Shown here in pieces: positions 1-64,000 of a DNA stretch of 64,000 bases. Within the stretch, counting starts at the first letter, position 1. Every line of letters begins with the position of its first letter. Where the stretch lies: contig NZ_LT900021.1 of the NCBI RefSeq assembly GCF_900198835.1, positions 1 through 64,000 on the forward strand. The letters are read 5' to 3'. This DNA is from Thermococcus henrietii (GTDB lineage: Archaea; Methanobacteriota_B; Thermococci; Thermococcales; Thermococcaceae). The translations under genes and the position numbers were made by a program. The notes under the pieces were generated by a model. That model saw only the letters and a list, made by a program, of their open reading frames with translations, ran no database searches and was not told the DNA's origin.

Positions 1-166
1 ACTGCTGGACTTCCTTGTTCTTCTCGTCCCTCTTCTGAATCCATGTCTGGAGCTCCTTCTCGAGCTCATCAAGTTTGGCCCTTATCTCGTTTCTCTCCTT
101 TTCAAGGGCCTCCAATTCTCTCTTGATTCTCTTAATCTCCTCTGGGTCCACTTTAACCGTTGGCAT
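1..166 (-). CDS. Coiled-coil protein, N-terminal part (runs off the window)
   Basis: The frame opens at an ATG at 164-166 on the minus strand, preceded by a purine-rich stretch, and runs out of the window at base 1. The 55 visible residues begin MPTVKVDPEEIKRIK and are almost entirely charged heptad-like sequence rich in Glu, Lys, Arg and Leu, so a long coiled coil is the safest reading. Similar coiled-coil proteins occur across Thermococcales, sometimes labelled phosphoserine phosphatase, but nothing visible here supports a catalytic role. Function unknown. Confidence 0.7.
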   Translation of the reverse strand, partial: MPTVKVDPEEIKRIKRELEALEKERNEIRAKLDELEKELQTWIQKRDEKNKEVQQ

Positions 167-287
167 CTCTCTTACCCCTCTCCCATTTTTAGAACAGCTC
201 TGTTCACTCCAAACATCTGGACTGAAAAATGCAAGACCCAATAAAAACTTTTTGGCCGAAATCGAAAAGGAGTAAAAGGGAAGTAAC

Positions 288-1133
288 TCACTTCGAGTTC
301 TCGGCCTTCTGGGGATATGGCATGAACTCCACCGTTCCCCTCTGCCTCATCGGTTGCTTGTAGAGCTCCATGAGGGCGTAAACTTCCTCGGGAACGTCGG
401 TGCTCACGTGGAGGCCGAGCTCCTTGGCGTGCTCGTAGGTAATCGGGTAGTCGTGCGTCCACCTGCCCTCCGTCAGAATCTGGGCAAGCTCCCTTGCCTT
501 CTCCTCGCCGTACCTGTCCTTGAGGAGGTTGTAGACGAAGTCGCGAACCTGCTTTATGGCCTTCTCAGCCACGTCGGCAAGGATTAGCGTCTGGTCGTCC
601 ACCTTGTCAACGCCCTTCCTCTCGACGGCCCTGACTATGCTCGGTCCCGGGTACTGGCCGAGCTGTGGGTCAACAGGGCCGAGAACCGCGTGCGGGTCCA
701 TTATTATCTTGTCCGCCGCGAGGGCTATAAGCGTTCCACCACTCATGGCATAGTGCGGGACTATCACGCGAGTCTCGGCAGGGTGGTCCTTGAGGGCCTT
801 GGCTATCTGGGTCGCCGCGAGGACGAGTCCCCCTGGAGTGTGGATTATCAGGTCAATGGGCTTGTCCTTGGGGGCCATTCTGATAGCCCTGAGGATTTCC
901 TCACTGTCTTCCATGCTGATGAAGCGGTAGAAGGGTATGCCGAAGAGCCCTATGCTCTCCTGCCTGTGAATCATCGTTATTACCGTCGAACCCCTCTTCT
1001 TGGACAGCTGTTGAAGGAGCCGTGCCCTCGCCATCTGAAGGCTCCTGTACTGCATCTGAGGCCATAGGAGCAGGTACAGGAAGAAAAGCCACCATATAAG
1101 CGAGCCGAAGAACCCACTTGCCGCGTCGCTCAT
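288..1133 (-). CDS. SDH/ClpP-fold membrane-anchored serine protease-like protein
   Basis: The 281-residue protein belongs to the serine dehydrogenase proteinase (SDH) family, which has the ClpP/crotonase fold. One membrane helix lies at about residues 8-25, followed by a basic linker. The core holds the oxyanion-type motif HTPGG (98-102) and the nucleophile candidate Ser131 in AMSGGT, then a DPHAVLGPVDPQLG segment that carries likely charge-relay His and Asp residues. The catalytic domain is probably tethered to the cytoplasmic membrane, with a role in protein turnover. A GGTG five bases before the ATG supports the start. It is transcribed away from the coiled-coil gene and toward it in the same direction, with about 120 bases between them. 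The substrate is unknown. Confidence 0.85.
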   Translation of the reverse strand: MSDAASGFFGSLIWWLFFLYLLLWPQMQYRSLQMARARLLQQLSKKRGSTVITMIHRQESIGLFGIPFYRFISMEDSEEILRAIRMAPKDKPIDLIIHTPGGLVLAATQIAKALKDHPAETRVIVPHYAMSGGTLIALAADKIIMDPHAVLGPVDPQLGQYPGPSIVRAVERKGVDKVDDQTLILADVAEKAIKQVRDFVYNLLKDRYGEEKARELAQILTEGRWTHDYPITYEHAKELGLHVSTDVPEEVYALMELYKQPMRQRGTVEFMPYPQKAENSK

Positions 1134-1180
1134 GTTATCACCTAATAGAAAAAGATGGAGGAGTATTTATAGGCTTTGGT

Positions 1181-2125
1181 TCAGCCCTTTACAACCTGGG
1201 TTCCGGTCTTCCCCTCAAGGGCCTCCACTGCTTTATCGAGCGAGGCTATGATTCCCCTCTCACCTCCCCACTCGACGAACCTTATCACAGCCAGAACCTT
1301 CGGCCCCATGCTTCCCTTTTTGAAGTGGCCTTCCTCGTAGTACTTTCTCAGCTCTCCAACGGTAACCCTCTCAAGCCACTTCTCGTCCGGCTTTCCGAAG
1401 TTTATTGCCGCGCCGTTGACGTCGGTGAGAATCATGAAGATATCGGCCTTGACCTCCTCCGCCAGCTTCTCGCCGGCCAAATCCTTGTCTATGACCGCCT
1501 CAACACCTCTAAGCTCTCCGCCCTCCTCAACAACGGGAACGCCACCGCCACCGCTCGCGATGACTATGAAGCCCTTCTCAACGAGCTCCTGGATTACGGG
1601 GGCCTCGACGTGCCCCTTGGGGTCAGGGCTCGGCACTACCCTTCTCCAGCCCCTTCCAGCATCCTCAACGACAACCCAGCCCTTCTCCTTCGCGAGTTTT
1701 TTGGCCGTCTCCTCGTCGTAGAAGGGCCCGACTGGCTTGCTCGGGTTCTGGAAGGCAGGGTCGTTTTTATCCACAAGCGTCTGGGTCACTATCGTCGCGA
1801 CTGGCCTGTCTATACCGCGCGCGCGGAGCTCGTTGATTAGGGCCTGCTGTATCATGTAGCCAATCTGCCCCTGCGTCATCGCGCCCGCGACGTCCATTGG
1901 CTGTGCGGGAATGCCGTAAACCTGCTGGCCCGCGTCCATATGGAGGAGCAGTGCACCGACCTGCGGACCGTTTCCGTGTGTTATAACGACCTCGTAGCCC
2001 CTCTCGATTATATCCGCTATCTGTCTGGCGGTTTTTCTCACGTTCTCCATCTGCTCCTCGTAGGTTCCCTTCTGACCTCGCTGGAGGATTGCGTTACCGC
2101 CAAGGGCTATGACGACTCTCTTCAT
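1181..2125 (-). CDS. arcC: Carbamate kinase
   Basis: The product of 314 residues is a carbamate kinase (amino-acid kinase fold), which converts carbamoyl phosphate and ADP to ATP and carbamate, or the reverse reaction in hyperthermophiles. It starts [13 protein letters not shown], with the N-terminal phosphate-binding GGNA motif, and has the THGNGPQVG and ASGGGGVPV loops typical of the family. The open frame extends 21 codons further upstream, but GGAGGTG sits six bases before the ATG at 2125, so this start is preferred; the earlier MLM start would overlap the ribosome binding site. It precedes the SDH gene on the same strand by about 50 bases. Confidence 0.93.
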
Positions 2126-2267
2126 GAGCATCACCTCCTGGGATGAAGGATTCTGTGCCTGGGCATAAAAACGTTCGTTAGGCCCCAACGGTGTTCATTT
2201 GAAAAAGGTTCGGCGGGCGGGAAACTTACTTTGCAAACGTAAAGAAAAATCGCGAAAGGGCTTTCCT

Positions 2268-3530
2268 TCACAAATACCATTCCGAAAAGCTTCCGAGACC
2301 GAGCCTCTCAAGCGTCCTCATCACGCCCAGCGCTATCCCCTCGACCTCTATCCCGCCGGGGGGCTTGTAGGCGTCGCCGACGACGTAGACGTCATTTACA
2401 GGAAAGTCTTCCACAACCTGACCGCTGGCGACCCTGTTCACGGGGTTTCCGTCGAGGTAGGTCTGTATCAGAAGGATTTCGCCCTCGCTATCGAGGTTCG
2501 GGAAGATTCTGTAGATGTCCTCAATGCCCTTCCTCTGCTCGGCCTTGACGTTTTTACTTTGCAAAGCGTGGTGGAGCATTATCAGAGTGTAACCCTCTTT
2601 AGCCAGCTCCGGGCTGAGCGAGGAGGGCTCGTTGTAGCCGTTTATCCTCTCTGTGTCGAGGGTAAACACGACGGTGTTGCCTATCCTCGGCTTCCCCTTC
2701 AGGGCGACGTTATACTTTATCCCTTCGCTCGGCTTTAGAGAGTCAATGCGCTTAAGGTAATCGCTGTCGAAGTTGTCCCTCCCAATCAGCTCGACGGTCT
2801 CCTTTATCCCAATGTTAGAAACGAGAACGTCGTAGGGAAACTCCTCGCCTTCGGCGGTGATGGCCTTCTTTTCATCAACGTCGACTTCAACAACTCTCTT
2901 CCGCGTTAGAACCCTACCCCCGTTTCGCTCGACGATTCCCGCGAGTTCATCGGTTACTGCACTGCAACCGCCCCGGATAAGCCCCGGACCACCCCACTTA
3001 AGTGCCGCTTTAATTTCCCTCGCCAGCTCTCCCGCGGGAACGTCCAAGACGCTGTCGGCCCAGCCGAGGAAGCTCTTGATGAAGAGGTCAACGAACTCGT
3101 TGTCGCCTATTTTTTCCCGAATCCACTCGCGCCCGCTCATCTCGGCCTCTTCTCCCCCTGGGAGTTTGTTCCTCTTCACGTCGAGGAGCAACTTCGTCGC
3201 TTTGGCCTTCTCAGTGAAGCTTAAGTACTTCCAGCCCTCGCGGTAGTGGAAGGTCCTGCCCTCGTAGAAAATCATGCCCTTCGGGTTGGAGTTGACTATC
3301 TGGACTTTCGCGCCGAGCAGTTTTAGGAGATGAGCCAGAGGCCCGTCCTCGCCGTGCGGGAGCATGTGGAAGGCACCAGTGGAGAGGCCGAAGCCCCTGT
3401 ACGGAAGGTTCGCGAACCTGCCACCGATTCTCGGGGACTTTTCGAGAACCGTAACATCATAGCCGTTTTTGGCGAGAAATGAAGCGGTTAAAAGTCCGCC
3501 GATGCCCGAGCCTATTACCACAGCCCTCAT
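2268..3530 (-). CDS. FAD-dependent oxidoreductase of the phytoene desaturase/amine oxidase type
   Basis: The 420-residue protein opens with an ADP-binding Rossmann motif (GSGIGGLLTASFLA, residues 7-20) followed by the acidic end of the second strand (LEKSPRIGGR), as in FAD-dependent phytoene desaturase, geranylgeranyl reductase-like and NAD(P)-binding oxidoreductases. A second FAD signature is near the C-terminus (DVYVVGDAYKPPGGIEVEG). Members act on isoprenoids or other reduced substrates, but the substrate cannot be read here. No transmembrane segment is evident. A GGTG six bases before the ATG supports the start. It stands alone upstream of carbamate kinase and is divergent from RiPP locus A. 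Confidence 0.8.
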   Translation of the reverse strand: MRAVVIGSGIGGLLTASFLAKNGYDVTVLEKSPRIGGRFANLPYRGFGLSTGAFHMLPHGEDGPLAHLLKLLGAKVQIVNSNPKGMIFYEGRTFHYREGWKYLSFTEKAKATKLLLDVKRNKLPGGEEAEMSGREWIREKIGDNEFVDLFIKSFLGWADSVLDVPAGELAREIKAALKWGGPGLIRGGCSAVTDELAGIVERNGGRVLTRKRVVEVDVDEKKAITAEGEEFPYDVLVSNIGIKETVELIGRDNFDSDYLKRIDSLKPSEGIKYNVALKGKPRIGNTVVFTLDTERINGYNEPSSLSPELAKEGYTLIMLHHALQSKNVKAEQRKGIEDIYRIFPNLDSEGEILLIQTYLDGNPVNRVASGQVVEDFPVNDVYVVGDAYKPPGGIEVEGIALGVMRTLERLGLGSFSEWYL

Positions 3531-3703
3531 TCTACCACCTAAGAAGATGTCGAGATGGATATTATAAAGGGTTTGGCTGTTGCACAGCTATACAACTCTT
3601 TTACTCAGGCTTCTTTCGGGCAATTCTAATAGGAAAACATACGTTGGAATAAATTCATACTCGAAAAAAAAGAAGGAATGTTTACTTAAAATAAAGAGAA
3701 AGA

Positions 3704-3713
3704 TTTATAAATA
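3704..3713 (+). promoter_or_regulatory. Archaeal promoter (TATA box) of RiPP locus A
   Basis: A strong TATA element, TTTATAAATA, follows an A/G-rich BRE-like run (agagaaaga). Transcription should start about 25 bases downstream, near 3735, leaving a short leader with AGGAGGTGAT before the peptide gene. The 228-base gap from 3531 is very AT-rich and otherwise holds only the divergent promoter region of the FAD enzyme. Confidence 0.7.
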
Positions 3714-3758
3714 AACATTGGTCATAATATAATGCAAAAAATTTAAGGAGGTGATGAT

Positions 3759-3863
3759 ATGGAAGAGTTGATTGTACTGGAAAGGGGTTCAGCAAGTTTT
3801 GATGAACCCAACTTTTGTGGAGTTTTCTGCAATCCAGTGAAAGGAGGAGATAATCCTAATTAA
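3759..3863 (+). CDS. Candidate RiPP precursor peptide A (34 aa, two cysteines)
   Basis: This small gene encodes 34 residues, beginning MEELIVLERGSASFDEPN and ending with a core-like segment FCGVFCNPVKGGDNPN. It has a nearly perfect Shine-Dalgarno (AGGAGGTGAT) and its own strong TATA box. Two cysteines (Cys20 and Cys24) sit in a CxxxC arrangement, and the N-terminal half is acidic and leader-like. A radical SAM/SPASM enzyme with a PqqD-like N-terminus starts 75 bases downstream, followed by an ABC exporter. By analogy with sactipeptides and ranthipeptides, the Cys thiols could be crosslinked to backbone carbons. The modification and the activity are inferred; the peptide family is not one I recognise. 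Confidence 0.75.
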   Translation: MEELIVLERGSASFDEPNFCGVFCNPVKGGDNPN

Positions 3864-3880
3864 TGTGGAGGTTTAGACGT

Positions 3881-3905
3881 TGAGCTTTTTTATCTTTTTT
3901 TATTT
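3881..3905 (+). terminator. T-rich tract between precursor A and its maturase
   Basis: Two runs of T (gctttttt and tctttttttattt) follow the peptide stop codon by about 20 bases, and no stable hairpin is needed for archaeal termination at oligo-T. It would let most transcripts end after the peptide gene while some read through into the maturase, giving more substrate than enzyme. Confidence 0.6.
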
Positions 3906-3937
3906 AATCCCTTCTAATAAATAGGAGGTGATAAATA

Positions 3938-5266
3938 ATGATAGATAGTAGTAAATTTAAGGCCTCGAAGTATATTTTAGACATTCCATGTGATATAGGG
4001 GACAATAGATATATAATATTATTTAATACCCTCACTCATTCTTTAGTTGCTGTATCAGAGAAAATTTGGAAGAAACTTAGAAACGATAATCTCAAAGAAA
4101 TACCAACAGAGATTTTTGATGAATTAATAAACCTGGGATTTCTATTGCCGGAAGAATTAGATGAAAGGGAGATAGCAAGGACACGCATAAATTTATCAAA
4201 ATATAACCCAACACATATGGGAATGTTTGTAAATATGACATCAAGATGCAATCTTGCATGTCCATACTGTTATCAAGACTTAAGAAAGAATTCAAACATT
4301 AATCTAGATTTAACAGTTGAAAATTGGAACAAAATCATGAAGTTGATTTCTAAAAAAGGAGATATTCTAAAGAAGATAAGTGTTGTATTCTTCGGAGGAG
4401 AGCCCATGTTGAATTATGATACCCTGAAAGTAGCAGTAAGAGATCTAGATTCTTTAAGGGAGATAGATATTGAAACTTCTATGTCCATAATAACTAATGG
4501 AACGTTATTCTCCAAGCAAACGGGTCAAGAGCTGGCACCTTTCATAAATTCAGTTCAGATCACTCTAGACGGAATGAGGGAGACTCATGATAAGATGAGA
4601 CCATATCCCGATGGACGTGGAACATTTGATATTATCCTGAAGAATATCCTAGATAATATTGATCAATACAAAAAGAGAATCATATTGAGATCGAATATAA
4701 ATGAAAGCAATATCGCTAGTGTTAAGTCCTTATTACATTATTTAAGAGAGGAATACGGGTTACATAAGTTGTTAGGAGGGGTTGGTTTTGAATACATATT
4801 TCCAACGCAAACGTCAATACATGCAGGTGAAAGCTATAAATTAAGCCAACACATCTCAAAACTACTAATTGAAATTTACTCCTACGCTGTGGATTTGGGA
4901 TATCCAATAGGAAATCCCCTAGTACTCGGTCCATGTATGGCAAGCCATGCTTTTAGTTTTGCGGTGGATGAACAACTAAATGTATATAAATGTCCAGGCT
5001 TTTTATATTCAAACCCAGACGGATACATTGACGAAGATGGTAATCTTATCATCATGAATTCTAGATGGTATTCTTTAATAAACTTTGAGCCACCATGTGC
5101 TTTCAATTGTAAATTTGGCCCAATATGCTATGGAGGATGTAAATGGATGGCCAGTGCGTTAAAGTCTAAAATTTCTTGTAACATAGAGCACTTACAGAAT
5201 TACAGCGAATTTTTGACACTTTATGTTAAGTCAAGATACAAAAAACTTCTGGAGGGTGAACAATGA
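3938..5266 (+). CDS. Radical SAM/SPASM peptide maturase A
   Basis: This 442-residue enzyme has three parts. Residues 1-90 resemble a PqqD-like RiPP recognition element, ending in an acidic helix. The radical SAM core carries the CNLACPYC cluster (Cys104, Cys108, Cys111) and GGEP (153-156). The C-terminal SPASM domain has seven cysteines (333, 352, 387, 391, 397, 401, 414) in the expected CX3CX5CX3C layout for two auxiliary Fe-S clusters. Such enzymes install thioether or C-C crosslinks in small peptides, and the obvious substrate is the 34-aa peptide upstream. AGGAGGTGATAAAT precedes the ATG. The gene is strikingly AT-rich compared with its neighbours, which suggests transfer. It overlaps the next ABC gene by four bases. 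Confidence 0.88.
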   Translation: MIDSSKFKASKYILDIPCDIGDNRYIILFNTLTHSLVAVSEKIWKKLRNDNLKEIPTEIFDELINLGFLLPEELDEREIARTRINLSKYNPTHMGMFVNMTSRCNLACPYCYQDLRKNSNINLDLTVENWNKIMKLISKKGDILKKISVVFFGGEPMLNYDTLKVAVRDLDSLREIDIETSMSIITNGTLFSKQTGQELAPFINSVQITLDGMRETHDKMRPYPDGRGTFDIILKNILDNIDQYKKRIILRSNINESNIASVKSLLHYLREEYGLHKLLGGVGFEYIFPTQTSIHAGESYKLSQHISKLLIEIYSYAVDLGYPIGNPLVLGPCMASHAFSFAVDEQLNVYKCPGFLYSNPDGYIDEDGNLIIMNSRWYSLINFEPPCAFNCKFGPICYGGCKWMASALKSKISCNIEHLQNYSEFLTLYVKSRYKKLLEGEQ

Positions 5267-6171
5267 ACGTGATAGAAATCAACAACCTCACCAAAGTATA
5301 TCCCGATGGTACAAAGGCTAACGACGGAATTTCGATAAACGTGGGAAAGAATGAAATCGTTGGTATTATCGGTCCCAACGGAGCGGGGAAGACTACCCTT
5401 ATACGTCAGCTTTTGGGACTTCTAAGGCCTACTGAGGGCCATATTAGGGTTATGGGAAGGGACATACTGGCAAATCCGGGCATCATAAAGGAAACTCTAG
5501 CCTACGTGCCCCAATACCCTCTCAGCTTTCCATCGCTAAGGGTTGAGGAAGTTCTGGGATACGTGCTTAAAATGCGGAACGGAGACATTTCACCGGTGGA
5601 GATGAGAGAGAAGATATCTGAGGTTTTGAATCTCCTTGGACTCAATGGGGCGGCAAAGTTCTTTGGGTATCAGCTTTCCGGAGGCATGAAGAAATCACTA
5701 TTGCTGGCAATGGCACTTGTTCAGGAGCTCCCGGTTCTCGTGCTCGACGAGCCCACGAGCATGGTGGACATCGTCACAAAACACCGCCTCTGGAGTGCAA
5801 TAAGGAACTCAAACCGCGAGGGTATTCTACTCGCCAGCCACGACATGAACGAAGTCAAGGCCCTATGCGATAGGGTGTATCTCCTCGTCTACGGGAAGAT
5901 AGTCGCCTCTGGCACGCCTGCGGACATCGTCTCAATGATTAAGATGCCTACTGAAGTTCGCCTGATACCTGAACGAGCGATATCCCCCAACCTTCTGCCT
6001 AAGGAACACAAAAGGCGCGGAGACCTCTACGAAATGGCCTTTGACACGCTTGGGGATGCGCTGAAGACGGTGGAGGCAATACTCGAGAGTTCCGGCATCG
6101 CATACCTTGAGATTGAATCCCCCTCCTTCGAGAACCTCGTGATAAGCCTCATCGGGAGGGATAGAGAATGA
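5263..6171 (+). CDS. ABC transporter ATP-binding protein (RiPP locus A exporter)
   Basis: The 302-residue ATPase has Walker A GPNGAGKTT (about residues 37-45), signature LSGGMKKS and Walker B VLVLDEPTS, and a SHD switch histidine. A C-terminal extension of about 80 residues follows the nucleotide-binding domain, as in drug and bacteriocin exporters of the ABC-2 type. It overlaps both its upstream maturase and its downstream permease by four bases, so all three are probably translated together. The role is likely export of, or self-protection from, the modified peptide. The base composition is ordinary for the chromosome, unlike the maturase. Confidence 0.9.
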   Translation: MNVIEINNLTKVYPDGTKANDGISINVGKNEIVGIIGPNGAGKTTLIRQLLGLLRPTEGHIRVMGRDILANPGIIKETLAYVPQYPLSFPSLRVEEVLGYVLKMRNGDISPVEMREKISEVLNLLGLNGAAKFFGYQLSGGMKKSLLLAMALVQELPVLVLDEPTSMVDIVTKHRLWSAIRNSNREGILLASHDMNEVKALCDRVYLLVYGKIVASGTPADIVSMIKMPTEVRLIPERAISPNLLPKEHKRRGDLYEMAFDTLGDALKTVEAILESSGIAYLEIESPSFENLVISLIGRDRE

Positions 6172-6884
6172 TTCGGCCCCTAATCGGAATGGAGCTAAAG
6201 GGAATGAGGATTTACAAGACGTTCCTCCTAGTCAATCTCCTTATCATGCCGCTCGCCCTTTTGTTTATGATGATTATGAACTCCGGCTCAAGAACCCCCG
6301 AGGACATCTCATACCTCGTGAGCGGTTTCATCGTCGTTTCGCTGGTGAGCTCTTTCCTTGGAACACTGACGAACAGAGTCAGTAACATCTTTGAACCCAG
6401 CGTTCTTGAACTCTACTCGACGTTGCCACCAAAGATTTCCACAGTTATTCTTGCACAGTTCCTAACGTACTCTCTCATGGTCACTCCTCAAGTGCTAATA
6501 GGTCTCACCGTTATACTCTATTACCAAGGAGTGAGCAGGATAAACGTTCCGCTCTTAGTCCTGGCACTTTTGCTCACCTTCCTTGAACTAGGAGCATTGG
6601 CAGTCGCAATAGGAGCAAAAATAGGAAACCCCTACAAGGCAATGGCCGTTACGGGAATACTTCCCTGGCTCCTCGTGGTGTTCTCCCCTGCCTACTACCG
6701 CTCAAGCTTTCCGGCGCTCTACCTGAACCCCGTTACGCACCTTCTTTCCTGCATCCGCTCAGCGATTGGACTGCAGAGTATAAATCCCATTTCGTGGTTA
6801 GTATCGGGAGCCTTGACTGTTATTTTCGTAGTCTTGGCACTTAGAAATATCCGTTCCGGCTACATGCTTGAGAAGCCGTTTTAG
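6168..6884 (+). CDS. ABC-2 type permease (RiPP locus A exporter)
   Basis: The 238-residue protein has about six hydrophobic helices (starting around residues 17, 47, 95, 127, 157 and 208), the usual plan of an ABC-2 permease that pairs as a dimer with a separate ATPase. It starts inside the stop codon of the ATPase gene. It would form the membrane channel that exports the peptide product or protects the host. The following 70 bases to the convergent GAPOR gene are AT-rich and likely hold the terminators for both. Confidence 0.85.
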   Translation: MIRPLIGMELKGMRIYKTFLLVNLLIMPLALLFMMIMNSGSRTPEDISYLVSGFIVVSLVSSFLGTLTNRVSNIFEPSVLELYSTLPPKISTVILAQFLTYSLMVTPQVLIGLTVILYYQGVSRINVPLLVLALLLTFLELGALAVAIGAKIGNPYKAMAVTGILPWLLVVFSPAYYRSSFPALYLNPVTHLLSCIRSAIGLQSINPISWLVSGALTVIFVVLALRNIRSGYMLEKPF

Positions 6885-6953
6885 CCATTTTTCATTATTC
6901 TTCTCATCAAAATTATCTTCAAAGAACGCCAAACGGAGAAAGAGAGGATAAAA

Positions 6954-8912
6954 TCAGAGCCTCCACTCAACCCCAAGAATCTCGCTGTAGGCTTCCAGCA
7001 CTTTGCTCAGGTACTCCTTCGCAGTGCCGACCTTGTCGGCCCTGAACTTCTCGGCCCACTTTTCGTTTCCGAACTCCTCACTGCCGGCCGAAACGAGGTC
7101 AATAACGCGCATGCTGTCCCAGAAGACCGGGGTGTAGCCGGCCTTCCTTGCGTACTCGATGAGCCTCCCGATTTGCTTTTTCGCGTGCTCCTCCATGTCG
7201 ATGTTCTGGCCGTAGGCATCCATGAAGAGCGCCTTAAGCACGGGCTTCATCCAGCCCCTGTGGAAGCGACACCAGCCGACGTTGTCGTACCAGAACTCCC
7301 AGAGAGCGCTCGCTATTATCTTCTGCGCCAGCTCCTTCGGCTCAAGGAAGACGCCGAACTGGTAGAAGGTCCAGTAGCGACCCTGAATCGGGAGCGGTAT
7401 GTAGTTGCCTATCGCCCAGTACATCGTTGGCGTCATCTCGCCGTCCTCGCCGAGTGGAGTGAAGACCGCGTAGTCCTTGAAGCTCTCGCCGTACTTGAGC
7501 CTGTCCTTGAAGCGCTCGTCAAGGATTACGCTCGCCTTCCTCTTGCCGAGGCCGATTATCCTGGCTATCTCGTTCTCGCCGAAGGCCACGCGGTGGGCCA
7601 GTTCAGCAACGAGCCTGGCGTTGATTTCGCTCGCCTCGACAGGACGCTCGATTAGGGCCTCCTTCGTGAACTCCGGCTTGCCACTAAGGCCAACCTCCTC
7701 CGGCTTGAGGAGCCCGCGGTAAACGAGCTCAAGAACCCACGCGGCGGTTCCTCCGAACTCTATCGCGTCGAAGCCCATAGCATCGACGGCGTGAACGCTT
7801 ATGTCGCTCGCCCTCAGGACGATGCTTCCGCTGAGCGGACCGTTGGCCTCGTAGGGCTCGTACTCGACGTGGTGGCCGTTGCGGTACTTCTTGCAGACGA
7901 CCGGACAGGGCTCGCCACAGGTTGTCCAGTTTTTGGGCTTTATTGCTTCCTCGTTGAAGGGCTCCCAGTAGTGCTTCATTATGTTCTCGTGAATTTTTAT
8001 GCGCTCCTCCTTCGGAATGTAGGGCATCTGCCAGTTGAGTATTGGAACGAAGTCACCCTCAGCCGGATAGTTGCCTCCGAAGGTTCCACCGGTGTTGAGC
8101 TTGGGGTTGAAGCGGTACTTGGTGGTCTTCTCGCTTATGACCTCGTTGTAGGGCTTTTTGTGGACGCCCTCGACTATGCCCTTCGCCGTCCTGAAGTTCG
8201 AGATGTCCTCGCCTGGGAATTTCCTCTTCCTCGGCTTTCCACCGAAGATTATTCCTATGACGTTGTGTGCCCTGAGCAGAACGCTTCCGGAGCCACCCCT
8301 CGCGGCCCAGTCCTCGCTACCGACGAGGCGCTGGCCCTTCCTCAATGCCTGGGAGAATATAGCGCCGTAGTTGGTGTTGAGGGCAGAAGGACCGACGACA
8401 GCTATGCGGTACTCGAAGTCGAAGCGCCCTCCAAAGGTGTCTATGAGGTACTGGGTGAGGGCATAGACGCCTTCCTCGCCCTTGTAGCCCCTCCAGACCT
8501 CGATGACCTTTTCAAGCTCAATCTCGTGGAGCTCGACCCCAACGTTCTCGCCGTCGTTGTAGAGGAGAACAACGACGGGCTTCTCGGCCTTGCCCTCGAA
8601 GGTCACGAAGTCAACGCCGACGTTCTTGAAGGCGTAGGCGGCACCGCCCATCGCCGATGGAAAGAGAGTCCCGTAGAGCGGGGAGCGGAAGAAGAACATG
8701 AGCCTGTGTGCACCGGGAAGGGCCGAACCCGAGAACGGCCCCATTCCCATCACGACGACGTTTCTCGGGTCGTACGGGTCAATGCTATGGGTTTCAAGGG
8801 TCTCGTGGAGCTCAAGACCGTAATCTATGACGCCGTAAATGCCATCTTTCTCGATTTCCTCGCTTTCAACTTTGTTCTCGTTGAGCTTTATATGTATGAC
8901 AGTGAACTTCAC
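6954..8912 (-). CDS. gor: Glyceraldehyde-3-phosphate:ferredoxin oxidoreductase
   Basis: The product of 652 residues is a tungstopterin aldehyde:ferredoxin oxidoreductase family enzyme that matches the glycolytic GAPOR of Pyrococcus, which oxidises glyceraldehyde 3-phosphate to 3-phosphoglycerate with ferredoxin as acceptor. Family hallmarks are the N-terminal DPYDPRN and GPFSGS/MGGAAYAFK stretches around the pterin site, and the cysteine cluster TCGEPCPVVCKK for the 4Fe-4S centre. The GTG at 8912 is chosen: GGGGTG lies about six bases before it, and the resulting MKFTVIHIK matches the known N-terminus; a reading that adds MVA in front would start within the ribosome binding site. FBPase lies upstream in the same direction, so opposing carbon fluxes are encoded side by side. 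Confidence 0.93.
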   Translation of the reverse strand: MKFTVIHIKLNENKVESEEIEKDGIYGVIDYGLELHETLETHSIDPYDPRNVVVMGMGPFSGSALPGAHRLMFFFRSPLYGTLFPSAMGGAAYAFKNVGVDFVTFEGKAEKPVVVLLYNDGENVGVELHEIELEKVIEVWRGYKGEEGVYALTQYLIDTFGGRFDFEYRIAVVGPSALNTNYGAIFSQALRKGQRLVGSEDWAARGGSGSVLLRAHNVIGIIFGGKPRKRKFPGEDISNFRTAKGIVEGVHKKPYNEVISEKTTKYRFNPKLNTGGTFGGNYPAEGDFVPILNWQMPYIPKEERIKIHENIMKHYWEPFNEEAIKPKNWTTCGEPCPVVCKKYRNGHHVEYEPYEANGPLSGSIVLRASDISVHAVDAMGFDAIEFGGTAAWVLELVYRGLLKPEEVGLSGKPEFTKEALIERPVEASEINARLVAELAHRVAFGENEIARIIGLGKRKASVILDERFKDRLKYGESFKDYAVFTPLGEDGEMTPTMYWAIGNYIPLPIQGRYWTFYQFGVFLEPKELAQKIIASALWEFWYDNVGWCRFHRGWMKPVLKALFMDAYGQNIDMEEHAKKQIGRLIEYARKAGYTPVFWDSMRVIDLVSAGSEEFGNEKWAEKFRADKVGTAKEYLSKVLEAYSEILGVEWRL

Positions 8913-9037
8913 GGCCACCACCCCTTTGTATCACTCTAAGTGTTAGGTCTCGCCAAAAGTTAATAAGGTTTTCCAAAAACATAAGAACTAACCCAATCGA
9001 GAAAAGTTAAACGGAAATGTTAATAGAAAGGGAGGAA

Positions 9038-10165
9038 TCACTCGATGTCCTCGAAGCGCTCCTCAAGCCTCTTCAGCACGCCCGGCAGGGTGGTGTACTC
9101 CATGTCCTCGAGCGGGAGCCTGTGGGGCTCGAACGGGCCGTGCCTGCGCATGTACTCGGTTATCTCAAGGGCCTTCTGCCTGGCGTAGTCGTAGGCCGGG
9201 TCGTCGAAGAGGTCAACCGGACCGACGAGCTTTCCTTCGGGGCTTATCTGCCAGCCGAGCGCGACAACCCTCGGTGGGCCGTCGAACCTGGTCGGGTTGG
9301 CGTAGTTCATCGGAACGGGCATTATCGGGCCGTTGTGAGAGCCTCTCATCCATCCGCTGACGAGGTGCGGGAAGGCGAAGGGCTCGAGGACCTCACCAAG
9401 GGCAGGAAGTCCGCTCTGGGCCCTGACTATAGCGACCGGGTCGTCCTTGCCAACGTACTCGCCGGCAATCTCATAGAGCTTCTCGGTGCTGACAACAGCT
9501 ACCGGCTCGTCCTTCGGGAGCGGGTGGCCTTCCTTCGGGTAAACGCGCTTGATGACGTACCTGCTCTTGGCTCCAATGAGCGCGAGAAGGTCGTAGACCT
9601 CCTCCGGGGTGTTGAGGATGACGCGCTTGTGCTTGAGGATGTCCCAGACCTCGAAGCGGAAGCCGGCGTGCATCTTGGGGTCGATGACCAGACCAGCGGT
9701 GTTGAACGGGTCGGCGAACATCCTGAATATCGGCAGGTTAAAGGCTCCGGGCTCGGTCTTGTCCATGTGGAAGGTCACTATCGGCTCGCTCTTCCTGAGG
9801 GTAATCTCCATCTCGGCAACGCCCGGGCCCATTCCGCGGACGTTTCCGCTGAAGGCGTCCTTGAGAAGGTCCTGACCGGCGCCGTAGAGGCCGAGCTCCT
9901 TGGCGACCTTGGTTGCCTCCTCGAAGGCCTTCCAGGCGAGCCCGTGAACCTCTGGACTGTCAACGCCCTTCTTGTGGGTCATTATCAGCTGGAGGTCGTC
10001 GCCCGCGTAGGCCACGTAGAAGTCGATTATCGTCCCTTCCTCCTTGGCCTTGGCAAGGACTTCCTCCGCGGTTTCTATCAGCTGCGGGTGCACCCTGGAG
10101 TGCCCCGGCCAGCCACCTATGTCGGCCTTAATTACGCTAATCGTTATCTTTTCTCCAACGGCCAT
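9038..10165 (-). CDS. fbp: Bifunctional fructose-1,6-bisphosphate aldolase/phosphatase
   Basis: The 375-residue protein starts MAVGEKITISVIKADIGGWP and is nearly colinear with T. kodakarensis Fbp (TK2164), the archaeal type V enzyme that condenses triose phosphates and dephosphorylates the product to fructose 6-phosphate in gluconeogenesis. Clusters of acidic metal ligands (AGDDLQ, AGQDLLKDAFSGN, HMDKTEPGAF) and the SGWMRGSHNGPIMPV stretch are all present. The frame runs 18 codons further upstream, but GGTGG before the ATG at 10165 and family length fix this start. It is the gluconeogenic counterpart to the adjacent GAPOR gene. Expression is expected to be higher on gluconeogenic substrates. 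Confidence 0.96.
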   Translation of the reverse strand: MAVGEKITISVIKADIGGWPGHSRVHPQLIETAEEVLAKAKEEGTIIDFYVAYAGDDLQLIMTHKKGVDSPEVHGLAWKAFEEATKVAKELGLYGAGQDLLKDAFSGNVRGMGPGVAEMEITLRKSEPIVTFHMDKTEPGAFNLPIFRMFADPFNTAGLVIDPKMHAGFRFEVWDILKHKRVILNTPEEVYDLLALIGAKSRYVIKRVYPKEGHPLPKDEPVAVVSTEKLYEIAGEYVGKDDPVAIVRAQSGLPALGEVLEPFAFPHLVSGWMRGSHNGPIMPVPMNYANPTRFDGPPRVVALGWQISPEGKLVGPVDLFDDPAYDYARQKALEITEYMRRHGPFEPHRLPLEDMEYTTLPGVLKRLEERFEDIE

Positions 10166-10255
10166 GGCAACCACCCGACGAGAATAGGGAGTTTTATGCT
10201 TATAAAACGTTAATATCACCGTAGATGATACGGGGAGCCTAAAAATTGAAAGGGT

Positions 10256-10492
10256 TCACTCACAGATATCGGTCCAACCGAACTGTTCCCTAACGACCTT
10301 GATGAGGTTCTTGAGCTCGTCCTTCTTGATGTTGACGCTCGAGCTTGCACCAACGAGGGCTATGATGCCGTGGACTTCCTCCTGGAGCTGTATAACGTCG
10401 TCGTGGACCTTGACAACCCTGAGTTCCCTCCTCGCGGTCTCGTCCTCCCCAATCTTGAACTTGTCTTTTCCAATGACGATTGGCTCCTCCAT
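10256..10492 (-). CDS. Small conserved-looking protein, function unknown
   Basis: It encodes 78 residues starting MEEPIVIGKDKFKIGEDET, mixed charged and beta-strand-like with a VHGIIALVG hydrophobic patch, no cysteine pair and no membrane helix. The ATG at 10492 is preferred to the upstream GTG because GGGGTG precedes it with six-base spacing. It is transcribed away from tRNA-Trp, 94 bases away. It could be a small soluble binding protein; no family is recognised. Confidence 0.65.
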   Translation of the reverse strand: MEEPIVIGKDKFKIGEDETARRELRVVKVHDDVIQLQEEVHGIIALVGASSSVNIKKDELKNLIKVVREQFGWTDICE

Positions 10493-10585
10493 CTCCACCA
10501 CCCCATAGTATTTTTGTGTGTCAAAGTTAATAAAACTTCCGGGAGCAAAGTTTATAAACCCGGGACGGTTAAGGTTGAGACGGAC

Positions 10586-10725
10586 GGGGGCGTGGTGTAG
10601 CCTGGTCCATCATCGCGGGCTCCAGAGGTATGAGGACTTGCGGGTTTGCTGATTGGGGATGAGCCTTTGGAGCTCTGACCCGGAGAAACCCGCGGACCGG
10701 GGTTCAAATCCCCGCGCCCCCACCA
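10586..10725 (+). tRNA. tRNA-Trp (CCA) with 62-base intron, CCA encoded
   Basis: A seven-base acceptor stem (GGGGGCG with CGCCCCC), a T arm with TTCAAAT and an encoded terminal CCA (10723-10725) define the ends. The anticodon CCA is at 10622-10624. The anticodon stem GCGGG pairs with CCCGC at 10689-10693 only if 10626-10687 is removed, which places an intron at the canonical 37/38 position. Splicing would follow the archaeal bulge-helix-bulge route. Confidence 0.95.
10626..10687 (+). ncRNA. Box C/D 2'-O-methylation guide within the tRNA-Trp intron
   Basis: Within the intron are a box C-like ATGAGGA (10630-10636), D' CTGA (10649-10652), C'-like GATGAG (10658-10663) and D CTGA (10675-10678). 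The fifth base before D pairs with C34, since GGAGCT pairs across GGCTCC in the anticodon arm. The fifth base before D' pairs with C39, using CGGGTTT against AAACCCG, which spans the intron-exon junction. This matches the known self-guiding pre-tRNA-Trp of Euryarchaeota that modifies positions 34 and 39. Confidence 0.85.
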
Positions 10726-10727
10726 CA

Positions 10728-10800
10728 GAAACTTTGCGAAGGCAAAGTTTCTTTGGTGAAGCTTTTTCCAAAAGCTTCTTCGCCAGCCTTTCCCAAAGGC
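10728..10800 (+). repeat. Three consecutive hairpins in the tRNA-Trp 3' trailer
   Basis: Three perfect inverted repeats follow the tRNA: 10-bp arms at 10728-10737/10742-10751 (GAAACTTTGC), 9-bp arms at 10758-10766/10770-10778 (GAAGCTTTT) and 6-bp arms at 10786-10791/10795-10800 (GCCTTT). Loops are only 3-4 bases. They may help 3'-end formation or termination. A related hairpin lies beside the tRNA-Arg fragment at 33965-33989. Confidence 0.75.
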
Positions 10801-10923
10801 CGTGCAAAAGTTTTCTCCTCTGGCATCTTTAGTAGCTTGGAACAAAGCTTGCTCACCAGTTAGATGTTTTCCTAACCTAAAAACTTTTAACCTTCCATGC
10901 TCTGTTAAGCTTTGGTGTTTACA

Positions 10924-11391
10924 ATGAAGAGCTTTTTGACTGAACAACAGATTAAGATTCTCCGTCTTCGCGCGAGAGGCCTTAAACAGAGCGAGATTGC
11001 CGAGCTCCTCGGCACGAGCAGGGCCAACGTTAGCATACTGGAGAGGCGGGCCCTTGAGAAGATTGAGAAGGCCCGAAACACCCTTTTAATCTGGGAGCAG
11101 ATTAACTCCAAAGTGAGCGTTGATGTGAGGCGGGGAGAGGACATATTCAACGTTCCAGAGAGGCTTTTTGAAAAGGCCGATAAGCTGGGTATAAAAGTTC
11201 CCTACAGTACGGCCGAGATAATAGCGTTCCTAGTCGAGCACGCGCCAGTTGACGACAGGCTGGCGAAGAGGGACTTCACGCTCTTCCTCGACGCCAACGA
11301 CAGGCTTCGCGTCAGCGAGTGTATCCTAGATGATTTTGATGAGATACGGAAGAAGGACCGCAGTAAAGACCCCGTTCAGGGCCATGGCTAA
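10924..11391 (+). CDS. Tfx-family DNA-binding transcriptional regulator
   Basis: The 155-residue protein starts MKSFLTEQQIKILRLRARG and has a classic sigma-like helix-turn-helix (QSEIAELLGTSRANVSILERRA, about residues 24-45), as in the archaeal Tfx regulator first seen at a formylmethanofuran dehydrogenase operon. A C-terminal domain of about 90 residues follows. The ATG at 10924 is preceded by GGTGTTTACA; the open frame begins four codons earlier. Its last 66 bases overlap the end of the convergent lrgB-like gene. The target is unknown. Confidence 0.85.
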   Translation: MKSFLTEQQIKILRLRARGLKQSEIAELLGTSRANVSILERRALEKIEKARNTLLIWEQINSKVSVDVRRGEDIFNVPERLFEKADKLGIKVPYSTAEIIAFLVEHAPVDDRLAKRDFTLFLDANDRLRVSECILDDFDEIRKKDRSKDPVQGHG

Positions 11392-11997
11392 CCCGCTCAC
11401 GGCCCCGGCTAATCCGTCCTCGGTTATTATCCTCGCCGTCCCGAGGCCGTGGGAGGAAACCCCCGTTGCCAAACCCCGCGCTATTCTGTCCCTGACTCCA
11501 AAGACGTCCAGCAACTCCGGCGCGAAGGCGTTGCCGAGCAGTCCGGTCGTTATCACCAGAACCGCCGTCAGCGATGGGATTCCGCCTATCTTTGCGCTCA
11601 CGCCTATGGCTATGGCAGTCGTCACGCTCTTCGGGGCTATGCTTCGAAGAACGGTTTCGCTCGCGCCGAGTAACTGGGCCGTCCAGTAGGCGCTCAGCAC
11701 CGCGGTGGTTCCGCCGATTAAAATTCCCAGCGAGATTTCCTTTGCGTACCTGGCTATGAGTGCCCTGTTCTTGTAGACCGGGATTGCCAGGCTCACGACT
11801 GCCGGTCCGAGCAGGAACTTGAGGAAGACCGCGCTCTCCATGTACGAGTCGTAGGAAACGTTTCCGAGCTTGAGGATTACTGCAATTGTGATTATCGAGA
11901 GCAGAACCGGATTCGTGTAGAACGCCGTTCTCCTCGCGTGGAGCTCCGAGAAGACGTAGAACACCGCGAGCGTTAGGGCTATCCCGTAGGGGTTCAT
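11326..11997 (-). CDS. lrgB: LrgB/CidB-like membrane protein
   Basis: The 223-residue integral membrane protein has about six helices and the family segment IAPKSVTTAIAIGVSAKIGG, with GVSSHGLGTARI toward the C-terminus. In bacteria LrgB works with LrgA as a murein-hydrolase exporter-regulator or in pyruvate/glycolate transport; Archaea lack murein, so small-molecule transport is the better guess here. The ATG at 11997 overlaps the stop of the upstream lrgA-like gene, so they form one operon. Its 3' end runs 66 bases into the convergent Tfx gene. Confidence 0.85.
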   Translation of the reverse strand: MNPYGIALTLAVFYVFSELHARRTAFYTNPVLLSIITIAVILKLGNVSYDSYMESAVFLKFLLGPAVVSLAIPVYKNRALIARYAKEISLGILIGGTTAVLSAYWTAQLLGASETVLRSIAPKSVTTAIAIGVSAKIGGIPSLTAVLVITTGLLGNAFAPELLDVFGVRDRIARGLATGVSSHGLGTARIITEDGLAGAVSGLAMALNGVFTAVLLPYLIKII

Positions 11998-12332
11998 CTC
12001 CGAACGACCTCCACGGTTTTTGCGGTCACGAAGAGGGTAACGACGAAGCTGAGAACCAGCGCGACCGATATTGGAACGAGCTGGGCCTTTATCAGGCCGA
12101 GGTAAGTGACTATCCCGACTCCCGGCGGGATGAAGAGGACGCTCATGTTCTTCACGAAGAGCTCGGCCTCGTTTTCGACCCACTCAAGCTTCACGGCACC
12201 GCTCAGAAGCGCCGAGAGCAGGAACAGCATCCCGAGAACACTACCTGGAACCGGGAGGTGAAGGCCAGAACTGACCATCTCGCCGAGCGCGTAGAAACCG
12301 AATATTATCGCCAGTCCTCGATATGGCTTCAT
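11994..12332 (-). CDS. lrgA: LrgA/CidA-like holin-type membrane protein
   Basis: The 112-residue product begins [20 protein letters not shown] and has four predicted helices with the conserved [17 protein letters not shown] segment of the LrgA/CidA family. The four-base overlap with lrgB makes a two-gene operon. The open frame extends far upstream into the chemotaxis gene's 3' flank, but that part is low-complexity Arg/Leu/Ser sequence and is not plausible protein. No good Shine-Dalgarno is visible, so the start is less certain than the gene. Confidence 0.83.
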
Positions 12333-12405
12333 GGTTTGGAGTACGCGCTTCTCCAAAAAGACCTTTCGGAAGGGGTTTGGAGAAAGGGAAAATATGGAGA
12401 AGCCG

Positions 12406-14715
12406 TCAGAGTTTGAATTTGCTGATGATGTTTCTGAGCTGTTCAACGATGTTTTTAAGGTCGTTTGCGGCTCTTTCAAGCTCCTCAGTGGCGGCAGTCT
12501 GCTCTTCAACAGCAGAACTAACCTCCTCAGCACTCGCAGTGGTTTCCTCAGCACTCGCAGCCAAATTCTCCAAAGCACGCAACGCCTTATCAACCTCCTC
12601 CTGCGTCCTGAGGACCTGTTCTTTCACTTCGCCCATCCTGCCACTGGCCTCCTGGAGGAGGTCGGCGATGTTCGTGAGGTATGTAACGGTCTCCCTGAGG
12701 GTCTCGGCGCTCTCACCCACGACCCTGACACCTTTCTCGGTTCTCTCCGCGGCGTCCCGAATTTCACTCGTAATCTGGTCGATGATGTTCTTGATATTGT
12801 CAGCGGCCTGTTTGCTCTCCTCCGCAAGCTTTCTAATCTCCTGGGCAACGACTGCAAAGCCTCTACCCGCTTCCCCAGCCCTAGCCGCCTCAATAGCCGC
12901 GTTTAGAGCAAGCAGGTTCGTCTGCTCAGCAATATTCGTAATCACATCCGTAATCTCCTCAATACTCCTACTCATCTCCGCTATCTTGCTGACGGCGCCT
13001 TCAATGTCGTTCATCATCTCCTGGATGCTCTCTATCTGCTGGGCCGAGACCTCGCCCTTCTCCCTGCCTTCGGTGGCGATGTTAACGACTTCGTTAACGG
13101 CCCCTTCAAACTCTTCTATGGCCCTGACGCTTTCGGCGCTGGTTTCTGCTACAAAGCGCATTCCCTCGGTTATTTCGTTGATGTGCTCCTGCTGTCTCTG
13201 TGCTTCAATGCTAACCTGCTGAACCGCCTCATTAACCTGATTAATCGCCTCGGTAACGTCGCTCGATATCTGTGCCAGAACGTTTGCCTTCTTTTCGAGT
13301 TCGTCGGTGACCGCCACTATCTCCCCTATTAGACCCTTGAGCTTGTGGGTTGTGTCGCGGAGGTCCTCAAGGATTTCCCTGAGCTCACCCTTGGCTTCCA
13401 TGCTGAGGCCGTTGCTTAAATCACCCTCGGCAAGGCGTTCGAGTTTTGTCGCTATCGTGTTTAAGGTTCCAACGAGGTCCTTCCCAACCGCCTCAAAAGC
13501 CTTAATCAACGCACCAATCTCATCGTTCTCGAGGTATCTAATCTGTTTGAGCTTTCTGTTCACTTCACTCAGCCGGCCCTCGGCAAGGGCTTGAGCAACC
13601 TCGCGGAGGTTCTCCAGGGGCCTTAGAGTGTCTTTGAGTATCCTGTACGCCAAGACTACCATAAGGGCCCCAATTAAGGCCGCCAGCACTGAGCCTATGA
13701 ACACTTTTCTCACGTTGTCATCAACGACAGCCGATATCTGGGTGTTTATTTTTGTGCTGCTCTCCTTCAAAGCTGAGTTTATGGCCTTGTCCATGGGACC
13801 TGTGAGTTCGTTAAGGGGCACGATTGCCAGAACAATCCATCCCGTCGTTTTCATCCTTTTGTAACCGGCGATTTTTTTGATACCTTGGAACTCGTAAACA
13901 ACCCAACCGGAGTTGTTTCCACTTTTAAGGGCCTCCGCTATTGGTTTGAGTGAAGGAACATCGTAGATGTTTAATTTCTGGACAAGGCTCTGGTTTGGAT
14001 GGACTATTACGGTTCCCTTCTGGTCAATTATGGCTATATAACCGCTCTCACCGAGCTTTATTTGCTTCGCCTGTTCTATGAGCGTGGAAACAAAGACGTC
14101 TATTCCAATAACTCCAACGAACTTTCCATTGACGTAAACGGGCTGGGAGTACGTCACCATCCATTTTCCAGTTGAGGCATCTCTGTAAGGTTCAGTCCAG
14201 ACCGGTCCGTTCTTCTGGACTGCCTCCTGGTACCACGGCCTCTTCCTCGGGTCGTAACCGGCCGGAAGCTTCTGCTCAGGATAAATGTACATGTTACCCG
14301 TAGAGCTACCAAAGTAAACGTTAGCTACGTTTGAGTCAAGGCTTTTGATGGCCTTAAACCTGTTGAGAAGAAACGTCTTGAACTCGGGGTTGTTGGTCCC
14401 GTAGTTTGTATACGCAACCTGGACCGCCTCCGTTGCAATCTCTCCCATCATCTTCATCTTATCAAAGTAGTCGTCAAAGAGCTTGGCGCCCAGCTCCGCC
14501 GACCCAACTGCTATAGTACCTGCCTCCTCAACTATAGGTTTTTCAATTTGCTTGGACATAACCTTGGGAAGTTCCTGGTTCAGTTGTTCATCAAGTGTTT
14601 TATGAATGGTGGAGCGCATGGTTATCGTGGAGTACCCGACTATCGCTGCCCCCAAAACAACCGTGACGAGAACCGCAACGATAAGAGTTGCGGTTATCTT
14701 TTTACGAAATTGCAT
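12406..14715 (-). CDS. Methyl-accepting chemotaxis protein with dCache-type sensor
   Basis: The 769-residue transducer starts [17 protein letters not shown] with a first membrane helix at about 6-28. A long extracytoplasmic sensor follows, with Cache hallmarks ([35 protein letters not shown]), then a second helix near 340-360. After it come a HAMP linker and a long coiled-coil signalling domain with the invariant hairpin tip [19 protein letters not shown]. Such proteins signal through CheA/CheW to the archaellum. GGGGGTG six bases before the ATG at 14715 sets the start. No other che genes are in the window. The Cache type suggests a small organic ligand such as an amino or carboxylic acid. 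Confidence 0.95.
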
Positions 14716-14835
14716 CCCGCGCACCCCCACCACTTAAGTTACAGCTGGGAGAATTACGGCGTTGAAAGTTAAATCGCTTTTGTGTAGGGGGCTGTGTAGG
14801 TGATTACTCTTCAGAAAAGGGAGAAAAGGGCGAAA

Positions 14836-15135
14836 TCAGGTTCTCTCAAGGATGTTGTTCCAGGAGTAACTGGACTCAAGGAGTTCATCCACGGTCAGCC
14901 TCTTCTCACTTACAACCCTGGCGTTGAGTTCCTTCAGGGTTTCGAGGATTTTCTCCCTGGACAGGGTCTCTTCGTCGAATATCACGAAGCCTCTCCCGGT
15001 GTAGCTGTTGAGGAAAGCCCTCCAGACCTCAGCCTTCGTCAGGAGCTCGTACTGCTTTGCCGTTGCAAGCTCCCAGTTCCCCTTATCGAACTGGAGCTCG
15101 AGCCGGGTGAGCTTCGCATTCGGGTTAACGGTCAT
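14836..15135 (-). CDS. Small protein co-transcribed with the Tes-like enzyme
   Basis: It encodes 99 residues starting MTVNPNAKLTRLELQFDKGNW, soluble and alpha/beta in pattern, with no cysteine or membrane helix. GGGGGTGATTGA precedes the ATG. It lies 12 bases downstream of the large radical SAM gene on the same strand, so it is almost certainly in its operon. A partner or lipid-handling role is possible, but no family is recognised. Confidence 0.75.
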   Translation of the reverse strand: MTVNPNAKLTRLELQFDKGNWELATAKQYELLTKAEVWRAFLNSYTGRGFVIFDEETLSREKILETLKELNARVVSEKRLTVDELLESSYSWNNILERT

Positions 15136-15147
15136 TCAATCACCCCC

Positions 15148-16917
15148 TCACTCCTTCGCAAGCCCGAAGTAATCCTCAATGTCGATGTAGGTCTTTCTGT
15201 AAACTTCACTGTTCTTCATCTTCTCAACGAACTCCTTGGTTCTCCTGTACTTGTCGCTCCAGTAGTCCCAGTCGGGGTGGATGGCCTTCCACTCCTCCCA
15301 GGTGTAGCTGAACTGGGCCTGCACCTTGTCTCTGTAGAGCTCGGGAATCACGTTGAACGTACAGAACGGCACCACTCTTCCGTCGGGCATGGCGTAGTGG
15401 ATAACGCAGCGCTCGACGCGCTCGACGTCGTAGTTGTACTCGTCCATAAAGTGCATCATCCCAATGAAGAGCGCGTTCTCGTGGAACTTGCCGAGGGCGT
15501 CGTAGTTGCCGTGCATGAAGGCGTTCTTTATCAGGTCGAGGACCTTGAGGCCCTTCGGAGCGTATTTGTCGTCGTAGAAGCTCTTGAACTTGAGGAATAT
15601 CTCCGCCCCGAGCTTGAGCTTCTGGAGCTTGCCGAGCTTCTTCCACTTCTCTATCTCCTCGGCCTTCTCCTCGAGATACTCGACGAAGCCCTCAACGTCA
15701 AGGAACCTGCTTATTGGGATGACCCTCTTGTGTTCCCGGTCCAGGAAGATGTAGGTCGCGGCCCCACAGCAGTAGTGGCTCGTCATGTAGTAACGTGAAC
15801 CAGTGAACGCCTCGAAGAACCTCGCTATGTGACCTGCTATCGGAATCGGGTACCAGTCGTTCATCTCGATTACGCCGTTGGTCTGCTCCTCTATGCGCCT
15901 TATCGCTCCCGGAATCGTTATTCTAAACCTCTGGCGCTCCTTCTTTGGAACCCTGCCAACGAGGGAAATCGGCTGGAAGTTCACTCCCCTGACGATGTCA
16001 AGGTGGTTGAGACCGAAGTTGATTATGGCCCCAAGCTCGTGGTCGTTGACGTTCCTAATCGTTGTCGGCACGAGGACTATTCCGGGTCCGCCGGCCTTTC
16101 TCACGTTCTCGAAGATGAGCGGAATCTCCCAGTGGTTCTTCCAGTTGGTCTGAGGCGTCATTCCGTCGTAGCTCAGGTAGAGGGTGTTGGTTCCGGCCTC
16201 GCGGATTTTCTTTACGAGTTCGGGCTCGAAGGCGAGCTTTATTCCGTCGGTGTTGAGCTGGACGTGGTCGTAACCTTCTTCCTTCGCAATCCGGATAATC
16301 TCAATCAGGTCGTCGCGGAGGGTCGGTTCTCCTCCGGTGAACTGGACTGCGTTCGCCCCAACCGGGTACTGCTTCTTGGCGTTGCGGAGCATCATTCTAA
16401 TCTGCTCGAGCGTCGGCTCGTAAATCGGCTGACCTTCCTTGGCGTAGAAGAAGCAGTACCAGCACGACAGGTTGCAACGGTTGGTCAGAACGATGTTGAG
16501 CAGGTTCGTATGGGAGCGATGCCGAGCGCATAAACCACAGTCAAAGGGACAGTTGACGCCGGTGTTCTCCACGTTAACGCTCTTGAGCTTGAAATCGTAC
16601 TTCCAGCGCTGGAAGCGGTAATACTGCTCGACACTCTCGTAGTAGAGATCGGTTATCATACCTTCGGGACAGCGCTTGGTTATCCACACTTTACCGTCCC
16701 GCTCCCAGACGAGGGCAGGAACCACGCGCCGGCTTTCCGGGCAGAGGGAGTAGGTCCTATGAGGCAACGGGCCACCGTAACCCCTGCTGGCGGTTTTAAG
16801 CATTCCCTCAAACTCCTCCTCGCTTATTTCAGGGAACTCGACTATATCCCTGACCCTTCTAGTTAGTTGCTCAAACTCTTTCTCACCACTCGGTACCTCA
16901 CCGATGTTCTGGGCCAT
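15148..16917 (-). CDS. tes: Tetraether lipid synthase-like radical SAM enzyme (Tes/GDGT-MAS)
   Basis: The 589-residue protein has an N-terminal domain with Cys59 and Cys83, an unusual extra cluster motif CPFDCGLC (Cys123, Cys127, Cys130), and immediately after it the radical SAM motif CNLSCWYC (Cys148, Cys152, Cys155) followed by FTGGEPTLRDD. The tandem cysteine sets and the CWYCFFYAKEG stretch are the signature of the MJ0619-type family, shown to couple the phytanyl chains of archaeol lipids into macrocyclic archaeol and GDGT tetraethers. Further C-terminal cysteines (CVIHYAMPDG, PFCTFN) may bind another cluster. GGTGATGAACT precedes the ATG. The tetraether role is inferred from family membership and suits a hyperthermophile. 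Confidence 0.78.
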   Translation of the reverse strand: MAQNIGEVPSGEKEFEQLTRRVRDIVEFPEISEEEFEGMLKTASRGYGGPLPHRTYSLCPESRRVVPALVWERDGKVWITKRCPEGMITDLYYESVEQYYRFQRWKYDFKLKSVNVENTGVNCPFDCGLCARHRSHTNLLNIVLTNRCNLSCWYCFFYAKEGQPIYEPTLEQIRMMLRNAKKQYPVGANAVQFTGGEPTLRDDLIEIIRIAKEEGYDHVQLNTDGIKLAFEPELVKKIREAGTNTLYLSYDGMTPQTNWKNHWEIPLIFENVRKAGGPGIVLVPTTIRNVNDHELGAIINFGLNHLDIVRGVNFQPISLVGRVPKKERQRFRITIPGAIRRIEEQTNGVIEMNDWYPIPIAGHIARFFEAFTGSRYYMTSHYCCGAATYIFLDREHKRVIPISRFLDVEGFVEYLEEKAEEIEKWKKLGKLQKLKLGAEIFLKFKSFYDDKYAPKGLKVLDLIKNAFMHGNYDALGKFHENALFIGMMHFMDEYNYDVERVERCVIHYAMPDGRVVPFCTFNVIPELYRDKVQAQFSYTWEEWKAIHPDWDYWSDKYRRTKEFVEKMKNSEVYRKTYIDIEDYFGLAKE

Positions 16918-17062
16918 AGTTCATCACCGCTACACTAAATCCAACGGGGAGGTATAAAAGCTTTTGCGTGGATATGAAGATTTTTCTGCATAGGTATGCC
17001 CCAGATGTGGGAACTCGGGCTAAGGTTAAAAGTCCCTCCACGAAAGCCAGTCGGGTGGTTGA

Positions 17063-17413
17063 ATGCCGGCTCGTGAGATGAGGATGGAGATGTTCGTAAG
17101 AGCCCTTTTGAGAAGGGACTTCAGCAGGGCAAAGGGACACATGGAGAAGCTGATGAAAATAGCGGGCAACGATGAATGGGGTAGGGGTTATTCACGGGCC
17201 GTCGAGGGCATAATGAACGCCCTCAAGGACAACGACGCCGACTCACTTGTCGTCCAGTTGATTTCCAGCAACGACAGGGAGAGGGCCGAGGAGTTGCTCA
17301 AGAACTACTCAAAACTAGCCGGGCAGGACTTTCGTGATAACTATGAGAGGGGTTATTACACCGCGTGGACCGAGTTCTTGAAGGCGTACCTCAGCCAGAA
17401 AACGCTGACGTGA
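17063..17413 (+). CDS. Helical protein upstream of uracil-DNA glycosylase
   Basis: The 116-residue, mostly alpha-helical protein begins MPAREMRMEMFVRALLRRDF and is rich in Arg, Glu, Asn and Tyr, with repeated short helices resembling a TPR-like or small adaptor fold. GGGTGGTTGA lies before the ATG. Its TGA overlaps the ATG of the glycosylase gene, which points to a shared transcript and perhaps a role near DNA repair. The family is not recognised. Confidence 0.75.
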   Translation: MPAREMRMEMFVRALLRRDFSRAKGHMEKLMKIAGNDEWGRGYSRAVEGIMNALKDNDADSLVVQLISSNDRERAEELLKNYSKLAGQDFRDNYERGYYTAWTEFLKAYLSQKTLT

Positions 17414-18006
17414 TGCCTATGGGAAAGGAAGAGCTCATGAAGAAGCTAGAGGAGAGAATCCGAAACTGCCAGAAGTGCCCCCTCGGGGGTCTCAGGACGA
17501 ACGCCGTCCCCGGGGCGGGAAGCTACGACGCCAATGTGATGTTCGTCGGCGAAGCCCCCGGTTACTGGGAGGACCAGAAAGGGTTACCCTTCGTGGGCAG
17601 GGCCGGGAAGGTTCTTGATGAACTTTTAGCTGGGATAGGTCTGAGCAGGGACGAGGTTTACATAACCAACATCGTCAAATGTCGCCCACCGGAAAACCGC
17701 GACCCGACGGAGGAGGAAATCAAAGCTTGCTCCCCCTACCTCGACAGGCAGATTGACATAATAAGGCCGAGGGTCATAGTTCCACTCGGCAGGCACTCGA
17801 TGCGCTACATCCTGGAAAAGTTCGGGTTCAAGCCTGAGCCCATAAGCAAAATCCACGGAGAGACCTTCGAGGCGAGGACTCTCTTTGGGAAGATAATCAT
17901 AATGCCGATGTACCACCCTGCCGCGGCCCTGTATCGGCCCCAAATCAGGGGAGAGCTTGAGAAGGACTTCGTCAAACTGGCAAAAATCCTTGAGAAAATT
18001 AGCTGA
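17413..18006 (+). CDS. Family 4 (Fe-S) uracil-DNA glycosylase
   Basis: The 197-residue enzyme removes uracil from DNA, which arises quickly by cytosine deamination at high temperature. Family 4 features are the N-terminal CQKC pair and later cysteines (VKCRPP, ACSPYL) that bind a 4Fe-4S cluster, the GEAPGYWEDQKGLPFVG catalytic stretch and the HPAAALY motif near the C-terminus. The start could be the ATG at 17413 or 17419; the first overlaps the upstream stop codon and suggests coupling. Confidence 0.92.
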   Translation: MPMGKEELMKKLEERIRNCQKCPLGGLRTNAVPGAGSYDANVMFVGEAPGYWEDQKGLPFVGRAGKVLDELLAGIGLSRDEVYITNIVKCRPPENRDPTEEEIKACSPYLDRQIDIIRPRVIVPLGRHSMRYILEKFGFKPEPISKIHGETFEARTLFGKIIIMPMYHPAAALYRPQIRGELEKDFVKLAKILEKIS

Positions 18007-18150
18007 GTTTTTCTTCACATTTCTGCAAATTTTGCGGTTGTCAGTGTTACGATTTTTCGTTTTATCCTTTTTGTACGAGCCACGCTGGAACGCTTTTGGG
18101 AAAGGTTTTTATTGGTTCAATGTTCTATAATATACTTAGTCGCAACTATA

Positions 18151-18184
18151 TACACTATACAGTCAGTAACTGTCCATTAGTGTA
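18151..18184. promoter_or_regulatory. Inverted repeat upstream of the NhaC gene
   Basis: TACACTA (18151-18157) and ACAGT (18159-18163) are mirrored by ACTGT (18169-18173) and TAGTGTA (18178-18184), an imperfect 34-base dyad. It lies in an AT-rich 287-base gap before the antiporter gene, with several TATA-like sequences nearby, so it may be an operator. The rest of the gap shows no convincing gene; the AGGAGGTGAAAAT just before 18294 is the NhaC ribosome binding site. Confidence 0.5.
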
Positions 18185-18293
18185 CGTGGATTTTTTAGGG
18201 CTGTTCGAGGGGGACGCGAATATTGCCAAAAATTTTCAAGAAAATCTTATATATTACGAAAATCTCCGGCAGATTTAAAAAGGAGGTGAAAAT

Positions 18294-19901
18294 ATGTTGG
18301 ATTTTGGGGTGCTGTCCCTGCTTCCCCCACTGATTGCAATAGTTTTAGCGATATGGACGAAGAGGGTTATCCTTGCCTTGTTTGCCGGCGTCTGGGTTGG
18401 TGGAGTCATGGTTTCTGGTTGGAATCCAATAAGCGGAACCGCCCAGACCCTCGACTGGATTGTTAAGAACGCTACCGACGACTGGAACGTTAAGATTCTT
18501 CTCTTTGACTTCCTGATTGGTGCAGGTGTTGGATTGATATACAAATCGGGGGGTGCTTTTGCGATAGGACGAGCGCTGGCTGACAGGGTCAAAACGAGCA
18601 GGGGAGCAGCCGTGATGGGTTGGCTCCTTGGAGTGCTGATATTCTTCGACGACTACACCAACACCATCATCGTAGGAAACACGATGAGGCCCATAACGGA
18701 CAGGACGAGGGTTTCCAGGGAGATGCTGGCGTACATAGACGACTCCACAGCGGCTCCGGTCGCGGGAATAGCCATAGTCTCGACTTGGATAGGCTACGAG
18801 GTTGGTTTAATCGGTGATGCATTCAGCAAGCTCAACGTGGACTTAACCTCTGTGGGTGGTGCCTACGGTGCCTGGATGCACAGCGTTCCCTACAGGTTCT
18901 ACTCTATACTCGCCATCATCCTCGTGTTCCTCGTGGCTTTCTTCCACAGGCATTATGGTGCCATGCTCAAAGCGGAGATGCGCGCTAGGACGACAGGAAA
19001 GGTCCTCCGCGACGGGGCAAAACCCTTGATGACGACTGAAGTGGACCTCGGAATGCCCAAAGAGAACGGAAGCGTTCACGTCTTCATATGGCCAATACTC
19101 ACCCTGATATTCGTCACGCTCTACGGTATGTGGTACACCGGCGGTGGAAGTGCCGCCTACGCCAAGGGAGGCCTGATGAACGTCCTTGGAAACGCCGACT
19201 CAGCAAAAGCCCTCCTCTGGGGAAGTTTTGCAATGGTGGTTGTGGCCTTCGCTCTCGTAATCGGAATGAGGCAGATGACGATTGAAGAGGCCGAGGATGC
19301 GATAATCCGCGGTATGAAGCAGATGATTATAGCAAACACCATTCTACTCCTCGCGTGGAGCATAAAGAGCGCCACTGACGCCGTCGGCACCGCCCCGTAC
19401 ATAGTGCACATAGCCAAGAGTGCGGGGGTTGGTGGAAGCTGGATTCCGCTCATAGTTTTCCTAATCTCAATGTTCATTTCATTCACAACGGGAACCAGCT
19501 GGGGAACCTTCAGCATAATGCTCCCGATAGCAATTCCGCTCTCCTACGGTGTCACTGGACACATAGGTCCCGACGTCTTCGCCAGCATCGGTGCGGTCTT
19601 TGCCGGCGGTATCTTCGGTGACCACTGTTCCCCGATAAGCGACACCACGATAATGAGTTCAATGTTCAGCGGCTCAGACCACATAGACCACGTTACCACA
19701 CAGATACCCTACGCGGTGACGGCGTCGAGCGTTGGTCTAGTTCTCTACTTGCTCTTTGGAATTGGGCTGAAAGATTGGAAGATTCTCCTGCCGGTAGGCT
19801 TTGTGCTACTCATCGTGGCATGGTACGCCCTCAGCGAGTGGTACGGCAAAAAGTACGGCGTTCCGCATGGCAAGGTGCCGGTGTACGTGGTCGAGGAGTG
19901 A
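18294..19901 (+). CDS. NhaC-family Na+/H+ antiporter
   Basis: The 535-residue membrane protein has about twelve helices and begins MLDFGVLSLLPPLIAIVLAIW. The family segments FFDDYTNTIIVGNTMRPITD and DDSTAAPVAGIAIVSTWIGYE, and GDHCSPISDTTIMSS near the C-terminus, are typical of NhaC-type Na+/H+ (or malate-Na+/lactate) exchangers. It probably couples ion gradients across the cytoplasmic membrane. AGGAGGTGAAAAT precedes the ATG. It is a single gene with a long AT-rich promoter region, ending before RiPP locus B. Confidence 0.92.
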   Translation: MLDFGVLSLLPPLIAIVLAIWTKRVILALFAGVWVGGVMVSGWNPISGTAQTLDWIVKNATDDWNVKILLFDFLIGAGVGLIYKSGGAFAIGRALADRVKTSRGAAVMGWLLGVLIFFDDYTNTIIVGNTMRPITDRTRVSREMLAYIDDSTAAPVAGIAIVSTWIGYEVGLIGDAFSKLNVDLTSVGGAYGAWMHSVPYRFYSILAIILVFLVAFFHRHYGAMLKAEMRARTTGKVLRDGAKPLMTTEVDLGMPKENGSVHVFIWPILTLIFVTLYGMWYTGGGSAAYAKGGLMNVLGNADSAKALLWGSFAMVVVAFALVIGMRQMTIEEAEDAIIRGMKQMIIANTILLLAWSIKSATDAVGTAPYIVHIAKSAGVGGSWIPLIVFLISMFISFTTGTSWGTFSIMLPIAIPLSYGVTGHIGPDVFASIGAVFAGGIFGDHCSPISDTTIMSSMFSGSDHIDHVTTQIPYAVTASSVGLVLYLLFGIGLKDWKILLPVGFVLLIVAWYALSEWYGKKYGVPHGKVPVYVVEE

Positions 19902-19999
19902 ACTCTTCTTTTTTAATTCTTAATCAAATTGGCTTCTACCTGTAGTTTCTAAACCTTTGGTTAATAACATAGAGTTTCTTACTAATTGATAAAGAAAAA

Positions 20000-20009
20000 T
20001 TTATGTATA
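20000..20009 (+). promoter_or_regulatory. Archaeal promoter (TATA box) of RiPP locus B
   Basis: TTTATGTATA preceded by an A-rich BRE-like run (aaagaaaaa) lies about 50 bases before the peptide start. A transcript starting near 20030 would carry a short leader with GGGGGTGGCGAT before the ATG. The preceding bases from 19902 hold only the T-rich end of the NhaC transcript. Confidence 0.6.
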
Positions 20010-20052
20010 CTCTTGGATACAAGTTAATGACAACTCTTGAGGGGGTGGCGAT

Positions 20053-20181
20053 ATGGACCCTAAGTACGTTGTATCGGGTAAGGACTGCAACGTCTGTGCT
20101 CTCTGCGCCCTCTGTCTTTCTGACGGCCCGATTCCAGACTTCGAAGGATTCGGTGTTTACGGTCTCTTTGGCCTCTTCTGA
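20053..20181 (+). CDS. Candidate RiPP precursor peptide B (42 aa, CxxCxxCxxC)
   Basis: The 42-residue peptide begins MDPKYVVSGKD, then has CNVCALCALC (Cys12, Cys15, Cys18, Cys21) and ends in a glycine/phenylalanine-rich tail (FEGFGVYGLFGLF). GGGGGTGGCGAT is its Shine-Dalgarno and a TATA box lies upstream. A radical SAM/SPASM enzyme begins 41 bases after its stop. Four regularly spaced cysteines are consistent with four thioether crosslinks in a sactipeptide-like product, but the spacing also resembles a half-ferredoxin. The core may include the aromatic tail. I do not recognise the family. Confidence 0.72.
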   Translation: MDPKYVVSGKDCNVCALCALCLSDGPIPDFEGFGVYGLFGLF

Positions 20182-20222
20182 GGCCATTACTTTTTTGAAG
20201 TTACCCACTAGGAGGTGAAGGG

Positions 20223-21572
20223 ATGCAGAATGTCATCAAACCTGCCGTGACATTGGAAACCCTCGAGGATAAGTATGTCTTTCTTGCAAAAGAAACCGTG
20301 CTTAGGATTTATCCCCATCTCGCATCCATCCACAGAGGAAACATCAAACGAATCGTGAACCTTGATGCCGCCTATGTTCTCAGGATGTGTGATGGGAAAA
20401 GAAAAGCATCCGAAATCACAGACAGCCTTGCCCATTCTAAGGAAGAGCGTCATAAAATCCTTGAATTTCTCTTAACTGCCGTCAAAAATGGTGATGTGAT
20501 TGTTTCAGATATCCCAATCAATGTCCCAGTTGAGGTGGCTGAGCACGATTACATCCTCCCGTCACATGTAGTCTTTGAACTTACCGAGAACTGCAACCTA
20601 AACTGTGCCCACTGCTATAGAATAAAAGAAAGGGTACCGCTCTACATGCCCTTTGAGGCATTCAAAAAGATAATCGATTTTCTCTCAGGACACCTCCTCG
20701 TTGGCACTGAGCTAACCGGTGGAGAACCGACGCTCCATCCGGACTTCGTGGAAATCGTTAGGTACGCCGCGGAGAGGCTCGAGCTCGTTGGCGTCCTCAC
20801 GAACGGTCTCTACTTTCCTCAGGGGATGATTGAGAAACTCTCATCATACACAGACAAGCTCTTCTTCAGCGTCAGCCTCGATAGCCCAGACCCCACGTTT
20901 CACGACGGATTCAGAGGTTTGAGAGGTGCGTGGAAGAGAACTGTTGAAAACATAAAACGGCTCACCGACGCTGGATTTAATGTGAGGATTGCCATGACCG
21001 TAACGCCGGGGAACATAGAGCACATAGAAAAGGTCGCTGAACTGGCAGTTGAGTTGGGGGCCAAAATGTTCACCTACAGCCCGATGCTTCCCTTTGGCAG
21101 GGCCGATGGATTCACGTGGTCCAACGAAGACCTGTGGCGCCTCAGTAAAATCGACAGAAAAGTTCGCAAAAGATTTTCTAAGATAATACCCGTTGCCCAG
21201 TTTGAGGAATTCGGGAAGAACATTGAAAACTGCGGTGCAGGGTGGAGAAGTTTAACAATAGGCCCCGACCTCTCAGTCAGGATGTGTGTTGTGAGCGACT
21301 CGGCCAGAGATGTTATTGCCAAGATTGACATCAACGATTTGGAAGGCTCCTTTAGGAAGATAACCCCGCATCTTAAATTTCTCCATGGAATAAACGCCCC
21401 TGGTCCTGGAATCTGCGGAAACTGCAAGTTCATTAACTTTTGCACTCCCTGCATCCTGCGCGCACGCTACGTCCTTGAAAAGGGATTCATACCACTCAAA
21501 GGATGCCGATGGGCAAATACCATTGGAGTTAAAGCCCTGAAAAAGTATCTCCGGGTGAGAACCAATGGATGA
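20223..21572 (+). CDS. Radical SAM/SPASM peptide maturase B
   Basis: The 449-residue enzyme has an N-terminal PqqD-like region (residues 1-100, with DGKRKASEITDSLAHS typical of such recognition elements), the radical SAM motif CNLNCAHC (Cys124, Cys128, Cys131), GGEP at 166-169, and a SPASM domain with seven cysteines (337, 355, 398, 401, 407, 410, 428). Its sequence is quite unlike maturase A apart from these hallmarks. The nearest substrate is the tetra-cysteine peptide just upstream. AGGAGGTGAAGGG precedes the ATG. It overlaps the next gene by eight bases. Crosslink chemistry is inferred. Confidence 0.88.
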   Translation: MQNVIKPAVTLETLEDKYVFLAKETVLRIYPHLASIHRGNIKRIVNLDAAYVLRMCDGKRKASEITDSLAHSKEERHKILEFLLTAVKNGDVIVSDIPINVPVEVAEHDYILPSHVVFELTENCNLNCAHCYRIKERVPLYMPFEAFKKIIDFLSGHLLVGTELTGGEPTLHPDFVEIVRYAAERLELVGVLTNGLYFPQGMIEKLSSYTDKLFFSVSLDSPDPTFHDGFRGLRGAWKRTVENIKRLTDAGFNVRIAMTVTPGNIEHIEKVAELAVELGAKMFTYSPMLPFGRADGFTWSNEDLWRLSKIDRKVRKRFSKIIPVAQFEEFGKNIENCGAGWRSLTIGPDLSVRMCVVSDSARDVIAKIDINDLEGSFRKITPHLKFLHGINAPGPGICGNCKFINFCTPCILRARYVLEKGFIPLKGCRWANTIGVKALKKYLRVRTNG

Positions 21573-21996
21573 GAAAACGGTCCTTCTTCTTCTCGGTCTC
21601 TACGGTTACGTTGCCTTCGCCCTCATCCTCCACACCGCAAAGAAAACCCTGCTGGGTGAGCCATCCCACTGGCCAAAGATAAGGAGGTATTTCGATGCAG
21701 TCGTCGGGTTAATCTCAGTCATTTACTCCCTTCAGATAACTCAGAAAGACCTCCGCCTTGTAACGACCCTCTACGGCCTCTCTCTCATGGCAAACTCCGT
21801 TAGGGGTCCCCTCGGGGTGGGCAGGTGGGGAACCGGCTCCAGAAAGGCCTTCAACTACGTGGCAAACTCCTACATAATCCTCTCCCTCTTCCTGATGGCG
21901 CCGGCGGTGAAGAAGCTCACGGGACTCGAGCCGGTTCTCGTCCTAATTCCCCTGTTCCTCGGGACGTACTATGCCATTTGGGGGTGGAGGAGGTGA
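21565..21996 (+). CDS. Small multi-helix membrane protein of RiPP locus B
   Basis: The 143-residue protein has about four predicted helices (starting near residues 7, 42, 65 and 100) and short polar loops. It overlaps the maturase gene upstream and the ATPase gene downstream, so it belongs to the operon. Locus A has no equivalent. It could be an immunity protein, an extra exporter component or a leader-processing factor; no protease motif is seen. Family not recognised. Confidence 0.75.
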   Translation: MDEKTVLLLLGLYGYVAFALILHTAKKTLLGEPSHWPKIRRYFDAVVGLISVIYSLQITQKDLRLVTTLYGLSLMANSVRGPLGVGRWGTGSRKAFNYVANSYIILSLFLMAPAVKKLTGLEPVLVLIPLFLGTYYAIWGWRR

Positions 21997-22685
21997 AGGT
22001 CGTCGAGGTCAGGAACCTCAGGAAATCCCTTGGGGGCAGGGAAGTCCTCCGGGATGTGAACTTTGAAGTGGAGAGAGGCGAAATCCACGGCTTCCTTGGG
22101 CCGAACGGCGCTGGGAAGACAACGACAATCAGGACAATCCTCGGTCTCCTCCACCCGGATTCCGGTGAGGTCAGGGTCTTCGGCGAGAAACCGTCAAGGG
22201 GCATGTTCACCAAAGTTGGAGTCATGTTCGAGTATGAGGTTCTGAACCCCGACTGGACGGTCGAGGAAAACCTGCTCTTCTGTGCTTATTCAAAGGGATT
22301 CGACCGCGACGAAGTCACGAGGGTTCTGAGGGAGGTGCGGTTTGAAGAGGCCCACTGGGGGAAGAGGTTCAAAGAACTCTCCAAGGGCATGCGCAGGAAG
22401 GTTTCCCTCGCCGCTGCCTTGGTGGGCAACCCCGAGCTCCTAATTTTGGACGAGCCCATGAGCGGGCTTGACCCCACCGCGAGGATAGCGATGAGGGAAC
22501 TCCTCACCAACCTGAGGAATACCGGGAAGACGATACTGTTCTCCTCCCACGAACTCGCGGAGGTTCAGAAGGTGGCGAATAGGGCCACCATAATCAAGGA
22601 CGGAAGGACGGTGTCCACTTTTGGGGTGGACAACTCCGTTGACCTCGAAAAGATGTATATCAAACTCGTGGGGGTGGAATTATGA
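21993..22685 (+). CDS. ABC transporter ATP-binding protein (RiPP locus B exporter)
   Basis: The 230-residue ATPase has Walker A GPNGAGKTTT, signature LSKGMRRKVSLA and Walker B LLILDEPMSG, with a SSHEL switch histidine. The GTG at 21993 is preferred: it overlaps the upstream stop by four bases and yields MKVVEVRNLRKSLGG, the usual NBD start; the open frame continues upstream in the wrong phase of the previous gene. It pairs with the next permease for export of, or immunity to, product B. Confidence 0.88.
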   Translation: MKVVEVRNLRKSLGGREVLRDVNFEVERGEIHGFLGPNGAGKTTTIRTILGLLHPDSGEVRVFGEKPSRGMFTKVGVMFEYEVLNPDWTVEENLLFCAYSKGFDRDEVTRVLREVRFEEAHWGKRFKELSKGMRRKVSLAAALVGNPELLILDEPMSGLDPTARIAMRELLTNLRNTGKTILFSSHELAEVQKVANRATIIKDGRTVSTFGVDNSVDLEKMYIKLVGVEL

Positions 22686-23338
22686 ATATCAGAGGGCTCA
22701 TAACCCTCCACTTCAAGACGACCCTCAGGGACTCACTGTTCGGGATAGTCCTGGTTGGACTCCTCGTGTGGGCGTTCTCCTCAAAGAGCGTTCCCAAAGA
22801 GTTCACAGGGCAGGAGAACTTCACGTTCTACACCCTCTTTACGATGATGCTGGTTGGCTACGCGGTCATGGTTGCAATATCGTTCACGAGCATGATAAAA
22901 CGCAAGACCGCTAGGTTCTACCACCTCCTGCTCGTCATGCCTGGCAGACTTCCCAAGCACGTCTTTTTTGAGCTCCTGCCTTCGCTGTTGCTTGGAGAAA
23001 TTGCATCAATAGCCGTAGGACTTGTGATGTACATGAACACAGAAAACGCGTCTCCCACATGGCTCTTCCTGCCCGTTATCGGCAGTTCGCTCTTCGTCTT
23101 TGGACTCTCAATGGTTTCAATGGTGGTGGTGCTCCAAGTTTCAAACGTGAGACTCATCAACATAATCATGTTCATCCTGCTCTTCGTCCTCGCGAGGGTT
23201 CCAAAATACCTTCTCGAACACGGCTACTCCATCTCGGTCGCGACCAACGTTATGATGCTGATAGCCCTGGGCGTTGCAGTACTCGGCCCGTTGGCCCTCT
23301 CCTCGATAAACACCGAGAGGGTCCTCCTCGCGTCGTGA
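22682..23338 (+). CDS. ABC-2 type permease (RiPP locus B exporter)
   Basis: The 218-residue membrane protein has six predicted helices and starts inside the ATPase stop codon (GGGGTGGAATTATG). It resembles the locus A permease in size and position but not obviously in sequence. It is the last gene of the operon; the next gene, pantoate kinase, begins 40 bases later after a short T-rich stretch and has its own context. Confidence 0.82.
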   Translation: MNIRGLITLHFKTTLRDSLFGIVLVGLLVWAFSSKSVPKEFTGQENFTFYTLFTMMLVGYAVMVAISFTSMIKRKTARFYHLLLVMPGRLPKHVFFELLPSLLLGEIASIAVGLVMYMNTENASPTWLFLPVIGSSLFVFGLSMVSMVVVLQVSNVRLINIIMFILLFVLARVPKYLLEHGYSISVATNVMMLIALGVAVLGPLALSSINTERVLLAS

Positions 23339-23378
23339 TGTTTTTAAGCATCTCACTTCTTTTGTTTTGGGTGTCATC

Positions 23379-24281
23379 ATGCTCGTGAGGTCATTCGTTC
23401 CAGCCCATATAACGGCATTCTTCGTGCCCGTTCTCCACGAGGACCCGCTCAAAGCCGGCTCCCTCGGCGCTGGAATCAACCTCGACAAGGGAACAAACGT
23501 CTTCGTGAGCGTAGAGACCGGAACGCTGGAGAGGCACGTCCACATCGCCTTCAACGGCGAGCCCGTGAAGAGGGAAGAGGCTGTAATCAGCTACTCCGTC
23601 GCCGAGAGGCTCGTTCCTTCCGATTTTCTCGGCGAGGTCGAAATCTGGCAGTACTTCGACTTTCCCAACGGCCACGGCTTCGGCAACAGCGCGGGGGGCG
23701 CTCTCGGCACGGCTTTAGCGCTGAGCTACGCCTTCGGGGGGACGTGGCTTAGGGCGTCTCAGATAGCGCATGAAGCCGAGGTAATCCACAGAGGGGGCCT
23801 CGGCGATGTCGTAGCCCAGCTCGCCGGGGGAATTGAAGTCCGCGTTAGAGCCGGCGGGCCCGGAGTTGGCGTCGTTGACAACCTCTTCTTTGAGGACTAC
23901 CGCGTTCTGGTCGTCCCCCTCGGAAAGCTCTCGACCAAAGAGGTTCTTGACGGCGACGTCGTGAGGGCGATAGAAGTCAAGGGGAAGGAAGCTCTGGAGG
24001 AACTCCTGAAGGGGCCAACGCCCGAGAGGCTAATGGTTCTGGCGAGGGCCTTCGCCGAGGGGACGGGCCTGCTCACAGGTGAGCTCCTTGAGCTGGCGGG
24101 GGAACTCGACGGGGTTCTGAAGAACCCGAGCTCGATGATAATGCTCGGGAAGGGCCTCTTCGCGCTCGTTCGGGAGAAGGAGCTTGAAAACGCGAAGGCA
24201 CTCCTTGCCGACCTCGACGTCCCCTACGACGTTGCCGAAATCCACGAGGGGAAGCCGAAGGTCGGGAGGTGGGTGGGCTAA
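23379..24281 (+). CDS. Pantoate kinase (archaeal CoA pathway)
   Basis: The 300-residue GHMP-superfamily kinase phosphorylates pantoate, the archaeal route that replaces the bacterial order of pantothenate synthesis (PoK, TK2141 in T. kodakarensis). The N-terminus MLVRSFVPAHITAFFVP and the nucleotide-binding loop GHGFGNSAGGALGTALALS are diagnostic. GGTGTCATC precedes the ATG. In T. kodakarensis the neighbouring gene is also DNA ligase, so the order is conserved. Its partner phosphopantothenate synthetase is not in this window. Confidence 0.9.
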   Translation: MLVRSFVPAHITAFFVPVLHEDPLKAGSLGAGINLDKGTNVFVSVETGTLERHVHIAFNGEPVKREEAVISYSVAERLVPSDFLGEVEIWQYFDFPNGHGFGNSAGGALGTALALSYAFGGTWLRASQIAHEAEVIHRGGLGDVVAQLAGGIEVRVRAGGPGVGVVDNLFFEDYRVLVVPLGKLSTKEVLDGDVVRAIEVKGKEALEELLKGPTPERLMVLARAFAEGTGLLTGELLELAGELDGVLKNPSSMIMLGKGLFALVREKELENAKALLADLDVPYDVAEIHEGKPKVGRWVG

Positions 24282-24320
24282 CCTTTTATCCCCCTCGCCG
24301 TATTGGTTTCGGTGGTGAGA

Positions 24321-26009
24321 GTGGGTGACATGAAGTACTCCGAGCTGGCCGAACTCTACCGGAGGCTTGAGAAGACCACGCTCAAAACGCTCAAGACGAA
24401 GTTTGTGGCAGACTTCCTCAAGAAAACGCCCGACGATTTGCTCGAGATAGTCCCCTACCTGATTCTCGGCAAGGTCTTCCCCGATTGGGACGAGCGCGAG
24501 CTCGGCGTCGGCGAGAAGCTCCTCATAAGGGCCGTTTCGATGGCGACGGGCGTCCCCGAGAAGGAAATCGAAAACTCGATTAAGGACACCGGCGATTTGG
24601 GCGAGAGCGTGGCTTTAGCCCTTAAGAAGAGAAAACAGAAGAGCTTCTTCAGCCAGCCCCTCACGATAAAGCGCGTTTACAACACCTTCGTCAAGGTTGC
24701 TGAGGCGAGCGGAGAGGGAAGCCAGGACAGGAAGATGAAGTACCTGGCCAACCTTTTCATGGACGCCGGGCCAGAGGAGGGGAAGTACTTGGCAAGAACC
24801 GTCCTTGGGACGATGAGAACCGGCGTCGCCGAGGGAATCCTGCGCGATGCCATAGCAGAAGCTTTCAAGGTGAAGCCTGAGCTGGTAGAGAGGGCATACA
24901 TGCTCACGAGCGACTTTGGCTATGTGACGAAGGTTGCCAAGCTTGAGGGGAACGAGGGGCTCTCGAAGGTGAGCATACAGATTGGGAAGCCGATAAGGCC
25001 GATGCTCGCCCAGAACGCCACCAGCGTCAAGGAAGCCCTGATAGAGATGGGCGGTGAAGCGGCCTTCGAGATTAAGTACGACGGGGCGAGAGTTCAGGTC
25101 CACCGCGACGGGGACAGGGTGATAATCTACTCGAGGAGGCTTGAGAACGTCACCCGCTCGATTCCCGAGATAGTTGAAGCTGTAAAAGCCTCCCTGAAGC
25201 CTTCTAAGGTCATAGTCGAGGGTGAGCTGGTTGCAGTCGGCGAGAACGGTCGTCCAAGACCCTTCCAGTACGTCCTCAGGAGGTTCAGGAGGAAGTACAA
25301 CATCGAGGAGATGATTGAGAAGATTCCGCTCGAGCTCAACCTCTTCGACATCCTCTACGTTGATGGGGAAAGCCTCATCGACACGAAGTTCGCCAAGAGG
25401 AGGAAGAAGCTCGAGGAGAGCGTCGAGGAAAGCGATAAGATAAAGCTCGCCGAACAGCTCGTTACGAAGAAGGTTGAAGAGGCCGAGGAGTTCTACAAAC
25501 GCGCTCTGGAGCTCGGCCACGAGGGGCTAATGGCGAAGAGGCTGGACTCCGTCTACGAGCCCGGAAACCGCGGTAAGAAGTGGCTGAAGATTAAGCCCAC
25601 GATGGAGAACCTTGACCTCGTCATTATCGGGGCGGAGTGGGGCGAGGGAAGGCGCGCACACCTGCTCGGCTCGTTCCTCGTGGGAGCGTACGACCCTGAG
25701 AGCGGTGAGTTCGTCCCGGTGGGCAAGGTTGGAAGCGGTTTCACCGATGAAGATTTGGTCGAGTTCACCAAGATGCTCAAGCCCCTGATTGTCCGCGAAG
25801 AGGGCAAGTTTGTCGAGATTGAGCCCAAGGTCGTCATCGAGGTCACCTACCAGGAGATACAGAAGAGCCCCAAGTACAAGAGCGGTTTCGCGCTCCGCTT
25901 CCCGCGCTACGTTGCTTTGAGGGAAGATAAAAGCCCGGAGGAGGCCGACACCATAGAGAGGGTCGCCCAGCTCTACGAGCTCCAGGAGAGGTTCAAGGCG
26001 AAGAGGTGA
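24321..26009 (+). CDS. lig: ATP-dependent DNA ligase
   Basis: The 562-residue enzyme joins nicked DNA in replication and repair. It has an N-terminal DNA-binding domain, the adenylation motif [10 protein letters not shown] with nucleophile Lys252, motifs [27 protein letters not shown] and KWLKIKP, and a C-terminal OB domain. The length and sequence match T. kodakarensis ligase (TK2140). The GTG at 24321 is chosen because GGTG lies six bases before it and it gives the family length; ATG at 24330 is the alternative. Its last 17 bases overlap the convergent PrsW-like gene. Confidence 0.97.
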
Positions 26010-26793
26010 GTTCCCAAGAGTTCTCCTCTTCGTTATTTTCCACTCTCTCACCGTTTTCCCAGGTTTCACCGTTCTCCATTGGCGTTTCTTCCCGATATTC
26101 CTCGGCGTCGCTTTCATTCCTCCGGGCAACGGCTTTCCTCGCGTAGCTCACCGCGAATTCGAAGGCACCGTCAACCGAGTTGTGGAGGTACACGAGAACA
26201 ACAACGCTTACGAGGGAAACGACGCCTGCGAGGGCTCCGCTGGTGTACAACAGCAGGAGGGGTGCATCGTAGAGGCTGTGAATGATGGACGCCTTGAGGT
26301 AGCCCCTCGCGAGGGACCCTTTGAGGGCCTCTTCCAGTGCTATCGCTGTCCAGGCAACGTGGAACATGATGACTATCGTCCTGAAGAGGGCGCCAATTAT
26401 GTTCCCCATGGAGACGAGGAGTATGAAGTACATGACCGCCTCTATGAAGCCGAAGGCCAGTGCCGTTTTTATGGTGAGGTGCCACCGGGTCAGTACGCTC
26501 TCGTCCTTTTTGGCGATGAAGGGGATTAGCTTAGCGCCTTCTTCGATGGGGCCCACCACAAGGGCGAGGATTAGGAGGGCCGTGGGAGTACCCCAAAACG
26601 GGTATAAGGCGAGCGCCTCGAGGGTCAGGGCAACCAGAAACGCCAAGATTCCCCAGCCCATAGCCGAGCGGAGTGGTAGGGGGAATATTACCCTGTCCGT
26701 CTCCGCGAGCCAGGACAGCGTTTTGAGAAACACGCTAACCCCAACCGCGAGCGCGATGAGTACGTAGCCCACGACGAGCAGTACCCCAAGCAT
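25993..26793 (-). CDS. PrsW-like intramembrane protease family protein
   Basis: The 266-residue membrane protein has about seven helices and the PrsW-type motifs [30 protein letters not shown] and HSLYDAPL, which bring together the paired glutamates and histidines of this Abi-related family. PrsW members cut membrane anchors in bacteria; the archaeal substrate is unknown. An acidic, low-complexity tail of about 45 residues follows the last helix. GGTGGTTGA precedes the ATG. It is convergent with DNA ligase. Confidence 0.8.
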
Positions 26794-26916
26794 TCAACCA
26801 CCGACTAACTTTTGACAGTGGTAACTTAAAGTTTTCGGTTGATTAGTTTATGTCAACTTGACCCCTACTTCCATCACGTTTTTAAGAGACCCTGCCAAAA
26901 CCCACCGGTGGTTTCA

Positions 26917-27465
26917 ATGGGAAAGAAAGATGAGCTCATCGAGGCCTTCTTCAGGGAGGGGGCAATTCTCTTCGGTCACTTCGTCCTGACGTCCGGAAAG
27001 GAGAGCGACTACTACATCAACGTCAAGAAGCTCATCACAAACCCCAAAGTTTTGAAGCTCATCGCCGAGCTAATGAAGGAGAAGGCTGAGGAACTTGGGG
27101 TCGAGTTTGACCGCGTTGCCGGCCCGGAGCTCGGCGCGGTTCCCATAGCAACGGCCCTCTCGCTCGAAACCGGAAAGCCCCTTGTAATCGTCAGGAAGAA
27201 GCCGAAGGGACACGGCACGGGGAGCCAGATTGAGGGCGAAGTGAGGCCGGGGGATAAGGTTCTCCTTGTGGAAGATGTGACAACCACCGGGGGAAGCGTC
27301 CTCCGCTCGGCGAAGGTTCTTGAGAATCAGGGGGCAAAGGTATCCGCGATCCTCGTCGTAGTGGACCGGGAAGAAGGCGCCCGCGAGAACCTCGGAGACT
27401 ACCTCTTTGCACCCCTCGTCACGGTCTCAGAGCTTTTCGCCAGAAGGGACTCCGTGAAGGACTGA
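26917..27465 (+). CDS. pyrE: Orotate phosphoribosyltransferase
   Basis: The 182-residue enzyme makes orotidine 5'-phosphate from orotate and PRPP in pyrimidine synthesis. The type I PRTase motif [13 protein letters not shown] and the catalytic loop [11 protein letters not shown] are clear. The ATG at 26917 is preceded by GGTGGTTTCA; the open frame extends 26 codons upstream but without a ribosome binding site. Its last 39 bases overlap the convergent MinD-like gene. Confidence 0.95.
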
Positions 27466-28254
27466 CAGAAAGGCCTCCTTTATCCTCTCCCAGAGGCTCT
27501 TCTTTTCCCTTCTCCCAAAGACCCACTCGCTCAGAACCCTTCCCGCGGTTGTTATATCCTTTGACGCCCTCGCGTGCGGGGAGAAGGCTATGACCGGAAT
27601 CCCCTCGTTCTGGCTCGCCGGAACCGCGGGGTCATGGGCAACGATTCCAACGACGGGAATGTTGAAGCTCCCCTCAAGGAAGTTCACGATGCCATCTATT
27701 ACCGGCTCGGCCTCGCGAACCTTGTTTATCAGCACACCGACCTTGAGGCCGTAGGCCTCACCGAGGGCCTTGAGCTTCTCGACCTCGTTCTCCACCATCC
27801 TGTGGAAGGAGTGAATCGGGCCCCGCTCCACCTCGATTATGATTAGCTGATACTCCGCCAGCCGAAACGTTGAGATTGTGTCGAAGGGAATCCCCACGGG
27901 CGAGTCAATCAGCGTAACGTTGTACCTGGTCTGGACGTCCATCACTATCTGCCTGAGCCGCCTCTGGTCTATATCTAGGATATCGTAGAGCTTTGAGCTC
28001 CCGGGGAGAACGTCCACGCCCGTCCTCACATCCCGGTATATGGACTCCTCGAGTCTTGAGTCCTCCTTCTTCAAGAGCGTGTGGAGGTTTGTTATCGGAT
28101 TGTATATCCCGAAGTGAAAGGCGAGCTTCGGAAGGTAAAGGTCGCCGTCTATTGCAAGGGTTCTCAGACCTATGCCCGAGAAGTATGTCGAGAGGTTGGC
28201 CGTCATCGTCGTCTTCCCGGCCCCACCTCGCCCAGTAACCACTATCGCAACCAT
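27427..28254 (-). CDS. MinD/ParA-family ATPase
   Basis: The 275-residue protein has the deviant Walker A motif GRGGAGKTT, the switch DGDLYLPK and the LIDSPVG Walker B of the SIMIBI class. Thermococcales carry several MinD paralogues whose roles range from positioning to Fe-S or archaellum functions, so a precise role cannot be set. The C-terminal segment [16 protein letters not shown] is an amphipathic helix that may bind membrane, as in MinD. It lies 46 bases downstream, on the same strand, of a small winged-helix gene, so an operon is likely. Confidence 0.85.
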
Positions 28255-28300
28255 AAATCATTTCTCCCATTCCCGTTGATTCAAAGAAAATGATTGAAGG

Positions 28301-28516
28301 TCAAATGTAGTCCTCAAGCGTCTTGGCCTTCACCATGATGGCCGCCTTCTCGCGGCCGTAGAAGACCTCAACGAGGCCCTCGGACTCCAGCTCCCGAACG
28401 GTCTTGAGCAGGGCCGGAGCGGGCGTTTCAAGCTCCGCGCTGAGGTTCTGCAGGGCAACGGCCCTCTTCTTGGTTGCCAAAACCTTGTAGACTATATCCT
28501 TACGGCGCCCAAACAT
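28301..28516 (-). CDS. Small winged-helix protein
   Basis: The 71-residue protein starts MFGRRKDIVYKVLATKKRA and looks like a minimal winged helix (helices around ALQNLSAELETPAPALLKTVRELESEGLV split by turns, then a beta wing). It may bind DNA or act as a partner of the MinD-like protein encoded just downstream. The open frame is much longer upstream, but the added part overlaps the divergent methyltransferase promoter and is not plausible protein. Confidence 0.72.
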   Translation of the reverse strand: MFGRRKDIVYKVLATKKRAVALQNLSAELETPAPALLKTVRELESEGLVEVFYGREKAAIMVKAKTLEDYI

Positions 28517-28636
28517 GAACCCGGCACCGATAGTAATACGCTCTCGAACTAAATAAACCTTCCGTGAACACTTTTGGCGAACGTTCAAAGGCCCATCAAT
28601 GGGCAGGTTTATAAGCGGCGGCGAGCATCGCCGGCC

Positions 28637-29893
28637 ATGAGGAGAGTTATAGAGAGGCTGAGCGACGATGGACTGGGCGTTCTTCGGGCAGGAAAGCGGG
28701 AAATCCTCGTTCCGCACACGGCACCAGGAGACCTCGTGGAAGTCAGGAAGTGGAGGAGAAAAAAGAGAAAGCTCATAGCGACTGAATTTGAGCTAATAGA
28801 GCCCTCTGAAATTAGAACCGAACCAAAATGTCCCTACTTCGGGAGGTGCGGCGGCTGTCTGCTCCAGCACCTGCCCTATGAGGAACAGCTCCGCTTCAAG
28901 GCATCAAAACTCTCAAAGTATCTCGGTCTTGACGTCGAGGTTATTCCCTCGCCAAAGATATACGGCCATAGAAACAGGATTGATGTTGTCATTTCGACAA
29001 CTGGGATAGGGTTCAGGCGCTACGGGACGTGGTGGGAGGCCGTTGACATAGCCGAGTGCCCCGTCTTCGGCGATGCGAGCGGAAGGGTTCTGAAGGCCCT
29101 GCGAGAGTTCATCGAGGACGAGAAGCTTTCACTCTACGACATACGGAAAAACGAGGGCTTTCTGAGGTACATCGTCATCCGCGAGGGGAAATTCACCGGC
29201 GAGCTCATGGTGAACCTCGTGACGAAGGAGGGAACCCTTCCGGAGTCCTTCCCTGACTACTTCCCATTTGCCACATCTCTCTACTGGAGCGTCAACAGGA
29301 GCGAGAGCGACGTTTCCTACGGCGACGTCGAACGCTTCTGGGGCGAACCCTTCATAAGGGAGAAACTCGACGACGTGACTTACCTCATACACCCAAACAG
29401 CTTCTTCCAGACCAACAGCTATCAGGCGGTCAACCTCGTCAGGAAGGTGGCGGAGCTCGCCGACGGCGAAAGGGTTCTCGACCTCTACTCCGGCGTCGGC
29501 ACTTTCGGCGTTTACCTCGCTAAGAGGGGCTTTGCCGTCGAGGGGGTCGAGATTAACCCCTTTGCAGTCGAGATGGCCAACAGAAACGCCGAAATAAACG
29601 GGGTAAACGCCCAGTTCAGGGTGGGGAGCGATAGGGACGTGGAGGACCTTTCAAACTACGACACGGTAATAGTTGACCCGCCGAGGGCGGGCCTCCACCC
29701 GAAGCTAATCCGGAAAATCTTAAAAGACGAACCGGAGAGGCTAATCTACGTATCGTGCAATCCCAAAACGCTCGCCGAGAACCTCTCGGCTTTGAGGGAG
29801 AAATACAGGATTGAGAGCGCCGTCGGTCTCGATATGTTCCCGCACACACCCCACGTTGAGGCCGTGATTGAATTGAAGAAGTTCGATACATAA
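28637..29893 (+). CDS. TrmA/RlmD-family m5U RNA methyltransferase
   Basis: The 418-residue SAM-dependent enzyme methylates uridine at C5 in tRNA (position 54) or 23S rRNA; Pyrococcus has two paralogues with these different targets and this sequence alone does not separate them. An N-terminal 4Fe-4S site (Cys65, Cys71, Cys74 and a Cys near 144), the SAM motif DLYSGVGTFGVYLA, DPPRAGLHPK and the catalytic VSCNPKTLA are in family order, preceded by a TRAM-like beta region. The ATG at 28637 removes a 21-codon upstream extension lacking a good start signal. Confidence 0.9.
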   Translation: MRRVIERLSDDGLGVLRAGKREILVPHTAPGDLVEVRKWRRKKRKLIATEFELIEPSEIRTEPKCPYFGRCGGCLLQHLPYEEQLRFKASKLSKYLGLDVEVIPSPKIYGHRNRIDVVISTTGIGFRRYGTWWEAVDIAECPVFGDASGRVLKALREFIEDEKLSLYDIRKNEGFLRYIVIREGKFTGELMVNLVTKEGTLPESFPDYFPFATSLYWSVNRSESDVSYGDVERFWGEPFIREKLDDVTYLIHPNSFFQTNSYQAVNLVRKVAELADGERVLDLYSGVGTFGVYLAKRGFAVEGVEINPFAVEMANRNAEINGVNAQFRVGSDRDVEDLSNYDTVIVDPPRAGLHPKLIRKILKDEPERLIYVSCNPKTLAENLSALREKYRIESAVGLDMFPHTPHVEAVIELKKFDT

Positions 29894-29954
29894 ACCAAAA
29901 AGACCGATACCTTAATAAGGAATGGGTGCGTAATTAGAACTTAGGTGGTGGATT

Positions 29955-30380
29955 ATGCTGGACGAGAGGGATAAGATTATACTCGACATGCTCACCAAGG
30001 ACGCGAGGACACCTTTCACGGAGATAGCGAAGGTCCTCGGCATAAGCGAGACGGCAGTTAGGAAGCGGGTCAAGGCGCTTGAGGAGGCAGGAGTGATAAA
30101 GCAGTACACCATAGTTGTGGACCCATCGAAGCTCGGCTACAACCTCGTGAGCATCACCGGGATAGACACCAAGCCAGAAAAAATTTTTGAAGTCGCAAGC
30201 AAGCTCAAGGAGTTCGACTTCGTGAGGCACGTCTACCTGACGAGCGGCGACCACATGATAATGGCCGAGATTTGGGCCAGGGACGGAGAGGACCTATCGG
30301 ACATAATCTCGAACAAAATCGGCAGGATTGAGGGCGTCACCAAAGTCTGCCCGGCGATAATCCTCGAGAGGATGAAGTGA
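29955..30380 (+). CDS. Lrp/AsnC-family transcriptional regulator
   Basis: The 141-residue protein starts [21 protein letters not shown], has an N-terminal helix-turn-helix ([19 protein letters not shown]) and a C-terminal RAM domain for ligand binding and oligomerisation. These are feast/famine regulators that usually sense amino acids. GGTGGATT precedes the ATG, and it is transcribed alone between the methyltransferase and tRNA-Tyr. The ligand cannot be read from sequence. Confidence 0.93.
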
Positions 30381-30519
30381 ACCGAAGGGATTTTTCTTTT
30401 CACTTTTGGACCGTTAGACGGTTTTAAACGCTCTTTTTACATGTTTCTTTCGAGAACAACAGATGAAAACGCTACCAGCAGTTTTTGTTTAAGACCTCAA
30501 GAAGTGCTTAGAATTCTGG

Positions 30520-30597
30520 TGGTCCCGCGGCCCGGATTTGAACCGGGGACCTGCGGATCTACAGTCCGCCGCCACTCCCAGGCTAGGCTACCGCGGG
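30520..30597 (-). tRNA. tRNA-Tyr (GTA), CCA encoded
   Basis: On the minus strand the acceptor CCCGCGG pairs with CCGCGGG, the T arm is CCCGG-TTCAAAT-CCGGG, and the anticodon loop CTGTAGA gives GUA. The terminal CCA is encoded at 30520-30522. No intron is needed. Confidence 0.95.
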
Positions 30598-30675
30598 ACC
30601 CTACTGCTTGGCCCGAACCATTATCCCCGGGGCAGGTTTATAAATTTTTCCCTCCGAATATCGGCGGTGAGAGAA

Positions 30676-31245
30676 ATGGAAGAGCCGATAACCGTAGCGG
30701 TCCCGCTCGCGAAGAGAATGATGAACGTCATGGTCACAGAAAAGCGTCTCCCGAGCGGAGACGAGGTCAGGAGATTCCTGAAGGAGCTCAGCCTTGAAGA
30801 GCTCTATATGGGCAAGGGCCTCGCACTGCTCAGGAGCAGGGACGTCGTAGTGCTACTCTTTCCGAGAGAGAGCCTGGTCGTTGACGTAATCCCCGCGAGC
30901 GGAGAGGTGAGCGACGCGCTCGAGGTAATAGCGTACCACGACAGAAAGCTCAACTCTCTTATCCTTGAGATACTCCCGGCGAACGATTTGGAGTACGAGG
31001 GCAACATAGGCCTTGAGCCGGTGATAGTTAACCTCGAAACCGGCGAACTCGAAAGCACCCCCGTTCTGGGCGACTTCGAGGAGGAAAAGGACGGTGTCTA
31101 CCTCGTCATAGACAGCGAAACCTTCGAGCGCTGGAAAGATGCCGGAAACCTCGACACGTGTCCCCTCTGCGGTGGTGAGCTCGCGTGGCGCGGTAAGCGG
31201 GCCCTCTGTCTGGACTGCGGCTACGGGGTTAAAGTCAAAGATTAA
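30676..31245 (+). CDS. Zinc-ribbon protein of unknown function
   Basis: The 189-residue protein starts MEEPITVAVPLAKRMM. It has an alpha/beta N-terminal domain of about 150 residues and a C-terminal zinc ribbon with two cysteine pairs (CPLCGGE and CLDCGY). Such layouts occur in archaeal RNA- or protein-binding factors. GGCGGTGAGAGAA precedes the ATG at 30676; the open frame upstream runs through the divergent tRNA-Tyr gene and is not used. Family not named with confidence. Confidence 0.75.
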   Translation: MEEPITVAVPLAKRMMNVMVTEKRLPSGDEVRRFLKELSLEELYMGKGLALLRSRDVVVLLFPRESLVVDVIPASGEVSDALEVIAYHDRKLNSLILEILPANDLEYEGNIGLEPVIVNLETGELESTPVLGDFEEEKDGVYLVIDSETFERWKDAGNLDTCPLCGGELAWRGKRALCLDCGYGVKVKD

Positions 31246-31279
31246 GTACCCTTGCCAACAAAGAACAAACGGTGGGAGC

Positions 31280-31420
31280 ATGATAGTCAAGTTCGAGGTA
31301 TATTTCGATGGTGAGTACTGGTGCGCCAAGGGCATAGACGATGATATCTTCACACAAGGAAAGACCCTCGACGAGCTCATGGAGAACATTAGGGAGGCCG
31401 TTGAGGTACACTTTTCTTGA
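31280..31420 (+). CDS. HicB-like (UPF0150) small protein
   Basis: This 46-residue protein, beginning MIVKFEVYFDGEYWCAKGID, has the short beta-beta-alpha pattern of the UPF0150/HicB N-terminal fold (strands, then TLDELMENIREAVEVHF). HicB proteins are antitoxins, but no HicA-type toxin adjoins it. GGTGGGAGC precedes the ATG. The next gene starts 12 bases on, so it may be co-transcribed with the aldolase. Confidence 0.7.
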   Translation: MIVKFEVYFDGEYWCAKGIDDDIFTQGKTLDELMENIREAVEVHFS

Positions 31421-31432
31421 GAGGTGATTCTC

Positions 31433-31990
31433 ATGACCCGAATAGCAAAACGCCAGCTCGTTCTCTACTCAAGAAAGGCCCACGAGCGCGGTTTAACTGC
31501 AGCATTCGGCGGGAACCTGAGCGTCCGCGTCGGGAATTTGGTGTTCATCAAGGCAACCGGAGCGGTGATGGACGAGATGACCGAGGAGCAGGTGGCGGTG
31601 ATAGACCTCGGCGGAAACCAGCTCTCTAGCGTTAGGCCCTCCTCCGAGTACAGGCTCCACTTAGCCGTTTACAGGGCGAGACCGGACGTTAGGGCAATAG
31701 CCCACCTTCACCCGCCGTACTCGATAGTTGCCTCGACCCTCCTCGAAGGCGAACTGCCGATAATAACGCCCGAGGCGGAAATCTACCTCGGGAGAATTCC
31801 AATAGCGCCGTTCAGACCGGCGGGAACCGAGGAGCTCGCGGAAGTCACGGCTGAGGCGTTGAGGAAAGCGGACGCGGTTCTTATGGCGAAGCACGGAATC
31901 GTGACCGTTGGAAAAAGCCTGAGGGAGGCTTTTTACAAGGCGGAGCTGGTCGAAGAAAGCGCCAAGCTCTGGTACCTGAGCAGGAAATGA
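31433..31990 (+). CDS. Class II aldolase (fuculose-1-phosphate aldolase-like)
   Basis: The 185-residue zinc aldolase starts MTRIAKRQLVLYSRKAHERG. It has the phosphate-binding GGNLSVR loop, the metal ligands HLHPPYS and a later AKHGIV histidine. Archaeal homologues take part in deoxy-sugar or methylthio-sugar breakdown, and the physiological aldehyde cannot be read here. GAGGTGATTCTC precedes the ATG at 31433, three codons inside the longest frame. Confidence 0.88.
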   Translation: MTRIAKRQLVLYSRKAHERGLTAAFGGNLSVRVGNLVFIKATGAVMDEMTEEQVAVIDLGGNQLSSVRPSSEYRLHLAVYRARPDVRAIAHLHPPYSIVASTLLEGELPIITPEAEIYLGRIPIAPFRPAGTEELAEVTAEALRKADAVLMAKHGIVTVGKSLREAFYKAELVEESAKLWYLSRK

Positions 31991-32007
31991 GCGGAAAAAT
32001 CAAAGGC

Positions 32008-32259
32008 TCACTTAACCTGCTCGAGGGCACCGAGAACCTCCCAGATTATGGTCCTCGTGTGCATGGGCATGTTCGGGTCCTCGCTTATCTCCTCAAGAAT
32101 GGCTATGGCATCGGCCGCCCTGACGGCCGGCTCCTTGCTCTCGTCGAGGAGAACCTCTATGGCCTGCTCGGCGGCGCGCCTTATGTTCCTGGGAACGACG
32201 GTGTCCTGAACGACCTGCTCCTTGAGAACCTGAACAATCTGCTGAATCAACTCGCTCAT
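32008..32259 (-). CDS. UPF0147-family helical protein
   Basis: The 83-residue, all-helical protein starts [17 protein letters not shown] and matches the archaeal UPF0147 family ([19 protein letters not shown] and [14 protein letters not shown]). Function unknown, though it is widely conserved in Euryarchaeota. GGGGGTGATAGA before the ATG suggests strong translation. It is convergent with the aldolase gene, with 17 bases between the two stops. Confidence 0.88.
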
Positions 32260-32362
32260 TCTATCACCCCCTTTCGATTATCCTAAAAAATTGTTACTAA
32301 AATCTCCCCGGCTTATCTTAAGCTTTCCTAACTAAAAAGCTTTTCGGTTCTTGAAGTGGACT

Positions 32363-32890
32363 TCAGTATTCAACGCCCCTCCTCGCGACGATTCCCTTCT
32401 GATACGGGTGCTTTACCTCCCTCATCTCCGTGACGTAGTCGGCCAGCTCGAAGAGTTCCTCCGGACAGTAGCGACCAGTTAAAACGAGCTCGGTTTTCAG
32501 GGCCTTGCTCTTTATAAGCTCCTTAACCTCCTCGATGTCCAGCATGTTGAAGCCGAGGGCAACGCAGATTTCGTCGAGTATCACCAAATCCCACTCCCCG
32601 CTTGAAACGAGTTCCTTTGCCCTCGCGAGGGCCCTCTTCACTGCCTCTATGTCCTCTGGCTCCGGCTTCCCGTGAACGAACTTTGGCAGGCCGAAGGACT
32701 CTATCAGTGCACCGCACTCCTCAATCTTTTTCTGCTCGCCGTAAACCTTCGGGGCCTTCATGAACTGGACTATCGCGACCTTTCCGCCGGAGCCGAGCAT
32801 TCTAACGGCCAGACCGAACGCGGCCGTCGTCTTGCCCTTTCCATTTCCGGTGTAGATGTGAACCAAACCGAGCTTCTCCTTCCATGACAT
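32363..32890 (-). CDS. cobO: Cob(I)alamin/corrinoid adenosyltransferase (CobA/CobO type)
   Basis: The 175-residue enzyme transfers adenosine from ATP to cobalt in cobalamin synthesis or salvage. It has the P-loop GNGKGKTTAAFGLAVR near the N-terminus and the LDEICVALGFNM motif of the CobA/CobO/BtuR family. The ATG at 32890 gives the family length and GGAACC-type spacing; the open frame has nine more upstream codons. Thermococcales salvage corrinoids rather than build them de novo. Confidence 0.9.
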   Translation of the reverse strand: MSWKEKLGLVHIYTGNGKGKTTAAFGLAVRMLGSGGKVAIVQFMKAPKVYGEQKKIEECGALIESFGLPKFVHGKPEPEDIEAVKRALARAKELVSSGEWDLVILDEICVALGFNMLDIEEVKELIKSKALKTELVLTGRYCPEELFELADYVTEMREVKHPYQKGIVARRGVEY

Positions 32891-32969
32891 TGGAACCACC
32901 GTGGATAAATCCTCCAATCCTTTAAAAACCCCGCGAAACCGTTAAAAACCTGGGCATCAATGTACACAC

Positions 32970-33800
32970 ATGCCTCACGTGCTCTCGCTGGGTTACTTCC
33001 TCAGGGACCTCACGGTCTTACTGCTCTCCCTTGCAATAGTCATAATGTTGCTCACCGTCGAGAAGAGCGTCAAACAAAACCTTCGGGTTAGGTACTTCAC
33101 CCGGGTCTTTAACCTTCTCATTGGTGCCTTCGTTCTCGTCGTCGTTGCGGAGTTTATAGGGGTGCTCCTTCGGACTTCGGTTCTCTACGGTAACGAGACA
33201 TACGTAATCGTTAGGTCTGTCCTCCTGACCATCGGGGCCCTCCTGCTGTTTCTCTCCTCAGTGATGCTGTACCTGCCATTTGCAAGGGGTCAGTACATCA
33301 TCGTGCCAATAGCAACGGAGCCAAGCCAGGAGATAACGTACGGGGCCTACTGGGGGAGTAGTGAACAAACCGAAAAACTTTTCGTCGAGCTGACAAAGCA
33401 TAGGCACCTTCCAGGAATAGCCGTTACCCGTGACCCTCCAGAGGTGTTTCGCTCAAGACTCGGCCTGAAAATAGTCCCAGTTCTGTGGGTCTCAAAGGTT
33501 AAGCACGATGAGGCCGTTGAACCCACGAGACTCCCATACCTCCTTGAAAACCTCAGGACGTTTCTCGAGTCCACGAACCTGGATAAAGTCATCCTTATTG
33601 ACTGCGTCGAGTACCTGCTCCTTGAGAACAAACCAGAGAGTGTTCTGCGCTTTATAGCTAGTCTGCGCGATTTGGCGAGTCTCAACAGAGGAATTCTTCT
33701 GGTGTCAATTGAAAAGGAAGCCCTTGATGAGAGAATTTTTAACATGCTGATTTCCGAGCTCAAACCTGTTAAGGAACTTGAGCGAGCGATTAATACATGA
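32970..33800 (+). CDS. Membrane protein with DUF835-like C-terminal domain
   Basis: The 276-residue protein has three N-terminal helices (about residues 12-30, 48-70 and 85-105) and a soluble C-terminal region (KVILIDCVEYLLLENKPESVLRF) typical of DUF835, an ATPase-like domain common in Thermococcales membrane proteins. The function is unknown. It sits immediately left of the provirus, so the integration did not interrupt it. Confidence 0.78.
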   Translation: MPHVLSLGYFLRDLTVLLLSLAIVIMLLTVEKSVKQNLRVRYFTRVFNLLIGAFVLVVVAEFIGVLLRTSVLYGNETYVIVRSVLLTIGALLLFLSSVMLYLPFARGQYIIVPIATEPSQEITYGAYWGSSEQTEKLFVELTKHRHLPGIAVTRDPPEVFRSRLGLKIVPVLWVSKVKHDEAVEPTRLPYLLENLRTFLESTNLDKVILIDCVEYLLLENKPESVLRFIASLRDLASLNRGILLVSIEKEALDERIFNMLISELKPVKELERAINT

Positions 33801-33964
33801 CCCCTCGCTTTTTTTACTTGGGTTGCTTTTTCTCGCGCTCTAAAGGAGCACAAAAACGCTTGAACCTCTCTAAAAGGCGCTCTAAAAGGAATTCACCCCA
33901 AAAGAGCAACTCAAAAAGAAATCCCCACAAGAACAGCATTTCAAAAGGAATCACGAACTTTGAT

Positions 33965-33989
33965 GAAACTTTTGCTTGGCAAAAGTTTC
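33965..33989. repeat. Perfect 11-bp hairpin beside the tRNA-Arg fragment
   Basis: GAAACTTTTGC (33965-33975) and GCAAAAGTTTC (33979-33989) are perfect inverted arms with a three-base loop, two bases from the left attachment core. In the tRNA-Arg orientation this was the original 3' trailer before the virus inserted. The stem resembles the first trailer hairpin of tRNA-Trp. The 165 bases before it contain short direct repeats (cgctctaaaagga) and no gene. Confidence 0.75.
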
Positions 33990-33991
33990 TA

Positions 33992-34031
33992 TGGCGGGCC
34001 GGGCGGGATTCGAACCCGCGACCTTCGGCTC
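33992..34031. repeat. Left attachment core (attL), tRNA-Arg 3' fragment
   Basis: Forty bases identical to the 3' half of tRNA-Arg (from the CCA to the anticodon loop) except C here for T in the right copy, in the T loop. The core also encodes the AGRAGFEPATFGS segment of the integrase in the other direction. The homology stops after GGCTC. Confidence 0.9.
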
Positions 34032-34902
34032 GTCGAGAAGTCTCAACGAAATGTGGGACCTCTACAAAGACCAGTTTAGAGAATGGCTCTCAGGCAAAGT
34101 AACGGGTCTACGCACAGTGAAGGACTACATGAACTCGCTCAACCGGTTTTTGGAGCGCTACAAAATCAGCACAATCGGCGAGTTGGTCTCAGCCCTACAA
34201 AACATCAACTACAAACATCATACCGTCTCGGCCCTTAGGAACTTTATCACTTTTCTCGAACTCAACGGAATCATAGACGAGGACGACGCCAATAGGATTA
34301 GAAGGTACGCGAAAATCAAGAAGACAAGCGCGGACAGGACATTTATCACAAATGAGGAACTAAGAGAAGCTTGGAGACAAGTCAAAGCATACAACGAAAA
34401 GCGTCGCGAGCTGACGTTTAAACTGCTCGTCTTCTCCGGGCTTCGCTTATCCCATATTCACTACCTACTCACTACATTCGACCCGGAAAAGCTGATTTTT
34501 CTCGACAATATAGCAAAGTATCCCCTGCAAGAAGCCGGCAAAGGCACCAAGAGAGTGTTCTATGCTTATATGCCTGTAGAACTCGCAAAGGAGCTTGAAA
34601 GAATTTCCGCCAGCTACGACGCCATGAGAGAGTGGGTAAAAAACTTTAAACCGCCGGCGCATCGCGTCAAGGCGAGAACGATTAGAAAATGGCACTACAA
34701 TTTTCTCATCAGGCACGACGTCTCTTTTGAGGTTGCGGACTTCATTCAGGGCCGTTCTGCAAAGAGCGTGGGAGAAAGACATTACGCCAACCTCGAACTC
34801 CTCGCCGACGAGGCGTATTCTCGCGTGGTTGATGAGTTGAAAGCCGTGTTGGGGGGGGATGAAACTGAACAGAAGAAAGTTCGGGATTCCTGGAGTGATT
34901 GA
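33994..34902 (+). CDS. int: Integrase, C-terminal part int(C) (tyrosine recombinase)
   Basis: From the attachment core onward, 302 codons encode the catalytic part of an SSV-type tyrosine recombinase. Visible catalytic elements are Arg in SGLRLSH (codon 151 of this part), an RTIRKWHYNF helix with Arg/His, and the nucleophile Tyr in GERHYANL (codon 264). Joined at the core to int(N), it would give about 374 residues with Arg223 and Tyr336. In the chromosome it lacks its start; a TTG at 33976 opens the frame but is in the hairpin and unlikely to be used. The last 44 bases overlap the next small gene. Confidence 0.92.
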   Translation, partial: AGRAGFEPATFGSSRSLNEMWDLYKDQFREWLSGKVTGLRTVKDYMNSLNRFLERYKISTIGELVSALQNINYKHHTVSALRNFITFLELNGIIDEDDANRIRRYAKIKKTSADRTFITNEELREAWRQVKAYNEKRRELTFKLLVFSGLRLSHIHYLLTTFDPEKLIFLDNIAKYPLQEAGKGTKRVFYAYMPVELAKELERISASYDAMREWVKNFKPPAHRVKARTIRKWHYNFLIRHDVSFEVADFIQGRSAKSVGERHYANLELLADEAYSRVVDELKAVLGGDETEQKKVRDSWSD

Positions 34903-35110
34903 GTACATAATTTACACCGAGTTTCCGGGATTTGTCATAGTCCGCCGTCACAAGATTAAAACAAAAAACTATCAGCCACAGTGGGAGCGCTCTAAAAAGC
35001 AGTTTAGGGCCGTTGACCCGCTTGGAAAGCCTCTCCCCCGCCAGGCTGTTCATGTGAAGAAGTTTGCACCCTTATGGCGGACGGGATACCCATTCCATAA
35101 GGAGGGATGA
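34859..35110 (+). CDS. Small basic viral protein
   Basis: The 83-residue basic protein starts MKLNRRKFGIPGVIEYIIY. It overlaps the end of int(C) and follows a G-run that could act as a ribosome binding site, though spacing is tight. It has a strongly positive middle (VRRHKIKTKNYQPQWERSKK), consistent with nucleic-acid binding. No family recognised. Confidence 0.55.
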   Translation: MKLNRRKFGIPGVIEYIIYTEFPGFVIVRRHKIKTKNYQPQWERSKKQFRAVDPLGKPLPRQAVHVKKFAPLWRTGYPFHKEG

Positions 35111-35144
35111 AGCATGACCGAAGGCTTTAGTGTTCTTTTATACG

Positions 35145-35303
35145 ATGAAACTCATAAGCGTCCTTCACGACCAGAGAGTCCAAATTCCAGCGAACGTTCT
35201 GTTGGTGTTGCTCGTAATGACCATTGGAGCCGTGGTTTTTGGCCGTCGCGCAAATTATGTCATTTTGGAGCACAAGAAAGAGGGTGAGAATGATGAACAT
35301 TGA
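35145..35303 (+). CDS. Short viral membrane protein (52 aa)
   Basis: A 52-residue frame begins MKLISVLHDQRVQIPANV and has one membrane helix (VLLVLLVMTIGAVVFG), then a charged tail. Its stop overlaps the next ATG, typical of coupled genes. A GTG at 35130 could be an earlier start. A competing frame at 35114-35287 (57 residues, polar, with GGAGGGATG before it) covers the same bases; the membrane reading is more protein-like. Confidence 0.5.
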   Translation: MKLISVLHDQRVQIPANVLLVLLVMTIGAVVFGRRANYVILEHKKEGENDEH

Positions 35304-35460
35304 AAAGCCTGTGGCGACAGCATTCCTCGCCGTTGGAGTTCTGTTCATGAGTATGGTATTGGTTGTCTCTAACCGTCCGTTTGCACTTCGAGTTGCGCTC
35401 TGGATTTACGGATCAATGATGACGGGTGTGGGTATCGTCCTCTGGAAAATGGAGGGGTGA
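35290..35460 (+). CDS. Short viral membrane protein (56 aa)
   Basis: It encodes 56 residues starting MMNIEKPVATAFLAVGVLF, with two hydrophobic helices (about 8-26 and 34-52) and a basic loop between them (SNRPFAL). GAGGGTGAGA precedes the tandem ATGs. The two-helix plan is common in small virion membrane proteins of spindle-shaped viruses. Function unknown. Confidence 0.68.
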   Translation: MMNIEKPVATAFLAVGVLFMSMVLVVSNRPFALRVALWIYGSMMTGVGIVLWKMEG

Positions 35461-35466
35461 AGTATT

Positions 35467-35772
35467 ATGGAAGATGTCGTTGCGATTGTCCCTGCTGTGG
35501 AAGTCAAGCCTGCAATGTCGAAAAAGAAAACACGACAGATTTCAGTAATGGTACCTGTCGAGCAAGAGGCATTCATCTCACAGATGTCATTGCTACTTGG
35601 TGTCAGGAAAGGCGCTGTTGTCATGCTCGCAATTGCGCTTTTGCAGAAGTTCGAAGAGAAGAACAGAACACAGCTCATTGAGATTTCTCGCTCGTACAAA
35701 CGCAGGGCAGAGGTCAGGAAGCTTTTCGCCCGCTTTGGCATCGAGTTGAAAGACAAAGATTTTCTCGTGTGA
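35467..35772 (+). CDS. Ribbon-helix-helix-like viral regulator
   Basis: The 101-residue protein has a strand-helix-helix stretch (KTRQISVMVPVEQEAFIS, then QMSLLLGVRKGAVVMLAIALLQKF) characteristic of ribbon-helix-helix DNA-binding proteins, and a basic C-terminus. GGGGTGAAG precedes the ATG. It lies immediately before a perfect palindrome and the capsid promoter, so control of late genes is a reasonable guess. Confidence 0.7.
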   Translation: MEDVVAIVPAVEVKPAMSKKKTRQISVMVPVEQEAFISQMSLLLGVRKGAVVMLAIALLQKFEEKNRTQLIEISRSYKRRAEVRKLFARFGIELKDKDFLV

Positions 35773-35810
35773 GATGCTTTGTTTTTTATATAACTCACTC
35801 TCTATTCTTT

Positions 35811-35828
35811 GTTCAGGAGTTCCTGAAC
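35811..35828. promoter_or_regulatory. Palindrome upstream of the capsid gene
   Basis: GTTCAGGA and TCCTGAAC form a perfect 8-bp dyad with a two-base spacer. A TATA-like CTTTTTATCC lies about 25 bases downstream, and the capsid gene starts at 35906. The position suggests a regulator or BRE-proximal operator for the structural operon. A T-rich run just before it (gttttttata) may end the upstream transcript. Confidence 0.65.
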
Positions 35829-35905
35829 GCAGGAATTGACAATCCCTCTTTTTATCCTCCTCAACCGTAGCTTTCAGTGAATACTGTCTGACGAGGTGTT
35901 GCCTG

Positions 35906-36244
35906 GTGCTGGACGAACTTCGTCTCGTTGCGCGGGTCTCGTTTGAGCAGGGCGTGGAGATGGCCAGGAGCTGGAAGAAGTCAAAGAGAAAGGGTCAGAT
36001 CAGCATGGCGGCAATCGGAGGCATTATCGGTGTGATATTGCTTCTCTACGTGGCTCTGCTCGTCATCGGAAAGTTCCACCCTGTTATTGAGCAGAACATT
36101 CAGCAGACAAACGACACCATCGCAAAGAACATGCTCACCGATGTGGACAGCAACACGCAGAGCTCGCTGAGCATGACGAGCATGGTGCCGTTCATTGGCG
36201 CGATAGCGCTCGTGTTGGGCCTGCTCTTCGGCATCTTCCGCTGA
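35906..36244 (+). CDS. Candidate major capsid protein (two-helix, spindle-virus type)
   Basis: The 112-residue protein has a basic segment (KKSKRKGQ, residues 24-31) followed by two long hydrophobic helices (about 35-55 and 92-111) joined by a polar Asn/Gln/Thr-rich loop. This is the plan of the VP1/VP3-like capsid proteins of fuselloviruses and of PAV1-like viruses, where the N-terminus is often cleaved. GAGGTG eight bases before the GTG at 35906 supports that start; an in-frame ATG at 35959 would give the mature-sized form. It follows a palindrome and promoter and opens the structural operon. Confidence 0.75.
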   Translation: MLDELRLVARVSFEQGVEMARSWKKSKRKGQISMAAIGGIIGVILLLYVALLVIGKFHPVIEQNIQQTNDTIAKNMLTDVDSNTQSSLSMTSMVPFIGAIALVLGLLFGIFR

Positions 36245-36293
36245 GCCAGATTTTCCCTTTCCTATTTACCTGTCCCACTCAGGAGGTGGTACT

Positions 36294-36575
36294 TTGCTCG
36301 TGTGGTTTGTCCTGCTCTTAATGGGAACAGCACTCGTATACAACATACTCGGAATAGTGTATAGAAGTCCTGTTCTGCTCGTGTTCTCGCTTCTCGTCAG
36401 CGTGTTTCTCGTATATGCTGGTTTCTACTACGTTGATGTCCCATCTGCAGGTTCTGTGCTTCAGTTTCATGAGCGCGAGCTGATGTGGTTCTTCGGCTCT
36501 GCGATGACAGTCCTGAACGGCGCTTTCGCGTTCATCTATGCAACGATGGGCATGGCTGAGGAGGTGAGAAGATGA
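36294..36575 (+). CDS. Viral three-helix membrane protein
   Basis: The 93-residue protein starts at a TTG with AGGAGGTGGTACT before it. It has three hydrophobic helices (about 3-20, 25-45 and 62-85) and ends in MAEEVRR. It overlaps the next gene by four bases. Probably a virion envelope or assembly protein; no family recognised. Confidence 0.72.
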   Translation: MLVWFVLLLMGTALVYNILGIVYRSPVLLVFSLLVSVFLVYAGFYYVDVPSAGSVLQFHERELMWFFGSAMTVLNGAFAFIYATMGMAEEVRR

Positions 36576-37048
36576 GTGAGGAAGGCCAGCAGGCAGATGT
36601 TTTCGAAAACGTTATGCTTGCGAGAGATGCAACGCTCCTCGAGCAGGGTGAGTTTGCGGTAGATGTGAAAAGCGAAGTACTCAAGCTCATCAAGGAGCAG
36701 GAGAAGAGCTTTCCCTCGCGCTTCTGGCACCTGACAACGTTTCGAGACCCTGCTTTCGGCCTTGCAAACCTTGACAGAGACACTGCAAACGAAATAAAAG
36801 CCCGCGTATACACTATCATCTTGAAGTATTACCGCAGGCCTTACTTCGCGATGGCCCGCGACGATGTTCTCTTTGCGCAGAAAGAAGAGCTGAAGACGTA
36901 TGTTGACATTCAGCTTTCGAGGGCGAAGAATGGAGCCTTTCTTGGCTTCTTAGAGAGGAGCACGAAGGAGTTCAACATAGTGTCAAACGCTCCCGTCCAG
37001 CCGACGAGGCGTGGCCTCGCACGCTTCTTTGGAGGTGCTGGAAGATGA
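36572..37048 (+). CDS. Viral soluble protein of the structural operon
   Basis: The 158-residue mostly helical protein starts MSEEGQQADVFENVMLARDA; it has no membrane helix and a basic C-terminus (PTRRGLARFFGGAGR). GAGGTGAGAAG precedes the ATG and both ends overlap neighbouring genes by four bases. It may be a tegument or assembly factor. Family not recognised. Confidence 0.72.
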   Translation: MSEEGQQADVFENVMLARDATLLEQGEFAVDVKSEVLKLIKEQEKSFPSRFWHLTTFRDPAFGLANLDRDTANEIKARVYTIILKYYRRPYFAMARDDVLFAQKEELKTYVDIQLSRAKNGAFLGFLERSTKEFNIVSNAPVQPTRRGLARFFGGAGR

Positions 37049-37908
37049 ACGTGCAGGAGCTTTGGTACTTTTTCCAGGCTAGCGTTTTCGTGAACATTAT
37101 CCTCATTGCAATACTTGCATGGGCACGAGTTCGCGGGAAGGACCTCTTCAAAGGCATACTCTCTCCGTCCGGAATTTGGGCCTTCATCCAGCAAGGGTTC
37201 CCGCTTGACGTGAAACATCTCTCAAACAAGAACCTGAAAGGAGACGTGCTCGAAGTCAAGCTCACAAAACACACGAAGGCAATGTTCCCAATAATGCCTT
37301 CTGACTGGAAACGCTTCCTCCACAAACCTGCGGTCCTCCTGAACCTTCAGACTATGAGCCCGCTTGACCCGAAAATTGCCACCGATTTAGCGCTGATAAA
37401 GAAGGCCGGCTATGAGGAAAAGCTGAAACAGTACATTCTGAAGAAGAACTATCTCGAACAGCTTGATGCTCTGAAAGCAGAGACTCTCGCTGACCCCAAG
37501 ATGTACCAGGAGGTCATGAACGAATGGTTACGCGTGAAGCAGGAAGTTGACCAGCTCGAAAGCGAGTTAAGGTACATTCTCGTCGAGCTTGACAACAAAG
37601 AACTCGTTGAGGTTCCTGAGAAGGACGAGAGAGGTAATGTCGTCAGGAAGTGGCTTTGGGCTAAGATTGACCTTGACAAGGTATTGAGATTCGCCCTCGG
37701 AATTCCTGCCCCCACACTTGACATCGTCACTGAGATGATTGTCCAGGAGAAGGAGAAGGGCAAACACGACTACAAGTTCTACATGACAATGGGAATCATA
37801 GCCCTGATGATTCTCGTCGGCTTCGCAATAGTCTGGCAAGTCATCTCAAATAACCACTCCGGAGCTGTTCAGACAGCGCAGACAGCTAAGCAGGTGGTGA
37901 TGCCGTGA
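37045..37908 (+). CDS. Viral membrane-anchored protein with helix at each end
   Basis: The 287-residue protein has an N-terminal helix (about residues 8-27), a soluble basic and helical middle of roughly 220 residues with EVDQLESELRYILVELDN coiled-coil character, and a C-terminal helix (GIIALMILVGFAIVWQVI). GGAGGTGCTGGAAG precedes the ATG. Both ends overlap neighbours by four bases. A role in anchoring the virion or in assembly is likely, but unproven. Confidence 0.75.
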   Translation: MNVQELWYFFQASVFVNIILIAILAWARVRGKDLFKGILSPSGIWAFIQQGFPLDVKHLSNKNLKGDVLEVKLTKHTKAMFPIMPSDWKRFLHKPAVLLNLQTMSPLDPKIATDLALIKKAGYEEKLKQYILKKNYLEQLDALKAETLADPKMYQEVMNEWLRVKQEVDQLESELRYILVELDNKELVEVPEKDERGNVVRKWLWAKIDLDKVLRFALGIPAPTLDIVTEMIVQEKEKGKHDYKFYMTMGIIALMILVGFAIVWQVISNNHSGAVQTAQTAKQVVMP

Positions 37909-38342
37909 CCGACTACGTGAGCCGGCAGGTTTTCGGAAAACTGATTAAGCGCGAGGAGGGCCTCGCGGCCCCCGTTGACCTTTATCGCTTAGCTGTCACT
38001 GACGACCTTTACGAGCTTAACACACTGAAAAGCGAGCTAAGGCTTCAGCTGTCGAAAGGAAAAATATCACCTGAGGTCTATACAAAGACCCTCCAGCTCG
38101 CGATGACCCTCTTTGACTTCTTCGAGCCATTCCTGAGCGAGGATTATGCCGTAACTGAAGAAGAGAAGGAAGCTTATCGTCGCTTTAAGGACTACCTCAT
38201 GCTCCGCAAAGCAGAGTTTGGAAAGACTGCACCTGAAAAGGCCGTTGTTGTGTATCACATCTCCCGCATTCTGCTCAGGTTCGCCGCGAAGAGGAGGCTT
38301 ATTGATATCTTCCAGCTGAGCGACGAGAAGGTGGGTGGTTGA
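37905..38342 (+). CDS. Viral soluble helical protein before the ATPase
   Basis: The 145-residue protein starts at a GTG with GGTG five bases before it and reads MTDYVSRQVFGKLIKREEG. It is helical and charged, with no membrane segment and no recognisable motif. It overlaps the ATPase gene by eight bases, which suggests coupled expression and possibly a partner role. Confidence 0.7.
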   Translation: MTDYVSRQVFGKLIKREEGLAAPVDLYRLAVTDDLYELNTLKSELRLQLSKGKISPEVYTKTLQLAMTLFDFFEPFLSEDYAVTEEEKEAYRRFKDYLMLRKAEFGKTAPEKAVVVYHISRILLRFAAKRRLIDIFQLSDEKVGG

Positions 38343-39252
38343 GGTGGAGTGGCCCACTATCGTTGAGGAGGAGTTTAGACAAGTTCTGAGGGATCTAAGG
38401 GGGAACGCCTTAGCCCATGATGATGACTTCCACATCATCATTGATGGTGATGAGGGTACTGGAAAGTCTACCCTCTCACTCGCTGTCGCCAGAGAACTTG
38501 ACCCCAAGTTTGATTTAGAGGAGAGAATGTATTGGGATGAGAGACAGCTACCACAGGCTCTTTTTAATATGGCAGTAATGCCTGAAGGTTCAGCCCACAT
38601 CTTTGACGAGGCTCAAAACTTCTTCCACAGAAGGATGCATCAATCATGGAGAAATATTACACTCGATTCTGCAGTGAAGACAGGAAGAGCCAGGAAACAG
38701 TTTATAATTTATAACACACCGACCTTTTGGGACTTAGATGCTGTTCTAAGGCGCGCTGGTCTGATAATACATGTTGTGAGTAGGGGCACGGCGATGGCAT
38801 TCTTCGATGTGTTCAAAACCAGGCTCGTGAGGGCAACAGAAGAGGCGAGAAAGCGAATGAAGGTTCAAACTTTTGAGGACATACTGAGCTATTGGAAAGG
38901 AAATCAAAGCAAAATTGGCAAGCTCGATTATTATGTGTTCCACTGGAAAGGCGAGATTCCTGAGAAGTATCGGAGACACAAAGATTCCAATACAATTAAA
39001 TTTCTCATCTGGAAAGCGCTCGAAGCGGCGGAGAGGTACAACGCGCCGTTCAAAGTGCCAAAGTGGATTCTCAACAATCCTGAGAAAATGCGGGTTCTCG
39101 AAGAGACGGTGAGGGAGTACAACGAGTGGAGAGAGATGCGTGGACTGAAGCCCCTCCAGATATCGCTCCCAACATCCAACACGTCCATTTCTACACCAGC
39201 TGAGCAGGAGGAGTTCATCGCGGATAAAATCACCCTTGAGGGGGTGATTTGA
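38335..39252 (+). CDS. Viral P-loop ATPase (packaging/morphogenesis type)
   Basis: The 305-residue ATPase has Walker A GDEGTGKST (residues 38-46) and Walker B AHIFDEAQNFF with Asp91-Glu92, followed by a sensor-like threonine/asparagine (FIIYNTPTF). This layout resembles the zonular occludens/HerA-like ATPases carried by spindle-shaped and filamentous viruses and may drive DNA packaging, genome ejection or membrane remodelling. The start is a GTG overlapping the previous gene by eight bases. The next gene begins at its stop codon. Confidence 0.85.
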   Translation: MVEVEWPTIVEEEFRQVLRDLRGNALAHDDDFHIIIDGDEGTGKSTLSLAVARELDPKFDLEERMYWDERQLPQALFNMAVMPEGSAHIFDEAQNFFHRRMHQSWRNITLDSAVKTGRARKQFIIYNTPTFWDLDAVLRRAGLIIHVVSRGTAMAFFDVFKTRLVRATEEARKRMKVQTFEDILSYWKGNQSKIGKLDYYVFHWKGEIPEKYRRHKDSNTIKFLIWKALEAAERYNAPFKVPKWILNNPEKMRVLEETVREYNEWREMRGLKPLQISLPTSNTSISTPAEQEEFIADKITLEGVI

Positions 39253-41825
39253 TGCCAGTGCTGCCTCGCGGGAAACTGTATGTTGATGGGCAGGACATCG
39301 CTACAATTCAAAACACGAATACACAACCGCAATCCGCACCCACCACTACTGCCTCCCAAGCTTCCCAATCTAGCCAAACAACCTCCTCAGGGGAAAATGA
39401 AACGAGAGCCCCTCCTCGCGGAGTGATATATGTTGATGGTGAGTGGGATGCAGCTGCAGGTCCACCTCCAACTTCACCACCTAATACCAACCAAGGGAGG
39501 CAAACTGCACTTTCATTACTAGTAAAGGAGGGAGATGCAAAGGAAATCAACACTCCATCCAACTGGCTACATGTTCAGGAGTCCAACCAAAGAAACCCTA
39601 ACTCTCATCCCAAAGTAACTGTTGACCCCAATACAGTGACAGAGGGGACATTTGACGCATATCATCCAAGTACCGGAGAAAAGGTCCGGCGGTGGTTCGA
39701 CCAGAACGTTGACAAGATTCCAGTTGTGAACTTCTTCCATCTCATCCATGAGCAGGCGCAAACTGCAAAGAAAGAGACAATGATTGAGCTTGCAGAAAAA
39801 GGAGAAACAGGTTGGAAAGCAAGACTCATTGGTGTTGAATACGGCATTCTTGTCGACTCGCTTGTGGATGCTCCAGGCACAATCTACGACGCGTTAAAGT
39901 CTGCGTGGGATTCAATTCCTGCAAACACACAAGGCCCAACTGGACTGACCCACAAGCAGCAAAAAGTGAAAATTATCACGGGGGATCCTGATAAAGAAAT
40001 AACAAACAACCTTATCATGGCAGGGGCCGCACCGAAGACGTACCGCGCGGAGCAAAAGCTAAAGCAAGCTCAGAAGCTTCAACCAGAAATAATAAAGCTG
40101 AACGAGCAGGCAGAACAGCTCAAAGAACAGGCAAAATGGTTCGAAGAAAACAGACAGAGAGCTGAGAATGACCCGTTCTTTGCAAGGATATACAATGCGG
40201 AAGCTCAGGAGTTCAACCAACAGGTGATAGAATATAACCAGAAGGTTCTTTCTGTTGAAATGCAACTCAAGGCACTCGGTGTTGATGAAGCAAATGAGCA
40301 GGTTGAGAAGTTCAACAAGAATCTAGAAAATGTAAACAAGAACTTTGCAATCGGAGAAATTGCGGGAGGTTTAGTTGCAAGCGCAGTGCTTGCTGAGGCC
40401 ATAGCCCCCACGGTTAGAGCAGTTGCTCCAGAGAAAGTCGTTAGGACTGAGACGAGCTTTCCAGATATCTTTGGGAACACAGCAGGAACAAGAAGCACGG
40501 TAAAAGAGACTGTCTACAAAGGATGGCTCAGGAAGAAACCAGTGGAGACAAGATATAGCACAACACTCGAAGTAGAGGGCGATATGAGGTACATGAAGTC
40601 ATTTATCAATGGGCCCGAAGGCGTAGCACTAAGGATTGGTGGAAAGGATACGAGGCAGTTCGTGCTGAACAAGTTCCTAAGCATGGAACCACTGAAGGCT
40701 GAACCTGCTCCAACACCGAGCGCACAGATAGGACCTGAAGAATTCGAGAAGATAACCGGCAAGCCCTGGCCCGCAGGAGTGGCAAAGAAAGAACTCGAGA
40801 CACAGATGATACTCCGCACAACCGATGGCCGAGAAATAACTCTCATAGAGCTTGAGAATAAAAACCTTGTAATTGGGAAGACGACATTTCGTAAAGGACA
40901 GCTCCGGCCCGAGTTTTCTCTGAGCGCGAAAGAAAAGGTTCTTACTCCTGAAGACATTTCCCTAATGCAGAAGATTACAAACGCAAAGGCAGTGCGCGTT
41001 GGGGATAAGTACCTGAAGGCCGCACGTTCTGGAAATGTCTTTTCTACCTTCTACGACCCCCCAACAAGCCCTGAACTCATCGAACAGAGTCGACTAAGGA
41101 TTGTTCCGGATACTGGAACATTCAGAGTCCATCCAATGGACGTGCAGATGGAAGAAGGAGTGCTCCTCGCTGTGCCGGGAGCTCCGACGTGGGTTGGAGA
41201 GGTTGAGAAAGAAAGAGGGCTAAGTGTAAAAGGCCAACTCCAGCTCATCAAAAAACTAGATGTGAAAGTGCTCGAGGAGAAGAAGCTACGTTTCACTGAG
41301 AAGCCCGACGAAACGCATGTTAGATATCAATCGGAATATGATATCATCAAGATAAAGCAGGACCTAATGAGAAGATTCCTCACCAAAACAGGGGAAGGTA
41401 CCAGAAGGACCACAAAGTTTTATCCTGACGATATTCCTACCCCCCACCCACAAGAAGCAGTGAGAGTCGAGATAACCGCCCCCCAAATCCAAACACAACC
41501 ACCTCTAGAACTTCAGACACAAAAGCCAAAGCCATACAACATTCCCCTAACAACAACCCTTGACTTTCCAAAACCGGACAAACCAAGAGTATTCGTACCC
41601 GGCTACATTAGACTGCCGACAGGGGGCTCTTTATTCAGTATGGGAAAAGCATTTGGACGAGACTCATGGATGAGAAAGCTCGCCTTCTTCAAAAACCCGT
41701 TTGGAGGCACCTCCAAATCTAATCCATTCTCATTTAGCCTGAGAAAGAAGAGGGGGAAGAAGCACAAAGGCCGTCGCAAGGCCCGAAAGGGCCGAGGGGG
41801 TGGTAAACGTGCGAAGAAGAGGTAG
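39252..41825 (+). CDS. Very large viral protein with basic tail
   Basis: The 857-residue protein begins MPVLPRGKLYVDGQDI. The segment RGKLYVDG recurs near residue 55 as RGVIYVDG, each after a Pro/Thr/Ser-rich linker. A long helical coiled coil occupies roughly residues 270-380 (KLKQAQKLQPEIIKLNEQ and following), with a possible hydrophobic helix just after it. The final 40 residues are extremely basic (KKRGKKHKGRRKARKGRGGG), like a DNA-binding tail. GGGGGTGATTTG precedes the ATG. It may be a virion protein contacting packaged DNA. Family not recognised. Confidence 0.75.
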   Translation: MPVLPRGKLYVDGQDIATIQNTNTQPQSAPTTTASQASQSSQTTSSGENETRAPPRGVIYVDGEWDAAAGPPPTSPPNTNQGRQTALSLLVKEGDAKEINTPSNWLHVQESNQRNPNSHPKVTVDPNTVTEGTFDAYHPSTGEKVRRWFDQNVDKIPVVNFFHLIHEQAQTAKKETMIELAEKGETGWKARLIGVEYGILVDSLVDAPGTIYDALKSAWDSIPANTQGPTGLTHKQQKVKIITGDPDKEITNNLIMAGAAPKTYRAEQKLKQAQKLQPEIIKLNEQAEQLKEQAKWFEENRQRAENDPFFARIYNAEAQEFNQQVIEYNQKVLSVEMQLKALGVDEANEQVEKFNKNLENVNKNFAIGEIAGGLVASAVLAEAIAPTVRAVAPEKVVRTETSFPDIFGNTAGTRSTVKETVYKGWLRKKPVETRYSTTLEVEGDMRYMKSFINGPEGVALRIGGKDTRQFVLNKFLSMEPLKAEPAPTPSAQIGPEEFEKITGKPWPAGVAKKELETQMILRTTDGREITLIELENKNLVIGKTTFRKGQLRPEFSLSAKEKVLTPEDISLMQKITNAKAVRVGDKYLKAARSGNVFSTFYDPPTSPELIEQSRLRIVPDTGTFRVHPMDVQMEEGVLLAVPGAPTWVGEVEKERGLSVKGQLQLIKKLDVKVLEEKKLRFTEKPDETHVRYQSEYDIIKIKQDLMRRFLTKTGEGTRRTTKFYPDDIPTPHPQEAVRVEITAPQIQTQPPLELQTQKPKPYNIPLTTTLDFPKPDKPRVFVPGYIRLPTGGSLFSMGKAFGRDSWMRKLAFFKNPFGGTSKSNPFSFSLRKKRGKKHKGRRKARKGRGGGKRAKKR

Positions 41826-42084
41826 GGGCTTTTTTGCGGATGCACTCGCATTCATGCTCTTCGTTGCAGGCGTCATACTGGTGTGGGGCATTGCGAGCTA
41901 CGGGTTAGCCTTCATCAGACCCAAGACGATTGACCTGGCGGTCTCTGCGTGGCCAGACCTTGGGCCATTATTCCAGCGACTCGACTGGCAGTGGGTATGG
42001 ATTCCTATCATACTAATCGTTGGAGGCATCATCTACATCATCGTCAGGGCGCAGGATGCGGAGGGCAATATTTACAGGATTTAA
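41809..42084 (+). CDS. Viral two-helix membrane protein
   Basis: The 91-residue protein starts at a GTG (MRRRGRGFFADALAFMLF) with GGGGGTG six bases before it. It has helices at about 12-33 and 64-82, a basic N-terminus and overlaps the large upstream gene by 17 bases. The size and two-helix plan are similar to the capsid candidate, so a minor capsid or membrane role is possible. Confidence 0.7.
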   Translation: MRRRGRGFFADALAFMLFVAGVILVWGIASYGLAFIRPKTIDLAVSAWPDLGPLFQRLDWQWVWIPIILIVGGIIYIIVRAQDAEGNIYRI

Positions 42085-42096
42085 GGGGTGGTGGGA

Positions 42097-43980
42097 GTGA
42101 AAAAGAGTTATGTTTTTGCATTTCTTTTCGTTACTTTGATACTATTATCTGGAAATGTATCTGCGACTGTCATCAATTTCGACACGCTACAGACATCAAT
42201 TGTACACTCAACAGGAAGCGCACTCTTTTCATTTCCAACACCTGTTTGTGTGATCGGAGTTAGTGTGGACAATATCAGTGCAGACACAGTGAACATAGTC
42301 CTCAACGGAAAGTTGATCTATTCAACTGGAATATTTACTTCAAGTGAGGTAGGCATCCCTGTGCATGAATGCAATAACACGTTCAGAATATCCGTATCAC
42401 AAGCTAACTACATAAACGGGCAATTAACAGACGTTGGGTGGAGCGGACACATACAGATTTTCTATGTGCCGGCGTCTGATACAATTTATTACTCTCTCAA
42501 GGCTCCAGTCCAGTCATACATTCCCCCCGGCGCAGCAGATACGGCAAGGGGGTTCAGCTTGAATGCATCTCAGTTAAAGTTGAATCAAACATTCAGCATG
42601 TCAGAAGGGACAATCTCATTCTATCTAAAATGGGGTGGGGATAATGCAGTTATCCTGTACAACTCAAAACTGAAAAAGCCAGTCGTATACATAAAAAATT
42701 CATCGCTAATTGTTTCATCAACTGACGCAAACTACTCATTCCCCGGTCCAATCCCTCAATACGAATACGTTCCAGTTTACATTTCATTTAAACAGGGAAC
42801 AGGGTATATTATGGTAAATAACACCCGCATCTCAATCGTGTGGGCAGGAAACATCTCATTTGATGAAATTGGCGATGGAAGCAAAACGTCAACAATAATC
42901 GATGAAGTACATGTGATAAACACATATCTCTCTCCAGAACAAGCAGTCATCGCATCGTCAGAATCAGTATATACTATATTATGGAGAGGCAAAAAGCTAA
43001 CGATAACCGCAGAAGGCGGGACAACGCTTGGCACATTAGATATCTCGTTTCTATCAGATAACTTAACTGTATTGAACTCGACAAAACTAACAGCAGATTC
43101 AACTGTCGCCGTCGCACCAAATTCAACGACACTTATCGTGATCTCACGTTCAGGCATCTCACGCAGGTACTGGCTCGGAAACTACACGGAGATAGCGTTT
43201 CCCGCAGAGAACGTGCAACTCGTGAGTTCTACTATTACGATAAGACCAACTACATGGCAGTATCTCACATTGAAGACGCCAGATGGTAGAGTCGCGACGC
43301 GCGTGAAACTCGACAGCACGCAAACAGCGAGCGTGATGGCAGTCCTCGGAAGCGACTACATCATCTCGCTCGAAAACGGGAACACGACGAAATCAATGCT
43401 CTACACAATCACAGGGGACATTTCGCTGTGGGTAGAAAACGACACAGCAAAATATCAGGGGAAATACATCACGGCTCAGCTCGACGATGATAATAAATTA
43501 CTCATTGTATCTTACTATGACCAAAGCGCCGAGACGAAAGAACTTCACATCAGCATCAGAGCCTACGATGCAAACAACAACCTGAAATACGAGATAAACG
43601 ACATCGCGGTCGAAGGACCGGTCGCTTACTACCGGCTGGCACTTCCTGTAGCAAATGACAGCGACGTGATGCTCTACAAGATAATTCTCAACGCAGACGG
43701 GCATGTCTATGAGAGAACTGTATTTGGAGATGCAGGAGGAGGGTCTGTTCTCCCATCAAACATAGTGCCGTCGGGACTCGTCCTCTTTGGGGCTGGTGTA
43801 GTTGGGGCACTGATGTTCGTTGCCATAAATGCGTATCTGATGCCATTCGGAGCGCTGATGGCTCTCAGCGCCGTGAAATTCCTTGGTTGGGCAAACGTCT
43901 CACCTTACGTGCTTGGAATGCTCGGCGTGTTTTCGGCCTTGGCAATGCTAATGTATAGGCGCGACCAGGGGGTGGGATGA
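42097..43980 (+). CDS. LamG-containing viral surface protein
   Basis: The 627-residue protein has a signal peptide (MKKSYVFAFLFVTLILLSG), a long Thr/Ser/Asn-rich beta-structured ectodomain with a concanavalin A-like/LamG domain near residues 155-290 (GTISFYLKWGG, TIIDEVHVINTYLSPEQ), and three C-terminal helices followed by RRDQGVG. Many NxS/T sequons suggest glycosylation. GGGGTGGTGGGA precedes the GTG used here, three codons into the longest frame. PAV1 also has LamG-type proteins, thought to bind host surface sugars; this protein may be part of the tail fibre or spike. It overlaps the next gene by four bases. Confidence 0.8.
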   Translation: MKKSYVFAFLFVTLILLSGNVSATVINFDTLQTSIVHSTGSALFSFPTPVCVIGVSVDNISADTVNIVLNGKLIYSTGIFTSSEVGIPVHECNNTFRISVSQANYINGQLTDVGWSGHIQIFYVPASDTIYYSLKAPVQSYIPPGAADTARGFSLNASQLKLNQTFSMSEGTISFYLKWGGDNAVILYNSKLKKPVVYIKNSSLIVSSTDANYSFPGPIPQYEYVPVYISFKQGTGYIMVNNTRISIVWAGNISFDEIGDGSKTSTIIDEVHVINTYLSPEQAVIASSESVYTILWRGKKLTITAEGGTTLGTLDISFLSDNLTVLNSTKLTADSTVAVAPNSTTLIVISRSGISRRYWLGNYTEIAFPAENVQLVSSTITIRPTTWQYLTLKTPDGRVATRVKLDSTQTASVMAVLGSDYIISLENGNTTKSMLYTITGDISLWVENDTAKYQGKYITAQLDDDNKLLIVSYYDQSAETKELHISIRAYDANNNLKYEINDIAVEGPVAYYRLALPVANDSDVMLYKIILNADGHVYERTVFGDAGGGSVLPSNIVPSGLVLFGAGVVGALMFVAINAYLMPFGALMALSAVKFLGWANVSPYVLGMLGVFSALAMLMYRRDQGVG

Positions 43981-44348
43981 TGGGATACTCACAGATAGCC
44001 GTGTCTGTTGCGTTTTTCGTTCTAATTGCGAACCTCGCGGCGGCATTACTCGGGACATTCTTCCCTGACTTGGCAATGCCTGGCGGGCAAATAGATGTTG
44101 AACAGATGACGGCTCAAGCAGAACAGCTCCAGCCGACAGCTGGAGACCAGAGTGACTTCATCACTGCGCTCACGATGATAAAGACATTCATAGGGAATCT
44201 CGTGAAGGGAAATTATGACGTATGGGTCGCGATGGGGCTGGACTACCCTCCTGGTGCGGCATTCACGTTTGCAAGGGCTTTGCAGGCAATAACTTATCTC
44301 AGCTACATTCTCCTGCTCGGCTACATCATAGGAGGGAGGGGCCTATGA
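43977..44348 (+). CDS. Viral membrane protein between the two LamG genes
   Basis: The 123-residue protein has an N-terminal helix (about 8-28), a polar Gln-rich loop (DVEQMTAQAEQLQPTAGDQSD), and a C-terminal helix (about 102-121). It overlaps both LamG genes by four bases, so the three are coupled and may form one spike complex. Family not recognised. Confidence 0.72.
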   Translation: MMGYSQIAVSVAFFVLIANLAAALLGTFFPDLAMPGGQIDVEQMTAQAEQLQPTAGDQSDFITALTMIKTFIGNLVKGNYDVWVAMGLDYPPGAAFTFARALQAITYLSYILLLGYIIGGRGL

Positions 44349-46336
44349 GGCGCGCTTCCTTCCTGCTCCTCTTCCTTGTGCTCGGCTCTCTGCTCCTCGT
44401 GACGGCCCCGGTGCGGGCGGCGGGAGAAAGCTATTATGGCGTCTATGTTGAGCCAGGAGGATACATCAAGTTCCCGATTTCGCTTTCGTCTGATAGTTAT
44501 ACTTTTGTCATCATTGCGAGAGACACGAATGTCCAGCCATACACGACGTGGGGAGAGATTTACATTTATCCGCGCTTTAGCTATGGCTATGGCGATTTGA
44601 CGGCAAGAGACAGAATTTTCTGGCATGTTAAGGATACTCAGAGCGTCACTGAGGCTTATGTGACTGATACGTCACGTGAGCACATTGGTAGGACAAACTT
44701 GTACGTTGCCATGGTCCATCAGGACGAGACGACTAAAACTGTTGATACAATGTTTTACATTAACACAAGGCTTGTTGGAAGCGGTACTTTCAGTGGTTAT
44801 CTCGGAAATCTCACATTCTTCAGCATTGGAGATGGCTATCACAAGACGAGCGTTGAGGTGTTCTTTGTCTATGTTTACAGCAAGTTGTTGTCAGAACAAG
44901 AGATTCAGCAGATTTATGATAACCCTTGGAATCCCCCGACTGACGGTTTAGCCGCTTGGTATGCTCCCGACTCGGTAGATACCGCGAATAATGTCTGGAA
45001 AGATAAGCTTGGTAATTTTGATGCTACTATTGCAGTTGCATATGACTACATCAGGCTGTCCACAATTTCGAAGTTCACTGAGAGTCATGTTGCCAGTTTC
45101 AATGGTACTGGCTACTTTAGTGTCGTAAATGTTTCTCAGAGTTTGAACATTACGAATCAGATTACTGTCGAGGCTCTTGTGAGGCTTAAGGAGAAAGTGT
45201 ATAATTTTGAGTGGATTGCTGAAGGGCCGGGTTGGCAGTTTAGGTCGGTGACGGATGGGAATTATGCAATTGGGTTCTGGATTTACAATGGGACGAGTTG
45301 GGAGCCTCGTGTGCAATGGGCTTATGATGATGGCCTCCTTGGGAGCTGGTTAGACCTTATAGTCACGTACGATGGTAGTTATCTGAAGTTGTATGTGAAT
45401 GGGAAGTTGGTAGCGAGTACGGTGAGAACGGGGGATATAGATGTTCCGGCATTGTATTTTAAGATTGGAAGGGCGTTTACGGGGGACATAGCGTACGTTC
45501 GGGTGTGGTCGAGGAGCCTAAATTCTACCGAAATCCGCGAGATTTACGAGCACCCGCTCGACCCGCCTAAGGACGGCCTCGTCTTGTTCTACAGCCCGTA
45601 CAGTTACGACCCCACGAGCGGGAAGTGGCTCAATATTGCGCCCATCTTTCCCACCGTGCCCTTGGCGGAGGAGCTGGACGCTCAGAATTACGGCGCCGAG
45701 GCCGTGCGGGTTTCAATCCCTCAGCTGGCCGTTTACGACATCGAGAACAACTCCGAAATCCCGATTAGCAACGTCAGCGTCTCAATGCTCGCCAACAACA
45801 CGACGATAAGCCTCGTGCCGAGCCTGCTCACGTTGCCCTGGAACAGCACAGTAACGCTAAACGTGAGCGCGAGCGGGTACCTGCCGAGACTCTTGCAAAC
45901 TCCCACCAGCATCACCAGCCTCGCCGTGTATCTGTATCCCGCCCCGTCCGAGAACAGCACGACGACACCGCCGAACTGGACAAACAACTTCACAATGCCA
46001 GACATCAACGGCACCGGCTGGAGCGGGTGGCAGATTGGAAAAGAGGCTCTCTCCTTGAACTTTGACAAAGCAATCCAGCTGTTCTTCACGCAGAACCCGA
46101 ACAGCAAAGCACAGGCCTTCCTGCCCTTTGCCATCTGGCTTGGCATGACAGTCCTTGGCCTCGTCTTCAGTCAGAGCCCACTCGTAGCACTCACCCTCGG
46201 CGTCATCACGCAGGCAAGCCTCGCCGGCCTCGGCGCGAAACTCGACATGCGCCTCCTGCCTGGAGTTGTCACGCTCTACCTCTTCCTCTTCATATGGATT
46301 CTGAAAGACTTCATCGAAAGCCGGAAAGCTGATTGA
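44345..46336 (+). CDS. Double-LamG viral spike protein
   Basis: The 663-residue protein begins with a signal peptide (MRRASFLLLFLVLGSLLLV, cut after VRAAG likely). Two LamG/concanavalin A-like domains lie at about residues 30-205 and 245-405; each ends in a similar sequence (SKLLSEQEIQQIYDNPWNPP, then RSLNSTEIREIYEHPLDPP). A Thr/Asn-rich stalk and three C-terminal helices follow. PAV1 carries a similar twin-LamG protein of about this size. A host-attachment role is likely. The open frame extends 41 codons upstream out of phase with the previous gene and is not used. Confidence 0.85.
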   Translation: MRRASFLLLFLVLGSLLLVTAPVRAAGESYYGVYVEPGGYIKFPISLSSDSYTFVIIARDTNVQPYTTWGEIYIYPRFSYGYGDLTARDRIFWHVKDTQSVTEAYVTDTSREHIGRTNLYVAMVHQDETTKTVDTMFYINTRLVGSGTFSGYLGNLTFFSIGDGYHKTSVEVFFVYVYSKLLSEQEIQQIYDNPWNPPTDGLAAWYAPDSVDTANNVWKDKLGNFDATIAVAYDYIRLSTISKFTESHVASFNGTGYFSVVNVSQSLNITNQITVEALVRLKEKVYNFEWIAEGPGWQFRSVTDGNYAIGFWIYNGTSWEPRVQWAYDDGLLGSWLDLIVTYDGSYLKLYVNGKLVASTVRTGDIDVPALYFKIGRAFTGDIAYVRVWSRSLNSTEIREIYEHPLDPPKDGLVLFYSPYSYDPTSGKWLNIAPIFPTVPLAEELDAQNYGAEAVRVSIPQLAVYDIENNSEIPISNVSVSMLANNTTISLVPSLLTLPWNSTVTLNVSASGYLPRLLQTPTSITSLAVYLYPAPSENSTTTPPNWTNNFTMPDINGTGWSGWQIGKEALSLNFDKAIQLFFTQNPNSKAQAFLPFAIWLGMTVLGLVFSQSPLVALTLGVITQASLAGLGAKLDMRLLPGVVTLYLFLFIWILKDFIESRKAD

Positions 46337-46346
46337 GGTGGTGGGG

Positions 46347-46652
46347 ATGGCGAAAATGAGGAGATATGTTTCCAAGCCGGGCCATGCCAAGGCCCGGCGG
46401 AGAAAAAGGAACTGGATTCAAAAGGCCGTGAAACGGCCCGGCGAGCTGACGAGAAAACTTCACGGAAGCCTCGGAAAGAGAATAGTCGCCGCGACAAAAA
46501 GGCCTATCTGGACGAAGACAGGAGAAATCAACACCAACACACTGCGAGCCTTCACCAAGACCAAAGCCTACCAGCGCCTCGACACGCGGACAAAACAGCA
46601 GATACAGTTCGCGATAAGGGCCGAAGGATTTAGGAAGGACCGCAAAAGATAA
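46347..46652 (+). CDS. Small very basic viral protein
   Basis: The 101-residue protein is rich in Arg and Lys (KARRRKRNWIQKAVKRPGELTRK) with no membrane helix. GAGGTGGTGGGG precedes the ATG. It resembles virion DNA-condensing proteins in charge, and may coat the packaged genome. Function otherwise unknown. Confidence 0.72.
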   Translation: MAKMRRYVSKPGHAKARRRKRNWIQKAVKRPGELTRKLHGSLGKRIVAATKRPIWTKTGEINTNTLRAFTKTKAYQRLDTRTKQQIQFAIRAEGFRKDRKR

Positions 46653-46691
46653 CTTCCCACACTCTCCATTGTTTTTAGGAGTTGAGACAAA

Positions 46692-47273
46692 ATGGGACGC
46701 AGGCGGGGAAAGAAACACAGGAAAAATAACCCAAAGAAAACAAAATCCCCTACCTCTAACTTGATAATAGCAATAGATAGGAGTCAAAAGAGACTACAGA
46801 AAACCCGCGTGACAATATACTCATGGGTCGAGATAGAGGCAGGACCGCGTCATCAGGAACTGAAACAAAAAGGAGGATGGCTTAAGCACGTTGCCGAACT
46901 GCGAAAAGAACAGAGGGCCGGGTATAGAAAAAGATTCCATGAGAAATTTCCAACCCAACTCAGACCACTATTCAATAGAGTGGACATCTCACCAAATCCC
47001 CGTGTGTTCAGGAGGAGGTTAGAAACACAGAACTACAAGATACTGCTCCTTGAAGACAAGCTTTATGAAAAGCAAAAATTCCCACGAAACCGGGCAATAC
47101 CTGAGAACCAGGCGAAAAAAGACCCCAATTACCGGCCAGTGATGCTCGTTGCTGACAACGTTGCATACTTTGGCAGGGAAACCTATGAGAAGAAATATGA
47201 CAACAAGCCATTGTCCAAAGCAGAGATAAAAACCCGCCTTAGAAAACTTGGAATCAATCTCATAGAAGATTAA
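46692..47273 (+). CDS. Basic viral protein at the end of the structural block
   Basis: The 193-residue basic protein starts MGRRRGKKHRKNNPKKTK and is rich in Lys, Arg and Asn throughout, with a more folded helical C-terminal half (LSKAEIKTRLRKLGINLI). No strong Shine-Dalgarno is evident before the ATG (gttgagacaaa). Its stop abuts the folded RNA-like element at 47273. It probably binds nucleic acid. Confidence 0.68.
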   Translation: MGRRRGKKHRKNNPKKTKSPTSNLIIAIDRSQKRLQKTRVTIYSWVEIEAGPRHQELKQKGGWLKHVAELRKEQRAGYRKRFHEKFPTQLRPLFNRVDISPNPRVFRRRLETQNYKILLLEDKLYEKQKFPRNRAIPENQAKKDPNYRPVMLVADNVAYFGRETYEKKYDNKPLSKAEIKTRLRKLGINLIED

Positions 47274-47340
47274 CGGGGGAACGGCGTTCGCCAAGCCCAC
47301 CTCACGAGGTCAGAGACCTCACTCGGCGGGCAGCCCCCGT
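47273..47340. ncRNA. Folded RNA-like element between convergent viral blocks
   Basis: Outer arms aCGGGGG (47273-47279) and CCCCCGt (47334-47340) form a 7-bp stem. It encloses a GGC/GCC stem with a tetraloop (47283-47292) and a longer arm in which GCCC/GGGC (47295-47298/47328-47331) encloses GAGGTC/GACCTC (47306-47311/47315-47320). A T-rich run (ctattttta) follows. The pattern is a three-way junction, more elaborate than a simple terminator. Either a bidirectional terminator between converging operons or a viral small RNA fits. Confidence 0.55.
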
Positions 47341-47379
47341 CTATTTTTAGATTGGAGACAAGAATATATAAAGCTTACC

Positions 47380-48237
47380 TCAACGAATAACAATCCTGCG
47401 GGCACCCTGCTTGATGATAATCTCCTGCGAACGACCCCTTCTTTTAACATTACCCTCCAACACAACAACCTTAGCCCCAAGCTGATGAAGCTTTCTGATA
47501 TAATTATCAATGTCCACGTTGGCCCCGACATCCAGAATCACAGCAATAACCTCATCGAAGTACTCAACGTAGTCCAAGACCTGGCCTACCAACCGCTGAA
47601 GCTTGCTCCTGCTCTCTGCAATCTTAAGTTCAATGCCCACCTCAGAGCCAATAGCTATATCAATCTTTTGATTGCCTACTGATACCTGTCTCCTGACCCT
47701 ACTACCCAAACGTGCCCTCAGAAACTGATACAACTGCTTTTCAAAATCCTCCTCATCCCTCACCGCCTCAGGCTGGAAGTCTTGGAGCAAATCCAACACG
47801 TCAAGTTCCCGTTCCACTTCTTTGAAATTTTCCGCTTCAAATACATCCTCAAGAATAGCCTCCTCGCTCCTCTCACCCGGAGCCTCCTCAAACAGCTCCC
47901 GCCGGAACTCCTCCAGCTCCTGAACGACATCAGAATACTTAATTTTATACCTCTTAGCTAGATTGACAACATCCTCAAAGCTCAAATTCCTCGCCAGCTT
48001 GTCCACAATCTCAACCTTAGTCCTCAACGCTCGCCTCTCGCCAGTAAACGGGTCTGACTCATAAAGCGGAATCCTCTTCGCGCTGGCAATTCTGCGCAAC
48101 TGCTCAACCTTAAACCTCGAAAGAATCTCACGCTTAGCCTCCCCAATTTTCTTACGCCACTTAACCTCCTTCGCGGCCCTATCCGCAACCTTTTTAGTCG
48201 CGCCCCCAACCTTCTTAAGAAGGTCCGTGAACCCCAC
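47380..48237 (-). CDS. Viral protein with PD-(D/E)XK nuclease-like C-terminal domain
   Basis: The 285-residue protein starts at a GTG (MGFTDLLKKVGGATKK) with GGGGTG before it. An N-terminal lysine-rich helical region and a charged middle precede a C-terminal domain with KIDIAIGSEVGIELKIA, matching the D...ExK metal site of restriction-endonuclease-like folds, and a later QLVGQVLDYVEYF helix. It could cut or process viral or host DNA, or act in recombination. The upstream part of the longest frame lies in the zinc-finger gene and is not used. It is the last gene of the short leftward operon. Confidence 0.72.
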   Translation of the reverse strand: MGFTDLLKKVGGATKKVADRAAKEVKWRKKIGEAKREILSRFKVEQLRRIASAKRIPLYESDPFTGERRALRTKVEIVDKLARNLSFEDVVNLAKRYKIKYSDVVQELEEFRRELFEEAPGERSEEAILEDVFEAENFKEVERELDVLDLLQDFQPEAVRDEEDFEKQLYQFLRARLGSRVRRQVSVGNQKIDIAIGSEVGIELKIAESRSKLQRLVGQVLDYVEYFDEVIAVILDVGANVDIDNYIRKLHQLGAKVVVLEGNVKRRGRSQEIIIKQGARRIVIR

Positions 48238-48250
48238 TCGCCCCCACCCC

Positions 48251-48553
48251 TCACTTCTTCTTAGACCTCCTCTTAGAACCAGAAGACTTCTTGCCAGACT
48301 TCTTCCGCGAGGAAGACTTCTTAGACCCCGACTGACCAAAAAGCCCCGACAAATCCAACCCAAAGCCCGAGCCCGACTTCTTCTGCCGCCTCTTCGCCCG
48401 CTCCTCCTCCCTCTTCAGCTTACCCATGAAATCAAACGTCGAATAATCCAAAGCCTTCCCAAAAGGAGTATCCACCTTGTGAACCTTTGTGATATGCTGC
48501 TGGAGACCCTTCTTCGTCTTAAACCACTTCCCACAATAAGGGCACTCGGGCAT
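48251..48553 (-). CDS. Viral C2H2 zinc-finger protein
   Basis: The 100-residue protein has one clear C2H2 finger at its N-terminus (Cys4, Cys7, His20, His25, in CPYCGKWFKTKKGLQQH) and a long Ser/Lys/Arg-rich tail. C2H2 fingers are common in archaeal viruses and plasmids and rare in the host. GGGTGGTATT precedes the ATG. It lies 13 bases upstream of the nuclease-like gene in the same operon and probably binds viral DNA. Confidence 0.85.
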   Translation of the reverse strand: MPECPYCGKWFKTKKGLQQHITKVHKVDTPFGKALDYSTFDFMGKLKREEERAKRRQKKSGSGFGLDLSGLFGQSGSKKSSSRKKSGKKSSGSKRRSKKK

Positions 48554-48622
48554 AATACCACCCTAAAAAGAAACGATGTTAATAGTTATAAATTTTTTCG
48601 CTAAAATGTGAAATTGTTTAAA

Positions 48623-48928
48623 TCAAGAGGGAGCATAAGAGAACTCCAAGAGGTCGACCTCGACAATATCGCCCTCTCTGAGACCAAGAGCCTGCATTAT
48701 ATGCTTAGGAATCGTGATTTGTCCACGTGATGCGACTTTTCCATAAACCACTGCCTCTGAAATCCGTCTTATTGTCAACTTCGATTCGTCAAATTTGACT
48801 TTTTTGACTCGAATTTTAACAAAATCTCCATTTTTAAGCTTGAGATACTTCCTCGAGGTCTCTGGTAGAGTTATCCTGCCTCCACTGGAAATCTTTGCAT
48901 GAAACCTCAGCAAAACCTCTTCTGCCAT
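48623..48928 (-). CDS. Viral AbrB/SpoVT-like regulator, leftward
   Basis: The 101-residue protein has two AbrB-like swapped-hairpin repeats (SSGGRITLPETSRKYLKLKNG and a second copy around ASRGQITIPKHIMQALGLREG). The ATG at 48928 has GGAGGAG six bases before it; the longest frame adds five codons. It is encoded divergently from a related gene at 49118 across a 189-base region, so each may control both promoters, as in a lysis-type switch. Confidence 0.85.
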   Translation of the reverse strand: MAEEVLLRFHAKISSGGRITLPETSRKYLKLKNGDFVKIRVKKVKFDESKLTIRRISEAVVYGKVASRGQITIPKHIMQALGLREGDIVEVDLLEFSYAPS

Positions 48929-49084
48929 ATTGCTCTCCTCCATCGAGTTTATGTGGGAGATTCCTTATTGTGTGAATGTCCAGCATCATATATATCTTTT
49001 CCCACGACTGCTAAAAGCTCCCAATCTTTTTTGTTATTTTATCACATTTTCAAGAGAAAACCTTAAATATGTTGAGTATTCTAA

Positions 49085-49107
49085 TTAATGTGAAAATATC
49101 GCATTAA
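49085..49107. promoter_or_regulatory. Dyad operator between divergent AbrB genes
   Basis: TTAATGTG (49085-49092) and CGCATTAA (49100-49107) are an inverted repeat with 7 of 8 matches and a seven-base spacer. It spans the expected start of the rightward transcript, about 25 bases after the TATA-like CTTAAATAT (49062-49070), and ends near the ribosome binding site of the AbrB gene. A TATA-like run at about 48990 serves the leftward gene. This is a natural operator for either AbrB protein. Confidence 0.6.
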
Positions 49108-49117
49108 GGTGATGAAC

Positions 49118-49417
49118 ATGCGAAACAAAGAACCAATCGCAATATATTATGCCCGCCTCATGAAAAACGGGAGGATAATTATCCCCGAGGGGACCAGAAG
49201 CTTTCTCAAACTCAAGGAGGGGGATCAAGTTGAACTGAAAGTTAAGCCAGCTGAAGACGACGTATCTGCTCTTTTCATAAGCAACGTTGGAAAAAGAGGT
49301 CTTGTAGTAATCCCTAAGCACATCAGAGAGAGGCTTTCTCTCAAACCCGGCTCCTGGTTGGAGGTTACCCTTCTCGCGATATACAGACCAATAATACGCG
49401 CCGAGGGAAGCGTATGA
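49118..49417 (+). CDS. Viral AbrB/SpoVT-like regulator, rightward
   Basis: The 99-residue protein reads MRNKEPIAIYYARLMKNG and has the same two-repeat AbrB plan as the leftward gene (KNGRIIIPEGTRSFLKLKEG, then GKRGLVVIPKHIRERLSLKPG), so the two probably arose by duplication. AAGGTG six bases before the ATG sets the start, three codons into the longest frame. It overlaps the MCM gene by four bases, linking regulation to replication. Confidence 0.85.
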   Translation: MRNKEPIAIYYARLMKNGRIIIPEGTRSFLKLKEGDQVELKVKPAEDDVSALFISNVGKRGLVVIPKHIRERLSLKPGSWLEVTLLAIYRPIIRAEGSV

Positions 49418-52068
49418 GTGAGGAAATCAACTTCCAGTTTGCCCTTGGCTTCCTTCAGATGCTGAAAGAGAAGGGCAAGACAGAAGTTCCCGTTTCTGAA
49501 CTGCCAAACTCACTCAAGGAGGTTGCTAAAGTTTTAGGTTATAGTGAGACTACCACTGTCCCACTCACAGAGCTGGAGGAGTATATACACAAGGTTGGCG
49601 GGACAAATGTCCCAAATGTCCCGGCGTCCCAAACTGTCCCAAAAGCAATGGGACAAATTTCAGACCTTGTCCCATCTGTCCCAAGTGTCCCAACAACCAC
49701 CAACATTGATTTGGGACAAATTGAACTTTATCTTAAAGCCATAGGCAAAGTAGTTCCCAAATTAGATAGACCCTACAAAAGGCTGGCTGGTTATGTCATA
49801 ATAATGAATTCTCGTATTTCTGATGAAGAACTGAGGACAGAGCTATATGAGCTTGGCAAACTGGTATTCAATCAGGAGTATAATGACGAGACTATTAGGA
49901 AGGCCCTCAGTGCAGTTAAGAATTCTGGCCTTGGTTTCCCAACCAAGGACCGAAAGACAGGCATCATCTATTGGCGTCCTGACTCCGACGTAAAGGCCGA
50001 GATTATCGGGACTTATGAGATCCTGAAGAAGGAGCATGAGGTTCTTCAAAAGCAGGAAGAGCTCAAGCAGGCTGAGAGGGAGAAAGTCATAGAGGCGGCC
50101 ATTGACTTCTACGCGAATGTTTACAAGCAGAAAATCATTGACTTGACTACTTTCACTCACAAGGATTACCTCTTGGTTGACTGGCAGGAGCTTCGCTCTT
50201 ACAATCCTGAGCTGGCAGATTATGTCGTCGAGAACCCTGAAGATGCCATCGACGTCTTTGAAACGGCCCTTAAGATTTTCCGCAGAGACCGCCTGTTCCT
50301 TGAGCCGGGTGATTATGCTGTCCACTTCACGAACGTGGGCGAGCCGGTTCGCGTGAAGAACCTCAAGGACAGACAGCTCGGCAAGATGGTTACTGTCAGG
50401 GCCATGGTTTCTGGTGTTACGTCGAAGAAGAAGCTATTCTACAGGAAGATGGTCTTTGTCTGCCAGGATTGTGGATGGGAGACTGCAAGGATTCAGGACC
50501 CGATTGCTAAGGTTGAATGGCCCGCTAAGTGTGAGGCATGTGGTTCAAGGAACATTAAGGTTGACCCGAAGAAGAGCGAGGTTAGGGATATCGTCTTCTT
50601 TGCCCTTCAGGACATGGTTGAGGACCTCGGCAACAAGGAACAGCCCTCGAAGGTTTCTGCTTATATGCTCAGGCCTCACGCTTCGCTTGCCCCTGGCGAC
50701 CGCGTTCTTGTTACTGGCATCCTCCGGGACACCATCCACAGGGACAGGAGGCAGAACAATGACATGGTTCTAGAGGTCCTTCATGTGGAGTTTCTTGACG
50801 ACATTGGCGTCGGGGAGCTTTCCGAGGAGGACATTGCTGAAATTAAAAAGCTGAAGGAGAAGTACGGCGATGAGCTTCCAGATGCTGTGGCCCGCTCTCT
50901 TGCTCCGGGCATCTTCGCGGACCCCAAGCTCCTCCCTGAGCTTTGGTTCTTTAAGAAGGCGATTGTCTACGCGATTGCCAGCCCGAAGGAGCTTGGACCT
51001 GGCGACGAGAGGCTGTGGATTCACGTCTTAGCGGTCGGAGACAAGGGAACTGGAAAGAGCCGCATCATTAGGGACATTAAGAACGTTACCGTGGCGGTTT
51101 ATGGTGAAGGTGGCAATGTCAGCGGTGCGGGCCTCATTGGAATGCCAGAGCGTGAGGAGTTGACTGGCGAGTGGGTTTTCCGCGGTGGCTTGATGGTTAG
51201 GGCCAACGGTTTTGTCTTGGCTCTGGACGAGTTTGAGAAGGCAAAGGCAGATGATTATGCTAGAATGCACGGTGGAATGAGCTATGGAACTGTGGACTTC
51301 TCGAAGGCTTCAATTTCCACGACACTTAAAACCATGGAGAGTGTTATTGCCGCCGCGAATCCAGTCGGAGGATACTTCAATGACTACAAAGGAGTTTTTG
51401 AGCAGATTACTCTTCCATCTTCACTCCTCGACAGGTTTGATGTGATTTTTATCCTCCGTCAGCCGAAGGACTCAAAGGTCATTGAGGCCATATACGACCA
51501 TCAGGAGAAGTTTGAGAAAGGGTTGATAACGCGCGAGATTCCTGAGGACCTTCTAAGGAAGTTTTTCCTCTACGTGCGCGAGCTCCGGCCAGAGTTTACC
51601 GATGAGGCGTACAGAGAGATTAAGCGCTTTGGTCTGATGGTGAATAAAGCGCTGGTTAACGCGGGTTTCAAGTATAGCATGAGGTTGAGGGGAATTTTGA
51701 AGCGCCTTTCTCTTGCAAATGCTTTACTCAGGCTTTCAGAGAGAGTTGAGCTTAAGGACGTTCTGGCAGCGGAGGAGGTATTTACTGCAGCCATAAGGTC
51801 ATGGGGCGATAAAGACGTTGATTGGTCTATTCTCGGCCAGATTGAGGCTCAGGCGAGCAAAGAAGAGCTTGAGCTTTTGGAGAAAGTTGAAGCGGTCTTC
51901 AAGAAACTCCATGAGTACTACACGATTATTCCAGAATCAGAGATTATTGAGGCCCTGGAAGACTTAGGCCTCGATTCTGAGAAGGCTCGCTATGCTCTGG
52001 AGCTTGCTCATGAGCGTGGACTGGTTGTTGAGAGGGAGAAAGGGTGGATTTTAGCTTCACGCGCATGA
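49414..52068 (+). CDS. mcm: Viral MCM-type replicative helicase
   Basis: The 884-residue protein is a hexameric MCM helicase. A zinc site (Cys350, Cys353, Cys373, Cys376), Walker A GDKGTGKS (542-549), Walker B LALDEFEK (Asp605, Glu606), a sensor-1 AAANPVGG and the arginine finger Arg674 in SSLLDRFD are in the usual order, followed by a winged-helix-like C-terminus. It is much longer than typical archaeal MCMs (about 650-700 residues); the extra sequence is N-terminal, with a VP-rich segment at about 65-95 encoded by the heptamer array. T. kodakarensis also has extra MCM copies in virus-like integrated regions. It likely opens the viral origin. Confidence 0.95.
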   Translation: MSEEINFQFALGFLQMLKEKGKTEVPVSELPNSLKEVAKVLGYSETTTVPLTELEEYIHKVGGTNVPNVPASQTVPKAMGQISDLVPSVPSVPTTTNIDLGQIELYLKAIGKVVPKLDRPYKRLAGYVIIMNSRISDEELRTELYELGKLVFNQEYNDETIRKALSAVKNSGLGFPTKDRKTGIIYWRPDSDVKAEIIGTYEILKKEHEVLQKQEELKQAEREKVIEAAIDFYANVYKQKIIDLTTFTHKDYLLVDWQELRSYNPELADYVVENPEDAIDVFETALKIFRRDRLFLEPGDYAVHFTNVGEPVRVKNLKDRQLGKMVTVRAMVSGVTSKKKLFYRKMVFVCQDCGWETARIQDPIAKVEWPAKCEACGSRNIKVDPKKSEVRDIVFFALQDMVEDLGNKEQPSKVSAYMLRPHASLAPGDRVLVTGILRDTIHRDRRQNNDMVLEVLHVEFLDDIGVGELSEEDIAEIKKLKEKYGDELPDAVARSLAPGIFADPKLLPELWFFKKAIVYAIASPKELGPGDERLWIHVLAVGDKGTGKSRIIRDIKNVTVAVYGEGGNVSGAGLIGMPEREELTGEWVFRGGLMVRANGFVLALDEFEKAKADDYARMHGGMSYGTVDFSKASISTTLKTMESVIAAANPVGGYFNDYKGVFEQITLPSSLLDRFDVIFILRQPKDSKVIEAIYDHQEKFEKGLITREIPEDLLRKFFLYVRELRPEFTDEAYREIKRFGLMVNKALVNAGFKYSMRLRGILKRLSLANALLRLSERVELKDVLAAEEVFTAAIRSWGDKDVDWSILGQIEAQASKEELELLEKVEAVFKKLHEYYTIIPESEIIEALEDLGLDSEKARYALELAHERGLVVEREKGWILASRA
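49557..49718. repeat. Array of eleven TGTCCCA/TGGGACA heptamers inside mcm
   Basis: Heptamers start at 49557, 49599, 49608, 49617, 49625, 49635, 49649, 49668, 49677, 49686 and 49712; eight are perfect and three differ by one base. Three run in the reverse orientation, and 49600-49613 forms a palindrome (GGGACAaaTGTCCC). They occur in more than one codon phase (GTC-CCA, TCC-CAA, GGA-CAA, GGG-ACA), which is unexpected if only the protein were under selection. A replication-origin iteron array or operator is proposed. Confidence 0.75.
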
Positions 52069-52078
52069 GGTGGTAGCC

Positions 52079-52330
52079 ATGGTTAGGACGTTGGTGTATG
52101 CTGGCGATACCCTGGCGGCCCTTGTGGCCGAGGCCAGGTGGAAGGAGCAGTCCAGGACCGAGGAAGTGCCCGACATCGTAACCTGGCTCGAGCAGGAAAT
52201 CGCGGAGGCTCGCGAAACGGCGTTCTCTCTGAGCGTCAGGCAGGAGAACGGCGCGGAGTACTGGACGGGTTGGGCTGACTCGCTTGAGACGCTACTCAAG
52301 AAGATTCAGAGGGGGGAGGTGAGGGCATGA
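52079..52330 (+). CDS. Small viral protein after mcm
   Basis: The 83-residue acidic, helical protein begins MVRTLVYAGDTLAALVAEAR. GAGGTGGTAGCC precedes the ATG at 52079, three codons into the longest frame. It overlaps the next gene by four bases. The 52079-54420 run consists of small genes overlapping head to tail, likely one early transcript. Family not recognised. Confidence 0.7.
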   Translation: MVRTLVYAGDTLAALVAEARWKEQSRTEEVPDIVTWLEQEIAEARETAFSLSVRQENGAEYWTGWADSLETLLKKIQRGEVRA

Positions 52331-52548
52331 GGGCGGAGCTTTTCAGGTTGGAGCGGGTGCGAGTGAGAATTCATTACAGGGCGCTCGTTGGGGGAACGGG
52401 CTATCTTGGAGAGTTCATTCACGAGGCGAGAAATACAACTGAGCAGGAAGCCATCAAGCGCGCTCTCAAGGAGTTTGCGGAGGAACGCGCTGAGCAACTC
52501 TGTGATGGAGCAACACTAGAGATAAAGGTCGAGGAGGGTCGCTCATGA
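52327..52548 (+). CDS. Small viral protein (73 aa)
   Basis: This 73-residue protein begins MRAELFRLERVRVRIHYRALV, with beta strands then an acidic helix (EQEAIKRALKEFAEERAEQ), a pattern like small dsRBD- or DUF-type folds. GGGGGGAGGTGAGGGC precedes the ATG, and the gene overlaps both neighbours. Family not recognised. Confidence 0.68.
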   Translation: MRAELFRLERVRVRIHYRALVGGTGYLGEFIHEARNTTEQEAIKRALKEFAEERAEQLCDGATLEIKVEEGRS

Positions 52549-52835
52549 CGTGGCTCGAGGCTCAGGCTCCTAACTTCTCGAAATGGAAACGCTTGGTCGA
52601 CCTCAGCAGGGTCGCGGCGCTCGATGTCATTGAGAATGAGAAGAATGCTGTCATCGGCTTGAGGAGCGCGAATGATACTGAACTGGCGAAGCTTATCGTC
52701 GAGAAGGAGAAGTTGCAGGAAACAATCGACGCGCTAACGCTTCTCATCGAGCAGTCAAAGCAGTTCTCAGACGCGAAGGTCCTCACGCTTGAAGAGGTCC
52801 TCCAGACCAGCACCCGCCAGGGGGTGTGGGCATGA
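52545..52835 (+). CDS. Small viral coiled-coil protein
   Basis: The 96-residue protein starts MTWLEAQAPNFSKWKRLVD. It has a strong coiled-coil helix in the middle (ELAKLIVEKEKLQETIDALT). GGAGGGTCGCTC precedes the ATG, and its stop overlaps the next start. Possibly a multimerisation or partner subunit. Family not recognised. Confidence 0.68.
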   Translation: MTWLEAQAPNFSKWKRLVDLSRVAALDVIENEKNAVIGLRSANDTELAKLIVEKEKLQETIDALTLLIEQSKQFSDAKVLTLEEVLQTSTRQGVWA

Positions 52836-53233
52836 CCCGCTTCATCACTCTTTCCGAGGAGCTGGCAGTCAAGCTCGAGCATGCTCGGGCCGAGTGGGAG
52901 GCTCAGAAGATTCAGGTACTCGTTGAGGATGATGAAGTTCCGGAAGGATATGAAGTCGCCCTCGAGCTGGAGGACCTCGTGAACTACCTTGAGGGCTTGG
53001 AAGTTCCGACCAAGGTCATCATCGACCAGGACGTTTACCGCGTGAAGCTCAGGAAGAAGGTGCCTTACGACCGCTACAAGGAGATTCTCTCAGGATTGAA
53101 TGCTCTCTCGCACGCGCGGTGGGACAAGAAGGCGAGGGCGATTCTCGTTGACAGGACGAGGCCACTTCCACCGGAAGAAGAGGTCATTGAGGTCGAGGAG
53201 ATTATTATCACACCCAAGGAGGTGCGGGCCTGA
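52832..53233 (+). CDS. Viral acidic protein (133 aa)
   Basis: The 133-residue protein starts MTRFITLSEELAVKLEHAR; GGGGGTGTGGGC precedes the ATG at 52832. It is acidic with alternating helices and strands and ends EEVIEVEEIIITPKEVRA. The nuclease-fold gene starts at its last base. It may act with that protein; no family is recognised. Confidence 0.68.
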   Translation: MTRFITLSEELAVKLEHARAEWEAQKIQVLVEDDEVPEGYEVALELEDLVNYLEGLEVPTKVIIDQDVYRVKLRKKVPYDRYKEILSGLNALSHARWDKKARAILVDRTRPLPPEEEVIEVEEIIITPKEVRA

Positions 53234-53778
53234 TGGCCTCCCGCACGGCTTTTGTTTATGATTCTTCCTTCCCGCTCAGGCAGCTGGAGCAGTTCTTCAT
53301 CAGGCACTCTAAAGACGTGTTTAACCGTCTCGAGTTCAGCAGGGCCTTGGAGGAGGCCAGGCATCTGGCCGAGGGCAAACACTTTCTCAAGGTCATGGAC
53401 ATTGACGCTCTCGTTGTCGTGGACAATGACATTAGAGTCGGCTTTGAGATTAAGACGCTCAGGGACGATGTAGTGAACTACTACGGTAGGGACGGGCGGA
53501 AGTACGTGAAGGTGAACGGCAATCAGTACAGGAGTTACATGGAGTTCGTGAAGAGGACGGGCATTGACGTGCATTATCTTATCCGCGTTCAGGCGCGTGG
53601 CGGGGATTACTTCTACGCTTGGGGCGTTCTTGGAACTCCGGTTCGCTTTGAATGGCTTGGGAGCGAGGAGTTCGGGACGAGGGACTACTATGCTCTGGTC
53701 AAAAGGTCCTCCGTGACCAAGCTTGAGGATAGGGTCGAGCTGGCGAAGTACCTCAGAGACTTGATATTCAGGAGGTGA
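53233..53778 (+). CDS. Viral PD-(D/E)XK-fold nuclease-like protein
   Basis: The 181-residue protein has a helix-rich N-terminus then MDIDALVVVDNDIRVGFEIKTLR, with Asp and ExK in the geometry of PD-(D/E)XK nucleases such as Hjc or viral replication nucleases, followed by a helix with GNQYRSYMEFVK. It is distinct from the leftward nuclease-like protein. GGAGGTGCGGGCCTG precedes the ATG. A role in replication, recombination or genome end processing fits the early block. Confidence 0.75.
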   Translation: MASRTAFVYDSSFPLRQLEQFFIRHSKDVFNRLEFSRALEEARHLAEGKHFLKVMDIDALVVVDNDIRVGFEIKTLRDDVVNYYGRDGRKYVKVNGNQYRSYMEFVKRTGIDVHYLIRVQARGGDYFYAWGVLGTPVRFEWLGSEEFGTRDYYALVKRSSVTKLEDRVELAKYLRDLIFRR

Positions 53779-53782
53779 GTTC

Positions 53783-53989
53783 ATGCCGCTTTGGAGGGTG
53801 TCCATGGACGCGTGGAGGAGTGGGAATGGAGTTCAGGTGCATTTGATTGCTACTGTTGAGGTTGAGGCTAGGGATGAGCGGGAGGCGCAGGAGAAGGCTC
53901 GGGAGATTGTGATGGAGAGAGTCAGGGACCTCGCTTCGGGGGGTTTAGTCACTAGAGTCAAGAACAGAATCGACGCATGGGTAAGGTGA
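53783..53989 (+). CDS. Small viral protein (68 aa)
   Basis: The 68-residue protein starts MPLWRVSMDAWRSGNGVQV. A beta-hairpin then a long helix (ARDEREAQEKAREIVMERVRDL) gives a compact fold seen in small phage-like proteins. AGGAGGTGAGTTC precedes the ATG. It ends six bases before the next preferred start. Family not recognised. Confidence 0.68.
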   Translation: MPLWRVSMDAWRSGNGVQVHLIATVEVEARDEREAQEKAREIVMERVRDLASGGLVTRVKNRIDAWVR

Positions 53990-53994
53990 TGGCC

Positions 53995-54420
53995 GTGGAG
54001 ATTGATGGAAGCGAGTTCGTTAGGCCGATATTCATTCCGGAGGCCCTAAAAGAGGCTCATGCTGACGGGAATGAGTGGTTCATTCACGCAGAGCTTTACG
54101 CAATATTAACCCTCGGCGTCCTGGACAGGTGGGTTTCGAGGAGGAAGCTGGCAAAGCTGATATGTGAACTCGCAAGGAGGGACTTGGTGGTCAGGCGCTC
54201 AATCGAGCTTCCAGAAAGCATTTGCTACGAGAACGTTCTCGACATAATCACTAATCCGTTTTACCTTGACGAGGCCTTTGAGTATGACAGGGGACGTGTC
54301 AGGCTCTCCGACTTTGGTGAGATAGTTTTCAACGAGTACATGAACATGCTTCCTCCTGAGCGCTTCTTCGAGCTGAAGAGAGAGATACTCGAGATGTGGA
54401 AGGGGGGTGGTGTAGAATGA
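53995..54420 (+). CDS. Viral winged-helix-like protein ending the early operon
   Basis: The 141-residue protein reads MEIDGSEFVRPIFIPEALKE from a GTG that lies six bases after AAGGTG; the ATGs at 53977 and 53989 are possible alternatives but lack spacing. It has several short helices around VSRRKLAKLICELARRDLVV, resembling a winged helix, and may bind DNA. It is the last gene before a regulatory gap. Confidence 0.62.
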   Translation: MEIDGSEFVRPIFIPEALKEAHADGNEWFIHAELYAILTLGVLDRWVSRRKLAKLICELARRDLVVRRSIELPESICYENVLDIITNPFYLDEAFEYDRGRVRLSDFGEIVFNEYMNMLPPERFFELKREILEMWKGGGVE

Positions 54421-54421
54421 C

Positions 54422-54451
54422 TGTTAACTTTCGTATGGATGTTAACTTTCG
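54422..54451. repeat. Tandem TGTTAACTTTCG direct repeat
   Basis: TGTTAACTTTCG occurs at 54422-54433 and 54440-54451, an exact 12-base direct repeat at 18-base spacing. It lies in the 211-base AT-rich gap before a regulator gene at 54632, together with TATA-like sequences (ataatatttt). Likely a regulator-binding pair. No convincing gene is seen in the gap; a 66-residue frame from 54418 is low-complexity. Confidence 0.55.
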
Positions 54452-54631
54452 CGATACTAACAGGCCATGTATATTATCCATCTTTCCAAAAACTTTCCCG
54501 CGAACAACCAACCTCAATCCCCACCAAACCCCGAATAATAACAAAAACTGTTACTATACCTCGCCAATTCGCGAACGGACTTCAGAAAATAATATTTTGG
54601 AGGAGTTAGCAAACTAAAAGGTGGTGTTAGT

Positions 54632-54985
54632 ATGCCGAGGCGAAGAAAACTTCCCGACTATGTCACCCTCAAAATCCCGACCTACGAACCAGCCGACAAC
54701 CCATTAGAGTTGATATTCGATGGTCGGAGTCTTGAGATAGCGTACAAGGTCCTCGAACGCATCAAAAAGCAAGGCCGTCTCTACCCTGACGACTATAAGG
54801 AAATGTTCAAGGACAAGAGCGACCAAGTGCTGTACTTCCGCGTCATCAAGAAAATGTTGGCCCTGAAAATGCTGAGAGTGAGTTCTGACAAGTCCTACAT
54901 CCTTAGCGACGGCTTTTCTAACCGCATGGAGACCCTAGCCAAACTCTGGAAATTCCAGATTGGCGATTTAAAGGACCTCTGGTGA
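54632..54985 (+). CDS. Viral winged-helix regulator
   Basis: The 117-residue protein begins MPRRRKLPDYVTLKIP and has a helix-rich winged-helix pattern (SLEIAYKVLERIKKQGRL, QVLYFRVIKKMLALKMLRV, DKSYILSDGF). AAAAGGTGGTGTTAGT precedes the ATG. It sits just left of int(N) and right of a tandem repeat, so it could control integration or excision. Family not recognised precisely. Confidence 0.7.
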   Translation: MPRRRKLPDYVTLKIPTYEPADNPLELIFDGRSLEIAYKVLERIKKQGRLYPDDYKEMFKDKSDQVLYFRVIKKMLALKMLRVSSDKSYILSDGFSNRMETLAKLWKFQIGDLKDLW

Positions 54986-55044
54986 GGACAAATGACCACA
55001 GTCCTAATAACCCGCGAAGTTGCACTCCGTAGCGGTGGGACAAT

Positions 55045-55298
55045 ATGCCCAAAAAGGCCCACAAAAATAGCGGCTCTCACACAGCCCAAAAAGCCCGAAA
55101 GAGCGAGAAGGTGCGTGTTCATCTGTACCTTGATAGGGAGGTTGTCGGAGGTTTACGGGAAGAAGGGTTCAACCTCTCCCGATTGTTTAACAAGCTTGGG
55201 AGGGAGCGCCTCATGATGATTCGCTCTCAGAATGGTCTCTTTTTCACTTCAGAAAAGCTGGCGGGCCGGGCGGGATTTGAACCCGCGACCTTCGGCTC
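55045..55298 (+). CDS. int: Integrase, N-terminal part int(N)
   Basis: Eighty-five codons from the ATG at 55045 (GGTGGGACAAT before it) encode the N-terminal part of the viral integrase, then the attachment core (AGRAGFEPATFGS). Beyond 55298 the frame continues through host tRNA sequence to 55413 and has no integrase character. Residues about 21-50 (EKVRVHLYLDREVVGGLREE) resemble a ribbon-helix-helix. Excision at the core would fuse it in frame to int(C). The intact frame suggests recent integration. Confidence 0.9.
55259..55298. repeat. Right attachment core (attR)
   Basis: Forty bases matching attL with one T/C difference, running from the tRNA-Arg CCA into the anticodon loop. Here the core is part of the intact tRNA gene. 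Its tRNA half to the left of the anticodon derives from the virus. Confidence 0.9.
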
Positions 55299-55336
55299 CG
55301 GAGGCCGACGCTCTGTCCAGGCTAAGCCACCGGCCC
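55259..55336 (-). tRNA. tRNA-Arg (CCG), integration site, CCA encoded
   Basis: On the minus strand the acceptor GGGCCGG pairs with CCGGCCC, the anticodon loop CTCCGGA gives CCG (codon CGG), and the T arm is GCGGG-TTCAAAT-CCCGC. The discriminator G and CCA lie at 55259-55262. The gene is regenerated by the viral copy of its 3' half, so it should remain functional. Confidence 0.94.
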
Positions 55337-55427
55337 ACCCCGGAGTAAATACAGGGAGGGGCTTAAAAATCTTAACCCGGGATAAAGCTTTTAGGCTTCA
55401 GGACCCAAGTTAGTTAGGGTGGAGAAA

Positions 55428-55793
55428 GTGGAACCACACGAGTTTAAGCTCACCGAAGAGGGCATCAAGGCCGTCCTCCCACCACTCGAGGCAGAGATAA
55501 TGGAGCATATGTGGAAGGTAAAGGTGGCAACGGCCGGGCAAGTTTACGAGCATATGAAGGAGAAACACCCCGAGATAAGACGTTCCACGATAAGCATTCT
55601 CATGAACCGTCTCTGCGAGAAGGGACTACTCAAGAGAAGCGTCGAGAAGGGTAGAGGTGGAATGCGGTACGTCTATTCAATAACGACGACGAGGGAAGAG
55701 TTCGAGCAGAAGGTCGTCCAGAGCATCCTCGATGCCCTCATGACAAACTTCAGAGAAGCAACGTACGCCTACCTTTCAAAGATTAAGAAGTGA
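55428..55793 (+). CDS. BlaI/MecI-family winged-helix repressor
   Basis: The 121-residue protein has a winged helix typical of BlaI/MecI/CopY repressors (LPPLEAEIMEHMWKVKVATAGQVYEHM, STISILMNRLCEKGLLKR) and a C-terminal dimerisation helix. The GTG at 55428 is used: GGGTG lies six bases before it. The next gene is an M48 metalloprotease six bases on; in bacteria BlaI pairs with the membrane protease BlaR, so the same logic may apply here, though this protease is HtpX-like. It lies just outside the provirus. Confidence 0.83.
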   Translation: MEPHEFKLTEEGIKAVLPPLEAEIMEHMWKVKVATAGQVYEHMKEKHPEIRRSTISILMNRLCEKGLLKRSVEKGRGGMRYVYSITTTREEFEQKVVQSILDALMTNFREATYAYLSKIKK

Positions 55794-55799
55794 TGCACC

Positions 55800-56579
55800 A
55801 TGCTCTACTTCATCCTCGCCCTTGAGGTCATCTTAGTCCTCAAGGCGCTTGGTGACATCGGACTCATCATGGCACTCAGCGCAATGAGTACTTTAGCCCT
55901 TCTGTACGTGTGGGCAACCAGACACAAGTTTGGGGAGAACCTGATTCCCTTAGAAAGGGAGGAAATACCTTGGCTCTACGACGGCATAGCAGAACTGGCC
56001 AAGAAAGCAAGGGTTCAAATGCCGAGGGTCTACCTGTGCGATGACTACATACCAAACGCGTACTCCTTCGGCAACACGATAGTCCTCTCTCTGGGCCTCT
56101 TTGAAGTGCTCGATGAGGATGAGATAATAGCCGTTGCCGCCCACGAACTCGGCCACATAAAGAACCGTGACACCAAGTGGTTCCCGTTGGTGACCTACGG
56201 CAGATTCTTAATGCTCATAACAACGCTAATACTGTTAATAGCGGGCAATGCCGCGGTAAAGGTAGCAGCTCTAACGCTCTACATAGCATACGAGCTCGCG
56301 AGGAGCGACTTCATGAAGAAGAGGGAATTCCTAGCGGATGAAACGGCCCTAAGATTGCTTACGATACCTATGAGCCTCAAAAGGGCTCTCGAGGAGCTCA
56401 AGTACTACGAGGACCTGAGGATGAACGTCAGGGTTAACGCTGTCCCAAGCATAGAGCCTGGCATAGAGAGGGAAAAGCGCTTTGCCTTCTTCACCGAAAC
56501 CCATCCAAGTTACGAGGAAAGAATCCTTAGGATAACGTTTGAGATGAACAACCTGATGAGGATAAAGCAGGTGCAGTGA
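55800..56579 (+). CDS. M48-family (HtpX-like) membrane metalloprotease
   Basis: The 259-residue protein has N-terminal helices (about residues 3-40), the zinc motif AAHELGHIKNRD, further helices near 135-165 and the third zinc ligand region EFLADETALRL. Such proteases clear damaged membrane proteins under heat or membrane stress. It follows the BlaI-like gene by six bases and precedes dCMP deaminase by one base, suggesting a transcript of three genes. Confidence 0.9.
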   Translation: MLYFILALEVILVLKALGDIGLIMALSAMSTLALLYVWATRHKFGENLIPLEREEIPWLYDGIAELAKKARVQMPRVYLCDDYIPNAYSFGNTIVLSLGLFEVLDEDEIIAVAAHELGHIKNRDTKWFPLVTYGRFLMLITTLILLIAGNAAVKVAALTLYIAYELARSDFMKKREFLADETALRLLTIPMSLKRALEELKYYEDLRMNVRVNAVPSIEPGIEREKRFAFFTETHPSYEERILRITFEMNNLMRIKQVQ

Positions 56580-56580
56580 C

Positions 56581-57114
56581 ATGGCCGTTGAGATTTTCCT
56601 CGACAGGGAAAAGGCCGAGCGAATAAGAAGGATACGACCAACAAAGGACGAGTACTTCATGCTGATAGCGAAGCTCGTCTCGCTCAGGGCCACCTGCCCA
56701 AGGCTCAGGGTTGGAGCCGTCGCGGTAAAGGACGGCTACATCCTGGCGACGGGCTACAACGGCGCGCCGAGGGGAATGAACCACTGCATTGACGTGGGCT
56801 GTCTCATAGTTGACGGCCACTGCCACAGGGCAGTTCACGCGGAGCAGAACGTCATAGCGATGGCGGCAAGAAAGGGGATAAGCCTCGAAGGGGCAACGCT
56901 TTACGTCACGCACTTCCCCTGCGACACCTGCTTCAAGCTCGTCATCAACGCGGGAATCAAGGAGATAGTCTACGAGGAGATGTACCCCAACGAAGCCACA
57001 GAGATACTTCTGAAAGAAGCCCAAGAGAAGGGGATAGTGAAGATAAGGCAGTTTAAACTGCCGAAGGAACGCGTTAGAGCGTTCCTTGAAGAGCTCTTTG
57101 GGGAGTTCATTTGA
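56581..57114 (+). CDS. dCMP deaminase-like zinc enzyme
   Basis: The 177-residue enzyme has the deaminase zinc site HAEQN and PCDTC (with GVGC-type loop GCLIVDGHC before), as in deoxycytidylate deaminase/ComEB-type proteins, which supply dUMP for dTMP synthesis. GGTG seven bases before the ATG sets the start. Its end overlaps the convergent membrane protein by eight bases. Confidence 0.92.
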   Translation: MAVEIFLDREKAERIRRIRPTKDEYFMLIAKLVSLRATCPRLRVGAVAVKDGYILATGYNGAPRGMNHCIDVGCLIVDGHCHRAVHAEQNVIAMAARKGISLEGATLYVTHFPCDTCFKLVINAGIKEIVYEEMYPNEATEILLKEAQEKGIVKIRQFKLPKERVRAFLEELFGEFI

Positions 57115-57475
57115 GCTTTTTCTCAATCTCCTCCAGCCTTCTGTTCATTTCCTCGAGTTCTATGGCAACTTTCCTCGTAAGCTCGGTTATCTCGCGCTCG
57201 GTCTTGTCCACCGCGAGATAGACCTTGAAGATTATCAGGTACGCGACCCCAATGGCCACGACGAAGAGTGCATCGAGTCCCCTGCCAAGGCCGAGCAGGT
57301 TTTTGACCTCGTTCGCGACCTTAATCGGGAATACCGCAACGAGGAGCAGGCCGATGAGAATAACCTCCCAGAACAGGAAGTCCCCCCACTCCAAATCCCC
57401 ACGCCTGTACTTGCCAATGACGTAGAGCACGAGGGCAAGCACGATTGCGAGTGTAATCATCTGAACGACGTACAT
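57107..57475 (-). CDS. DUF2304-like membrane protein
   Basis: The 122-residue protein starts MYVVQMITLAIVLALVLY, has helices at about 5-22, 35-55 and 75-93, and ends in a coiled coil (EELNRRLEEIEKKLK-like). It matches the DUF2304 family, which usually sits next to polyprenyl-phosphate glycosyltransferases, as here. AGGTG six bases before the ATG at 57475 supports the start; the longest frame adds three codons. It lies five bases downstream of the HAD-GT2 gene. Confidence 0.82.
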   Translation of the reverse strand: MYVVQMITLAIVLALVLYVIGKYRRGDLEWGDFLFWEVILIGLLLVAVFPIKVANEVKNLLGLGRGLDALFVVAIGVAYLIIFKVYLAVDKTEREITELTRKVAIELEEMNRRLEEIEKKLK

Positions 57476-57480
57476 TCCCA

Positions 57481-58803
57481 TCACCTCAGCTTGTCGAAGA
57501 GAAGGTTGAGCGCTATCTTAACGCCCTCCAAAACGTTGGTTCCTTTCCTCATCGAGTACTCGGTGTAGACGGCCTTAATCGGAACCTCTACGATTCTACA
57601 TCCGTTCTTGGAGGCCTCAATTATAATCTCGCTCGACACGGCGTAGCGGTCGCAGGTTATCCTTATCTTCCTCACGCAGTCTCCGCTGAGGCACCTCAGC
57701 CCGCTCTGGCTGTCACTAACGTACTTCCGGGCGAAGACAGCAGTCACAGCATCGAGGATGAAGTTGCCGAACTTCTTCACGAAGGGCATCTCGCTCGTGT
57801 CTCCCTTAAGCCTCGAACCGACGGCGAAGTCCGCCCTACCCTCTGCAACCGGCTTCATGACGCGGAGCGCATCACTCAGCAAGTGCTGGCCGTCGGCGTC
57901 GAAGGTCAGGACGAGCTTCGCGTTCCTCCTGACGGCGTAGGCGAAACCAGTTCCGAGGGCACCGCCGAGTCCCCTGTTAACGAGGTGCGTCAGGACGTGA
58001 ACGCCGTAGGAACGTGCTATCTCCTCCGTCCTGTCGCGGGAGCCATCGTTCACGACGATTATCTCGTCCCTCCTGAAGTAACGAAGGAGGTCCTCAATGA
58101 CCGCGCCGATGGTCTTCTCCTCGTTGTAGGCCGGCACCACGACGTAGCTCGAGAACAGCCTTTCAAAGAGCTCCTTAAGGTGAAGGAGGTTCTCAACCTC
58201 GAAGTTGGGCTCGGCCTCCACCTGAAAGCTCATCCTGCCAGCGTCGTGGCCGGTGACGAGAACGCTGAGCGCGCCGAGCTCCCTGGCGGGTATAATGTCG
58301 TAGCCGTGGTCTCCAACGACAACCGCTTTCTCAGGCGGGACGTTGAGTTCGTCGAGGATTCTCCCAAGCTGGCCGGGGTTGGGCTTCAGCTCCTCCGGAG
58401 GAACGTCGTCCCGCGTCGAGATTATGTCGAAGTAGTTTTTGAGGCCGTGAAGCTCAAGGGCCTTCATCGTGGCCTTCCTGGAACTCCTCGTCATCAAGGC
58501 GAGCTTTATCCCCCTGTCCCCGAGGAAGTCAAGGAGTTCCCTCGCACCCTCAAAGACGAAGCTCTCGTTCATTCTCTCGGCTTCAAGCTCGATGAGAATC
58601 GAGTAGAGCTCCTCGAAGGCCCCCCCCGTCTTTTTGGACAGCTCTATAAGGCCCTCGTACATCGGCGTTAGGTCGCCTATGAGCTCCCCCGGGATTCCGA
58701 GGGAGATTAGCCTCTCCCTGAGCTCTGACTTTATCTCGCTGAAGGGTTTTTCCGCACCAACGAGGGTTCCATCGAGGTCGAAAAGGACTGCCCTGATGTC
58801 CAT
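57481..58803 (-). CDS. HAD phosphatase-GT2 glycosyltransferase fusion
   Basis: The 440-residue protein fuses two enzymes. Residues 1-210 are a HAD-superfamily phosphatase with motif I FDLDGTL (8-14) and later motif GDHGYDI. Residues 218-440 are a family GT2 glycosyltransferase with VVPAYNEEKTIG, VVNDGSRDRTEE and TFDADGQH, resembling dolichyl-phosphate mannose/glucose synthases. GGTGGTAGC precedes the ATG. The fusion may couple sugar-phosphate handling to making lipid-linked sugar for protein N-glycosylation or lipid glycosylation. The small DUF2304 protein is downstream and the GlcNAc-1-P transferase gene is divergent. Confidence 0.88.
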   Translation of the reverse strand: MDIRAVLFDLDGTLVGAEKPFSEIKSELRERLISLGIPGELIGDLTPMYEGLIELSKKTGGAFEELYSILIELEAERMNESFVFEGARELLDFLGDRGIKLALMTRSSRKATMKALELHGLKNYFDIISTRDDVPPEELKPNPGQLGRILDELNVPPEKAVVVGDHGYDIIPARELGALSVLVTGHDAGRMSFQVEAEPNFEVENLLHLKELFERLFSSYVVVPAYNEEKTIGAVIEDLLRYFRRDEIIVVNDGSRDRTEEIARSYGVHVLTHLVNRGLGGALGTGFAYAVRRNAKLVLTFDADGQHLLSDALRVMKPVAEGRADFAVGSRLKGDTSEMPFVKKFGNFILDAVTAVFARKYVSDSQSGLRCLSGDCVRKIRITCDRYAVSSEIIIEASKNGCRIVEVPIKAVYTEYSMRKGTNVLEGVKIALNLLFDKLR

Positions 58804-58856
58804 GCTACCACCGAAGGGTTTATTTTCGCTCCCGCGTAGGGAAGCCGGTGTCAGAG

Positions 58857-59753
58857 ATGATAACGTTCCTAGCGCTTATAGCTTTAATCCTTTCGCTCGT
58901 CCTCACTGGATACGTCAGGGAGCTCATGAGGAAAGCGGGAATCGTTGGCAGGGACATCCACAAGCCGGAAAGGCCGGAAGTTCCCGAGATGGGGGGAATT
59001 GCTATAGTCCTGACCGTTGGAGTCCTCGGAGCGCTGGTGAAGCCCGATGTCCTTCCGGTTTTCCTGCTCTTTGGCCTCGTCGGCGTCATAGACGACCTAA
59101 CTGCCCTCAGGCAGTCCCACAAGGTAGTCCTCTCACTCTTTGTCTCGATTCCGGTGGCGTTCCTGGACGTGGGCAGGAGCGTTGACATCTTCGGCTACAA
59201 CCTCCACCTCGGAATCCTCTATCCAGTTTTCGCGGTTCTGTTCGTTACCGGCTCGGCGAACCTCGTGAACATGCTGGCCGGGTTCAACGGACTTGAGGTG
59301 GGCACGAGCGCCATCGCGCTCGGCTTTCTCGCGCTGATGACGGACGGGACGGCGAGGGAGCTCGCGTTGATAGGGCTTGGAGCTTCCCTTGGCTTCCTCT
59401 GGTGGAACAGATACCCGGCCAGGGTCTTCCCCGGCGACACCGGAACGCTCAGCCTCGGAGCTTTGATAGGCCTCGTCGGAATCCTCGGCAAGGTTGAGGT
59501 CTATGCCGCTATCCTGCTGATTCCGCACTTCCTCGACTTTACGATAAAGGCCCTGAGCGTCCGCTTTGGTGTAAGAAGGCATGGAAGAACCCAGGTTATG
59601 CCAGACGGAACGCTGAAGGCTCCACCCTATCCAAGCTTCCTGGGAACAATAATGAGAAGGGTCAGGGTAACGGAGCCGAAGCTCGTGGCAATCGTGTGGG
59701 GAATAGAGTTCACACTCGGTCTTCTCGCCTGGGCTCTGAGTCAATTACTTTGA
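58857..59753 (+). CDS. MraY/AglH-like polyprenyl-phosphate GlcNAc-1-phosphate transferase
   Basis: The 298-residue membrane enzyme starts MITFLALIALILSLVLTG and has about ten helices with conserved loops: GIVGRDIHKPERPEVPEMGG near the N-terminus, VIDDLTAL, NLVNMLAGFNGLEVGTS, PGDTGTLSLGA and VRRHGRTQVMPDG. This order is that of the MraY/WecA/Alg7 family, which adds a GlcNAc-1-P to polyprenyl phosphate, the first step of archaeal N-glycan assembly. GGTG six bases before the ATG sets the start. It overlaps the convergent cas6 gene by 44 bases. Confidence 0.9.
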   Translation: MITFLALIALILSLVLTGYVRELMRKAGIVGRDIHKPERPEVPEMGGIAIVLTVGVLGALVKPDVLPVFLLFGLVGVIDDLTALRQSHKVVLSLFVSIPVAFLDVGRSVDIFGYNLHLGILYPVFAVLFVTGSANLVNMLAGFNGLEVGTSAIALGFLALMTDGTARELALIGLGASLGFLWWNRYPARVFPGDTGTLSLGALIGLVGILGKVEVYAAILLIPHFLDFTIKALSVRFGVRRHGRTQVMPDGTLKAPPYPSFLGTIMRRVRVTEPKLVAIVWGIEFTLGLLAWALSQLL

Positions 59754-60459
59754 CCATTCCAAAGCCATACCTCGTTTTTTCTCCGAACCCCGTCTCGTAG
59801 CCGAACTTCGCGAGCTCCCGCGAGCCGGTGTAGCGGAACACCATAAGGGAACTCCTGAAGTAGGTGTCCCTCACAAGAATCCTAACGGGCTTGAACTTGA
59901 GAACCTCAAGCTTGAACTCCTTGTCCTCAGGCATGTGGCCGTAGATGGCCGAGTAGCGCATCAGCATTACCTTGCGGAGCTTGTCAAAGAACATCTCGTC
60001 ACCTGGATAAAGGTCCCAAATCTTCATCCTGCCGTTGACGAACTTGACAGTCCTGACCATTATCGGGCTGAGCGTCGAGAACAGGACCTCGTCCTTGAGC
60101 TCGGGCTCTTTGAGAACCTTAACGTTGTCCGCTATGAACGTCGCGTCCCCAATCTTAAGGAGAGGGTCGTCGAGGAAGCCCTCAGCGATGGCCTTGATGA
60201 GCTCCCCGGAGTGGGACGAGACGTAGAGAGAAACATCGTCCGAGAGAACCTTAATGCCCGCCTCCGGGAGAAGCTCCCTCTTGCGGACCATTATGCGGGA
60301 GAACGTGAAGTAGTCAGCGTGACTTGTTTCCACCTCGTGGGCCAACTCCGGAGAAACAAGGTATATTTTTTCAAGAATCTGGGTGTAGACCTCGTAGTTG
60401 TAGTTGAAGGGCAGTATGGTTCCTTCCTCCGCGGGTCTCAGTTTGATTTCGATTCTCAT
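59710..60459 (-). CDS. cas6: Cas6 CRISPR RNA endoribonuclease
   Basis: The 249-residue protein starts MRIEIKLRPAEEGTILPF and has the twin ferredoxin-like plan of Cas6 with the C-terminal glycine-rich loop GYETGFGEKTRYGFGMVKV, close to Pyrococcus furiosus Cas6, which cuts CRISPR repeat RNA. Against my memory of that enzyme, Tyr31, His46 and Lys52 do not align cleanly: His41 and His47 are the nearest candidates here and the lysine position is Asp49-like. GGGGTGAA before the ATG sets the start. No repeat array or other cas gene is visible nearby. Confidence 0.85.
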   Translation of the reverse strand: MRIEIKLRPAEEGTILPFNYNYEVYTQILEKIYLVSPELAHEVETSHADYFTFSRIMVRKRELLPEAGIKVLSDDVSLYVSSHSGELIKAIAEGFLDDPLLKIGDATFIADNVKVLKEPELKDEVLFSTLSPIMVRTVKFVNGRMKIWDLYPGDEMFFDKLRKVMLMRYSAIYGHMPEDKEFKLEVLKFKPVRILVRDTYFRSSLMVFRYTGSRELAKFGYETGFGEKTRYGFGMVKVIDSEPRREDRV

Positions 60460-60616
60460 TTCACCCCACCCCGGTTTCAACCGGGAATAATTGGAATTTA
60501 GGGTTAATAAGAATTTCGTATGCTAAACGTCGATTTAATTACAACGTTAAAGAGTCAGCAATGGACATTGGATATAGGATAGACTACGAAATGAAAAACG
60601 CCAAAAACGAGGCGGG

Positions 60617-60626
60617 TTTTAAAAAC
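60617..60626 (+). promoter_or_regulatory. Likely PAN promoter
   Basis: TTTTAAAAAC within a GGTTTTaAAAACC-like dyad lies about 70 bases before PAN. A second A/T-rich run (gttaaaaagg) lies at 60638-60647. AGAGAGGTGAGAGAGC is the Shine-Dalgarno region. The remaining bases of the 228-base gap to cas6 hold no gene that I can see. Confidence 0.45.
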
Positions 60627-60687
60627 CACCCAACAAGGTTAAAAAGGGCCCGGATGATAATCAAACATTGGAGAGAGGTGAGAGAGC

Positions 60688-61878
60688 ATGAGCATTGAGG
60701 ATGCAAACATCCATGAAGGTTACGATGATTACATCACCTTCCTGAAGAGGCGCATAAGGCAACTCGAGCTCCAGGTGAGGACGCTCGAGGCCGATAAGGA
60801 GAGGCTTGAGAGGGAACTCTCGAGGCTAAGGATGGAGATGTCGAGGCTTCGCCAGCCCCCGGCCTTCGCGGGCAACGTCATCGAGGTTCTCGACGACGAG
60901 AGGGCCATAGTTCAGAACTACAACGGACCGCGCTTCGTCGTCAGAATCGCCCCGTGGATAGAGAGGGACAAGCTGAAGCCCGGCTCAAGGGTCGCCCTGG
61001 ACCAGAGGACGATGGCGATAGTCGAGCTCCTTCCAACGGAGAAGGACCCGAGCGTCCTCGGCTTCGAGGTCATAGAGAGGCCCAGAGTCACCTACAAGGA
61101 CATCGGCGGTCTCGACAAACAGTTGCAGGAGCTCCGCGAGGCCATAGAGCTCCCCCTCAAGCACCCGGAGCTCTTCGAGAAGGTTGGAATCGAGCCCCCG
61201 AAGGGAGTCCTCCTCTACGGGCCACCTGGCTGTGGAAAGACCCTCATGGCGAAGGCCCTCGCGAGAGAGGTCAACGCAACCTTCATTCGCGTCGTCGGAA
61301 GCGAACTGGTCAGGAAGTTCATCGGAGAGGGTGCTCGCCTGGTCCACGAGCTCTTCGAGCTCGCCAAGGAGAAGGCCCCAACGATAATCTTTATCGACGA
61401 GATTGACGCGATTGGAGCCAAGAGAATGGATGAGACGACCGGTGGCGAGAGGGAAGTCAACAGGACCCTGATGCAACTCCTCGCTGAGATGGACGGCTTC
61501 GACCCGCGCGGGAACGTCAAGGTCATAGCGGCAACCAACAGGCCCGACATACTCGACCCAGCCCTGCTGAGGCCGGGAAGATTCGACAGGCTGATTGAAG
61601 TCCCGCTCCCGGACTTCCGCGGAAGGCTCGAGATACTCAAGGTCCACACGAGGAAGATGAACCTGAGGGACGTTGACCTGCGCATCATAGCGGAACTCAC
61701 CGAGGGCGCAAGTGGAGCGGACTTGAAGGCCATAGCAACCGAGGCTGGAATGTTCGCCATCAGGGACAGGCGCGAGTACGTCACACAGGACGACTTCCTT
61801 AAAGCCATAGAAAAGGTCCTCGGCGCTGAGAAGAGGCTCGCCCAGGCAATAGCGATGCACGAGGTCATGTACGGCTGA
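60688..61878 (+). CDS. pan: Proteasome-activating nucleotidase PAN
   Basis: The 396-residue AAA ATPase unfolds proteins and feeds them to the 20S proteasome. It has an N-terminal coiled coil (about residues 15-60), an OB region, Walker A GPPGCGKT (178-185), Walker [10 protein letters not shown], the second region of homology RPGRFDR, and the C-terminal HbYX motif as Met-Tyr-Gly, which opens the proteasome gate. The Shine-Dalgarno GAGGTGAGAG precedes the ATG. Its end overlaps the convergent MFS gene by 14 bases. Confidence 0.97.
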
Positions 61879-62980
61879 CCTTTTCTGCCCTCTTCGTTCC
61901 CTTTATTACACTCCACGCCAGGGCGTAGAGAACCGCTATGGCGAAGAAGGCTTCCCTGTAGCCAAGCCTGTCTATAAGCCAGCCCGTGAAGTACGGCCCG
62001 ACAGTTGCCCCGAAGAAGCCCACCATGTTAACGAAGCCCATAACCGGTCCAAGGTTGTCCTTTCTTGCAGTTTCGGCGGTGAAAGCCGTAACCATCGGGC
62101 CAACCGAGTAGAAGGTCAGACCGAGGGCGAGGGCAGAAAGGAAGCCGGGTTTCAAAACGAGGAGAACTATTAGGAGTGCATTGGATAGGAAGGCGAGTTC
62201 AAGAGCCTTTCTTCCGAGCCGGTCGTAGAGAACTCCACCGGTGAGGGAGCCCGCTATGCCGACCAGCGAGAGGAGGGAGAAGAGGTAAGAAGCCTTTTCA
62301 ACGCCCATTCCCGTCGAGGTTAGGAAAGCGACGAGGAAGGTTAGAACGCCGAAGAAGGCCATCAGGGCGAGGAAGTTCGCAATCGCTAAGTTCACCGAGC
62401 CGACCTCGATTGAGAGCCTCGCCTTACCCCTTCTTTCCTCAAGAGTTCTGAGGGAGATAACGAGCAGGACTCCAACGACCGAGCTCATAACGGCCAGAAT
62501 CGGGAAGGCATAGCGCCAGCCGAGGTTCAAAGCAACAGGCACGACGAGGAGGGGAACTATCCCGGAACCGACGGGCGGGCCGAGCATGAAGACGCCGAGG
62601 GCGGAGCCCTTCCTCGCCCCGTAGGTTTCGGCTATCAAAGCCGTTGCGGGGGCGTAGTAGAGGCCGGAGAAGAAGCCGTAGAGCGCTCTGAAGGCCAGGA
62701 CTTCCCAGTACTGGGAAGCGAAGAAGAGCATCGCGGAGGAGATTGAGTAGCCGAATATGCTCAGAGCGAGGAGTCTCTTCCTCCCGAAGCGGTCGCCGAG
62801 GTAGCCTGCTGGAACCTGAATGAGAGCGTAGGGGAGGAGCAGGGCAGTCATGAGAAGTCCCGCCTGAGCGTTGCTCAGATGGAACTCTGCCTTTATCATC
62901 GGAAGGAGCGGGGAAACGGCCATCCTGTGGGCGTAGTTGAATATCCAGCCGAGGGTTATCAGGATAAGCGAAACGAACAT
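61865..62980 (-). CDS. MFS-family transporter
   Basis: The protein has about twelve helices and the MFS loop motif [11 protein letters not shown] between helices 2 and 3, plus a second copy [14 protein letters not shown], as in drug or metabolite transporters. The ATG at 62980 gives 371 residues starting [12 protein letters not shown]; the longest frame starts at a TTG at 63022 but that lies within about 20 bases of the predicted TATA box on this strand, so the shorter start is preferred. Substrate unknown. Confidence 0.85.
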
Positions 62981-63036
62981 GGATTCGATGAGGAATTGAG
63001 CGCTTAAAAGATTGTTGGACAAAGGTGGCCGACGAA

Positions 63037-63046
63037 AGTTTATAAG
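63037..63046. promoter_or_regulatory. TATA element between divergent MFS and RIO2 genes
   Basis: AAGTTTATAAG reads as a TATA box in both directions (TTTATAA and CTTATAAA). A rightward start would fall near 63067, just before GGGGGAGGAGAG and the RIO2 ATG. A leftward start would fall near 63013. It could serve both genes. Confidence 0.5.
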
Positions 63047-63081
63047 AATCCGAGCGGTAGTAACGGGGGAGGAGAGAGCGA

Positions 63082-64000
63082 ATGGTCAGCAAGCTGTTGG
63101 CGCTCGAGGCTTATCCGAGCCTCCGCGACCTGGACTTCAGAATCCTTAGGGGAGTAGAGCTCAACATGAGGCACCACAAGTGGGTGCCGTTAGAGGACAT
63201 AGCGCGCTTCGCCAGGGTGGACGTTGAAACAGCCTCGTTCAGGCTCGGCAAGCTCGACGACATGTCCCTCGTCAGGCGGAGAAGCGACATAGGCTACATC
63301 GGCTACCAGCTCACGATACACGGCTACGACGTTTTAGCCATAAGGGCCCTCGCAAGGAAAGGGGTTGTAGAGGCGATAAGCACGACACAGATTGGCGTTG
63401 GGAAGGACGCGGACGTTTACGTCGGAATAACGCCAGCCGGCGAGAGAGTTGCCGTTAAGTTCAACAGAATAGGGGGCAGAACGGCTTCGCGGAGGGCTAC
63501 CTACCACTCCCACGTCTTCGCCGATAAACACCACACGAGCTGGCTCTACGTTTCGAGGCTCATCGCGAAGAAGGAATACGACGCGCTGGTTCTGCTCAGC
63601 CCGATTGCGAGGGTTCCGAAGCCAATAGCCTGGAACAGGCACGTCCTCGTTATGGAGTTCGTCGAGGGGACCGAGCTGGCGGAGCTGAGGGACGACGAGC
63701 TGACGAGGGAGGAGGCAGAGAACGTCCTTGACAGAATCCTCGAGGAGTACCTCAAGATAGTGCGCTTTGGTATAGTCCACTCGGATTTAAGCGAGTTCAA
63801 CGTCGTTCTAACGGGCGACGACATCTTGATAATAGACTGGGCCCAGCACCTGACCACCGCCCATCCGAAGAGCTACGAACTGTTGAAGAGGGATTTAACG
63901 GTCATAATCAACGCCTTCAGGCGGAGGTGGCGGGTTGAGAGGAGCTTTGATGAAATCTGGCCGGCCTTCGAGAGGGCCTGGCACGAGAGCAGGGGGGAGG
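63082..64000 (+). CDS. rio2: RIO2-family serine kinase (C-terminus beyond the window)
   Basis: The visible 306 residues begin MVSKLLALEAYPSLRDLDF with a winged-helix domain (about 1-90), then a RIO kinase core: the ATP loop STTQIGVGKDADVYVG, the catalytic HSDLSEFNVV with its Asp, and metal-binding IIDWAQ. RIO2 matures the small ribosomal subunit. GGGGGAGGAGAG precedes the ATG. The gene ends beyond base 64000. Confidence 0.94.
   Translation, partial: MVSKLLALEAYPSLRDLDFRILRGVELNMRHHKWVPLEDIARFARVDVETASFRLGKLDDMSLVRRRSDIGYIGYQLTIHGYDVLAIRALARKGVVEAISTTQIGVGKDADVYVGITPAGERVAVKFNRIGGRTASRRATYHSHVFADKHHTSWLYVSRLIAKKEYDALVLLSPIARVPKPIAWNRHVLVMEFVEGTELAELRDDELTREEAENVLDRILEEYLKIVRFGIVHSDLSEFNVVLTGDDILIIDWAQHLTTAHPKSYELLKRDLTVIINAFRRRWRVERSFDEIWPAFERAWHESRGE

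Follow-up and report, generated by a model that had tools for sequence, protein, structure and literature searches.

A putative radical SAM/SPASM peptide cassette with an ABC-2 transporter pair at a hypervariable site in Thermococcus henrietii

The first 64,000 nucleotides of contig NZ_LT900021.1 of Thermococcus henrietii (hereafter the window) contain a four-gene operon that very probably directs the synthesis of a 34-residue peptide with chemical modifications. It is proposed that this operon is a RiPP cassette, that its modified product is antagonistic and that its ABC-2 pair serves mainly for self-protection, a reading to which a probability of roughly 60% may be assigned. The elements named in the original prediction, namely a 34-aa ORF, a SPASM enzyme and an overlapping ABC pair, are all present in the positions given below, and its interpretation of them as a RiPP-type precursor/maturase/ABC unit is supported by conservation of the peptide, by selection and by the pairing of peptide and maturase. 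According to the proposed scheme, a promoter at about 3704 would drive the precursor, the leader of which (..IVLERG..) would be bound by the N-terminal winged-helix domain of the maturase, while the radical SAM/SPASM core would act on the peptide core EPNF-C-G-x-x-F-C-N-P, where the conserved cysteines would most likely become the donors of thioether links. The leader would then be cut off by a protease encoded outside the cassette, the four-gene operon encoding none. The product would probably be an antagonistic (archaeocin-like) peptide, and the main role of the ABC-2 pair would be to protect the cell by pumping this peptide out, perhaps with a second role as its exporter. The features of the locus and its borders are as follows.

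2268..3530, minus strand: FAD oxidoreductase, bordering the variable site on the left, outside the cassette (genome comparison)
3704..3711, plus strand: TATA-box-like element TTTATAAA (read in the sequence; alignment)
3746..3755, plus strand: Shine-Dalgarno sequence AAGGAGGTGA of the peptide gene (read in the sequence; alignment)
3759..3863, plus strand: 34-aa precursor peptide MEELIVLERGSASFDEPNFCGVFCNPVKGGDNPN (ORF, profile, selection)
3886..3905, plus strand: T-rich tract in the gap between peptide and maturase genes (T-rich in 6 of 6 aligned loci)
3938..5266, plus strand: radical SAM/SPASM peptide maturase, 442 aa (profiles, alignment, model)
5263..6171, plus strand: ABC ATPase, DrrA/CcmA-like, 302 aa (profiles, homologues)
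6168..6884, plus strand: ABC-2-type permease, 238 aa (weak match to PF12698, under the gathering score)
6954..8921, minus strand: aldehyde-ferredoxin-oxidoreductase-like gene, bordering the variable site on the right, outside the cassette (genome comparison)

The precursor peptide and its pairing with the maturase

The 34-aa peptide is composed of a leader-like stretch (IVLERGS) followed by a core-like stretch (EPNFCGVFCNP), and its two cysteines, Cys20 and Cys24, lie within CGVFC. In an ORF scan of the window it was the sole intergenic ORF of 25-100 aa with both a Shine-Dalgarno sequence and at least two cysteines. A second Shine-Dalgarno sequence precedes the maturase gene after the T-rich gap, the T-rich tract being a possible partial terminator. 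Pairwise comparisons with relatives of the peptide gave pN/pS values of 0.152/0.516, 0.114/0.874, 0.130/0.722 and 0.067/0.491, and these low values indicate that the peptide sequence is under purifying selection; the gene is accordingly judged to be real and not a chance ORF. Neither the peptide (Pfam and NCBIfam) nor its relatives (NCBIfam) matched any family. The alternative of a spurious ORF and a different substrate for the maturase, which the very short length of the ORF and the lack of a library family recognising it might suggest, can practically be dismissed in view of the low pN/pS, the conserved Shine-Dalgarno sequence and TATA box and the strict pairing of peptide and maturase.

Homologues of the maturase were found in other Thermococcaceae (79% in genomes G054 and G063, 62% in G008 and 51% in G093) and, at 39%, on a contig attributed to an Ignavibacteria MAG, and in each of these a small ORF lies directly upstream of the maturase gene. 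These upstream peptides have the common layout [E]xIVLExG...EPNF(x0-2)CGxx(xx)FC, in which the number of cysteines (2-3) and their spacing (x3 or x5) vary and the first and last cysteines are kept in 6 of 6 clade members. In line with a check proposed in the original prediction, strong relatives of the peptide (with the EPNF...C...FC core), seen in five further Thermococcaceae and in the MAG of one thermophilic bacterium, are found only directly upstream of members of the maturase family. A peptide profile run over 115 genomes of the phylum, with a score of at least 50 bits taken as strong, gave eight such matches, each with a gene of the maturase family just downstream. Six of the eight directly precede a maturase of the same clade, including the truncated one of G018, and the other two (in G042 and at a second G018 locus) precede a distant maturase whose precursor was among the sequences used to build the profile.

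The pairing extends to the whole operon, the four-gene order being the same in G054, G063, G008 and G093, and the bacterial contig carrying, in order, the peptide, the radical SAM enzyme (39%), the ATPase (36%) and the permease (31%). Six full-length maturases form a clade with a support of 100/100 in the maturase tree, and a close intact maturase is present in 5 of 94 family genomes, the G018 copy being truncated. A search of 395 genomes from the phylum to which the bacterial relative belongs gave no second case of the cassette, and plasmids and viral contigs held only distant maturases, with at most 28% identity among the matches listed.

The maturase and its probable chemistry

The maturase matches PF04055 (2.3e-13), contains the radical SAM motif CNLACPYC (Cys104, Cys108 and Cys111) and has seven further cysteines at positions 333, 352, 387, 391, 397, 401 and 414; across 20 maturase homologues Cys104/108/111 and six SPASM cysteines are invariant, and Cys414 is nearly so. 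In an AF2 model made from the 20-sequence alignment (pLDDT 88, pTM 0.87), an N-terminal strand/helix domain (residues ~1-72) precedes the radical SAM barrel and the SPASM region, and the strands and helices at residues 7-71 follow a PqqD-like order, the modelled winged-helix domain being leader-binding-like. The best PDB fold matches are CteB (5why, 5wgg), which is matched over the full length, then TigE (8vpo), anSME and ChlB. The locus thus combines the general attributes of radical SAM/SPASM RiPP systems, namely CxxxCxxC with SPASM cysteines, a linked precursor under selection and, in the model, a domain resembling those for leader recognition.

Comparison with NCBIfam placed the maturase far below every curated cut-off (CefB 172.5 against 600, geopeptide maturase 171.4 against 400, PapB 104.5 against 340 and SCIFF 76.2 against 425 bits), and the enzyme would therefore belong to a family of RiPP maturases that has no name as yet; neither the CefB nor the geopeptide label was accepted, since both scores fall under the cut-off. 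By sequence comparison, peptide and maturase represent a precursor/maturase family that is new, although the radical-SAM RiPPs to which it belongs are a known kind. The best-scoring system, CefA/CefB or 'Cys-every-fifth' (NF038108/NF038107), also occurs in Thermococcales and has the same RRE-like/rSAM/SPASM layout with a precursor just upstream. However, its precursor is ~65-71 aa long with many cysteines as opposed to 34 aa and two cysteines here, its maturase occupies a separate branch of the maturase tree, and the CefA profile had no match to the 34-aa peptide or to three of its relatives. The geopeptide maturase profile (TIGR04280) aligns over nearly the whole protein, although the precursors described here match no library family. 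The SCIFF/ranthipeptide system (CteB, thermocellin) offers the closest solved fold, a leader-binding-like domain plus SPASM and a Cys-containing core, but CteB is only 18% identical, TIGR03974 gives the low SCIFF score quoted above, and SCIFF has six cysteines in ~45 residues whereas the present peptides have 2-3.

In both sactipeptides and ranthipeptides the bond runs from a cysteine sulfur to a carbon of another residue, this being the alpha-carbon in sactipeptide thioethers and the beta- or gamma-carbon in those of ranthipeptides. The crosslink between Cys20 and Cys24 that had been proposed at the outset is not supported in view of this chemistry and of the variable number and spacing of cysteines in the family, and each cysteine is more likely to act as a thioether donor than as the partner of the other. 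The conserved cysteines most likely form S-to-carbon (thioether) links within the core, a preference that follows from the first and last cysteines being invariant reactive core residues and from the closest fold, CteB, being thioether-forming. The conserved Asn18, Phe19 and Phe23 are candidate acceptors; a precedent for an Asn acceptor is NxxcA, in which Cys23 is linked to Asn20 (PMC8326336).

On the other hand, the maturase might make no thioethers at all and instead epimerise residues or form C-C bonds, with the cysteines in a disulfide or free. Radical SAM/SPASM folds are common to several chemistries, the fourth PDB match, TigE, has not been reported to form thioethers, and the conserved EPNF residues might be the true target. 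This is a serious but unlikely alternative, given the retention of the first and last cysteines throughout the clade, the thioether-forming nature of the best fold match and the predominance of thioether or Cys-rich systems among the maturase profile matches, and thioether links are the preferred reading.

The ABC pair and recurrent loss of the maturase

The ATPase gene overlaps the maturase gene by 4 bp (ATGA) and is itself overlapped by the permease gene by 4 bp. Of the 94 family genomes, 12 carry the ATPase and 11 the permease, and no close intact maturase was found without the ABC pair. The pair does occur without an intact maturase in G018, G051, G059, G072, G088 and probably G048, the contig of which begins 61 bp upstream of the ABC genes, making the absence of the maturase there only probable. 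These loci form a series: G018 keeps the peptide and the ABC genes, its maturase having lost about residues 187-406 through an internal deletion that preserves the reading frame; in G072 the promoter, up to its TATA box, runs directly into the terminal 56 bp of the maturase gene; in G059 the promoter is followed by a gene for a 471-aa secreted-type protein and a 25-bp scrap of the maturase 3' end; in G088 the ABC genes come after the promoter, with a last stretch of ~30 bp that looks like the 3' end of the maturase gene (by eye, not as a BLAST match); and in G051 the ABC genes stand alone. T. henrietii also has a second, decayed copy of the cassette (C1:2010117-2011975), with a C-terminal maturase remnant (57%), a frameshifted ATPase and a permease. 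The ATPase tree requires at least three changes (3-4 in bootstrap trees), and the maturase appears to have been lost in at least three lineages in which the ABC pair is intact and selected, since the ABC dN/dS of 0.08-0.19 among maturase-less genomes, like that of other genomes, indicates that purifying selection persists without the maturase.

An exporter would be useless once its product is lost and an immunity pump directed against the products of neighbours would not, so that retention of the ABC pair favours self-protection, with an archaeocin-like product, over dedicated export; self-protection would in turn imply an antagonistic product. The ABC pair had been predicted to be a plain exporter, a view that survives insofar as the pair may double as one, while a sole export role fits its persistence less well than immunity does. 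A broader role of the ABC pair could also explain its retention, and the loss patterns may partly reflect exchange of cassettes because the site is recombinogenic. The skf and yydF/epe epipeptide operons of Bacillus likewise join a short precursor, a radical SAM enzyme and a two-gene ABC transporter linked to resistance or immunity, but they include a protease or protease-like gene, which the present cassette lacks, and the host here is archaeal (PMC8172795, PMC7026026). As a precedent for self-protection, skfE/skfF have been described as serving export/resistance (PMC8172795); against it, the ABC pair of the yydF operon of B. subtilis, which had been postulated to confer immunity, proved to have only a minor role in resistance (PMC7026026).

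It is also conceivable, although rather improbable, that the same RiPP is a signal or a metal- or redox-active factor and not an antimicrobial, with the ABC pair as its dedicated exporter. The constant association of intact maturases with an ABC partner and the 4-bp overlaps, suggestive of coupled expression, agree with this, as does the reported involvement of SCIFF-derived ranthipeptides in quorum sensing (work cited in PMC8326336). However, the survival of selected ABC genes after maturase loss in several lineages argues against it, the cassette has no sensor or regulator, and the patchy distribution of the intact maturase is unlike that of a housekeeping signal or cofactor. Very unlikely is an accidental neighbourhood, in which the pair would be an unrelated envelope transporter lying beside the peptide and maturase in a hypervariable site. 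The site takes many cargoes, the ABC genes stand alone in several genomes and GC contents differ (peptide 0.39, rSAM 0.34, ATPase 0.51 and permease 0.49, against 0.52 for the 64-kb window), but the same four-gene order recurs at other places in G008 and G093 and in the bacterial contig, and the decayed second copy in T. henrietii likewise speaks for a unit. Horizontal gain of an existing ABC pair by the peptide/maturase pair, considered because of the GC difference, was rejected on the ground that the order is kept in three other contexts. Self-protection by the ABC pair hence remains the preferred reading.

The hypervariable site and related loci

In same-genus loci the site is empty in 15 of the 30 examined, with the flanking genes 49-71 bp apart, and in seven genomes (G021, G041, G039, G071, G058, G014 and G070) it holds genes for secreted or membrane proteins. 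About 225 bp around the TATA box (3530-3754) constitute a conserved promoter/5' leader common to these other cargoes, their promoters being 70-82% identical to this part of the window, and the RiPP operon is therefore one cargo of a hypervariable site. In G008 and G093 the four genes are found at other genomic places. The secreted proteins of the site have similar N-termini (MKWKPLFAVLLGL...), and in G042 the corresponding interval (3531-6953 of the window) contains a DNA-methyltransferase-like gene. The site is reminiscent of the hypervariable modules of Thermococcales (PMC8416519).

The statement in the original prediction that no Thermococcales product of this kind was known stands for characterised products as far as found, and no paper linking Thermococcus or Thermococcales with radical SAM RiPPs was found among the open-access papers searched, an earlier mention elsewhere being possible; it needs qualification for loci, as other radical-SAM precursor loci exist in the group, one of them above the CefA cut-off. 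The host group grows near 80 C or above, so that the product should be heat-stable. A tentative extension, for which the odds are somewhat short of even, is that Thermococcales make a thermostable crosslinked archaeocin and that the states of the site correspond to producers (full), immune non-producers (ABC only) and probably sensitive strains (empty). If true, this would be a bacteriocin-style polymorphism of producer, resistant and sensitive strains in hyperthermophilic archaea. With sites that are full, ABC-only or empty, it can be predicted which strains produce, resist or succumb to the peptide, and this unusually clear natural decay series makes the immunity hypothesis, and with it peptide warfare in hyperthermophilic archaea, testable.

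Several further loci were seen. At two of them (L022 and L031) a 39-aa peptide containing PPNFYGCPNLC precedes a distant maturase, and downstream of the maturase an MFS transporter takes the place of the ABC pair. This MFS-linked precursor (G042/G018) was left out of the family, the profile having been built with it, as was its maturase (~26% identical, on an unstable long branch), and a weak peptide match in G087 (E 0.01, internal stop) was dropped as it sits within an unrelated region. Precursors of the Cys-every-fifth type with maturases occur at two Thermococcales loci (L029 and L020), the L029 peptide reaching 50.9 bits where the cut-off for CefA is 30. Another Thermococcales precursor family, of 62-77 aa with many cysteines and the leader EFxIxExGSxExxAGN, was seen at six loci (L014, L015, L016, L018, L019 and L030), each time upstream of a ~30%-identical maturase; two of these peptides were searched against NCBIfam and had no match. 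Within the window, positions 20223-23338 hold a radical SAM-like ORF (449 aa), which is a weak homologue of the maturase (29%), with an ABC ATPase (21825-22685) and a permease (22682-23338). Finally, positions 33976-55413 look like an integrated virus or plasmid, in which an integrase-like ORF begins with a stretch, AGRAGFEPATFGS, that is repeated near 55380 as a possible duplication of the attachment site.
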